Source: a virus. From it: a stretch of DNA of 33,198 nt. The notes under the pieces were generated by a model. That model did not search any database. It was not told the origin of the DNA and was given only the letters and a program-made list of their open reading frames with translations. The position numbers were made by a program, and so were the translations under genes. Positions 1-33,198 of the stretch are shown piece after piece. Within the stretch, counting starts at the first letter, position 1, and every line of letters begins with the position of its first letter. Location of the stretch: IMG/VR virus record IMGVR_UViG_3300029448_000194, positions 1 to 33,198 of that record; one strand, given 5' to 3'.

Positions 1-1
1 A

Positions 2-70
2 GGTAATATATTTGAACCTAAAACATATGCAAGATTCGATGTACATGGTGGTTGGTTGTACAGAAGATGA
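2..70 (+). CDS. C-terminal end of an upstream gene (partial)
   Basis: An open frame enters from the left edge and ends at the TGA at 68-70. It gives 22 residues, including FEPKTYARFDVHGGWLYRR at the very C-terminus. The stop overlaps the next gene's ATG as ATGA (67-70), the usual signature of coupled phage genes, which supports it being real coding sequence. Too little is visible to name the protein. In T4 the portal and prohead protease genes lie upstream of the scaffold, but nothing here identifies either. Confidence 0.6.
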   Translation, partial: GNIFEPKTYARFDVHGGWLYRR

Positions 71-588
71 TTAAATTACAGAACTTAATTTTAGAAAAGA
101 AGTTAAGGGTTTTTGATTTTGATGATACATTAGTAAAGTCAAACTCAAAGATATATGTAACGAACAAAGGAAAGAAGAAAACATTATCAACTGGTGAATA
201 TGCAGTATATAAAAAGAAACCAGGTGATGAGCTTGATTTTTCTGACTTTAGTAAAATAATAGAACCTAAACAGATTAAAGCAATGTTTAGGGTTTTTAAG
301 AATATTTATAAAGCTTCTGGTAATAGAAGATTAACAATTTTAACAGCAAGAGGAGCATATAAACCAGTTCGTCAGTTTTTTAAAGATATTGGATATGATG
401 TTTATGTTGTTGCATTATCAAGTTCTAATCCAAAAGATAAATCAGATTGGATTGAAAAACAAATTAAAGACGGATATGATGATGTATTATTTTTTGATGA
501 TTCAAGAAAAAATATAGAAGCAGTAAAGAAATTAGAAAAGAAATATTCAGATATTAAAATGATTACGAGGTTAGTTAATTATGATTAA
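67..588 (+). CDS. HAD-superfamily phosphatase with capsid-targeting-like N-terminus
   Basis: The 173-residue protein has the four HAD landmarks: DFDDT (D17, D19, T21; the DxDxT nucleophile motif), the LTARG block (motif II), a lysine in the DKSDWIE stretch (motif III) and FFDDSRKN (motif IV). It is therefore expected to be a Mg-dependent phosphohydrolase; the substrate is unknown, and a nucleotidase or a polynucleotide 3'-phosphatase are both possible. I chose ATG 67 over the in-frame TTG at 52 because ATG 67 overlaps the upstream stop as ATGA. The first ten residues, MIKLQNLILE, precede the enzyme core directly and match the [I/L]-x-E prohead-protease site pattern of T4 capsid-targeting peptides. 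Packaging into the head is inference. It overlaps the next gene by 8 nt. Confidence 0.8.
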   Translation: MIKLQNLILEKKLRVFDFDDTLVKSNSKIYVTNKGKKKTLSTGEYAVYKKKPGDELDFSDFSKIIEPKQIKAMFRVFKNIYKASGNRRLTILTARGAYKPVRQFFKDIGYDVYVVALSSSNPKDKSDWIEKQIKDGYDDVLFFDDSRKNIEAVKKLEKKYSDIKMITRLVNYD

Positions 589-904
589 GTTAAAAGAATT
601 AATTAATGAAAGTTTATATAATGTATCTCAAGATATGAAAGATGGGAAGTTCGATGAGAAGAATCCACAAGTACTTATATCAGGATATGGTACAACAAAT
701 TTAAAGACATTACAAGATAGTTTATCACGAAAGTTTATGGACTTAGCTAAAAAAGCTAAAAAGGGTGATGTTGAAAATATTGAATACATATTGAAAAAAA
801 ATGGAGTTCTTATGGGATTTGTTGAAGCATTAGTTGATGCAAACAAAGAATTATCATCATCAAAGATGAAAAGAAAAATTACTATGTATAAGAGGAAACG
901 ATAA
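581..904 (+). CDS. Small basic protein, putative head-internal protein
   Basis: This 107-residue protein is not recognised. It starts MIKLKELINES, nearly the same leader as its upstream neighbour, with I-N-E at positions 8-10 as a possible prohead-protease cut. The remainder is helical and lysine-rich, and the C-terminus (SSSKMKRKITMYKRKR) is strongly basic, as in DNA-associated head-internal proteins. ATG 581 overlaps the HAD gene stop by 8 nt, and its TAA runs into the next ATG as TAATG (902-906), so translation is probably coupled. T4 internal proteins IPI-IPIII have the same architecture of a short targeting peptide plus a small basic body. The functional analogy is inference; no homology was tested. 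Confidence 0.65.
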   Translation: MIKLKELINESLYNVSQDMKDGKFDEKNPQVLISGYGTTNLKTLQDSLSRKFMDLAKKAKKGDVENIEYILKKNGVLMGFVEALVDANKELSSSKMKRKITMYKRKR

Positions 905-1338
905 TGAAACATAATACAATTCGTAATATAAATGCAAAATGGAAAGATTGGAGACTTGAAGAAGAAGATGTAGATACTTTTGATGAATTAGCAAAATTAT
1001 TATCAGAAGTTGGATATGTTCCAGGTTCAATCAAAACACCATCTTCATTTAATCCAGCAATGATGAAGTATTCTAATAAAGAAGCTAAAAGATTTGCAGA
1101 AGATGATGTAAAGAAAATGGGAAAAGAATTAAATAAAGCTTCACAACAATCAATCAAGATAATGTTAGGTAGTGTTAAAAATGGTAAGTATGATGCTATG
1201 GATATGATTCGTGCAATTAAATCAGGTGGTAGTAGAGCTGGTGATACAAGTGCAGGAGTTCCTGAGATGTTGAGTGTTTTGTGGAGTAAAGTAGAAAAAA
1301 GATTTCGTAAATATTTAGGTGGTAAAAAGCGAAGATAA
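904..1338 (+). CDS. Hypothetical protein
   Basis: A 144-residue protein of unrecognised family. It starts at the ATG in TAATG, overlapping the previous stop. Acidic (LEEEDVDTFDE, about residues 17-28) and basic stretches alternate, and the C-terminus is basic (KRFRKYLGGKKRR). No signal peptide or membrane segment is seen. Unlike its neighbours it does not begin with the MxKLKxL[I/L]xE-type leader. It is the last gene before a late-promoter-like element at 1340, so it closes the first coupled cluster. A virion-internal or DNA-binding role would fit the charge pattern but is a guess. Confidence 0.6.
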   Translation: MKHNTIRNINAKWKDWRLEEEDVDTFDELAKLLSEVGYVPGSIKTPSSFNPAMMKYSNKEAKRFAEDDVKKMGKELNKASQQSIKIMLGSVKNGKYDAMDMIRAIKSGGSRAGDTSAGVPEMLSVLWSKVEKRFRKYLGGKKRR

Positions 1339-1339
1339 T

Positions 1340-1348
1340 GATATTTAT
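1340..1348 (+). promoter_or_regulatory. Putative late promoter element (TGATATTTAT type)
   Basis: TGATATTTATATA lies just after the stop at 1338 and about 20 bases before the ATG at 1370, with AGGAG between. It is one of nine near-identical elements found in gaps before gene groups in this window. Confidence 0.5.
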
Positions 1349-1369
1349 ATATGAATTAGGAGATTCAAA

Positions 1370-2020
1370 ATGGCAAAATTAAAAGACTTATTAAAAGAAA
1401 ATTTTTCAATGGTTGGTGGAGTAGTTAGTACACCTGCAATTGGAAAAGGATATTCTTCATTAACACAGATAGTTGAAGATAACTATGGTGAAATTGATGA
1501 AGAAAGAGTTGATGCAAAGAAAGTAATTGAAGCACTATCTCAATATAACGAGATTGGTAAATCATTATATACACAAGATGATTTAAGAGAAACTGCCGAA
1601 AAACTTTCAAACATCGCAAAATTAACAAAAAATCACACATTAAGTGAGACAGAGGATTGGTTTGATAAAGTTAGTGTAAATCGTAATATGAAAGAACTAA
1701 CAAATTTCTCAACACAATTTGGTAAAATCTCTGGTGAAGCACAATCAATTCGTGAAAGATTGGCAACATTGTATGAAGATATGGGTAATATCTTAAATCG
1801 TTACTATGATATACCAGAAGTTAATGAAGTAAATGTAGATGAAAAAGATTCTAAGTTCAATGGAACCGTTTCTGAAGAAGATGGTGAATACCAAAAGTTC
1901 TTCCAATCTGCACTAAAGAAGTTTGGAGTATCATCTCCAGATGAATTAGATGATGAATCTAAGAAAAAACTTTTCAACTTTGTAGATAAAAATTGGAAAG
2001 CAAAAAAAGAAACTGATTAA
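1370..2020 (+). CDS. Putative capsid-targeted virion protein
   Basis: The 216-residue protein starts MAKLKDLLKENF, with L-K-E at positions 8-10, the third protein in this cluster with a capsid-targeting-like leader. The body is helical and acidic. The C-terminus (KKFGVSSPDELDDESKKKLFNFVDKNW, about residues 182-209) is a compact helix-turn-helix-like block; from memory, similar tails occur in structural proteins of T4-like marine phages. It has a good AGGAG ribosome binding site and its own late-promoter-like element. The neighbouring scaffold and capsid genes fit a head role. I do not recognise an enzyme. Cleavage after E10 is inferred from the motif only. Confidence 0.65.
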   Translation: MAKLKDLLKENFSMVGGVVSTPAIGKGYSSLTQIVEDNYGEIDEERVDAKKVIEALSQYNEIGKSLYTQDDLRETAEKLSNIAKLTKNHTLSETEDWFDKVSVNRNMKELTNFSTQFGKISGEAQSIRERLATLYEDMGNILNRYYDIPEVNEVNVDEKDSKFNGTVSEEDGEYQKFFQSALKKFGVSSPDELDDESKKKLFNFVDKNWKAKKETD

Positions 2021-2034
2021 AAGTAGAGGTTAAT

Positions 2035-2274
2035 TTGGTAAAAGTTACAATCCGTAAAGGACAAAGTGTAGATAAAGCACTTAAAATATTTAAAAGAAAA
2101 GTTAAAGATAGTGGTTTGATGTTGGAATTGAGAGAGCGTTCTTTCTATAGAAAACCATCAGATATTCTTCGAGAGAAAAAGAAGAAGGCCATTTTGAGAA
2201 ATCACTATAAGAAACTAAAAGATTTAGAACAAGAAAAAATACTAAATGGTAAGGGTGGACATAAGAAGAAATAA
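2035..2274 (+). CDS. rpsU: Phage-encoded small ribosomal subunit protein bS21
   Basis: The 79-residue protein reads as bS21 almost from end to end: VTIRKGQSVDKALKIFKRK, then SGLMLELRERSFYRKPSD, then a long basic helix (REKKKKAILRNHYKKLK). Its length and motif order match bacterial bS21 (about 55-75 aa). bS21 sits on the 30S platform near the anti-Shine-Dalgarno end of 16S rRNA and promotes initiation. The start is TTG 2035, with AGAGG five bases upstream; no ATG fits the conserved N-terminus. It follows the 216-residue head-type protein by 14 nt and precedes the scaffold operon, so it may be made late. Phage-borne bS21 is known from metagenomic and marine phages and probably competes with or replaces host bS21; the effect here is inference. 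Confidence 0.9.
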   Translation: MVKVTIRKGQSVDKALKIFKRKVKDSGLMLELRERSFYRKPSDILREKKKKAILRNHYKKLKDLEQEKILNGKGGHKKK

Positions 2275-2286
2275 AACTTCTTAGAA

Positions 2287-2311
2287 AAAATACACACTTT
2301 GTGTGATTTTA
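2287..2311 (+). terminator. Possible weak terminator after bS21 gene
   Basis: CACAC (2293-2297), TTT and GTGTG (2301-2305) form a short stem, flanked by A-rich sequence before and ATTTT after, so the stem can extend with one bulge. The stem is weak in GC and the T-run is short, so the call is tentative. Confidence 0.35.
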
Positions 2312-2323
2312 CTGCAGTAACCT

Positions 2324-2332
2324 TATATTTAT
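2324..2332 (+). promoter_or_regulatory. Putative late promoter element (TATATTTAT type)
   Basis: CTTATATTTATATTAA lies between the bS21 and scaffold genes, about 110 nt before the scaffold ATG. The resulting leader would contain the hairpins at 2345-2375 and 2396-2415. Confidence 0.45.
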
Positions 2333-2344
2333 ATTAAACTAAAT

Positions 2345-2415
2345 ACACTATGTACATTCGTACATCTTATAGTGTAAATCAAAAACAAACTATATTATAG
2401 TTCCGAATAACTATA
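2345..2415 (+). promoter_or_regulatory. Structured leader upstream of scaffold gene
   Basis: Two hairpins lie just before the scaffold ribosome binding site. The first has outer stem ACACTA/TAGTGT (2345-2350 and 2370-2375) around inner stem TGTAC-ATTC-GTACA (2351-2364). The second is a perfect 7-bp stem TATAGTT/AACTATA (2396-2402 and 2409-2415) with a 6-nt loop. No T-run follows, so a role in mRNA stability or translation is more likely than termination. A related TGTAC-N5-GTACA hairpin occurs at 16457-16471 before the gp26-like gene. Confidence 0.45.
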
Positions 2416-2435
2416 CTAATCATTGGAGAAAAAAA

Positions 2436-3566
2436 ATGGATGATTTATTAAAAGAAGCTATTGCTGACGCAAAAGCAGTTCGTGAAACTGCTCTTGAAAA
2501 TGCAAAGATAGCTCTTGAAGAAGCATTCACTCCCCGTTTGAAATCTATGTTGTCAAAGAAAATCGAAGCCGAAATGGCGGGTGATGAAATTGATGATGAA
2601 CCAGTAGATGATGAAACATACGAAGTAAATGACGAAGAAGATGATGCTCCTATCGAGGATGAACCAGTAGAAGATGAACCAGTAGCTGATGAACCAGTAG
2701 CTGATGAAGAAGATGCTGATGGTGAAGACGAGAAAGAAGTAGACGAATCTGATATCATTGAAATCGATGGTGTTAAATATGCACCAGTTGTTTCTGAAGA
2801 AGATCATGAAGACGCTGAAGAAGGCGAAGTGGATGAAGATTCACACGAAGAAGAAGATGAAGATGGAGTTGATGAATCAGATGAACTTGATTTAGAAGCT
2901 GTATTATCAGAATTGGAATCAGATCTTGAAGAAACTAAAGATGAAGAAGAGTCAAAAGATGATGTTGAAGAATCAACTGATAAAGTTGAAGAAACAAAAG
3001 ATGAAGATGACGATTCTAAAGTAGATGAAACTAAAGAAGAAGATAAAGAGTCTAAAGAAGAAGTTGCCGAGTCAACAGACGAAGTAACTGAAGAAGAAGA
3101 CAAAGATGATGAAGAAGTTGATGAAGACATCGACCTTGAAGAAGTCATTAAAGCTCTTTCTGAAGAAGAAGATACTGAAAAGTCAAACGAGGAAGTGTTA
3201 ACACTTCAAAGTGAATTAAAAGAACATCGCGAAGTAGTAACATACTTGCGTGAAAAACTAAATGAAGTTAATTTATTAAACGCAAAACTATTGTTTTCTA
3301 ACAAATTGTTTAGAGCGTTTGGTTTAAGTAACGAACAGAAATTGAAAGTTGTTGAAACATTTGATAGAACTAAGAATCTTAGAGAAATCAAACTTGTTTA
3401 CTCAACACTTGCAGAATCTTTTAAGGGTGGAAAAATCCAACCTACTAAAGAGGCTAAAGGTTCAAGTTCTAAAGCAGTTGCTTCAACTAAACCTAAAAAC
3501 GATGAAGTATTGTCAGAAGGCACAGATATAAAAAATCGTTTTAAGAAATTAGCTAACATAATATAA
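2436..3566 (+). CDS. 22: Prohead core scaffolding protein (gp22-like)
   Basis: The 376-residue protein has the usual gp22 organisation. The N-terminus is helical (MDDLLKEAIADAKAVRETAL, then EEAFTPRLKSMLSKKIEAEM). A very long Asp/Glu-rich middle spans about residues 48-250. The C-terminal helix block (LLNAKLLFSNKLFRAFGLS, then a VYSTLAESFK stretch) resembles gp22 of T4-like phages. It would fill the prohead and be degraded by the prohead protease. At 376 residues it is longer than T4 gp22 (about 269) because of the expanded acidic region, which contains DNA repeats at 2658-2702. Its position directly upstream of gp23 is conserved in T4-like genomes. No prohead protease gene is visible in the window, so it must lie elsewhere. 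Confidence 0.85.
   Translation: MDDLLKEAIADAKAVRETALENAKIALEEAFTPRLKSMLSKKIEAEMAGDEIDDEPVDDETYEVNDEEDDAPIEDEPVEDEPVADEPVADEEDADGEDEKEVDESDIIEIDGVKYAPVVSEEDHEDAEEGEVDEDSHEEEDEDGVDESDELDLEAVLSELESDLEETKDEEESKDDVEESTDKVEETKDEDDDSKVDETKEEDKESKEEVAESTDEVTEEEDKDDEEVDEDIDLEEVIKALSEEEDTEKSNEEVLTLQSELKEHREVVTYLREKLNEVNLLNAKLLFSNKLFRAFGLSNEQKLKVVETFDRTKNLREIKLVYSTLAESFKGGKIQPTKEAKGSSSKAVASTKPKNDEVLSEGTDIKNRFKKLANII
2658..2702 (+). repeat. Three 15-bp tandem repeats in scaffold gene
   Basis: GATGAACCAGTAG plus a variable last codon pair repeats three times in frame, encoding DEPVE, DEPVA and DEPVA. A related copy lies upstream near 2592. Such repeats can expand or contract and may explain the length of the acidic linker. 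Confidence 0.8.
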
Positions 3567-3583
3567 TTTCGGGAGAAAAAATC

Positions 3584-5239
3584 ATGAGTAAATCAATAAA
3601 CTCAATAGAGAGCTTGATGGAGGGATATAATCCTCAGCGTCAACTTCTCGAACAAACCCGTAAATTAGTCAAGAAATGGGAACCAACAGGACTTTTAGAA
3701 GGTCTTGATGCGGAACATGAAGTAAACGGAATGGCAGTACTACTTGAGAATCAAGCCCGTCAATTAATTGACGAAGCTTCAAGAACAGGTGGACAAAATT
3801 CTGAAGAATGGTCAGGTGTTGCCTTACCATTAGTCCGTAGAATCTTTGGTGAACTAGCAGCACAAGAATTTGTGTCAGTTCAACCAATGAATCTTCCAAG
3901 TGGACTTATCTTCTACCTTGACTTCAAATACGGTACAGCCCAAACAGACGCCCACACTCAACATAGTGATGTATATGGTAACACATCTGCATCTAATGCT
4001 GACGCTGCTGGTGGTTTATATGGTGCTGGAAAATTCGGATATTCGGTGAACGATTCTGATACGGTATCATTAGCTGGTCATGTAAGTACTGCTAACGCAA
4101 CTCAATTCATTAGTTCATCAGTATCTTGGTCAGATGTAGATTTTGAACCAGACCTATCAGCATCAGTATCAACAGGTGTTGCTGCAGATGATGGTTTAGT
4201 TAAAATTACAACTGCCGTAGCTTCATATTCTACACCAGATTATGATGGCGTTCGTGCATTTACAATTAGTGGTTCAGGATACGATCAATTCTTTCCTGCA
4301 TACACTTCATACGATGCAACGAATTCTCAAATTTCTTTCATAGCTAAAAAGTCAATAGCAGGTGCTCCGACAACTGCAGTTGTTTCTTATCATAAACAAC
4401 CGACTACTAACTATTCAAGAACTGATTTTGAGGCAACTAAAGCTGAAATCGCATTAAACCCAGAAACAGATATCGATATTCCTGAATTAGATATTGCGTT
4501 AAAGAGTATTCCGATAATCGCGAAAACTCGTAAGTTAAAAGCAGTCTGGACTCCAGAACTTGCTCAAGACTTAAATGCATATCATTCAGTCGATGCTGAA
4601 GCTGAGTTAACAGCTCTATTAAGTGAGTATATCTCAATGGAAATCGATTTAGAAATCCTTGATATGTTGCATAATAATGCTTCTGCGAAAACAGAAAGAT
4701 GGTCTGCAAGACCAGGCTATGAGTACGATGCTGCAACTTCATTGTTCGCAGAATCATCAGCAAACGCATCTGCATACACTAAAGGAACATGGTTCCAAAC
4801 TCTTGGTAACAAGATACAAAGTGTAAGTAATGCAATTCATCAGAAGACTCTAAGAGGAGGAGCAAATTTCATCGTGGTATCACCTGAAACTGCTACTATC
4901 ATCGAGAGTATTCCTGGATACGCTGCTGATACAAATGGTGACGCAACCAATGGTAAATTTGCTATGGGTGTTCAAAAAGTAGGTGCTCTTAATAATAGAT
5001 ACACCGTCTATAAGAACCCATATATGTTAGAAAACACAATTCTTTGTGGTTTCAGAGGAAGTAATTTCTTAGAAACTGGAGCTGTGTATTCACCATATGT
5101 ACCATTAATCATGACACCACTTGTGTATGATCCTAAGAACTTTACACCAAGAAAAGGTGTAATGACCAGATACGCTAAGAAGATGGTTAGACCTGAGTTC
5201 TATGGTAAAGTCGTAGTTGCTGATGTAAACTATGTATAA
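3584..5239 (+). CDS. 23: Major capsid protein (gp23-like)
   Basis: The 551-residue protein aligns by eye with T4 gp23: the FVSVQPMNLPSGLIFYLDFKYG block (about residues 95-117) corresponds to the gp23 segment around GVQPMNSPTG. The length is close to T4 (521). A maturation site is visible: LIDE at 61-64 followed by ASRTGG, matching the [I/L]-x-E prohead-protease rule and very close to the T4 cleavage after residue 65. It forms the hexameric shell of the head. The ribosome binding site GGGAG precedes ATG 3584, 17 nt after the scaffold stop, so the two are probably cotranscribed. A palindrome and a strong terminator follow directly. Confidence 0.95.
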   Translation: MSKSINSIESLMEGYNPQRQLLEQTRKLVKKWEPTGLLEGLDAEHEVNGMAVLLENQARQLIDEASRTGGQNSEEWSGVALPLVRRIFGELAAQEFVSVQPMNLPSGLIFYLDFKYGTAQTDAHTQHSDVYGNTSASNADAAGGLYGAGKFGYSVNDSDTVSLAGHVSTANATQFISSSVSWSDVDFEPDLSASVSTGVAADDGLVKITTAVASYSTPDYDGVRAFTISGSGYDQFFPAYTSYDATNSQISFIAKKSIAGAPTTAVVSYHKQPTTNYSRTDFEATKAEIALNPETDIDIPELDIALKSIPIIAKTRKLKAVWTPELAQDLNAYHSVDAEAELTALLSEYISMEIDLEILDMLHNNASAKTERWSARPGYEYDAATSLFAESSANASAYTKGTWFQTLGNKIQSVSNAIHQKTLRGGANFIVVSPETATIIESIPGYAADTNGDATNGKFAMGVQKVGALNNRYTVYKNPYMLENTILCGFRGSNFLETGAVYSPYVPLIMTPLVYDPKNFTPRKGVMTRYAKKMVRPEFYGKVVVADVNYV

Positions 5240-5258
5240 TTCAGTTCTGAACTGAATT
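5238..5258 (+). repeat. Perfect inverted repeat over the capsid gene stop codon
   Basis: AATTCAGTT (5238-5246), loop CTG and AACTGAATT (5250-5258) form a perfect 9-bp hairpin beginning within the stop codon. It may shield the 3' end of the capsid mRNA, adding to the terminator that follows. Confidence 0.7.
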
Positions 5259-5266
5259 GATCTAAT

Positions 5267-5298
5267 AAAAAGGGGATTCTTTTAGAGTCCCCTTTTTT
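5267..5298 (+). terminator. Rho-independent terminator after gp23
   Basis: AAAAAGGGGA (5267-5276) pairs with TCCCCTTTTT (5288-5297); the inner TTCT/AGAG also pairs, and a T6 run ends the structure. It separates the capsid transcript from the neck operon. Confidence 0.92.
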
Positions 5299-5307
5299 GT
5301 TGCTTTT

Positions 5308-5316
5308 GATATTTAT
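5308..5316 (+). promoter_or_regulatory. Putative late promoter element upstream of gp13
   Basis: TTTTGATATTTATTAGTGTA lies right after the gp23 terminator, 35 nt before ATG 5351. The leader ending AGACTTTTTAGGAGAAA recurs almost unchanged before the tail tube gene (15672-15719). Confidence 0.6.
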
Positions 5317-5350
5317 TAGTGTAATATTACAGACTTTTTAGGAGAAAAAT

Positions 5351-6502
5351 ATGGCACAACAGCCGATATGGCCAGGAAGTGGTTCAGCAGTTAGTGAATC
5401 AACACCTTTTGGTTTTTACGATAATGACACAACATTCCAATCAGATGCACCAAAGTTTGCAACTTGGTGTGCAAGAAGATTAGGATATCCAATAACAGAG
5501 ATAGAAGTACAAGATACACAATTCTATGCTTGTTTTGAAGAAGCAGTTACAGAATATAGTGCACAAGTTAATCAATTTAACATTCGTGATAACTTATTCC
5601 ACTTACGAGGACAGGCAACAAGTTCAAACTTCACTCATAAACGAGTAAAACCAACTTTATCTGAAAATATATTCATAGCAGAAGAGTATGGACAAGAAGC
5701 ACAAGTCGGTGGTACGGTAGATTTTAAAAGAACTTCAATAGAAGTTGACTCTGGTAGTCAAGTATATGACTTAAATGATGTTATCGGAAATGCCAGTCAT
5801 AGTTCTGCAATAGAAGTTAAACGAGTATTCTATGAATCAACACCAGCAGTTGCTAGGTATTTTGATCCATATGCAATGACAGGGTTCGGAACAATGAATA
5901 TGTTAGATGGATTTGGTTTTGGTGGTAAATCACCAGCAATTCAATTTGTATTACAACCAATCTATGCAGATTTATTAAGAATACAGGCAATAGAATTTAA
6001 TGACCAGATTAGAAAGTCTGGATATTCATTTGAATTAAGAAATAATCAACTAAGAGTTTTCCCAGCCCCTGCTAGTAGTGGTTCCTTATGGATAGAGTAT
6101 ATATTAACAGAAGATAGAGATAATCCATTGAGGACGCGATATAGTGGTTCAGCAGATGTGGTATCTGATTATTCAAATGTACCTTATGATAATATGGAAT
6201 ATCAATTTATTAACGATGTTGGTAAACAATGGATTAGAAAATTTGGTTATTCATTATCTAAAGAACTATTGGGAATGGTTCGTTCTAAATATGGAACAAT
6301 CCCTATTCCTAATTCAGAAGTTTCACTTGATGGTGATACTTTAAGAGCAGAGGCAACTGCTGAAAAAGAACAATTGATGGAACAATTGAGAGAAACACTT
6401 GAACAAACAAGTCGTAAAGCACTTATGGAAGCTCAACGAGATGAAAGTGATTTTGAACAAGAAACATTAAAAAAAGTTCCATACCCACTTTACATAGGAT
6501 AA
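5351..6502 (+). CDS. 13: Neck protein (gp13-like)
   Basis: The 383-residue protein resembles gp13 of T4-like marine phages: a conserved N-terminal block around RRLGYPITEIEVQDTQFYACFEE (about 33-56) and a C-terminal helix rich in Gln/Glu. gp13 and gp14 close the head after packaging and form the tail-binding collar. The longer size than T4 gp13 (309) fits the longer marine versions. It starts at ATG 5351 behind AGGAG, and gp14 follows after 4 nt. The order gp23-gp13-gp14-gp15 supports the call. Exact domain boundaries cannot be read from the sequence alone. Confidence 0.8.
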   Translation: MAQQPIWPGSGSAVSESTPFGFYDNDTTFQSDAPKFATWCARRLGYPITEIEVQDTQFYACFEEAVTEYSAQVNQFNIRDNLFHLRGQATSSNFTHKRVKPTLSENIFIAEEYGQEAQVGGTVDFKRTSIEVDSGSQVYDLNDVIGNASHSSAIEVKRVFYESTPAVARYFDPYAMTGFGTMNMLDGFGFGGKSPAIQFVLQPIYADLLRIQAIEFNDQIRKSGYSFELRNNQLRVFPAPASSGSLWIEYILTEDRDNPLRTRYSGSADVVSDYSNVPYDNMEYQFINDVGKQWIRKFGYSLSKELLGMVRSKYGTIPIPNSEVSLDGDTLRAEATAEKEQLMEQLRETLEQTSRKALMEAQRDESDFEQETLKKVPYPLYIG

Positions 6503-6506
6503 ACAA

Positions 6507-6992
6507 ATGGCAAGTCGCTTTTATCCACCAAAGGACATGGATTTAATTGATAGATTCAATCGTGAGTTAGTTGGTGATGCAAGAATAGGTAAAGATGGAT
6601 TTATCGGACAAGAAGTCATAATATATAGAGTTTCGGTACAAGATACTAAAGCAAATATGTATGGTGAATCTGCAGATGGTAAAACATTTAGACCTGGAGT
6701 TAAGTTATCGTGTGTTATTGATGCAGAAGATTTTGATTTTGAAACAAATGAATTCGGTCCAGATAACAGACAGAATGTTACATTTGCATTCCAAAGAGAT
6801 TATTTGATTGATGTTAACTTCAGACCCAACATTGGTGATATTGTAAGTTGGAATGATGGGTATTTTGAAATTAATTCATTTAACGAAAACCAATTAGTTG
6901 GTGGACAGACAGATAACAATCATTCAATTGTTGCAACAGCACACTTAGTAAGATTAAGTTCCTTAAACATAGAAGAGTTTAGAAGTATATAA
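6507..6992 (+). CDS. 14: Neck protein (gp14-like)
   Basis: A 161-residue protein placed 4 nt after gp13 and overlapping the next gene as TAATG (6990-6994). The GYFEINSFNENQLVGG block (about 113-128) and the following HSIVATAHLVR resemble the core of gp14 of T4-like phages. It would work with gp13 as the head-completion collar. It is shorter than T4 gp14 (256), as is common in marine relatives. The identification leans on gene order as well as on these motifs. Confidence 0.7.
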   Translation: MASRFYPPKDMDLIDRFNRELVGDARIGKDGFIGQEVIIYRVSVQDTKANMYGESADGKTFRPGVKLSCVIDAEDFDFETNEFGPDNRQNVTFAFQRDYLIDVNFRPNIGDIVSWNDGYFEINSFNENQLVGGQTDNNHSIVATAHLVRLSSLNIEEFRSI

Positions 6993-8572
6993 TGGCAAGA
7001 GAAAAACCAATACCAAGAAAAAATAGACTAAAATTTAACAGAGGTGAACAACTCAGTAGATCCTCACCAGCCGTAAAAGATGATGTAAAAAATATATCAG
7101 TCGGTATTATGGATATGGATAGTGCTATTATGTACTATTTCAACGAGGTTATTGAACCAAGTGTAAAAGAGAATGATGAAGTAGTTAGAGTTCCTTGTTT
7201 ATATGCATCTCCAGAACGATGGACATCAATACAAAATCAAGGATTTCTACGAGATAAAAAACAACAAGTTATTACACCATTGATTGTATTTAAAAGAACA
7301 TCAATGGAAAAGAATGTAAATATTCCAGTTGATAAATTAGATGCAAATAATCCTAATCATTTTTATACCTTTGAGAAAAAATATTCACAACAACAACGAT
7401 ATGATAAATTTTCAGTACAACAAGGTTTACATAAAAATAAAGAATTATACAATGTAGTTATTCCAGACTATGTAACATTGACATATGACTTTACAATTTG
7501 GACATCATACATTGAACAGATGAATGCAATAGTTGAAAAGATTAATTATTCTGATGGTGCATATTGGGGTGAACCTGGTAAGATGAGGTTCAGAACTAAT
7601 GTAGAAACATTTACAGATGCAAGTGAAACAGATGGAGAAAGGTTAATTAAAACTACTTTCACCGTTCAGTTACATGGATATATTTTACCTGAAGCATTCA
7701 ATAAACTTATAACTACAAAAAAATATTTAACACCAAAACAGATTATATTAAAAACCGATGTCGATGTTCAATTGGCAAGTTTAATAAAACCTGAAGAGGG
7801 TGTACAAGAAATAAGAGTGTCTCAAGCTCGTAAAGATGCATCAGATGCAAAAACAACATTAACCAATGGACTAACAATGTTAGGTGGTACAGGTGTATCA
7901 GTAGTTAATGGTGTTAATTTTACTGGTGAGGCTGCAACAAGTACTACTTTTGCAATAGGACAAGATGTCGGAACTTCAAGTGAGGTTTTATTCTCTGCAG
8001 TTAGTGCATCAAACTCATTACACATTGGCCCAACATCATTCGAAATATCACAAAGACCTGATGGACATGCTCAAGTAGATACAGATTGGCATGTATTGGG
8101 TGATATTATTGCAGAGAATTATATAGTATCATCTTCAGTAACTCATATGACACAGAGTTTTGCAAGTGGTAGTAATATCTTTGGTGATAGTATTGATGAT
8201 AATCAAATATTTACTGGTTCAATGGATATATCTGGTTCAATTAGTTTAAATGGTAGTTCAATAACTGCAGGTGGTTCCGAGGTATCTACATTTGATGAGT
8301 ATGTTAGAAAACAATTTGTTAAAAAGGCTGGTAGTTTAGTTGGTACTAACACCGCAAGTTTCACTGCAATAACTGCATCAGCTCCAAGTGGACTTACAAC
8401 CACAAATGAAAATGATTTTATATTCTTTATTAATGGACAATACATGGAACATGATGCACTTACAATAGAACAGAGTGGTTCATCTTTCTTATTACAAGTA
8501 GATACTACAAGTATTGGTTATAGTTTAGAATCGGATGATGAAATAATTGCACAAGGAAAATTTAATTCATAA
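6992..8572 (+). CDS. 15: gp15-like tail completion protein fused to a fibre-like C-terminal region
   Basis: Of 526 residues, the first ~250 resemble gp15, the tail terminator/sheath stabiliser: VRVPCLYASPERWTSIQ (about 65-81), a PLIVFKRTSMEKN strand block, and LTYDFTIWTSYIEQMNAIVE matching the T4 gp15 YELSIFTRYEDDMFQIVEQ region. T4 gp15 is only 272 residues. From about residue 265 the sequence becomes Ser/Thr/Gly-rich and fibre-like, including SIDDNQIFTGSMDISGSISL, then a C-terminal domain with FFINGQYMEHDALTIEQ. This looks like a neck protein carrying an appended whisker or fibre. The start overlaps the gp14 stop as TAATG. The fusion is read directly, with no internal stop or frameshift. Confidence 0.7.
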   Translation: MAREKPIPRKNRLKFNRGEQLSRSSPAVKDDVKNISVGIMDMDSAIMYYFNEVIEPSVKENDEVVRVPCLYASPERWTSIQNQGFLRDKKQQVITPLIVFKRTSMEKNVNIPVDKLDANNPNHFYTFEKKYSQQQRYDKFSVQQGLHKNKELYNVVIPDYVTLTYDFTIWTSYIEQMNAIVEKINYSDGAYWGEPGKMRFRTNVETFTDASETDGERLIKTTFTVQLHGYILPEAFNKLITTKKYLTPKQIILKTDVDVQLASLIKPEEGVQEIRVSQARKDASDAKTTLTNGLTMLGGTGVSVVNGVNFTGEAATSTTFAIGQDVGTSSEVLFSAVSASNSLHIGPTSFEISQRPDGHAQVDTDWHVLGDIIAENYIVSSSVTHMTQSFASGSNIFGDSIDDNQIFTGSMDISGSISLNGSSITAGGSEVSTFDEYVRKQFVKKAGSLVGTNTASFTAITASAPSGLTTTNENDFIFFINGQYMEHDALTIEQSGSSFLLQVDTTSIGYSLESDDEIIAQGKFNS

Positions 8573-8598
8573 TTTCCACTTTTCTTTTACCATGATTT

Positions 8599-8607
8599 GA
8601 TATTTAT
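8599..8607 (+). promoter_or_regulatory. Putative late promoter element before fibre genes
   Basis: TTTGATATTTATTG lies 27 nt after the gp15-like stop. It ends only 4 nt before the ATG at 8612, so a transcript would start at or inside that codon. Confidence 0.5.
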
Positions 8608-8611
8608 TGTT

Positions 8612-8893
8612 ATGAGAAAAAGACATTGGAAAGATAGAAAAAATAGAAAATGTCCATCTTGTACTAAGATGTTAACTTATACAAGAAAGGATTCTTTTGA
8701 TAGAGCAGTTGGTAATAATACCGTATGTAAAAGTTGTGCTCAATCAGATAGAAAACTTACTATGGAAACTATCGAGAAAATGAAACAACCTAAATCTACT
8801 CAACATAAGAAGAAGATTTCAAAATCAATTACAAATTGGTGGGAACAAAGAAAAGATGAAAGAGAATGGCAAAGTTTAAATCCAAACAGCTAA
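8612..8893 (+). CDS. Zinc-ribbon protein with NUMOD3-like motif
   Basis: The 93-residue basic protein has a CPSC...CKSC four-cysteine zinc site (CPSCTKM near residue 14, VCKSCAQ near 40), then two NUMOD3-like DNA-binding segments (KLTMETIEKMKQPKSTQHKKKISKSI). NUMOD3 motifs typically accompany homing endonucleases. No GIY-YIG or HNH catalytic domain is present, so this is either a stand-alone DNA-binding protein or the remnant of a mobile endonuclease. ATG 8612 fits the protein better than an upstream in-frame TTG at 8597, which lies inside the promoter motif. Its 3' end overlaps the next gene by 28 nt. It has little room for a ribosome binding site, which is unusual. Confidence 0.7.
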   Translation: MRKRHWKDRKNRKCPSCTKMLTYTRKDSFDRAVGNNTVCKSCAQSDRKLTMETIEKMKQPKSTQHKKKISKSITNWWEQRKDEREWQSLNPNS

Positions 8894-9384
8894 CAAGTGT
8901 ATTAAACATACCTACTGCAAGTTTTGATGTAGTTAGTGGTTCTTTGGTACCTGATGCAAGTAATACTTATGACTTAGGTTCATCCCAATTACCTTGGAGA
9001 GAATTATATATTTTATCAAGTTCGATAAACTTTAATAATACAAACAACCAATCAGTTGGTAAATTGGCAGTTGATCAACAAGGATTATCTTTAGAGGTTG
9101 GTTTACCTGCATCAAGAATTAAACAAAAAATTAAGGTTGATAGAAAAGGAATTAAAGTTGAATCACCAGATGGTTCATTGAGTGTTTATAGTGGTTCAAC
9201 ATTTTTTGGAGAACCATCATCATCAAATGATTTGATGGTATTAAAGAATTCAGGTGGTAACACTATGTTTAAAGTAGACAATAGTGGAACCGTAGTATTG
9301 GGTACAAATACACCACTACCAACTGCACAAGAGGGTGCAATTGCATATAGTGGAAGTAATTTTTATCTTGGTTTTGCAACATAA
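8866..9384 (+). CDS. Tail fibre-associated structural protein
   Basis: The 172-residue protein contains VPDASNTYDLGSSQLPWREL (about 27-46), a motif typical of phage tail fibre shafts and base regions, followed by beta-rich Ser/Gly/Asn repeats (SGSTFFGEPSSSND, FKVDNSGTVVLG) and an aromatic C-terminus (GSNFYLGFAT). It probably belongs to the fibre assembly with the two following genes. It begins at ATG 8866 inside the end of the zinc-ribbon gene in another frame. A late-promoter element follows its stop. No enzymatic motif is seen. Confidence 0.65.
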   Translation: MAKFKSKQLTSVLNIPTASFDVVSGSLVPDASNTYDLGSSQLPWRELYILSSSINFNNTNNQSVGKLAVDQQGLSLEVGLPASRIKQKIKVDRKGIKVESPDGSLSVYSGSTFFGEPSSSNDLMVLKNSGGNTMFKVDNSGTVVLGTNTPLPTAQEGAIAYSGSNFYLGFAT

Positions 9385-9385
9385 T

Positions 9386-9394
9386 GATATTTAT
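9386..9394 (+). promoter_or_regulatory. Putative late promoter element before large tail fibre gene
   Basis: ATGATATTTATAATT overlaps the end of the previous gene's stop region, about 40 nt before ATG 9434. A TTGGGT-AAA-ACCCAA hairpin (9405-9419) sits between it and the AGGAG site. Confidence 0.5.
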
Positions 9395-9433
9395 AATTAA
9401 TGAATTGGGTAAAACCCAAAATAGGAGAATATA

Positions 9434-11050
9434 ATGGCAAGTTGGAAAAAAGTAATAGTAAGTGGTTCAGCTGCGGAACTAGCTTCTTTGACTTTAACTA
9501 CTGCATTACCGGTGGCACAAGGTGGTATTGGTGCATCATCGATAACAGATAAAGCAGTATTAATATCACAAGATAGTGGAACGGATGCAGTTGGTTCACT
9601 TGCCTTAACAAGTAATGGAAGTATAATAGTAGGTGGAACTGATGGGCCGGCAGTCGAAGCAGCAGCAGATGTTGCAGGAACTGGTTTAACCGCAGTTGTA
9701 GGAAATGGAACATTAGCAATCAATGTTGATGCATCACAAACACAAGTAACATCAGTTGGAACATTAGGAGCAGGTGCTATATCAAGTGGTTTTGGTAACA
9801 TTGATAATGGAACATCTACACTTAATTCAGGTAATACAACCGTAGATACATTAATAAATGCATCCGCAGTTGCATCATCTCATATAACAGGTTCATTTAC
9901 AGGATCCTTTACAGGAGATGGTAGTGGATTAACAGGAACAGGTTTAGATGTTGATACATTAAGTGATTATGGTGCTCAAACACTACATCAAAGTCAAGAC
10001 CATTTCTTAGTTTCTGATAATGGAACAGAAAAGAAAATAAACTTTAGTGATTTAGAAGATAGTATCTTTGCAAACATAAGTGGTGACGCAACCGTAGCTG
10101 GTGGTGGTGCATTAACAATCGCTGCAGATTCAGTTGAAAACTCTATGTTGGCAAACATCACACAAGGTAGTATTAAAGTTGGTGGTGGTTCAAACGCACC
10201 TACTGATTTAGATGCAAAAACAGATGGACAAATTTTAATTGGTGATGGAACAGATATTAATTCAGTCGCAGTTAGTGGTGATATAACAATCGGTAACGAT
10301 GGTGCTACAACAATTGGAGCTGATAAAGTTCATGGAACTATGTTAAATACAGATTCCGCAGATACTTCAACAATTGAACTATCAAGTGATACTCTTTCAG
10401 TATTGAAAGTACCGAACGCTTTAACCATAGATAATGTAACACTTAATTTGAATAGTGGTACAACCTTTGATGGTAGTGGAGCAAGAACTCTATCTGCAAA
10501 AACCGCAGCAATATCTGATGGTGGGACTGGACTTGCAACTGCAGACCAAATCCATACATTCTACACTGCAGGTGGAAGTAATTTAGCAACTGCCTTTAAT
10601 ACAGATTTAGGTGGTGATTTTACAATCGGTAATCAATCGAGTGATAGTGCTACATTTAGTGGTGATGTTTTTGTAACAGGAAATCTTACTACATCAGGTA
10701 CACAATCTGCACAGAATGTAACAAACTTAGTAATAGAGGATAAATTCATATTATTAAATAGTGGTTCTGCAAGTGGTGATGGTGGTATCGTAGTTCAAAC
10801 TCATAGTGGATATAGTGGTAGTGCATTCTTCTATGATGATTCATCTTCAAGATGGGCATTAACAAAAGCTGATGACACTGCACAAAGTGCAACAACTGCA
10901 ACACCAAGACAATATCTTGTCTCGGTTAGTGGTTCAACTGCACCACCTGCACATGGTAGTAATCCACAAGACTTTGGAGCAGCCGCAGGTAACAGAATAG
11001 GTATGATGCATGTAGAAACAGATACAGGAGATATCTATATCTGGTCATAA
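9434..11050 (+). CDS. Tail fibre protein
   Basis: The 538-residue protein is a long run of short beta-repeats rich in Gly, Ser, Thr, Asp and Ala, including LPVAQGGIGASS, a TGSFTGSFTGDGSGLTG shaft motif (about 156-172) and the LVIEDKFILLNSGSASGDGGI segment (about 433-453) found in many marine phage fibres. The N-terminus, MASWKKVIVSGSAA, is nearly the same as that of the S74 fibre at 11320, suggesting a shared attachment domain. No membrane segment or catalytic motif is seen. Its role is host receptor binding or part of the fibre shaft. It has a strong AGGAG ribosome binding site and its own late-promoter-like element. Confidence 0.8.
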   Translation: MASWKKVIVSGSAAELASLTLTTALPVAQGGIGASSITDKAVLISQDSGTDAVGSLALTSNGSIIVGGTDGPAVEAAADVAGTGLTAVVGNGTLAINVDASQTQVTSVGTLGAGAISSGFGNIDNGTSTLNSGNTTVDTLINASAVASSHITGSFTGSFTGDGSGLTGTGLDVDTLSDYGAQTLHQSQDHFLVSDNGTEKKINFSDLEDSIFANISGDATVAGGGALTIAADSVENSMLANITQGSIKVGGGSNAPTDLDAKTDGQILIGDGTDINSVAVSGDITIGNDGATTIGADKVHGTMLNTDSADTSTIELSSDTLSVLKVPNALTIDNVTLNLNSGTTFDGSGARTLSAKTAAISDGGTGLATADQIHTFYTAGGSNLATAFNTDLGGDFTIGNQSSDSATFSGDVFVTGNLTTSGTQSAQNVTNLVIEDKFILLNSGSASGDGGIVVQTHSGYSGSAFFYDDSSSRWALTKADDTAQSATTATPRQYLVSVSGSTAPPAHGSNPQDFGAAAGNRIGMMHVETDTGDIYIWS

Positions 11051-11068
11051 TAACGAATAAAGGTTTAT

Positions 11069-11248
11069 ATGGGATTAGTAAAAAATAAAAATGTAAAGTC
11101 AGTATCAAAAGGTATTGACTTTACAAAAAATGAAATTGAATTTATATTGTATTTGATACAAGAGGGAATGATACCAGGAAAGAGATTATCTGAAGCGGTT
11201 TCACTCGTAGAAAAATTACAAAAAGTTTATAACACAATAGAAGAATAA
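11069..11248 (+). CDS. Small protein of 59 residues
   Basis: An ATG at 11069 (upstream AAAGG) opens a 59-codon frame to the TAA at 11246-11248, filling most of the gap between two fibre genes. The protein starts MGLVKNKNVKSV and contains FTKNEIEFILYLIQEGMIPG and SLVEKLQKVYNTIEE, a helical, amphipathic body with no cysteines. Codon use resembles the neighbours. I do not recognise a family; similar short proteins of the NEIEF-type occur in T4-like marine phages from memory. A role in fibre assembly is suggested only by position. Confidence 0.65.
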   Translation: MGLVKNKNVKSVSKGIDFTKNEIEFILYLIQEGMIPGKRLSEAVSLVEKLQKVYNTIEE

Positions 11249-11257
11249 CTTTATTGG

Positions 11258-11277
11258 CCTTGATGTGGCAATCAAGG
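11258..11277 (+). promoter_or_regulatory. Leader hairpin upstream of S74 fibre gene
   Basis: CCTTGAT (11258-11264), loop GTGGCA and ATCAAGG (11271-11277) form a perfect 7-bp stem. No T-run follows, so it is not a terminator. It lies in the 70-nt gap between the small gene and ATG 11320, where it could protect or process the mRNA. Confidence 0.4.
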
Positions 11278-11319
11278 AAGTGGGCTCAACGAGTAACCAA
11301 CCATAAGGAGATGAATTAA

Positions 11320-11976
11320 ATGCCAAGTTGGAAAAAACTAATTACAAGTGGTAGTGATGCCGCAATACCAAGTATATCTACAATAGGAGATTTTACTATT
11401 GATGCTGGTGGAGATATTGTTCTCGACGCAGATGGAACAGATGTTATACTAAAAGATGGTGGTACTGAATTTGGTAGTTTCAAAAGAGCATCTTCAGATT
11501 TCATTATAAAATCCGCAACAAACAATAAAGATATAGTATTCAAAGGTGAAGATAATTCATCAACCATAACTGCATTAACATTGGATATGTCCGAGGCAGG
11601 AGATGCATTATTCAATAGTGATATAAGTGGTTCTACAATCAGAGCAAGTGGTGATGTTATTGCATTTAATTCATCCGATGAAAGATATAAAGATAATATA
11701 CAACCAATATCTTCACCATTATCGAAAGTAAATAAAATAGGTGGTTACGAGTTTGATTGGAATGATAAACAAGATGTTTATGAGGGACATGATATTGGAG
11801 TTATTGCACAAGAAGTTCAAAAAGTTTTACCTGAAGTAGTTGGTGAAAAGAGTGATGGTTATTTAGGTGTTAAGTATGAGAAGATTGTACCACTATTGAT
11901 AGAATCAATTAAAGATTTATCTAAAAAAACCAAAAAATTAGAAAGAGAAATAAAAAGATTAAAGCATAAAAAGTAG
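11320..11976 (+). CDS. Tail fibre protein with C-terminal S74 self-cleaving chaperone
   Basis: The 218-residue protein begins MPSWKKLITSGSDAA, matching the start of the large fibre. A beta-rich region follows to about residue 115, then an S74 intramolecular chaperone: SDERYKDNI at 119-127 (S119 and K124 being the expected Ser-Lys dyad), the GGYEFDW strand, GVIAQEVQKVLPEVV and KYEKIVPLLIESIKDL. A lysine-rich coiled-coil tail ends it. S74 domains trimerise fibres and then cut themselves off before the serine. The cut here would fall between S118 and S119. The short shaft suggests a small fibre or spike. The ribosome binding site AAGGAG is strong. Confidence 0.88.
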   Translation: MPSWKKLITSGSDAAIPSISTIGDFTIDAGGDIVLDADGTDVILKDGGTEFGSFKRASSDFIIKSATNNKDIVFKGEDNSSTITALTLDMSEAGDALFNSDISGSTIRASGDVIAFNSSDERYKDNIQPISSPLSKVNKIGGYEFDWNDKQDVYEGHDIGVIAQEVQKVLPEVVGEKSDGYLGVKYEKIVPLLIESIKDLSKKTKKLEREIKRLKHKK

Positions 11977-11994
11977 TGTTTTGAAATTTTGTTT

Positions 11995-12003
11995 TATATT
12001 TAT
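11995..12003 (+). promoter_or_regulatory. Putative late promoter element (TATATTTAT type)
   Basis: TTTATATTTATATATAA lies between the S74 fibre stop and ATG 12040, with AAGGAG downstream. It matches the elements at 2324 and 12353. Confidence 0.45.
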
Positions 12004-12039
12004 ATATAACTTAAAGAAAACAAATTAAGGAGTTATAAC

Positions 12040-12318
12040 ATGAGTGAAAAAGAAATTAAGTTCACAGAAGACGAATTAAAATCATTAGGAGAATTGAGAG
12101 ATAGTTATGCATCTACTCAATTAGCTTTAGGTCAATTAGAAGTACAACGAATGATATTGAATCAACAATTAGAATCTCTCGATAACGAGAAACTAAAACT
12201 TGAAACTCAATATAAAGGTGTACAGACAACTGAATCTGAACTTGTTAATGATTTAAATGAAAAGTATGGGGCAGGTAACCTTGATCCACAAACTGGTGTT
12301 TTCACACCAACAAAATAA
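12040..12318 (+). CDS. Small coiled-coil protein
   Basis: This 92-residue protein is mostly one long heptad-rich helix (about residues 9-75: LKSLGELRDSYASTQLALGQ and onward) followed by a short conserved-looking tail, KYGAGNLDPQTGVFTPTK. From memory such prefoldin-like small proteins are frequent in T4-like marine phages; the function is unknown. It has a private ribosome binding site (AAGGAG) and promoter-like element and stands alone between the fibre group and the tail sheath. A chaperone or minor structural role would fit a coiled coil but is not shown. Confidence 0.65.
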   Translation: MSEKEIKFTEDELKSLGELRDSYASTQLALGQLEVQRMILNQQLESLDNEKLKLETQYKGVQTTESELVNDLNEKYGAGNLDPQTGVFTPTK

Positions 12319-12352
12319 TTCGTCCAATTGAACTATTTTCGTAAATTTAAAT

Positions 12353-12361
12353 TATATTTAT
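12353..12361 (+). promoter_or_regulatory. Putative late promoter element before tail sheath gene
   Basis: AATTATATTTATAACAT lies about 45 nt before ATG 12406, with GGGAG preceding the start. It is the third copy of the TATATTTAT variant. Confidence 0.45.
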
Positions 12362-12405
12362 AACATATATAATTTAATTCTAAATTATAATTTAGGGAGA
12401 AAATA

Positions 12406-14781
12406 ATGTCGGAAAGAATAGTTAGTCCAGGTGTATTTACCAGGGAAAAAGACTTATCTTTCTTACCACAAGGTATTTCCGATATAGGTGCCGCAATAAT
12501 TGGACCCACTTCAAGTGGCCCAGCATTTGTACCAACTATCGTAAATAATTTTAGTGAGTTTGAAAGTCTTTTTGGTAAACTAAACACCAATTACTATACA
12601 CCATATACAATTAAAGAATATTTAAAAAGTGCGGGAACCGTTACGGTTGTTCGTATTTTGGGTATAGGTGGATACACAAACGATTTCATAAGTGTCAATT
12701 TATCAGGATCATGTTCTTCTGGACCACAAAGTGGTTCATTAGTTCATGGAACAGCATTTGTATTAAAACCATCAAGAGGAGCATCAGACCCAGATACATA
12801 TAGTATTTCTGGACCTGGTAGTGCATCTCTTGCGGTAGCTGGTACAGCAGCAAGTGCAACATTGACATTAAAAGGAACATCATTCGCTTTTAGTACAGAC
12901 ACAGGTTCTGCTAATTACATTACAAATGTATTTAGTGAAGACCCACAATCTGCACAACAAAGTGTATATGTTTCTTCAAACTTTAAACACTTCCAATCAG
13001 GACATGGTCTTACAACAGCACCATTAACGATTGCTAGTGGTAGTGATGATTTTACACATGACTACAAAGTTGCAACAACACCATCAATACAATCACAATT
13101 AGTAAATTCTGCAAGAACAAATTTATTTAAAGTAAATACTCGTTCACATGGAACAAACATCAATCATAAATACAAAATTGGTATTTCTGATGTGAAGGCT
13201 GCAGTAGATGTTGCTGGTAGTGATTATGGTTCATTTACCTTATCGGTAATTGTGAATAATCCAGGTGAAAATGATGATGGTACAATATTAGAAAGTTTCC
13301 AAAATCTTTCATTTGATGAAGATAGTGTAAACTATGTAGTAAGAGCAATTGGTGATAGGTATGTAACAATCGATTCATTAGGAAAATTAACATATAATGG
13401 TGATTATCCAAATAAATCAAAATACATATACTTATCAGATTACTCAAATCTTGAGGGAATATCAGTAGAATTAGTTCCTATGGGATTTGGTAAAGTAAGT
13501 AATCCAGTCGCAACTGCATTGAATACAACTACTTCAGGTTCAACATCAGTACCAACTGCTCACATTAAAAGTAATCAGTTGAATAGTCGTGGTGAATTTG
13601 ATTCAAATGTATTTCAAGGATTCAATTTTGCAAACGAAGATAACAAACAATATCTTGCACCACTACCTGCATCAGCAGTAGTTGGAAACAATATAACTAT
13701 GAGTTTAGAAGACCTTGATGGACATGCAGATGCATCAACATTAGGTACTACATTCTCAGATGCAAGTGAGAAAATCACACTTGGATTGTCTCATGTTAAA
13801 CAGAGAAAGTTCGTTGTTCCATTTCAAGGTGGTTTTGATGGATATAACCCAGCAATCGCAAAGAATACTGGTAATGACATAACATCTACTAACACGATGG
13901 GATTTGATTGTTCAACATCCTTATCAAGTGGATCAGTTGCATACTCCAGAGCGATAAATGCTGTAAGTAACCCAGATGAATTCGATATAAACATGGTGGC
14001 AACACCTGGTATTATACACGAATATCATAGTTCAGTTACTAACAAAGTAATTGATATGGTTGAGTCTCGTGCAGATGCATTCTATGTTATGGATGGTTCA
14101 AGATGGGGCCGTTCAATAGATAATGCTGTTGCAGACATCAAGACACTTGATTCAAACTATGCAGCAACTTACTTCCCTTGGGTGAAAGTCCTTGATGAAG
14201 TTAAGAATAAACCTATGTGGGTTCCACCATCAGTAGTGATACCAGGAGTAATTGCAAATACAGATGCAGTAGCTCATGAATGGTTCGCACCTGCTGGATT
14301 AAATCGTGGTGGATTATCACAAGTGTTGGAAGCAAAAACAAGATTGACTCATGCCGAAAGGGATGACCTTTATGAGGGTAGAGTTAATCCAATTGCATCA
14401 TTCCCAGCACAAGGTGTTGTGGTGTTTGGACAAAAAACATTACAGGCAAAACCATCAGCACTTGATAGAATCAATGTAAGAAGACTATTAATTAGACTTC
14501 GTAAATTCATTGCAAGTTCTTCAAGATACTTGGTATTCGAACAGAACACAGCAGCAACAAGAAATCGTTTCTTGGGAATTGTTAATCCGTTCTTAGAACA
14601 AGTTCAAGCAAATAGTGGTTTAAGTGCTTTCCGAGTAGTAATGGATGATAGTAACAACACACCAGATGTTGTTGATAGAAACCAATTAGTTGGACAAATC
14701 TTTATTCAACCTACAAGAACTGCAGAGTTCATTGTGTTGGATTTCGTAGTTCAACCTACAGGAGCAGCATTTCCTGAATAA
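12406..14781 (+). CDS. 18: Tail sheath protein (gp18-like)
   Basis: The 791-residue protein starts SPGVFTREKDLS, the N-terminus typical of sheath proteins, and contains IGPTSSGPAFVPTIVNNFSE (about 28-47). Its C-terminal quarter has the conserved sheath core: VWVPPSVVIPGV, FAPAGLNRGGL, a LIRLRKFIASSSRYLVFEQN block and the final FIVLDFVVQPTGA strand. It polymerises around the tail tube and contracts on infection. It is longer than T4 gp18 (659) through inserted Ser/Thr/Gly-rich outer domains in the middle (about 100-430). A terminator follows 30 nt after the stop. Confidence 0.95.
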   Translation: MSERIVSPGVFTREKDLSFLPQGISDIGAAIIGPTSSGPAFVPTIVNNFSEFESLFGKLNTNYYTPYTIKEYLKSAGTVTVVRILGIGGYTNDFISVNLSGSCSSGPQSGSLVHGTAFVLKPSRGASDPDTYSISGPGSASLAVAGTAASATLTLKGTSFAFSTDTGSANYITNVFSEDPQSAQQSVYVSSNFKHFQSGHGLTTAPLTIASGSDDFTHDYKVATTPSIQSQLVNSARTNLFKVNTRSHGTNINHKYKIGISDVKAAVDVAGSDYGSFTLSVIVNNPGENDDGTILESFQNLSFDEDSVNYVVRAIGDRYVTIDSLGKLTYNGDYPNKSKYIYLSDYSNLEGISVELVPMGFGKVSNPVATALNTTTSGSTSVPTAHIKSNQLNSRGEFDSNVFQGFNFANEDNKQYLAPLPASAVVGNNITMSLEDLDGHADASTLGTTFSDASEKITLGLSHVKQRKFVVPFQGGFDGYNPAIAKNTGNDITSTNTMGFDCSTSLSSGSVAYSRAINAVSNPDEFDINMVATPGIIHEYHSSVTNKVIDMVESRADAFYVMDGSRWGRSIDNAVADIKTLDSNYAATYFPWVKVLDEVKNKPMWVPPSVVIPGVIANTDAVAHEWFAPAGLNRGGLSQVLEAKTRLTHAERDDLYEGRVNPIASFPAQGVVVFGQKTLQAKPSALDRINVRRLLIRLRKFIASSSRYLVFEQNTAATRNRFLGIVNPFLEQVQANSGLSAFRVVMDDSNNTPDVVDRNQLVGQIFIQPTRTAEFIVLDFVVQPTGAAFPE

Positions 14782-14812
14782 GTTTAATTTATAAAGTAGA
14801 TTATCTTATAAG

Positions 14813-14842
14813 AAAAAACCCCAGTCTTTCGATTGGGGTTTT
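14813..14842 (+). terminator. Bidirectional rho-independent terminator
   Basis: AAAAAACCCCAGTC (from 14813), loop TTTC and GATTGGGGTTTTTTT form a stem with A-run and T-run on either side. It can end both the rightward sheath transcript and the leftward transcript from the genes at 14955-15530. Confidence 0.92.
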
Positions 14843-14954
14843 TTTGTTTAGGAGGATCAATGGATAAATTTTGAGAGTTCCAAATAAGTAGTCACTCACA
14901 ACCCACTAAACCGATTCCAAATTATCGTAGTATATCGGTAACCCACGAATCTAT

Positions 14955-15203
14955 TTACATTAGTTCTAACATAGAGAATGGTACACTATAAATCCTACCA
15001 TTCATTTCAACTAAAGCTTTCTTGATGTTCATCTTAGTGATTACACCAGGTGTTTTTTTAGTCTTCTGAACTACATAAACTTTAGAACCAACAACCAATG
15101 AAGTTTTACCTAACATAGTCTTACATTCACTAATAAATGAAGATAATTCATTCAATTCTGATAGTGAATTTAGTCCTTTAATTTGTTGTTTTAATTTAAT
15201 CAT
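14955..15203 (-). CDS. Small SH3/KOW-like protein, leftward
   Basis: This 82-residue protein on the minus strand has a helical N-terminus and then a compact beta unit, VGSKVYVVQKTKKTPGVITK and ALVEMNGRIYSVPFSMLE, resembling a KOW/SH3-like small barrel. The start at 15203 follows GGAAA on the minus strand and a sigma70-like promoter (-35 at 15254-15259, -10 at 15230-15235). It is one of only two leftward genes here and probably belongs to the early class. Its first residues, MIKLKQQIKG, resemble the capsid-targeting leaders but lack the glutamate. The function is unknown. Confidence 0.75.
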   Translation of the reverse strand: MIKLKQQIKGLNSLSELNELSSFISECKTMLGKTSLVVGSKVYVVQKTKKTPGVITKMNIKKALVEMNGRIYSVPFSMLELM

Positions 15204-15229
15204 AATTTATTTCCTTTATTTGATACTCT

Positions 15230-15259
15230 AATATAACACTAAAATACTATACGAGTCAA
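15230..15259 (-). promoter_or_regulatory. Sigma70-like promoter for leftward gene
   Basis: On the minus strand TTGACT (15259-15254), 18 nt, then TATATT (15235-15230). It shares AGCTTGAC with the second leftward promoter, which points to recognition by the host RNA polymerase and early expression. Confidence 0.7.
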
Positions 15260-15284
15260 GCTTTTTTTTATTTTTTTTTTAATT

Positions 15285-15530
15285 TTATCCTAATTTAATT
15301 AATTCTTCCCAATTACCTTTTGGAGCAATACCACCTAATTCAGCATTTCCTATCCAATAATTTCTTTCAGATAGAGTCCACAATGGATGAATCTCATCAC
15401 CTATTTGTCTTACAACTTGTTCTGCTACAAACTCTGCATCTTTTTTTTCCGTATTGTTTCCAACATCATTTAAAGTTACATTATCTGGTACTTCTATCTC
15501 TACATAAATTTTTGCTTTGTACATTGCCAT
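15285..15530 (-). CDS. Hypothetical small protein, leftward
   Basis: An 81-residue minus-strand protein (MAMYKAKIYVEIEVPDNVTL, then AEFVAEQVVRQIGDEIHPLW and a NYWIGNAELGGIAP tail). The start at 15530 has AGGAT upstream on the minus strand and a sigma70-like promoter. It has a beta strand followed by helix; no motif gives a function. The pair of leftward genes, each with its own host-type promoter, sits between the sheath and tube genes as an early-gene island. Similar small acidic proteins are common in phage early regions, often as host-takeover factors, but this is only context. Confidence 0.7.
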   Translation of the reverse strand: MAMYKAKIYVEIEVPDNVTLNDVGNNTEKKDAEFVAEQVVRQIGDEIHPLWTLSERNYWIGNAELGGIAPKGNWEELIKLG

Positions 15531-15568
15531 TTAAACTATCCTTTATTCTTCGTCATTAATCATAGTTT

Positions 15569-15597
15569 AATATACGAATACTCTATATTAATGTCAA
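15569..15597 (-). promoter_or_regulatory. Sigma70 promoter for leftward gene
   Basis: On the minus strand TTGACA (15597-15592), exactly 17 nt, then TATATT (15574-15569). It is an almost consensus promoter, about 40 nt before the start at 15530. Confidence 0.8.
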
Positions 15598-15671
15598 GCT
15601 TTATTTTAAAAAACTTCAATAAAACTTCTAAGAGTATATCATATACCAATATACACTTTTTTTACTTTTGT

Positions 15672-15680
15672 GATATTTAT
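15672..15680 (+). promoter_or_regulatory. Putative late promoter element before tail tube gene
   Basis: TTTTGTGATATTTATTAGTGTA lies 40 nt before the GTG at 15720. The element and the leader up to AGACTTTTTAGGAGAAA closely match those before gp13 (5308-5350). Confidence 0.6.
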
Positions 15681-15719
15681 TAGTGTATTGAAAATTAAAG
15701 ACTTTTTAGGAGAAAGAAA

Positions 15720-16211
15720 GTGGCTGAATTAATAGACCCAAGTGAAATATTTTTTACCCCGTTTGAACCGAAAACGAAAAATCGTTTTATTATGTACATC
15801 GATGGTATCCCTGCATATTTAGTGAAAACGGCCAATAGACCTCAAATCACATTTGAAGAGGTTGAAATTAACCATATCAATGTTAAACGATATGTCAAAG
15901 GAAAGGGTACATGGGAACCTTTAGAAATATCATTATATGATCCAATCGTTCCAAGTGGTGCTCAAGCAGTTATGGAGTGGGTTAGACTTCATCACGAATC
16001 AGTAACAGGTCGTGATGGATATTCAGACTTCTATAAAAAAGACATAACATTTAATGTACTGGGACCAGTTGGTGATAAAGTAGAAGAGTGGCAGTTAAAG
16101 GGTGCATTCATCCAAACAGCTAACTTCAATGATTTAGATTTCGCAAATGGTACTGATGTTGCAGATATTAATCTAACACTTCGTTACGATTACGCAATCT
16201 TACAATTCTAA
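15720..16211 (+). CDS. 19: Tail tube protein (gp19-like)
   Basis: The 163-residue protein has exactly the length of T4 gp19 and sits after gp18 as in T4. Motifs fit the tube fold: PKTKNRFIMYIDGIPAYLVK (about 18-37), EVEINHINVKRYVKGKGTWEP and a final VADINLTLRYDYAIL strand. It stacks as hexameric rings inside the sheath and forms the DNA channel. It starts at GTG 15720, with AGGAG 8-12 nt upstream; no ATG lies near the conserved N-terminus. The two leftward genes split it from gp18. Confidence 0.92.
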   Translation: MAELIDPSEIFFTPFEPKTKNRFIMYIDGIPAYLVKTANRPQITFEEVEINHINVKRYVKGKGTWEPLEISLYDPIVPSGAQAVMEWVRLHHESVTGRDGYSDFYKKDITFNVLGPVGDKVEEWQLKGAFIQTANFNDLDFANGTDVADINLTLRYDYAILQF

Positions 16212-16223
16212 TAGGAGAATAGA

Positions 16224-16445
16224 ATGGCATTTTCAGACATATTTAAAGACGATAACGAATACAACGAAAAATCTATTATAGGATTTGGTGCATTTGCTAT
16301 CATGGTAATATTTGCAGGTGCAGATGTTGTAACTGGACTTATGGGTAAAGATTTAGTAATCAACGATGTTGTTTACAATTCTTTCTTATTTACCACATTG
16401 GGTAGTTTCGGTATTGCAGGAGCAGAAAAAGTTTTAAAAAAATAA
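16224..16445 (+). CDS. Small membrane protein with two predicted transmembrane segments
   Basis: The 73-residue protein has a charged N-terminus (MAFSDIFKDDNEYNEKS), a hydrophobic segment (IIGFGAFAIMVIFAGADVV, about 18-36), a polar turn (GKDLVINDVVYN) and a second hydrophobic segment (SFLFTTLGSFGIAGAEKVL, about 53-71). Two helices and a small size would fit a class II holin, but no lysin gene is near and many phages carry unrelated small membrane proteins in this position. It follows the tube gene by 12 nt with AGGAG, so it is cotranscribed with virion genes. Confidence 0.65.
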   Translation: MAFSDIFKDDNEYNEKSIIGFGAFAIMVIFAGADVVTGLMGKDLVINDVVYNSFLFTTLGSFGIAGAEKVLKK

Positions 16446-16456
16446 ATTGAAGTTTT

Positions 16457-16508
16457 TGTACACTTAGTACATAGTTATTAACATATGGTTATACAATCTT
16501 ATACAATC
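16457..16508 (+). promoter_or_regulatory. Leader with hairpin and direct repeat before gp26-like gene
   Basis: TGTAC-ACTTA-GTACA (16457-16471) forms a short hairpin like the one at 2351-2364. It is followed by a perfect tandem repeat TTATACAATC (16489-16498 and 16499-16508), directly before TTAGGAG and ATG 16524. The function is unknown. Confidence 0.4.
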
Positions 16509-16523
16509 TTAGGAGATACATAA

Positions 16524-17300
16524 ATGGCAGCAGCAGAAAATCAATTCGATTTTCCTACTGAAGTTCTATCTTTACCATCAAAGGGATTATTATATCCCGA
16601 AGATAGTCCACTTCGCTCAGGAACAATCGATGTAAAATATATGACAGCAAAAGAAGAAGATATTCTAACATCTACAAACCTTATTGAAAAAGGTGTAGTT
16701 ATAGATAGACTATTGGAATCAGTAATTGTAAATGATAAAATCAAAGTAGAAGACTTACTAATTGGTGATAAGAATGCAATTATGGTTGGAACACGAGTAT
16801 TAGGTTATGGTAAAGAATATCCAGTACAGATAACAGATCCAGACACAGGTAAAACAATAGAATCTGCAGTTGATTTAACTACATTAGAACACAAGAAGTT
16901 TGACGAAAAAGTTTTTACAAATGAAAATAAATTTGAATTCACATTACCAAATTCTAAAAGAGTAATTGAATTTAAATTATTAACACATAAAGATGAACTT
17001 GAAATAGAAGAAAAACTTAAAGGTTATGATAAGGTAGAAGAGTTAACTGGAGTAAGAAACGAACTAACAATAAGACTTAAACATCAAATATTATCAGTAG
17101 ATGGTAGTACAGATGGTAAGAGTATTAGTGACTTTGTTGATAATGCATTTCTTGCACTTGATACAAGAGAGTTTCGTAAGTATGTAACTTCTATTCAACC
17201 TGATATTGATTTATCAATCAACTACACAAGTGAAACGGGTAAAGAACATAAAATACCCATTGCACTTGGGATTGACTTTTTTTGGCCAGCCGGCGACTAA
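16524..17300 (+). CDS. 26: gp26-like tail/baseplate assembly protein (short product)
   Basis: The 258-residue protein has features of the T4 gp26-like baseplate family: FPTEVLSLPSKGLLYPEDSP (about 10-29), SGTIDVKYMTAKEEDILTS, LIGDKNAIMVGTRVLGYGKEY and the C-terminal GIDFFWPAGD. In T4 gp26 is a baseplate hub assembly factor. Here the gene lies three genes upstream of the tape measure, where long-tailed phages keep their tail assembly chaperone. The zero-frame product ends at TAA 17298-17300. A T7 run at codons 252-254 followed by a hairpin suggests that some ribosomes leave this frame (see the next entry). Confidence 0.8.
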   Translation: MAAAENQFDFPTEVLSLPSKGLLYPEDSPLRSGTIDVKYMTAKEEDILTSTNLIEKGVVIDRLLESVIVNDKIKVEDLLIGDKNAIMVGTRVLGYGKEYPVQITDPDTGKTIESAVDLTTLEHKKFDEKVFTNENKFEFTLPNSKRVIEFKLLTHKDELEIEEKLKGYDKVEELTGVRNELTIRLKHQILSVDGSTDGKSISDFVDNAFLALDTREFRKYVTSIQPDIDLSINYTSETGKEHKIPIALGIDFFWPAGD

Positions 17301-17309
17301 CAGGCCGGC
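17277..17309 (+). promoter_or_regulatory. Candidate frameshift site: T7 slip run plus hairpin
   Basis: TTTTTTT (17277-17283) is followed by a 5-nt spacer (GGCCA) and a hairpin of GCCGGC (17289-17294), loop GACTAACAG and GCCGGC (17304-17309). The zero frame reads TTT TTT TGG; re-pairing of tRNA-Phe allows +1 or -2. The GC-rich stem is striking in this AT-rich genome. Confidence 0.65.
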
Positions 17310-17508
17310 AATACACGAAGAAATCTTCAGCCTAACATATTACGGCAACGGCGGGTTTACCTACCAGGCAGTGTATAATATGCCCATTCCACTAAGACGA
17401 TTCTACATTCAAAAGATAATGGATGCAGTAGAAGAACAAAAACAAGGTATGGAAAATGCACAGAAAAAATCTTCATCAACACCTCGTCCTAACTTTCAGA
17501 AATCTTAA
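17284..17508 (+). CDS. Downstream frame of gp26-like gene, probably reached by programmed frameshift
   Basis: From 17284 a second frame encodes about 74 residues: QPATNRPAIHEEIFSLTYY, NGGFTYQAVYNMPIPLRRFY and IQKIMDAVEEQKQGMENAQ, then a low-complexity tail. The protein-like sequence begins immediately after the T7 run (17277-17283) and overlaps the gp26-like stop. No ATG with a ribosome binding site exists at its head; only a TTG at 17206, preceded by noise-like sequence, is in frame. Joining the frames by a +1 slip gives a 327-residue protein, and by -2 a 328-residue one. The context matches the G/GT-type chaperones of other tailed phages. Independent initiation at ATG 17381 cannot be excluded but would discard the conserved-looking part. 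Confidence 0.7.
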   Translation, partial: GQPATNRPAIHEEIFSLTYYGNGGFTYQAVYNMPIPLRRFYIQKIMDAVEEQKQGMENAQKKSSSTPRPNFQKS

Positions 17509-17513
17509 AACTT

Positions 17514-17522
17514 GATATTTAT
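17514..17522 (+). promoter_or_regulatory. Putative late promoter element before tape-measure region
   Basis: CTTGATATTTATTATTG lies right after the frameshift product stop (17508) and 22 nt before ATG 17544, with AGGAG between. Confidence 0.5.
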
Positions 17523-17543
17523 TATTGATTAACAGGAGTAGAA

Positions 17544-17786
17544 ATGTCAAAAATAACAATTACAGATAAAAAACTAATACCAGAATTTGTTGGTTCATTG
17601 TTTAAAGCAATTGCAACAAAGAGAGCCAAAAAGAATGTATTAAAACAATTATCTAAAGATCCTGTAATCAAAAGAAGTATTCAGAAGATTGCACAAATCG
17701 ATAAAGAAACTCAACAATATCTTGATAAGAAAATGAAGGATCCTGAATTTAACCAAGATATGAAAGACCTCGGAATCGATTTATAA
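17544..17786 (+). CDS. Small hypothetical protein upstream of tape measure
   Basis: The 80-residue protein is helical and basic in its first half (MSKITITDKKLIPEFVGSLF, then KAIATKRAKKNVLKQLSKDP) and acidic at the end (DPEFNQDMKDLGIDL). No known motif is seen. The AGGAG ribosome binding site is good. Its place between the frameshift pair and the tape measure suggests a tail assembly accessory protein. It has no cysteine, signal or membrane segment. Confidence 0.65.
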   Translation: MSKITITDKKLIPEFVGSLFKAIATKRAKKNVLKQLSKDPVIKRSIQKIAQIDKETQQYLDKKMKDPEFNQDMKDLGIDL

Positions 17787-17833
17787 AAAAGTAATCTTTC
17801 GGTTATACCATATAATTTAATATAGAGACACAA

Positions 17834-20041
17834 ATGGCAGACAATACCGGCAAGGCAAAAAGAGATTTCGAGGATATACAAAAATCCACAAAGGCCACTA
17901 ATGATTTCATTAAGGAAATGGCAAGAGAATTTCCTGATATCGTTAGTTATACCAAACAACTTGCCCAACAAATGGGTGGATACAAAAAGTTATCCGATGA
18001 TTCACTCGACACCTTAAAAAAATCAAACGACTTAACAAGAGAAATATTAGGTAATCGTAGAGATATACATAAGGAATCGTTTGCAACAAAAGATTTATCT
18101 GAATTAGAATATGAATTTCAAAGAAAAGGACTTACCAATAGAGTAAAGTTAATTCAGAAGTTAAAAGAAGAACAAAGAATTCAAAAAAATATTAATAATA
18201 AAATAAGTGCATCTGCCAATATGGCAAAAAAGTTTGGTGATAATTTATCCAATAGTGTAAAGAACATTCCATTTATAGGTGATTTCTTATCAACTGCAAT
18301 GGGATTAGATAATTTAGGTCAAGATATGGGTGACTCAGTACGAAATAGTATGGGCCCAGGTAGTAGTTTTTCTTCAAATGCATTTGCAGAATTTGCAGGT
18401 GGAACTGGTACTGATTTATTTAGAGGTAAAGAATTAAGACCAGAAGAGATATTAGATGTATCAGATTATCGTGAATATATGAAAGGTGAGGGTAAAGCTA
18501 GTGGAAAGGCATTTAAAGATTTCCAAAAGGAAGAGATGTTAAAGAGGGGTGAAAGACCTGACGGATCTAGAGCTTTTGCAGAACAGATACTTGGTGAAGA
18601 CCCTAAAAAGTTTATAGACAACCTTAATATCGGTAAAGCCATTTCAAATACTGGTCGTGGTATGGGTAAACTATTTGGAATATCATTTATACTAAGTATG
18701 TCAGCAGTACTTGTGAAGGCATTTAGTCAAGGATTATTTGCATTGGGACCCAATAATTTTATAAAGTCATTCTTACCTGGATTTAATGCATTTAAAGATA
18801 CATTTGGTGATGTAGATAAATTCAGTTTTAAGACTGCAGGAAATTTACTTGTTTCAAAAATTACATTGGGTATTGCAGCAGAAGATGCATTAAAATTAGC
18901 TCAAGCTCAAAGTGAAATATCAAATTTATCTATAGACCAGGCATTAGCTCAACAAAGAGTTACTGCAGATTATGCAAGACAACGAGGTGTAATACCAGCA
19001 GATGTTATAAAAGACTTGGCAAATAATTCACAATTGATTGCAGAGTTCACAGAAGATGGTGGAAAAAATCTTGCAATGGCTGCAGTCGAAGCTCGTAAAT
19101 TGGGATTAAGTATTAGTACTACTGCAACAATTGCTAATTCATTATTAGATTTTGAATCGAGTATTGAAAAGGAAATGGAAACATCAGTATTGTTGGGTAG
19201 ACAATTGAATCTCGAAAGAGCTCGTCAACTTGCATTTGATGGTGATATGTTGGCATTACAAAAAGAAATTGTAAACCAAGTTGGTAGTGAGGCAAAATTA
19301 AGACAAATGAGTGTTATACAACGAAGAAGTTTGGCATCAGCACTTGGTATAGAGGTACAAGATTTAAATAAACTTGCAAAAGGTGAAGTTACATTCTCAA
19401 ATGGTATTTTAGATAAAGCAGTAGAGATACTTAATAAGTATTCAAAGGCAATTATGTTTGTACTTGGTGGTACTCTTATATATGGTCTTGGTAGATTCGT
19501 ATTAGAATTAAGAGCAAATTATTTGAGTAATGCCGCAAATACTAAAGCAATAAATGCAAATACAGCTGCAATAATTGGTGGTGGTGGTGCATCAAATCTA
19601 TCATCGAGGTCGAAAACAGGCCTGACACCAGGTGGTACTTTTGATATGAGAACTAATAAAGGAAAAGCACTTTCAAGAGCTGCAAAAGTTAGTAAATATA
19701 CAAAAGGTAGTGCAGTACTATCAGGACTACCAGGATTAATGGAAGCAGGAGCCGCTGGAATGCAGGGAGATACAATGGGTGTTGCATCAGGATTAACACA
19801 GGCCGCAGGTGGAGCCGGTGGAGCAGCAATTGGAGCTGCAATTGGTTCATTCTTCTTACCAGGAATTGGTACTGCAATTGGTGGTGTAATAGGTGGATTG
19901 GCTGGAAACCTTGCAGGAGATAAAGCGGGAGATGCAATGTTTCAAAGTAAGAGTGAAGAACAATTTGGTTCAATGGTAACATCACTTGAAAAAATTAGTA
20001 ATAATACAAAAGGAATGAATGACATGGGTATGTCATATTAG
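17834..20041 (+). CDS. Tape-measure protein (gp29-like role)
   Basis: The 735-residue protein has a tape-measure layout: a charged, helical N-terminal third with coiled-coil potential (FEDIQKSTKATNDFIKEMAR onward), a hydrophobic segment (ISFILSMSAVLVKAFSQGLF, about 279-298), a second one (AIMFVLGGTLIYGLGRFVLE, about 537-556), and a glycine-rich hydrophobic C-terminus (GGAAIGAAIGSFFLPGIGTA, then IGGVIGGLAGNLAG). Such proteins set tail length and are ejected with the DNA, the hydrophobic parts helping pore formation. T4 gp29 is 590 residues. No peptidoglycan hydrolase motif is seen. Assignment rests on architecture and on the chaperone-like pair just upstream. Confidence 0.75.
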   Translation: MADNTGKAKRDFEDIQKSTKATNDFIKEMAREFPDIVSYTKQLAQQMGGYKKLSDDSLDTLKKSNDLTREILGNRRDIHKESFATKDLSELEYEFQRKGLTNRVKLIQKLKEEQRIQKNINNKISASANMAKKFGDNLSNSVKNIPFIGDFLSTAMGLDNLGQDMGDSVRNSMGPGSSFSSNAFAEFAGGTGTDLFRGKELRPEEILDVSDYREYMKGEGKASGKAFKDFQKEEMLKRGERPDGSRAFAEQILGEDPKKFIDNLNIGKAISNTGRGMGKLFGISFILSMSAVLVKAFSQGLFALGPNNFIKSFLPGFNAFKDTFGDVDKFSFKTAGNLLVSKITLGIAAEDALKLAQAQSEISNLSIDQALAQQRVTADYARQRGVIPADVIKDLANNSQLIAEFTEDGGKNLAMAAVEARKLGLSISTTATIANSLLDFESSIEKEMETSVLLGRQLNLERARQLAFDGDMLALQKEIVNQVGSEAKLRQMSVIQRRSLASALGIEVQDLNKLAKGEVTFSNGILDKAVEILNKYSKAIMFVLGGTLIYGLGRFVLELRANYLSNAANTKAINANTAAIIGGGGASNLSSRSKTGLTPGGTFDMRTNKGKALSRAAKVSKYTKGSAVLSGLPGLMEAGAAGMQGDTMGVASGLTQAAGGAGGAAIGAAIGSFFLPGIGTAIGGVIGGLAGNLAGDKAGDAMFQSKSEEQFGSMVTSLEKISNNTKGMNDMGMSY

Positions 20042-20050
20042 GAATAAAAA

Positions 20051-22621
20051 ATGGGATTATTAGAATTAACAAAAGATTTATCGAATTTTAAGTATACCGA
20101 TTATAGTCAAGTTGGTACTGCATATGATTTCATGGGAAATGATCATGCAAATGGATTTACTAATAATATGGCATTTCCAAATACACAATTTGTTGGTATA
20201 GATGGTAGTAAAACAATATTTGATTCAAACAATACAATCACATTAGGTGGTAAAGATATTGGTATACCACAATCAAATATTCCAAGTCCTTTTAGTATTA
20301 AAGATATAACTGGTATAGATCCAGAATTTGGTGGAATTCATGGTGGAACCGAACCAGGTAACATACCACCACACCAAGATATACATACTCAATTTGATAA
20401 TGGTGTAGGAACATTAGATAATCCACAACAAAATTTCCCAAGTCCATTCAGTATTAAGGCAGTGGACAATATCAATCCAACACTCGGAGGAATTCATGGT
20501 GGAACTCTACCAAATAATGTACCACCACATCCAGACTCACATACTTTATATGATGATGGTGTAGGAATATTAAATAGTCCACAAGTAAATGTACCGAGTC
20601 CATTTAGTATTAAGGGTATTAGTGGACTTAATCCAAATTATGGTGGGATACATGGTGGTACTGAACCAGGTAATAATCCACCACACCAAGAAGAACATAC
20701 TCAATTTGATGATGGTGTTGGTACAGGTGGTATTGATGAATCACTACAAGAAACAGGAACATCACAGACATATACCGTATTACATTCAGGTTATGTTGTA
20801 GGTGATAGTGGTAGAATACCATTAAGTAATCAAGTTGTTTTAGGTGATGGAGATCCTTTAACAAGTGAGGGTGCATCACCAATAAGATTATATAATCAAG
20901 GAATTGGATTTGCAAATACAACCGATAATGAATCATTTAGTTGGGGAACTGATCATACTTTATCACTTGGTGTTGGACAAACTTATGGTGTTCGTGATAT
21001 AAGTGGGGCAGTTACAGGAAAAAAATATAGTGTACCATTTATGTTTGGTGAAGATATAGGTGAAGATATAAAAAGTGCAATAGATAGACAATACACAAAA
21101 ATTGGTGGAAATAAAGGATTAAGACAAGGTGGTGGAATTTTCTCTGAACCATTCATTATTAGAGAAATCGGAACTAACGATAAGTTTCTCGGATTAGACA
21201 ATGGTAGTGCACTTTTATTGGCAGGAGCTATTGGTGGATTAAGTGGGGGACTTGGTGTAAATGGTAGTTTCTCTGGAGCTGTAACATCAGGATTAAGTAC
21301 TGCAGGAAGTGTATCACTAATTAGAGGTGGTATAATAACACAAGGGACACAGGCCGCAATTGATCAAGTTAGAATAGGTAAATTTTTATTATCACCAAGA
21401 GGACTTATTTGGAATTTAAAACAATATGTTTTACAAAGTTTTAATTCTCAAGATGGATCCATTGTTGGCCAACAGCTAGTTAAAGGTGGAACAACAATAT
21501 TTAATCCACTCTCAACAAGTAGAGCTATGGGTGAGGCAGTACTTGGTGGTGGTGCACCACTAAAAGATGCTAATCCATTAACAGGTCAACCAATACGACA
21601 TATGACATTTGATCCATATGAGAAACTTGCAGTAAAGTTATCAGAGGGAGTAAAGGATGTTGGGGATGCAATAGTAGCAGGTGCTTCTAAATTACGAAGA
21701 CCGAGTGAAGATACTTCAGCGACAGATAAAAAGACTGCAGAGGCAGTTAAAGATTTATCACCATCAGATGGTGGTGGTTTTGCAAAAACAATTATAACCA
21801 AAACAATAGAAGCTGGTAAAAAAGCATTAGGTGAAAGACAACTATCAGTAACGATTAATGATAGAGATAAAGATTTACAAGTACCTTATGGTGGTAAATT
21901 CGGAACATTAAAAACAGACGAGTTACCTACCGATTTAATAAAATTTAGAATTAGAGATGCAGTAAATGGTAAGTGGATAATCTTTCCTGCATTCCTTGAC
22001 GACATTACAGATAATTCAAGTGCAGAATATACAACAGAAAGATATATTGGTAGACCTGATGCTATTCACATTTATCAAGGATATACAAGAAATATATCAT
22101 TAAGTTTCAAAGTTGTTGCAATGAAGAAAAATGATATTCCAATAATTTGGGAAAAGATGAATTACCTAAAAGGTTTAACCACACCAACATTTAAGAAAAT
22201 AAGTGAAAGTGATAATGAAATGAGACCTATTACACCTTATATTTATTTAACTATTGGTGATTTACTTAATAATACACCAGGTTATTTTTCAAGTGTAAAT
22301 GTAACAATACCAGCAAATGTAACTTGGGAGATAGATGATGGTATACAATATCCACAAGTTTGTGATGTAAGTCTTGATTTCGTATATGTTGGTAAATCAT
22401 TACCAAACACACTTGGTAAACATTATGAAATACCTTGGTTAAAAGATAGTGGTATTGATACAGATAAATTTAGTACTTTTGGAGAGAACAATCCGAGGGA
22501 ACAGAAATTAGTACATCCAGATAGAAAAACAACTGCAAAAGTTGGAGGTCTCAAGGGTAAAGTAGAATTCACACCAAAAGAGATGATACAAAATCGAGCA
22601 GAGGGACTATTTCCAAAATAG
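20051..22621 (+). CDS. Baseplate tube-cap protein (gp48/gp54-like C-terminus) with N-terminal repeats
   Basis: In this 856-residue protein the C-terminal ~250 residues resemble the T4 gp48/gp54 tube-cap family: LIKFRIRDAVNGKWIIFPAF, IYQGYTRNISLSFKVVAMKK and IIWEKMNYLKGLTTP, ending in a strand-rich region. That family initiates tube assembly on the baseplate. The N-terminal part differs: three near-identical 52-residue repeats (aa 78-233) containing PSPFSIK, GGIHGGT and PPHxxxHT, then a Gly-rich stretch with a hydrophobic segment (about 380-425). T4 gp48 and gp54 are only 320-364 residues, so the N-terminus is an addition. It lies 10 nt after the tape measure. Confidence 0.65.
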   Translation: MGLLELTKDLSNFKYTDYSQVGTAYDFMGNDHANGFTNNMAFPNTQFVGIDGSKTIFDSNNTITLGGKDIGIPQSNIPSPFSIKDITGIDPEFGGIHGGTEPGNIPPHQDIHTQFDNGVGTLDNPQQNFPSPFSIKAVDNINPTLGGIHGGTLPNNVPPHPDSHTLYDDGVGILNSPQVNVPSPFSIKGISGLNPNYGGIHGGTEPGNNPPHQEEHTQFDDGVGTGGIDESLQETGTSQTYTVLHSGYVVGDSGRIPLSNQVVLGDGDPLTSEGASPIRLYNQGIGFANTTDNESFSWGTDHTLSLGVGQTYGVRDISGAVTGKKYSVPFMFGEDIGEDIKSAIDRQYTKIGGNKGLRQGGGIFSEPFIIREIGTNDKFLGLDNGSALLLAGAIGGLSGGLGVNGSFSGAVTSGLSTAGSVSLIRGGIITQGTQAAIDQVRIGKFLLSPRGLIWNLKQYVLQSFNSQDGSIVGQQLVKGGTTIFNPLSTSRAMGEAVLGGGAPLKDANPLTGQPIRHMTFDPYEKLAVKLSEGVKDVGDAIVAGASKLRRPSEDTSATDKKTAEAVKDLSPSDGGGFAKTIITKTIEAGKKALGERQLSVTINDRDKDLQVPYGGKFGTLKTDELPTDLIKFRIRDAVNGKWIIFPAFLDDITDNSSAEYTTERYIGRPDAIHIYQGYTRNISLSFKVVAMKKNDIPIIWEKMNYLKGLTTPTFKKISESDNEMRPITPYIYLTIGDLLNNTPGYFSSVNVTIPANVTWEIDDGIQYPQVCDVSLDFVYVGKSLPNTLGKHYEIPWLKDSGIDTDKFSTFGENNPREQKLVHPDRKTTAKVGGLKGKVEFTPKEMIQNRAEGLFPK
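20282..20749 (+). repeat. Three tandem 156-bp in-frame repeats
   Basis: Units at 20282-20437, 20438-20593 and 20594-20749 each encode 52 residues. They share PSPFSIK at the start, GGIHGGT and PPH with several histidines in the middle, and a D-GVG ending. The DNA copies have diverged at many synonymous positions, so the protein repeat is old and selected rather than a fresh duplication. Confidence 0.9.
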
Positions 22622-22627
22622 GAGTAA

Positions 22628-22930
22628 ATGATGCCAAGATACGATAATAATAAAGTTCTATATGATAAAGATTCACAACATCGTTATTTATCACGAATAA
22701 AATATCCAGTAATTCCTATAAAAGATAGTGATATACTTATAATTGCTAGATTTTCACACTCATACATATTACTTGCACAAGAACATTATGGTGATGTGGG
22801 ATTGTGGTGGATAATTGCAAGAGCAAACAATCAAAATAATGGTTCAGTTTTTCCTGAGATTGGTAAAAAAATAAGAATACCAACAGACATAGGGGATGTA
22901 TTAACTGAATTTGAATTTATGAATTCATAG
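22628..22930 (+). CDS. 53: LysM-like baseplate wedge protein (gp53-like)
   Basis: The 100-residue protein contains a LysM-type unit: FSHSYILLAQEHYGDVGLWW (about 40-59), IIARANNQNNGSVFPEIGKK and IRIP. This order is found in the C-terminal part of gp53-type baseplate proteins and in P2 gpX-like tail proteins. T4 gp53 is 196 residues, so this is a short version. It probably links baseplate wedges or binds the hub. GGAG precedes ATG 22628, 6 nt after the tube-cap stop, and the hub gene starts 2 nt after its own stop. Confidence 0.7.
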   Translation: MMPRYDNNKVLYDKDSQHRYLSRIKYPVIPIKDSDILIIARFSHSYILLAQEHYGDVGLWWIIARANNQNNGSVFPEIGKKIRIPTDIGDVLTEFEFMNS

Positions 22931-22932
22931 TT

Positions 22933-25900
22933 ATGTTTTTTAACACACCGATATCACCATCAGTCCAAAAAACTCTCTTTAAAAAGATGAGAGATTTAGA
23001 ACGAAAAGGGTTCCAAAATGGTTTGCTTGAACCTACAAGTTATGAAAATAATCCAATTGGAAGTATGATGACAAAAACTTGTTGGGCAAGAGCAACTTCT
23101 GCAGTTCCAATCTTAGGAAATGATGGAAAACCAACAGAGGATTTAGATTTAGTTAGATTATCTTCAGGAGTTACTAAAGATTCACAACCGATAAATGAAC
23201 CAATAGCTTTTATAAATAAAACAAAACCAACATCAAAAAAAGGAACTGCATATACAATTGATTCTACAGAGATTTTTAAAGGAACTTCAGGAATAACTGC
23301 AATCAATATTACACAAAAATCCCATCAGATAAATAATTGTCAAATAAACTTTCTTGTACCTAATCCAAATGAATTCGAAGATATACAAAATGCATTTATG
23401 AAATTTGGTAGAATGATTATGGTAGAGTTTGGTTGGTCAACACCAGAAACAAATTCATATGAAAATAAAAAACCAACATTAGACTCAATACTTAGTGTTA
23501 GTAAAAACCTACAAGATAGAAATGAAAAGGGTAATGGAAAGTATCAAGGAGTGATTGGAGTAGTTACTAACTTCACATATGATATTAGAAATGATGGTGT
23601 ATATGAATGTACAACCACGATAACAAGTATGGGTAGAAATATATTTGGAACAGGATTACATAAAGATAATCTCGATGGTGTTATTGCAGTTGCAAGTGGA
23701 AATGATGAAGATACCGACACACCAGAACATAAAAAATTAAGAAGACATTTAGTAAATTTTGAAGCGAGTATAAAACATCTTGATAAGGTGGTTGATAAAT
23801 ATCTTGAAAGAAAATTTACACCTAAAGAGATAAAAAAACAAAAAACAATCCTTTATTATAATGGTGTTGCAAAATATATGACAGATGATGGATACTTTAT
23901 TGATACACATCAACGATATGTTTCTTGGGGTTGGTTTGAAGATCATATATTATCCAATTTCTTTTCATTTGTTAGTTCTGATGCGAAAAGTTTTAAAACA
24001 CACATCAGAAGTGTTTCTACCATAAAAGACGAGTTGGGTAATTGGGTTGATAATATAAAAAATGAATGTCAATCTAATAAAAATCTTTACTCAATGGGGT
24101 TAGAATCAATAGTTCTTCCTGGTAAAACAAAACTTGCAGTAAACAAAGTAACTAAGAAAAAAGTAAAAGTAATAACTAATGCAATGGTTAATTTTACGAA
24201 GACAAAAGAAGTTGAAACTAATACTTTAGATAAAGATGATATAATCTCACAAAATTTAATAGAATCGGTAAGTAATGCATTCCCAGCATTTGAAAGTGTA
24301 CCAAATAAAAGGGGTTATATTAGACACATGGTATTTAATATAAAGTTATTACAAAAGTATTTTTCAAATATAACAGACTTTGAATCTGGTATGGATACAT
24401 TTTGGAATATGGTTAGTAGTGAATATGGTGGGTTTTGGGATTTTGTAATCGTTAATGATGATGTAGATCAAGGTAGAGTTGGAGTTGTAGATTCGAGTAT
24501 CTTGGCAATACCAGTTAATAGTATACCTGAGTTAACAGGGGAAAATAGAAGTAATATTGTTTCAAGTGAGGGTGATTATCTGAATTGGAAACCAAAAACA
24601 CCAGATCCTCAAAAGATATTTATGATGCCTTTGTATTCAAAAGGTAGTTTTATAAAAGACTTTAGTTTTAATGTATCGTATACTGCACAGATGGCAACAC
24701 AGGCACTATATGGTTCACATTCAAGTGTAAATGATTCATCTGGTTTTGCACATCAGGGACCATTAAATATGGGTGTTCGTGCACTTTCAATATTACAAAA
24801 TTCATTTAGTGGAATTACAACGAAAAAGGGTGGAACCAAACAGACAGATGAAATTTTAAAAGATATTAAATATGCAAGTATTTTTGGTACAAGTTCTACA
24901 TTAACAGAGACAGGTAATACCGCAAATCCTTTACAATTAAAAGAGGGTGTTAGATTTGATTTGATAGAAGAAATTACAAAAACGGTTGAAGATTATGAAA
25001 TTGCATTAGAGAAAAAGATTAGTAAAAATAAACAAAACTTAAAAAAACAAGCAAATAAAGATAATGCAATTCTTGATGTAAATGATGTCCCTATTGAGAA
25101 TACTTATTGGCCTGATGGTGATTCCAATGTACCACTTTATAACAAAGGTGGACATATGTATAAAGGTTATCAACGAGGTATGTTGTATAAACTAAACACA
25201 TCATTGGGTAAAGACGATGATAGTGTTGCTAAAAGAGTTAATGTACCTTTACCTGCAAAATTATCAATAACTATGGATGGAGTTGGTGGATTAAAAATTG
25301 GTAATTTATTTGTGGTTGATTATTTACCAAAAGAATATAGAAATTTTTGTCATTTTATGATTACTAAAGTTGATCATGATATGAGTATGAATGGTTGGAC
25401 AACTAAAATTGATGCAATAGTGAGACTTAATATGAGAGCATTGATTGAGGCGAAGAAGAAGACAGATAAAGAAGTAGCACCTGAAGAGGTAAAACCAATA
25501 GAAACAGATAGTAATCCATTAGATAAAACTACTGAGGATACTAAAAAAGAACAAAAACTTCCTGAAACACCTATGATAGAAAAAGAAGTTACTGAACAAG
25601 AACAAGACTTAATAGACGAACAATTTTTACTTAATCTTCAAGATATGGTAGAAACCACAGAACCAACAACATCATTTGTTGCTATTACTGAAGACTCTCA
25701 AGTAAACCTTGATTTACTGGTACAGGCAAAAAAGGCAGAAACAAAGATTGCTACACTTAAAGTAGATGCACCACCATACGAACAACCACCAGCAGTTAAA
25801 ACAATTCCACCATATCCATTTGCAAAAGAAAATTTTAATAAACCAAATGCATCTGCATGGAGAGAATATCAAGCAAAGAATATGGGATATAATTCATGGA

Positions 25901-26007
25901 AAAAATGTACTGCAAATGAAAGTCTTAAAAAACGACAAAGACATTGGGATGGTTTTTTATCAATGGGAGTAGAAATGTGGACAAAAGATCCACCACCAAA
26001 TGATTAA
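22933..26007 (+). CDS. Baseplate hub protein (gp27-like, extended)
   Basis: The 1024-residue protein carries two segments typical of phage hub proteins: ITAINITQKSHQINNCQINF (about 117-136) with the nearby GRMIMVEFGWS, and, near residue 790-840, MDGVGGLKIGNLFVVDYLPK followed by FMITKVDHDMSMNGWTTKID. The hub joins the tail tube to the spike and cell-puncturing device. T4 gp27 is 391 residues; the extra length includes a charged, low-complexity linker (about 845-960) and a C-terminal aromatic module (SAWREYQAKNMGYNSWKKC). No lysozyme motif is seen. It follows the LysM protein by 2 nt and closes the structural operon. Confidence 0.65.
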   Translation: MFFNTPISPSVQKTLFKKMRDLERKGFQNGLLEPTSYENNPIGSMMTKTCWARATSAVPILGNDGKPTEDLDLVRLSSGVTKDSQPINEPIAFINKTKPTSKKGTAYTIDSTEIFKGTSGITAINITQKSHQINNCQINFLVPNPNEFEDIQNAFMKFGRMIMVEFGWSTPETNSYENKKPTLDSILSVSKNLQDRNEKGNGKYQGVIGVVTNFTYDIRNDGVYECTTTITSMGRNIFGTGLHKDNLDGVIAVASGNDEDTDTPEHKKLRRHLVNFEASIKHLDKVVDKYLERKFTPKEIKKQKTILYYNGVAKYMTDDGYFIDTHQRYVSWGWFEDHILSNFFSFVSSDAKSFKTHIRSVSTIKDELGNWVDNIKNECQSNKNLYSMGLESIVLPGKTKLAVNKVTKKKVKVITNAMVNFTKTKEVETNTLDKDDIISQNLIESVSNAFPAFESVPNKRGYIRHMVFNIKLLQKYFSNITDFESGMDTFWNMVSSEYGGFWDFVIVNDDVDQGRVGVVDSSILAIPVNSIPELTGENRSNIVSSEGDYLNWKPKTPDPQKIFMMPLYSKGSFIKDFSFNVSYTAQMATQALYGSHSSVNDSSGFAHQGPLNMGVRALSILQNSFSGITTKKGGTKQTDEILKDIKYASIFGTSSTLTETGNTANPLQLKEGVRFDLIEEITKTVEDYEIALEKKISKNKQNLKKQANKDNAILDVNDVPIENTYWPDGDSNVPLYNKGGHMYKGYQRGMLYKLNTSLGKDDDSVAKRVNVPLPAKLSITMDGVGGLKIGNLFVVDYLPKEYRNFCHFMITKVDHDMSMNGWTTKIDAIVRLNMRALIEAKKKTDKEVAPEEVKPIETDSNPLDKTTEDTKKEQKLPETPMIEKEVTEQEQDLIDEQFLLNLQDMVETTEPTTSFVAITEDSQVNLDLLVQAKKAETKIATLKVDAPPYEQPPAVKTIPPYPFAKENFNKPNASAWREYQAKNMGYNSWKKCTANESLKKRQRHWDGFLSMGVEMWTKDPPPND

Positions 26008-26074
26008 AAATAATTTTGGTTTTGAATAAAAAACTTAATACTTATTACTAAACAACAATAAAGGTTATAGATAT

Positions 26075-26767
26075 ATGAAAATAGATGTATTAGATAAGGG
26101 TTATATCGAGTTAGTAGATACACTCGGTGACGACTTAACACCAGTAAATGCCGCACGAGTTTCTTTTGGTGGTAGAAGTAAAGACTTCACAGATAAAGAT
26201 AGAAAGTTGTCCAAATTCCTAATAAAACACAAACACTTCAGTCCTTTCAGACACCAACACATTCAAGTAATTATTAAAGCACCCGAATTCGTGATGCGAC
26301 AATGGTATAAGCATGTTGTGGGTATTGAAACAACTTCAAACCATCCAACAAAAGACCATGCATGGAATGAGATTAGTGGTAGGTATGTTCCTTATGATGA
26401 ATTTTATGAACCAACAGAGTTCAGAAAACAATCAGATGATAACAAACAGGCAAGTGATGGGTTAGTTGATAATCAAAAAGAGATGAAACAATTGTGGACT
26501 ATCTCTCAACAAAATTCTATCTCTGCATATAAAGAGATGTTAAAAAATGGAATGGCAAAAGAACAAGCAAGAAGTATATTACCACTTACGGTTTATACAA
26601 AAGTTTGGTGGACTGCATCATTTCAATCAGTAATGAATTTCATTGAATTAAGAGATGAACCAACATCACAAATAGAGATACAAGATTATGCTAAAGTATT
26701 GAAAGAAATTATGTTGGAATCTTTCCCAGAAACTACTAAATTATGGAGTGAGATTTACTTAGACTAA
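26075..26767 (+). CDS. thyX: Flavin-dependent thymidylate synthase ThyX
   Basis: The 230-residue protein makes dTMP from dUMP using FAD, NADPH and methylenetetrahydrofolate. The fold landmarks are visible: FSPFRHQHIQVIIKAPEFVM (about 56-75), RQWYKH (75-80) and AWNEISGRY (96-104), then a QQNSISAYKEMLKNGMAKEQ helix with ARSILPL. In canonical ThyX the signature is RHRxxSxNExSxRY. Here the first part is K79-H80-V81 and about 12 residues (IETTSNHPTKDH) are inserted before NEISGRY. From memory some phage ThyX share this variant. AAAGG precedes ATG 26075. Its stop overlaps rimK as TAATG. Confidence 0.92.
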   Translation: MKIDVLDKGYIELVDTLGDDLTPVNAARVSFGGRSKDFTDKDRKLSKFLIKHKHFSPFRHQHIQVIIKAPEFVMRQWYKHVVGIETTSNHPTKDHAWNEISGRYVPYDEFYEPTEFRKQSDDNKQASDGLVDNQKEMKQLWTISQQNSISAYKEMLKNGMAKEQARSILPLTVYTKVWWTASFQSVMNFIELRDEPTSQIEIQDYAKVLKEIMLESFPETTKLWSEIYLD

Positions 26768-27651
26768 TGAAAGGTTGGATATTTACAACACAAAGTTCAC
26801 CATCTTACGAAACAAAAAGATTAGTTGAATGTTTTGATAAAGAGGGTATAGAATGTTTTTATGTACATCCTAATAATGTAGATATTTTTATTGACAAGGA
26901 TGATAGAAAATCAGTATTGGTTGAGAATGAATATACATCCATACCTGATTTTGTAATACCACGAGTTGGAAGTGCAACCACATACTATCAGAAGGCAGTA
27001 TTCAGACATTTAGAAAGAATGGGAGTATTGTTTATCAATGGTAGTGATGCAATTGACAATGTAAAAGATAAACTATATACAATGCAAATACTATCACAGA
27101 ATAATATTCCACATCCAAAAACTATGTTGGTTAAGAGTCCAGTTGATTCTGATTATGTACAAAAGAATATTGGGTTTCCTATTGTGGTTAAATCATTAAG
27201 TGGTACACATGGTAAAGGTGTTTATCTTGCAGAGAACAAACGAAACTTTCAACAATTAGTAGAGATGATGGAACAATTCAATGATAGGTTTAATATCATA
27301 TTACAAGAATTCGTAAAAGACTCACATGGAAAAGATTTAAGAATTATCGTAGTAGGTGGTAAAGTTATTGGAGCAATGAAAAGAGAATCAAACGATGGTG
27401 ATTTCAGAGCTAATGTTACACGAGGTGGTGGAGCAAAACCAGTAGAACTCGATGAACAAATGGAATATCTTGCATTAGAATCTACAAAACTATTAGGATT
27501 AGATATAGGTGGTGTAGATTTATTGTATGATAATGATGGATACAAAATATGTGAGGTTAACTCTTCACCTGGTTTTAGGGGAATGGAAGAATATACTGAA
27601 ATAAGAGTTGCCGAACAGATAGTTACTTATGTAAAGAATAAATTAAATTAA
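26767..27651 (+). CDS. rimK: RimK-type ATP-grasp ligase
   Basis: The 294-residue protein is close in length and layout to E. coli RimK (300), which adds glutamates to the C-terminus of ribosomal protein bS6. The pre-ATP-grasp domain has PDFVIPRVGSATTYYQKAVF and MGVLFINGSDAI. The ATP-grasp part has PIVVKSLSGTHGKGVYL (K142, glycine loop 146-151), LQEFVKDSHGKDLRIIVVGG, NDGDFRANVTRGG and the metal-binding CEVNSSPGF (E263, N265). All the expected nucleotide and Mg ligands are present, so it should be active. The substrate could be bS6, another protein or a small peptide. It is coupled to thyX and to the polymerase gene by TAATG overlaps. Confidence 0.88.
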   Translation: MKGWIFTTQSSPSYETKRLVECFDKEGIECFYVHPNNVDIFIDKDDRKSVLVENEYTSIPDFVIPRVGSATTYYQKAVFRHLERMGVLFINGSDAIDNVKDKLYTMQILSQNNIPHPKTMLVKSPVDSDYVQKNIGFPIVVKSLSGTHGKGVYLAENKRNFQQLVEMMEQFNDRFNIILQEFVKDSHGKDLRIIVVGGKVIGAMKRESNDGDFRANVTRGGGAKPVELDEQMEYLALESTKLLGLDIGGVDLLYDNDGYKICEVNSSPGFRGMEEYTEIRVAEQIVTYVKNKLN

Positions 27652-28949
27652 TGGTTATAGTAAATACAAAAGAAAAGTGGGACAACTTAAAAAAACGAAT
27701 GAAAACTACTCATTTCGTATACCTACAAATGTACTCGGATGTACACAAACATCCTAAAGAGAATCGTGTATCTTGTTTTCTTATCGTAACACCACTTAAA
27801 AAATATATTGTACCAGTAAATCATAATGAAAAGTTCGATACAATAGAACCTATAGATTGTAGTGAGAGTAAAGTATGTGTGAGTGATATGAAATCGTTTC
27901 TACATAACTCAATGGTGATGAATGGAAGATTAATAGATTTAAATTGGTGTCATTATATGAAAACTAATCAACCATACGATTTTGATAAACATCTTACAAC
28001 CGCACACCATCACAATTATAGATTACATTACGAGAAAGAAAATGTAAATGATGTAATTCCATTAGTAAAACATGCAGAGTATCTTTCAAATGTTGCAAAT
28101 GAATTGATGGATTATGTTGAAGATGTTGAATACTACAACCAAGATATCTTAGAAGTTTTATCTAAGATAGAAAAGAATGGATTACAAACCACAAAAAACA
28201 TGGTTTATACAGAATACAATCCATACACATCAACAGGTAGACCGAGTAATCGTTTCGGTGGATTAAACTTTGCAGCACTAAACAAAAAAGATGGTAGTAG
28301 AAAACAATTCATAAGTAGACATGATAATGGGTTATTAGTTGAATTTGATTTTGATGCATACCATTTAAGATTGATTGGTGATGTTGTAGGATATGACTTT
28401 CCACAAGGTTCAGTACATGAACATATGGCAAAACTATATGGATTATCATATGATGATGCAAAAGCATTATCATTTAAGTATTTGTATGGTGGAATTACCG
28501 ATGAAGTAAAAGATAATCCTTTTTTTAGTAAGGTAGATGACTATGTAAAGGACTTGTGGAATATATATAAAAACTCTGATTTTGTAAAATCTGATATTTA
28601 TAATAGGAAGATATTTAAGAACAACTTGCAAGATATGAATCCAAATAAATTGTTCAATTACATGATACAATTAATGGAGACAGAAAATAACATTCAGATA
28701 TTAGATAAATTAATACCTGAAATAGAAAATTTTAGTAGTAAGTTAGTATTATATAATTATGATTCTTTCTTATTCGATCTTGACTACAAAAAAGATGGTA
28801 TGAAGTTCTTAAATGTTGTTAAACAAATATTGGAATGTGATGGTAAATATCCAACAAAAGTACAAATGGGTAGTAATTATCATAACATGAAAGATGTAAC
28901 GGAGAAATTTAGTGATAAAACTAAAAGATATACTAAAAGAAAAGACTGA
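27651..28949 (+). CDS. Divergent family-A DNA polymerase-like protein
   Basis: This 432-residue protein keeps the order of Pol I motifs: YTSTGRPSNRFGGLNF (TxTGR at 193-197), motif A VEFDFDAYHLR (D233; Klenow D705), motif B DDAKALSFKYLYGG (K271 and Y279; Klenow K758 and Y766) and motif C YNYDSFLFDL (D371; Klenow D882). Both catalytic aspartates remain. The Klenow E710, R754 and HDE glutamate positions are His, Tyr and Ser. The first ~150 residues resemble a degraded 3'-5' exonuclease domain without its acidic FDTET motif. It is half the usual Pol I length. It may be a repair or specialised polymerase beside the main replicase. ATG 27651 overlaps the rimK stop. Confidence 0.8.
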   Translation: MVIVNTKEKWDNLKKRMKTTHFVYLQMYSDVHKHPKENRVSCFLIVTPLKKYIVPVNHNEKFDTIEPIDCSESKVCVSDMKSFLHNSMVMNGRLIDLNWCHYMKTNQPYDFDKHLTTAHHHNYRLHYEKENVNDVIPLVKHAEYLSNVANELMDYVEDVEYYNQDILEVLSKIEKNGLQTTKNMVYTEYNPYTSTGRPSNRFGGLNFAALNKKDGSRKQFISRHDNGLLVEFDFDAYHLRLIGDVVGYDFPQGSVHEHMAKLYGLSYDDAKALSFKYLYGGITDEVKDNPFFSKVDDYVKDLWNIYKNSDFVKSDIYNRKIFKNNLQDMNPNKLFNYMIQLMETENNIQILDKLIPEIENFSSKLVLYNYDSFLFDLDYKKDGMKFLNVVKQILECDGKYPTKVQMGSNYHNMKDVTEKFSDKTKRYTKRKD

Positions 28950-29094
28950 GGGGATACCAAATCCTATCGTTCAAAAAACAGATTTCAACAAACCTACGGT
29001 TATTCATATTACTGCAGACGAATTAGAACTTTTGACTCAAGAAAAACGATTAGAAAAAGATGGAATAACAATCATATTTGGTGATGAAAACTAA
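28912..29094 (+). CDS. Small protein with capsid-targeting-like N-terminus
   Basis: A 60-residue protein beginning MIKLKDILKEK, with L-K-E at positions 8-10, the same leader type as the proteins at 67, 581 and 1370. The start is GTG 28912, with GGAG 8 nt upstream inside the polymerase gene, which it overlaps by 38 nt. The rest, with VIHITADELELLTQEKRLEK and ITIIFGDEN, gives one helix and a strand; no family is recognised. It overlaps the next gene by 11 nt. If cleaved after E10 it would leave a 50-residue internal head protein. The targeting idea is inference. Confidence 0.65.
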   Translation: MIKLKDILKEKTEGIPNPIVQKTDFNKPTVIHITADELELLTQEKRLEKDGITIIFGDEN

Positions 29095-31033
29095 AATTTC
29101 TGAAATAATAAGAGAATTGTCCTATCGTGTCAATGATGGGATACCTAATTTAAATAACGAACAACACTTAATTAAGTTATTTGATGTGTTGAAAGAATTT
29201 AAATGGCCAGTAGATGCACGCGTCGAGTTAATCAAAACACTTACTGAATCTGAAGCAGGTGACCAAGCAAAGAAACTTGGATTAACACATATGGGATTTG
29301 GTAATTATGGTAAAGGTGATAAAGTAACTCACACTTCAAAAGATGGTGAATTGGTTCCTGTCGGTGGAAGTGGAGGCGATGATAGTGAAAAAGAAGAAAA
29401 AGATGCACCAAAAGAAGTCAAAAAGATTTTTGATGGTTCACAAAATTCAGTTAGAGATGGTTTGTTATATATGAATGATGAAGATAAAAAATTATTTGAA
29501 GATTTTAAGAGTGATTTTATAAAGTTAAATTCTAATCCATCTAAAGAACTTGCAGAACAAATGGTAGAGAAGTATGGTTTATCAGTAAGTTCAGGTGCTA
29601 AACCTAAAGTTTATATAAGAAATATAAATTTTGAAGCTAGAAAAATATTAGGACAAAATAATGCAACCGTATTTATCAAAGATACTATTGAGAAGGCATT
29701 AGGTGAACCATTAAAAGGTGCTGAAAAGGGAGTGGATGTAAAACAGGCAGTTACCACTACATCTAAACCAGATTTAGAAACTAAGAGGACTGCAAAAGAA
29801 GATGAAAGTGTAAAAGAATTATTCAGTAAAGAACCATACGATAGATTAAATCCTAACTTCCATCAAGTATTTGGGCCAGTAGATGATAATGGTAATTTAA
29901 TTTATCCAAGTGGTGGTAAAAATGCAAAGGTATATCTAAAACAATCTTTATCTGAAAATAACTCAATCAAAAGAACAATTGAAAAATTAAAAGAATTAGA
30001 AAAATCAGATAATGTTAGTCCTAAGATAAGTGGTGCACTTGAAGAACATCAAAAAACTATGGAAAGTATAGTAGATAAATATGATATTCCATCTAAAGAA
30101 GCATCAGAGGCCATTGGTAATTCATATGCGAAGATGGCCGAAACAATAAATGTTGAAAGTCCAACAATTGCAGGTGCAATGATGAAAAATCTTGCAGAGT
30201 TTGCATTATATGATACTGAAATCGCTGCAGGTGATGAATGTTATTTACCATCAGATGGTTCCTTTCCAAGTGGTGATAAATTAAAAGTAACTCGTGGTGG
30301 TGGTAAAGTAGAAAGAGTTGCGTCAGTTAGTGTGAAGTATGGACGAAGTGGTAAATATGGTTCATTTGGTTTTCCAGGTGAAACAGGACAATATCAAAAA
30401 TATCATCCGAATCCAGAATATAGAGATAGATTACATAGTAGACCAGGTGATAATGGATATGAGTTGGGTGTAAAGGATGACATCATAAATGATGATAAAC
30501 AAATGGACAAAATAATAGAAGAAAGTGGGTTGAGTGATGCCATAAAAGATAAAGATAAACTTTTAACTACTATTAGAAAAAATCTATCTGAGATTAAGAA
30601 ACTAAAAGAAGAGATTGACTTTGAACAAAAACCAAAAAGAAGTTCAGGTAAACCACCTGCATGGAAACAATTAAATGTTCATAAGAAAAGAATCTTAGAA
30701 TTAGAAAAGAAGTTGGCAGAAGAAATGAAAGATTCTATTGATGAAGATAAATTAAAAGAATTAGTTGGAAATGATAATGCAAAAGTAATAATGAGTAGAC
30801 CAGGTTGTATGATAACTGCATTGACATTTGCATCAACATTGACAACAAGTAATGGGTTAGATGTTATTGAACATAATCACCAAGAAATTAAAGATGGTAA
30901 ATATGAAACTCATACTGATACTGCAGAAGATGGAACAATAGATTTGAAGAATTGGAAACTAACATGGAGAGCTTGGGATAGTAGAGCAGGTGGATTAATT
31001 GCCAGTTTCAATAGTGATAGGAAAGAATTATGA
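29084..31033 (+). CDS. Large putative capsid-targeted virion protein
   Basis: From ATG 29084 the protein has 649 residues. It starts MKTKISEIIRELSYR, close to the T4 internal-protein leader MKTYQEFIAE, with I-R-E at 9-11. A block near residue 75-100 (AKKLGLTHMGFGNYGKGDKV) recalls a motif of cyanophage virion proteins. A Gly/Ser/Asp-rich linker and long helical regions (about 90-360 and 480-560) follow, then GECYLPSD-like and SVKYGRSGKYGSFGFPG segments near 380-430. No catalytic motif is recognised. The in-frame TTG at 29078 is a weaker start than the ATG. Size and leader fit a minor internal protein injected with DNA, as T4 Alt is, but no ART motif is visible. Confidence 0.6.
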   Translation: MKTKISEIIRELSYRVNDGIPNLNNEQHLIKLFDVLKEFKWPVDARVELIKTLTESEAGDQAKKLGLTHMGFGNYGKGDKVTHTSKDGELVPVGGSGGDDSEKEEKDAPKEVKKIFDGSQNSVRDGLLYMNDEDKKLFEDFKSDFIKLNSNPSKELAEQMVEKYGLSVSSGAKPKVYIRNINFEARKILGQNNATVFIKDTIEKALGEPLKGAEKGVDVKQAVTTTSKPDLETKRTAKEDESVKELFSKEPYDRLNPNFHQVFGPVDDNGNLIYPSGGKNAKVYLKQSLSENNSIKRTIEKLKELEKSDNVSPKISGALEEHQKTMESIVDKYDIPSKEASEAIGNSYAKMAETINVESPTIAGAMMKNLAEFALYDTEIAAGDECYLPSDGSFPSGDKLKVTRGGGKVERVASVSVKYGRSGKYGSFGFPGETGQYQKYHPNPEYRDRLHSRPGDNGYELGVKDDIINDDKQMDKIIEESGLSDAIKDKDKLLTTIRKNLSEIKKLKEEIDFEQKPKRSSGKPPAWKQLNVHKKRILELEKKLAEEMKDSIDEDKLKELVGNDNAKVIMSRPGCMITALTFASTLTTSNGLDVIEHNHQEIKDGKYETHTDTAEDGTIDLKNWKLTWRAWDSRAGGLIASFNSDRKEL

Positions 31034-31443
31034 GAACTCAATTATTGTGTACATTTACAAAGAAGAGTAGATTCAATGAAACTATTGATGTTATAGTATC
31101 TTGTAATGATATTTTATATGACAAAGTTTATGCGTTCCAAAACGAAGATGAACCGAACCAAATCATATGTACTTATAATGTTGAGTATATAGATGATTTT
31201 CAAGAGGGAATACTTGATACAATCTCTTTACATAGAAAAAAACAATCCAATACATTGTATACAATCAATGCATTGAACGAAGTTATTAGAAGTAAGAACA
31301 AAGGTGTGTTAGATAAGAAGTTTATTGTTGATTGGACAGAATATCAGAACACATTGTTATTGACAAATGAAAGTGGACTTACAATTATACCTACGAAAAT
31401 ATATCAAATTGTAGATGTAACCACTTGGTCAGAAAAAATTTAA
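31030..31443 (+). CDS. Hypothetical protein
   Basis: The 137-residue protein starts at the ATG in ATGA (31030-31033), overlapping the previous stop. It has a beta-rich N-terminus (MRTQLLCTFTKKSRFNETID, YDKVYAFQNEDEPNQIICTY), a middle helix (KQSNTLYTINALNEVIRS) and a final strand block (YQNTLLLTNESGLTIIPTKI). From memory this resembles small conserved proteins of T4-like marine phages of unknown function. It lies where T4 has genes 59, 33 and dsbA near 32, but I see no specific likeness to any of them. A promoter-like element follows. Confidence 0.6.
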   Translation: MRTQLLCTFTKKSRFNETIDVIVSCNDILYDKVYAFQNEDEPNQIICTYNVEYIDDFQEGILDTISLHRKKQSNTLYTINALNEVIRSKNKGVLDKKFIVDWTEYQNTLLLTNESGLTIIPTKIYQIVDVTTWSEKI

Positions 31444-31453
31444 AATAATATTA

Positions 31454-31497
31454 AAAAAAGATCATCGTTTGAGAATTTATATACATATATATATTAT
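31454..31497 (+). promoter_or_regulatory. Promoter of the structured RNA
   Basis: AAAAAAGATCATC (31454-31466) precedes TTGAGA (31469-31474), a 17-nt spacer and TATTAT (31492-31497). TATGTATCAAG follows. The GATCATC box and TATGTATCAAG recur at nearly the same spacing before gp32 (32026-32076). Confidence 0.6.
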
Positions 31498-31503
31498 GTA
31501 TCA

Positions 31504-32011
31504 AGTTTGATACGAAGTTTTTTGAAAATTTGAAATCGGAAAGTACAAGGAGTAATTACCTTTGTATGGGATTGGCTGAACAAGAGATAGACTTTGAAGT
31601 CTCTAAGGCAATCTAAGATGAGTTCGTGGTGAACCTACAAAGCCGAATGGTAGAGTAGTTGAGACATCAATCATCTAATGTACTTTTAGAAAAAACAAAG
31701 AAGCGATTCTTGGACTTTGTTGTGGGTAAGGGTAATACCGAAATCCCACTTTATGGCTGAATTAATCTAAACTTAGAGAGATAAGGCAATACTACAGAAG
31801 TTGTATTCACTTCAATGAGATTAACCATCTTGAGAAGAACCAAAGTAACTTTTGGGTAGTAGGTACAAAGTGAAAAAAAATCTAAGCTAAAAGTTGTGGG
31901 TATTCGCAAATCTCACATCCCCAAAATTTCAATAAATTAAAAAAAAGGTTCAACCGTATTTTTAGTTTCCACTTATAAATAAACTTAAAAAGACAACAGA
32001 ACCTTTTTTTT
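31504..32011 (+). ncRNA. Candidate ~500-nt structured non-coding RNA
   Basis: Nearly 700 bases between 31443 and 32137 hold no plausible gene. The sequence is less AT-rich than other gaps and is dense in hairpins: 31544-31566 (TACAAGG/CCTTTGTA), a junction closed by ATTGGCT (31571-31577) and AGCCGAAT (31641-31648) enclosing GACT/AGTC (31590-31601) and GTTC/GAAC (31622-31634), ACAAAG/CTTTGT (31695-31720), GTGGG/CCCAC (31722-31749), AATAC/GTATT (31788-31807), CTTCAA/TTGAGAAG (31810-31837) and CCAAAG/CTTTTGG (31840-31855). It starts just after a sigma70-like promoter and ends at a terminator. It lacks recognisable tmRNA, RNase P, 6S or group I intron signatures. The class is unknown; boundaries are estimates. 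Confidence 0.65.
31940..32011 (+). terminator. Terminator of the structured RNA
   Basis: AAAAAAAGGTTC (31940-31951) pairs with GAACCTTTTTTT (31999-32010) over 12 bp, ending in a T8 run. The long loop folds again: TTTTTAGTTT with AAACTTAAAAA around CCACTTATAAAT. It separates the RNA from the gp32 transcript. Confidence 0.75.
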
Positions 32012-32025
32012 ATGCAAAATAAAGT

Positions 32026-32076
32026 AAAAAAGATCATCTTTTTATCAAACTCGAATATACTTATTTATGTATCAAG
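32026..32076 (+). promoter_or_regulatory. Promoter-like element before gp32
   Basis: AAAAAAGATCATC (32026-32038) and TATGTATCAAG (32066-32076) repeat the elements before the structured RNA with a spacing of 27 instead of 28 nt. A good -35 hexamer is absent here, so a phage or activator-dependent promoter is likely. Confidence 0.45.
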
Positions 32077-32136
32077 GTTATACTTGATTAAATAATACAA
32101 ATTAAAAAATAAAACATAACTATAAGGAGTTAAAAA
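32071..32136 (+). promoter_or_regulatory. gp32 leader: hairpin and A-rich operator-like stretch
   Basis: ATCAAG-GTTATA-CTTGAT (32071-32088) forms a hairpin, followed by an unstructured A/T-only run up to the TAAGGAG site. T4 gp32 represses its own mRNA by binding such an unstructured stretch downstream of a folded element, so this arrangement would allow autoregulation. Confidence 0.4.
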
Positions 32137-32895
32137 ATGGACTTAAATGCTATTCGTAAGAGGTTAAATCAACTTCAAACAACAAACAATCGTACATCAA
32201 GTTTATGGAAACCACAACCAGGAAAGACTCAAATTAGAATCGTACCTTACGCTTTTAATAAAGAGAATCCTTTCATTGAATTGTTCTTCCACTACAATCT
32301 TAACAACAGATCATATCTTTCACCAATCACTTTTGGTAGACCAGACCCTATTGAGGAGTTTGCTCAAAAACTAAAAGGGAGTGGTAGTAAAGAAGACTAT
32401 CAACTTTCTCGTAAGTTGGAAGCAAAAATGAGAACATATGCACCAGTCATTGTTCGTGGTGAAGAATCACAAGGTGTTAAGTTTTGGGGATTTGGTAAAA
32501 CGGTTTATCAAGAACTACTTTCAATCATCGCTGACCCTGATTATGGTGATATTACAGATCCAGTCAATGGACGAGATGTATCAGTTGAATTCATTACAGC
32601 AGAAGAAAGTGGAGCATCTTTTCCAAAAACAAATATTAGGGTAAAACCTAATCAAACACCAGTATCAGATGATCCAGAGGTGTTGGAAAAAATCAAAACA
32701 CAACAAGATATTCGTGAGATTTATCAAGAGCAATCATATGACGACTTAACTGGCATTTTAAATGAATGGTTAAATCCAAGTGAGGATGATAAATCAGAAG
32801 AAGATACAAAAGATACCGTATCTACTACTGATTTAGGTAAAACTTCTAAAGTAAAAGATACTTCAGAAGCTTTTGATGAGTTATTCAACTCGTAA
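32137..32895 (+). CDS. 32: Single-stranded DNA-binding protein (gp32-like)
   Basis: The 252-residue protein matches gp32: LNAIRKRLNQLQTTN at the N-terminus (the cooperativity LAST-like region), SLWKPQPGKTQIRIVPY (about 22-38), ENPFIELFFHYNLNNRSYLS, VKFWGFGKTVYQELL and an acidic tail ending FDELFNS. It coats ssDNA in replication, recombination and repair; the acidic tail recruits partners. T4 gp32 (301) has a zinc site (His and three Cys); here FFHYNL keeps a histidine but the matching region (RSYLSPITFGRPDPI) has no cysteine, so this version should be zinc-free. It starts at ATG 32137 behind AAGGAG, and uvsX follows. Confidence 0.92.
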   Translation: MDLNAIRKRLNQLQTTNNRTSSLWKPQPGKTQIRIVPYAFNKENPFIELFFHYNLNNRSYLSPITFGRPDPIEEFAQKLKGSGSKEDYQLSRKLEAKMRTYAPVIVRGEESQGVKFWGFGKTVYQELLSIIADPDYGDITDPVNGRDVSVEFITAEESGASFPKTNIRVKPNQTPVSDDPEVLEKIKTQQDIREIYQEQSYDDLTGILNEWLNPSEDDKSEEDTKDTVSTTDLGKTSKVKDTSEAFDELFNS

Positions 32896-32906
32896 ATAAA
32901 AACCCC

Positions 32907-32974
32907 GTTAATGTGTGGCAACATACAACAAAAGTAGAGATGGGTGTTATTGTATTCCCTAACTACACATTAAC
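32907..32974 (+). promoter_or_regulatory. Structured element between gp32 and uvsX
   Basis: GTTAATGTGT (32907-32916) and ACACATTAAC (32965-32974) are perfectly complementary over 10 bp and enclose a second stem (ATACAA near 32923 with TTGTAT near 32950) and a purine-rich loop. ATTTTAATTT follows. It could be an attenuator or an mRNA protection or translation control element for uvsX. Confidence 0.6.
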
Positions 32975-33000
32975 ATTTTAATTTAACAAGGAGACACGAA

Positions 33001-33198
33001 TGTCAGTAACAGATGTTTTGGCGACAACATTAGCCGACTCACTAAATAAAAAATTCAAAGATAATAAAGTAGCATACTTTCTTGATGGTACGGATTCAAC
33101 ACCTACCGATATTAAGGATTTTATTTCTACTGGTAGTTCTATGTTAGACTTAGCAATATCAAATAAACCAGATGGTGGTATTGCAGTTGGTAGAATTA
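33001..33198 (+). CDS. uvsX: Recombinase UvsX (RecA-like), N-terminal part
   Basis: The frame opens at ATG 33001 behind AAGGAG and runs off the window. The 66 visible residues include VAYFLDGTDSTPTDIKDFIS and TGSSMLDLAISNKPDGGIAVGRI, the segment that precedes the Walker A motif in UvsX of T4-like phages. UvsX forms filaments on gp32-coated ssDNA for strand exchange and recombination-dependent replication. The gp32-uvsX order here makes functional sense. The ATPase motifs lie beyond the window. Confidence 0.88.

Follow-up and report, generated by a model that had tools for sequence, protein, structure and literature searches.

A phage bS21 gene in a T4-like head gene cluster and its relation to the Shine-Dalgarno usage of the phage

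The bS21 gene and its place in the head gene cluster

The window is the whole stretch of DNA that we analyzed, a 33-kb linear virus fragment (33,198 nucleotides; IMG/VR record IMGVR_UViG_3300029448_000194). Close to its left end lies an open reading frame that an earlier note, made from the sequence alone, had described as encoding a 79-residue product with the full bS21 signature and a TTG start (Table 1). The open reading frame is as described, and all searches agreed on its identity. The product matches PF01165 (E-value 1.4e-13; 50.8 bits against a cut-off of 27) and TIGR00030 (51.8 bits against a curated cut-off of 28.95), and is assigned to PHROG 21469, 'ribosomal protein S21'. When used as a phmmer query, it returned significant E-values for bS21 chains only. 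Its AlphaFold2 model (pLDDT 83) contains the three bS21 helices (residues 12-26, 28-36 and 41-72), and the top nine PDB matches of this model in Foldseek are all bS21 chains. Profile, PHROG and fold thus confirm the gene as a genuine bS21. A start at any in-frame ATG instead of the TTG would remove the conserved N-terminus, and the TTG start probably limits the rate at which bS21 is translated.

Table 1. Features of the window discussed in the text
Feature	Position	Strand	Evidence or remarks
HAD/polynucleotide-kinase-phosphatase-like (PNKP-like) protein	67..588	+	Pfam, PHROG; ORF 52-588, ATG at 67 gives the tag MIKLQNLILE
107-aa protein, probable internal head protein	581..904	+	N-terminal tag MIKLKELINE
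144-aa protein, same operon as bS21	904..1338	+	N-terminus without tag
216-aa protein, probable internal head (cargo) protein	1370..2020	+	N-terminal tag MAKLKDLLKE; 14-nt gap to bS21
Shine-Dalgarno sequence of the bS21 gene, AGAGG	2025..2029	+	Five bases ahead of the TTG
Phage bS21 (rpsU-like), 79 aa, TTG start	2035..2274	+	Profiles, PHROG, AlphaFold2 model, Foldseek
Terminator-like hairpin with T-run	2293..2312	+	Directly 3' of bS21; kept in relatives
Conserved hairpin TACACTAT...ATAGTGTA, 5' leader of the scaffold-MCP unit	2344..2376	+	Compensatory changes at one pair
Second conserved hairpin TATAGTT...AACTATA	2396..2415	+	Compensatory changes at one pair
gp22-like prohead scaffold, acidic, N-terminus MDDLLKEAIADAKAVRETA	2436..3566	+	Assigned by position and composition
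gp23-like major capsid protein (MCP)	3584..5239	+	Pfam, PHROG, sequence matches
RimK-family alpha-L-glutamate ligase, possible second ribosome-directed gene	26767..27651	+	TIGR00768, 257 bits

The surrounding genes form a T4-like head cluster, in which a head-tail adaptor was also matched (PHROG) and bS21 lies two genes before the MCP; the scaffold-like product has no Pfam or PHROG match. This arrangement is a constant feature. In all 63 loci that hold both genes, bS21 is on the same strand as the gp23-like MCP, which lies 1.27-2.66 kb downstream, and in relatives such as contig L087 the prohead protease is found a few genes upstream of bS21. The location of bS21 within the head genes, as claimed in the earlier note, is supported, and the placement is that of the phages described by Chen et al. 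2022 (PMC9723584), where only a few genes part bS21 from the MCP and the prohead protease.

The intergenic stretch that separates bS21 from the scaffold gene (2275-2435) is also conserved, with a length of 155-164 nt in the relatives that were compared, and in the window it folds better than shuffled sequences (z -2.24). Since the terminator-like hairpin and the two conserved hairpins part bS21 from scaffold and MCP, bS21 appears to close the upstream operon, while scaffold and MCP would form a unit of their own. We infer that bS21 is transcribed late. Adjoining the first conserved hairpin, AAATACACTAT resembles a T4 late promoter.

Three of the genes upstream of bS21 (67-588, 581-904 and 1370-2020) share the N-terminal tag M(I/A)KLKxLIxE, and between five and seven tagged genes precede bS21 in each of four longer relatives (G003, G013, G018 and G021). 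When the 1,944 internal methionines of the window and the four longer contigs were compared with this pattern, none matched, and its single match in the head and tail region of T4 is gp24 (MAKINELLRE). Internal proteins of T4 are diverse but share a capsid-targeting sequence that is conserved (PMC3012670), and cleavage by the prohead protease of T4 takes place after L/I-X-E (PMC9026906). Because the tag resembles both the targeting sequence and the protease site, the tagged genes probably encode cargo that is packaged and ejected. They constitute a variable bank, which includes the HAD/PNKP-like phosphatase.

Conservation of the protein, its start and its tail

We scanned IMG/VR for relatives of the window bS21, confirmed 122 stretches encoding one and kept 80 loci. 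The median dN/dS of bS21 is 0.10 (63 codons, 120 usable pairs), so the gene is under purifying selection. All 25 closest loci (L002-L026) keep the TTG start together with a GAGG or AGAG-type Shine-Dalgarno (SD) sequence. The same combination occurs in L087, which belongs to a metagenome-assembled genome (MAG), and in L032, L033 and L037, while five other relatives (L027-L031) start with ATG. The bS21 of the pelagiphage Mosig begins with TTG too, after the strong SD AAAGGAGGT, and TTG or GTG starts 20 of the 26 bS21 genes from Bacteroidota genomes in which Tyr54 is absent. A weak start on rpsU is therefore not peculiar to phages.

The C-terminal extension LNGKGGHKKK, for which a phage-specific contact had been suggested, is found only in the window protein and in its near-identical relative L002. 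In the remainder of the close clade, the proteins are 69-81% identical to that of the window and stop at 65-70 residues, and residues 75-79 of the window protein are predicted to be disordered in the AlphaFold2 model. As the tail is not conserved, a dedicated contact is unsupported. A tree of bS21 (66 columns) recovered no host lineage, and the phage proteins formed a weakly supported set of their own.

Residue 54 and Shine-Dalgarno usage

In Flavobacterium johnsoniae, Tyr54 of bS21 stacks on the 3' tail of the 16S rRNA, and translation of strong-SD mRNAs increases when Tyr54 or the C-terminal region is missing (Y54A and bS21-deltaC; PMC9976891). The window protein aligns without gaps to F. 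johnsoniae bS21 up to residue 54, where it carries Leu instead of Tyr. Leu54 is followed by His57 and Tyr58, and the latter is conserved in the close clade. Being one helical turn further on, Tyr58 could act as a shifted stand-in for the Tyr54 contact.

To measure SD usage, we counted GGAG, GAGG or AGGA cores located 5-20 nt upstream of the first ATG in open reading frames of at least 100 codons; positions still further upstream served as background, and genes were called mechanically from their first ATG. The 'strong AGGAG sites' previously noticed on the phage mRNAs are borne out, with a core in 0.62 of the called genes in the window compared to 0.02 of the background positions, similar to T4 (0.57 and 0.06, respectively). 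In phages of Bacteroidia we detected no SD enrichment (immuto, 0.02-0.03; phi14:2, 0.04; crAss001, 0.26 against a background of 0.21).

A second scan gathered phages with an aromatic residue 54 in bS21, which led to a comparison of 25 phage lineages that are not fully independent of each other. The eight lineages with aromatic residue 54 use SDs at about background (0-0.11), whereas 14 of the 17 lineages with a non-aromatic residue, including the window clade, range from 0.33 to 0.73 (P-value = 1.4e-4, one-sided Mann-Whitney test, uncorrected for shared ancestry). The three exceptions, with few SDs (0.11-0.17), are LR756508, L171/172 and L187. Cellular genomes follow the same division, with SD usage of 0.00 in Bacteroidota with Tyr54 and 0.14-0.67 in those that lack it (samples up to 20 kb). 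The bS21 type of a phage thus tracks the initiation mode of the phage itself, although the match is not strict. In the plainest reading, the host of the window phage uses SDs and its bS21 is exchanged for a phage copy of the same type.

We considered whether SDs are confined to late genes and rejected this possibility. In relatives of 65-76 kb, SDs occur on both structural and non-structural genes, with replication genes poorly sampled, which is what a host that already uses SDs would lead one to expect. This disfavors a late switch towards SD-led initiation, while the tracking of initiation mode by bS21 type argues for like-for-like replacement rather than any such switch. The earlier proposal that phage bS21 biases initiation toward SD-bearing mRNAs is in part disfavored by these two results, and only if the host were SD-blind would such a bias stand out.

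Phage bS21 genes beside capsid genes are already established (PMC6375957, PMC9723584), and the window clade differs from the published cases in several respects. The huge myophages of freshwater Bacteroidetes (Chen et al. 2022, PMC9723584) likewise have bS21 a few genes from MCP, protease and portal, with T4-like or myovirus head genes, a conserved context and a proposed late takeover of ribosomes. Their bS21, however, has retained an aromatic residue at position 54 and is encoded on the strand opposite to the structural genes, whereas the window gene is co-directional, encodes Leu54 and belongs to an SD-using phage. The pelagiphages HTVC008M and Mosig EXVC030M (Mizuno et al. 2019, PMC6375957) are also T4-like marine phages with bS21. 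Mosig shares with the window the non-aromatic residue 54, SD-using genes (0.56) and the TTG after a strong SD, but its bS21 lies among replication genes, is 39% identical to the window protein and falls in a separate lineage of the tree.

The closest parallel in gene order is the Microcystis phage Mel-JY01 (PP395634), of which we found no published description in the literature. Its RpsU gene occupies the same position as in the window (protease, small gene, bS21, scaffold, gp23), its MCP is 57% identical to that of the window, and it too uses SDs. Unlike the window, it has no bank of tagged genes upstream, and its bS21 is 48% identical over the core, bears an N-terminal extension and starts with ATG. 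The cellular bS21 of Bacteroidia (F. johnsoniae, PDB 7JIL) shares family, fold and place beside the anti-SD with the window protein, but has Tyr54 and serves genes without SDs. In a limited literature search, we saw no earlier mention of a rule that connects the bS21 type with SD usage. In the jumbo phages SCTP-2 and PA5oct, the bS21 gene follows a clpX-like gene.

The division between anti-SD-hiding bS21 in phages without SDs and SD-permissive bS21 in phages with strong SDs bears on why phages so often have a bS21 gene. It yields the testable rule that the type of a bS21 copy fits the way in which phage and host initiate translation, and turns mismatches such as LR756508 into candidates for true reprogramming. 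LR756508 (L125/L188), a huge phage with a related MCP, a non-aromatic residue 54 and no SD use, is the best mismatch case for reprogramming of the ribosome.

Proposed role of the phage bS21

bS21 is an exchangeable ribosomal protein. We lean towards a working bS21 that is the last product of a late operon for internal head proteins and is swapped like for like into the host 30S subunit, aiding late SD-led mRNAs. Once made, it would replace host bS21 beside the 3' tail of the 16S rRNA, where it would keep or tune initiation on the abundant SD-led late mRNAs of the phage. An SD-permissive protein, with no aromatic residue 54, would suit these mRNAs and a host that presumably uses SDs as well. 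The phage may in this way keep ribosomes replete with bS21 while capsid proteins are made in a burst, leaving the initiation code unchanged. In related systems, phage bS21 transcripts are late, alongside those of the capsid, and preferential translation of phage mRNAs has been proposed (PMC9723584). Pelagiphage bS21 enters E. coli 70S ribosomes, but these are only about 5% active in vitro (PMC6375957), which counts against a working replacement.

This low activity, measured on a GFP template, would instead fit a role in host shut-off, in which phage bS21 displaces that of the host and leaves ribosomes poor at initiating on host (or all) mRNAs, so that competition is lowered. The heterologous host may account for the 5% figure, the strongly conserved core suits a working bS21, and the gene lies among late head genes, at a stage when phage translation must run high. 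Shut-off is therefore improbable, if the least so of the alternatives.

Next in order, and unlikely, is a switch in an SD-blind Bacteroidia host, where a phage bS21 devoid of Tyr54 would free the anti-SD and make ribosomes prefer SD-rich phage mRNAs to host mRNAs, which lack SDs. The Leu at position 54 and the behavior of the bS21-deltaC and Y54A ribosomes of F. johnsoniae are in line with it, as are the presence of Flavobacterium phage immuto (53%) among the MCP relatives and the Flavobacteriales label of the best genome-bin match. Against it, neither immuto, phi14:2 and crAss001 nor the phages with Bacteroidia-type bS21 are enriched in SDs, non-late genes of the relatives carry SDs too, the conserved Tyr58 could assume the role of Tyr54, and the matching bin is one phage-rich MAG among the 395 genomes searched. 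We give still less credence to the idea that the virus alters the initiation code itself, in that its bS21 would unmask the anti-SD of a Bacteroidia host and make the ribosomes SD-dependent, so that they select late phage mRNAs.

Equally hard to credit is an RNA-binding function outside the ribosome, for example in autoregulation or on a phage RNA such as the hairpin leader. bS21 is described as able to act outside ribosomes, in the OLE RNP (PMC12054373), and conserved hairpins do lie directly downstream of the gene. The core residues and the fold are nonetheless those of an ordinary bS21, and the hairpin leader probably belongs to a separate transcript and may simply stabilize or regulate the scaffold-MCP mRNA. 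Finally, it is very unlikely that virions carry bS21 together with the internal proteins and inject it for action as soon as infection begins, as suggested for other phages (PMC9723584): it does end an operon whose other genes bear capsid-targeting-like tags, but a tag ending in L/I-X-E, as T4 internal proteins have (PMC3012670), is absent from the bS21 of the window and of every close relative, which disfavors packaging by this route.

We sought the host of the window phage among Bacteroidota. Only one genome bin matched, a Flavobacteriales MAG (NAT55) in which several distinct gp23 contigs occur, with none in 394 other Bacteroidota genomes. This MAG (L087-L092; NZWA01000064 and its assembly, G041) contains at least three gp23 phage contigs whose MCPs are 55-88% identical to that of the window, plus weaker ones, and reflects either contamination or an infected host. 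Assignment of the host from this one phage-rich bin was treated as weak, and assignment from RimK was rejected, as the best Bacteroidota match is only 41% identical. No tRNA genes were found.

The substrate of RimK in E. coli is bS6, a neighbor of bS21 on the ribosomal platform. A joint ribosome-modification module of RimK and bS21 was rejected, because RimK was found in the window only and in none of 40 related (fragmentary) records. Cellulophaga phage phi14:2 has a RimK within an amidoligase cluster, and the substrate of the window RimK therefore need not be bS6.

Follow-up and report, generated by a model that had tools for sequence, protein, structure and literature searches.

The frameshift that yields the tail assembly chaperones (TACs) gpG and gpGT of lambda is conserved among long-tailed phages (Xu, Hendrix and Duda 2004; reviewed in PMC5009743), and the same review describes the G-T frameshift as widespread with T4 as an exception, together with a -2 shift in Mu and very likely a +1 shift in HSTV-2. 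The locus described here raises the question of whether a phage with T4-type tail genes also makes two forms of its gp26-like protein by frameshifting and, if so, in which direction the ribosome would slip. It was found in IMG/VR virus record IMGVR_UViG_3300029448_000194, of which positions 1 to 33,198 were analysed (33,198 nucleotides, hereafter the window). Comparison with related sequences makes it highly probable that a pair of tail assembly chaperones, TAC-N and TAC-NC, is made from this locus by a slip into the +1 frame at a run of T. The genes concerned are arranged as follows.

15720..16211, + strand: tail tube protein gene (gp19-like), matching phrog_4542 (E 2.5e-28) and PF06841 (E 1.4e-5)
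16511-16515, + strand: ribosome binding site AGGAG of the gp26-like gene
16524..17300, + strand: 0-frame short product, gp26-like putative TAC-N of 258 aa, assigned from PF12322, phrog_150, the sequence and its relatives
17544..17786, + strand: ORF of 80 aa in the gap from the TAC gene to the tape measure, with an ORF of similar size at the equivalent place in L003 and Mel-JY01
17834..20041, + strand: tape-measure protein gene, 735 aa, matching phrog_167 (tail length tape measure protein, E 1.4e-11)

The gp26-like product was assigned to its family by profile matches to PF12322 (E 9.5e-15, 55.3 bits against a curated cut-off of 24.5) and to phrog_150, the T4 gp26-gp51 family (E 8e-17). Its gene has the position expected of a TAC pair, flanked by the gp19-like tail tube upstream and the tape measure downstream, and the gaps between the three genes hold one 73-aa ORF and one 80-aa ORF, the latter (17544-17786) with a sub-threshold match to GerD only. 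The gene for gpG and gpGT of lambda likewise lies between tail tube and tape measure and gives short and long products with a common N-terminus, whereas the shift in lambda is -1 and the proteins belong to the lambda family, the extension here being in +1 and the family that of T4 gp26. Elsewhere in the window, a Peptidase_S74 domain (intramolecular chaperone of endosialidase) was found within a short 218-aa ORF (11320-11976), and a RimK-like ATP-grasp ligase gene (26767-27651, PF08443 E 4e-53), possibly encoding a protein modification enzyme, lies downstream of the tail genes. The features at the proposed site itself are listed below.

17268..17270, + strand: GGG, possible Shine-Dalgarno-like stimulator, 9 nt 5' of the second TTT, clade-restricted
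17277..17283, + strand: slippery run T7, comprising TTT 17277-17279 and TTT 17280-17282 (the codon proposed to occupy the P site during the slip) followed by TGG, conserved in relatives
17284..17508, + strand: +1-frame extension of 74 codons, putative C-terminal part of the long product TAC-NC, assigned from dN/dS and homology to the cyanophage gp51 extension
17289..17309, + strand: stem-loop GCCGGC-N9-GCCGGC, 5 nt past T7, covarying in 54 relatives, window clade only
17298..17300, + strand: 0-frame stop TAA, within the hairpin loop

The 0 frame ends GGG ATT GAC TTT TTT TGG CCA GCC GGC GAC TAA and thus gives 258 aa. The +1 frame runs uninterrupted from 17188 to its stop at 17506-17508 and covers 74 codons past the T7 run, beginning GQPATNRPAIHEEIFSLTYYGNGGFTYQAVYNMPIPLRRFYIQKI; upstream of the run it offers only GTG and TTG codons without a ribosome binding site. 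The fused product would comprise 327 aa after a +1 shift or 328 aa after a -2 shift. In the -1 frame, stops occur just 5' of the run and 16 codons past it, an arrangement that does not fit a lambda-type -1 shift at X_XXY_YYZ. These readings bear out an earlier note on this DNA, which had described a gp26-like frame reading TTT TTT TGG and stopping shortly after the T run, a second frame that becomes protein-like at T7 for 74 codons with no proper start, a GCCGGC/GCCGGC hairpin five bases downstream, and products of 258 and 327-328 aa. The T7 run is embedded in GACTTTTTTTGG, a string with a chance expectation of 0.03 per window. T7GG by itself is expected 1.57 times per window and is not unusual, so the weight of the case rests on the relatives.

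Relatives were first retrieved by alignment of the gp26-like N-terminal part only, ignoring the slip site, and the extension was then located by profile. Among the best matches listed, this gave 90 unique loci, three of which end before the site; in the 87 assessable ones the extension lay in the +1 frame in 85 and in the -1 frame in two, and the profile search found no locus (0/87) with the extension in frame or missing. A second clade, retrieved through the extension only, had it in +1 in 69/69 unique loci among the best matches listed (each viral retrieval being the best 80 hits of larger sets, these counts describe the relatives of the query and not the whole family). The median pairwise dN/dS of the extension was 0.18, indicating purifying selection; the zero stops in its frame arise by construction and were not counted as evidence. 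A matching layout was recovered in the distant annotated phages Mel-JY01, immuto, SP-15, LIS04, GXN1 and RM378, none of whose deposited records carries a frameshift annotation. A prior scan for GACTTTTTTTGGCC had found 113 homologous sites among 115, a motif-selected set that was kept out of the slip-site statistics; the other two pattern matches (L078 and L084) lie in unrelated genes, and L343 was set aside as a chance match.

By this comparison, a second product with a common N-terminus and a conserved extension in another frame is present as coding potential, as expected of a TAC pair, and the sequences give strong support to a programmed shift into the +1 frame, with the +1 site recognizable in many related, mostly uncultured phages. 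The programmed shift proposed in the earlier note as +1 or -2 was thereby upheld, the remaining relatives being -1. The two -1 members among the 87 have A_AAT_TTC at the site (L177 3200-3250 and L207 3200-3250), and jumbo phage LR756511 (L137) carries the extension in -1 at GGT TTT TTC, which contains the heptamer U_UUU_UUC. Judging from these three sequences, the direction of the shift appears to have changed within the gp26 family.

A frame relation of this kind could be produced by a sequencing error or by decay of the gene, since a homopolymer indel is a common assembly error. The same relation is shared by >150 unique loci and by deposited complete phage genomes, and the relatives thus refute this explanation, whose probability is negligible. 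The extension could instead be a separate small protein with its own start codon, as databases annotate it (in Mel-JY01, and as "gp51" in cyanophages), and the frame is indeed open upstream with TTG and GTG codons in the window. When the homologues were searched for an independent start and ribosome binding site, 40/86 loci had no ATG, GTG or TTG from the opening of the frame to 30 nt past the site, and a start with a Shine-Dalgarno-like motif was present in just 5/86. Moreover, the conserved part starts at the slip site, and T4 gp51 holds both parts in one protein. A separate protein is accordingly considered very improbable, and the extension is better read as the C-terminal part of a frameshifted gp26-like product.

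Conservation of the T7 slip site in the homologues, a check suggested in the earlier note, was then assessed in the N-terminus retrieval, where TTT (T/C)TT T was present in 85/85 unique +1 relatives. The codons at these 85 loci were TTT TTT TGG (49), TTT TTT TAC/TAT (26), TTT CTT TGG (8) and TTT TTT TTC (2), and the second clade had TTT TTT TGG or TTC TTT TGG in 69/69 (extension retrieval). The first Phe codon was TTT in 85/85 against 76% TTT (24% TTC) elsewhere in those genes, and in 36/36 clusters (p 6e-5). The base before the run is also constrained, with T in only 2/86 loci compared with 38% at nearby third positions (p 3e-15), or in 2/36 after collapse to clusters (p 2e-5). In the second clade the run was preceded by GAC in 63/69, and all four GAT cases carried TTC TTT and not TTT TTT. 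The rarity of T before the run and the confinement of GAT to TTC TTT both point to avoidance of U_UUU_UUU, the -1 heptamer, at the +1 sites, which is the simplest reading of these sequences.

The same variants bear on slippage of the RNA polymerase on T7, which would generate mixed mRNAs and for which a homopolymer T run can be the cause. Seven Ts are short for transcriptional slippage. The run is interrupted in TTT CTT TGG (8/85) and in TTC TTT TGG (4/69) and the extension still lies in +1; a run broken by C that keeps the frame relation makes transcriptional slippage unlikely. The hairpin described below, in addition, covaries in an RNA-like manner. Polymerase slippage is therefore given little credence, only marginally more than an independently initiated protein, and a slip during translation is preferred.

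Which way the ribosome would move was considered by comparison with the +1 site of prfB (release factor 2), CUU_UGA_C, which has an upstream Shine-Dalgarno sequence at 3 nt. As in prfB, a P-site YUU lies over UUU and the next codon begins with UG, and the TTT CTT TGG C variants are within one base of the prfB slip string. Re-pairing of the prfB type, from UUU to UUU, is available in the window, and 85/85 relatives keep TTT at bases 5-7 of the site. Unlike prfB, the A site would hold UGG or UAC and not a stop, the GGG is 9 nt and not 3 nt from the P-site codon, and no autoregulation is implied. Three observations count against the +1 direction: the A-site codons UGG and UAC are not obviously slow, unlike those of classic +1 sites; TTT TTT AGT in LIS04 is a misfit with slippage on the second UUU; and a distance of 9 nt between GGG and the P-site codon comes closer to the spacing reported for backward shifts than does the 3 nt found in prfB.

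The two products could instead be made by a ribosome that slips -2 as in Mu, giving DFFFGQ at the junction and 328 aa. U7 would let tRNA-Phe re-pair at -2, the strict first-codon TTT suits such a step, and the LIS04 site TTT TTT AGT fits it too, or else a slip on the first codon. Backward shifts are stimulated by signals of the kind seen here, a hairpin downstream and a GGG 9 nt upstream, and in this respect the hairpin and the GGG spacing would suit -2. The interrupted sites speak for the opposite direction. TTC TTT TGG (4 loci, one clade) would put tRNA-Phe on UCU after -2, whereas +1 leads to UUU or UUC; TTC TTT CGT of GXN1 likewise leaves tRNA-Phe on UCU and re-pairs well only by +1. In LR756508, TTT CTA is better matched by +1 at UUU, and TTT CTT TGG is akin to the +1 site CUU_UGA_C of prfB. 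On these codons a +1 step is favoured with reasonable confidence, a -2 step being unlikely but a serious possibility.

The hairpin has a predicted energy of -13.3 kcal/mol (z -2.66), with arms at 17289-17294 and 17304-17309. Its stem was 100% paired in 54 near relatives of the window, with one G-U, under a search pattern that fixed the first three 5' stem bases and left the covarying bases free. Three versions were observed, GCCGGC/GCCGGC, GCCGCC/GGCGGC and GCCGGT/ACCGGC, in which two pairs are altered on both sides, the covariation counts referring to sequences and not events, with few independent changes (at least two). When the partner was slid by 1-3 columns as a control, only 13-62% remained paired. 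The stem changes alter the protein too (QPATNRPA, QPPENRAA) yet keep the pairing, an argument for selection at the RNA level. A check of hairpin conservation, likewise raised in the earlier note, thus held, with covariation, in the window clade (54 relatives) and not family-wide; no family-wide hairpin was found in 45-nt windows, whose mean z downstream of the site was about that upstream, and no Rfam family matching the slip site was found. The GC hairpin is a probable frameshift stimulator of the window clade only. A second small conserved inverted repeat, GAAGA/TCTTC (window 17317-17328), lies 3' of the GC hairpin in the window clade and may reflect only the coded residues EEIF.

Three codons 5' of the run lies a Gly codon, which was GGG in 37/59 relatives and in 15/24 clusters, whereas GGG makes up 6% of the Gly codons elsewhere (p 3e-28 for the relatives). 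Counted by position, 44% of relatives had GGG at -9 from the first TTT. This putative stimulator was absent from the 69 loci of the second (GGWSF) clade. The hairpin and GGG look like stimulators at the level of clades, as far as their distribution can suggest, and since both are restricted to parts of the family, neither is universally needed.

The relationship with T4 and the cyanophages clarifies what the two products would correspond to. In T4, PF12322 has matches in two proteins, gp26 (208 aa) and gp51 (249 aa), and gp51 has ~48 additional C-terminal residues filling phrog_150 positions 235-280. The annotated gp51 of S-PM2 (L260 1191-1364) and P-SSM2 (L259 1718-1891) is a 57-aa ORF directly 3' of gp26, and in S-PM2, P-SSM2, Syn9 and phiM12 the extension is in the -1 frame of gp26, at T_TTT_TTC or T_TTT_TTT. 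For pelagiphage HTVC008M the -1 relation was derived from the coordinates of two profile matches. L261 and L262, within the group of cyanophages, HTVC008M and phiM12, likewise have a very short "gp51" that is -1 relative to gp26. Sullivan et al. 2010 (PMC3037559) reported cyanophage gp51 to have only ~20% of the length of other gp51 proteins and, in the passage concerned, did not mention frameshifting. The tiny cyanophage "gp51" is probably not a gene but the C-terminal part of a frameshifted gp26.

The +1 extension aligned with the cyanophage extension along its length (hhalign 89%, 2e-6). Compared directly by HMM and profile, the +1 family and T4 gp51 matched weakly, and the link runs via PF12322, phrog_634 and the cyanophages. 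Like the locus in the window, the TACs of T4 and cyanophages consist of a homologous N-terminal part (PF12322) and a homologous C-terminal extension; they differ in that T4 uses two separate genes and that cyanophages, HTVC008M and phiM12 use -1, at U_UUU_UUY where the site was read, the window family having +1 with a non-U before the run. Equivalent short and long products thus appear to be made by a +1 shift, a -1 shift or two genes.

When the short form only was modelled with AlphaFold2 (pLDDT 88.9), the best VIA matches, though weak, were 3klu (YqbN, Z 5.2) and 2ob9 (tail assembly chaperone of HK97, Z 5.0). Both lie on residues 1-100 and are followed by rows of Z 3.2. These closest structures cover the N-terminal 100 residues only and share no detected sequence similarity with the short product; a sequence search of solved structures found none, and Foldseek with the short-form model gave no significant match (E above 1). 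No other known fold was among the VIA-align matches listed, which is not evidence of absence. The likeness of the modelled fold to tail assembly chaperones is suggestive only. A G/GT-like role of the gp26-like pair, as the earlier note had surmised, is supported by the gene position and by T4 gp26 and gp51 as short and long PF12322 members, and weakly by the fold.

The conserved out-of-frame extension, the conserved slip site, the covarying hairpin and the homology follow directly from the compared sequences. These results suggest a dual output of the gp26-like gene, in which we infer the ribosomal step, its +1 rather than -2 direction, its efficiency and the chaperone function. Most ribosomes would reach the gp26-like stop and release TAC-N of 258 aa, and some would slip to +1 at UUU-UUU-U, giving TAC-NC of 327 aa with a 74-residue C-terminal extension. 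For this step, peptidyl-tRNA-Phe on the second UUU likely re-pairs one base further on, with the UUU that overlaps it, while the A-site codon is still unread. Stimulation in this clade probably comes from the GC hairpin, which starts 5 nt after the run, with a possible contribution from the upstream GGG. Judging by homology and gene order, the two forms would act for this T4-like tail as gpG and gpGT do in lambda, as chaperones of the tape measure that, at a fixed ratio, recruit tail tube subunits. As in Mu (-2) and HSTV-2 (+1) (PMC5009743), the +1 frame would be reached in a tail-assembly gene of a contractile-tailed virus.

Part of this picture has precedents. Vladimirov, Gautam and Davidson 2022 (doi 10.1016/j.virol.2021.11.003), as cited by PMC10885494 and PMC12846349, names T4-like TAC genes; PRFect (PMC10885494) cites it for T4-like phages with one short and one long fusion gene and no frameshift, and PMC12846349 for poly-T -1 signals in the TAC-N genes of T4-like phages. 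From these citations, the identification of T4-like gp26/gp51 as TACs and poly-T frameshift sites in some T4-like phages appear to be published, and the 2022 paper may already contain +1 examples. The suggestion that such a system was undescribed for this family consequently stands only in part: as these citations indicate, the TACs and poly-T sites precede the present analysis, and the +1 direction, its slip motif, the accessory signals and the breadth seem new.

Taken across the family, it is somewhat more probable than an even chance that a T4-like superfamily shifts at a kind of +1 site not described before, UUU-YUU-U, which is preceded by a base other than U and works without a stop or a rare codon. 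On the same reading, the direction would have been switched (+1, -1) or the gene duplicated (T4), and +1 sites would be told apart from -1 sites by the base that precedes the U run. A broad set of T4-like phages would then frameshift, and in an unusual direction, in contrast to the standard statement that the TAC frameshift is general except in T4. In the deposited genomes checked, the long form is missing or annotated as a stray hypothetical gene, and a frameshifted gp26 offers an explanation for the short cyanophage gp51, ~20% of T4 gp51 in the account of PMC3037559. With +1, -1 and split-gene solutions in one family, these phages would provide a natural experiment on frameshift direction.
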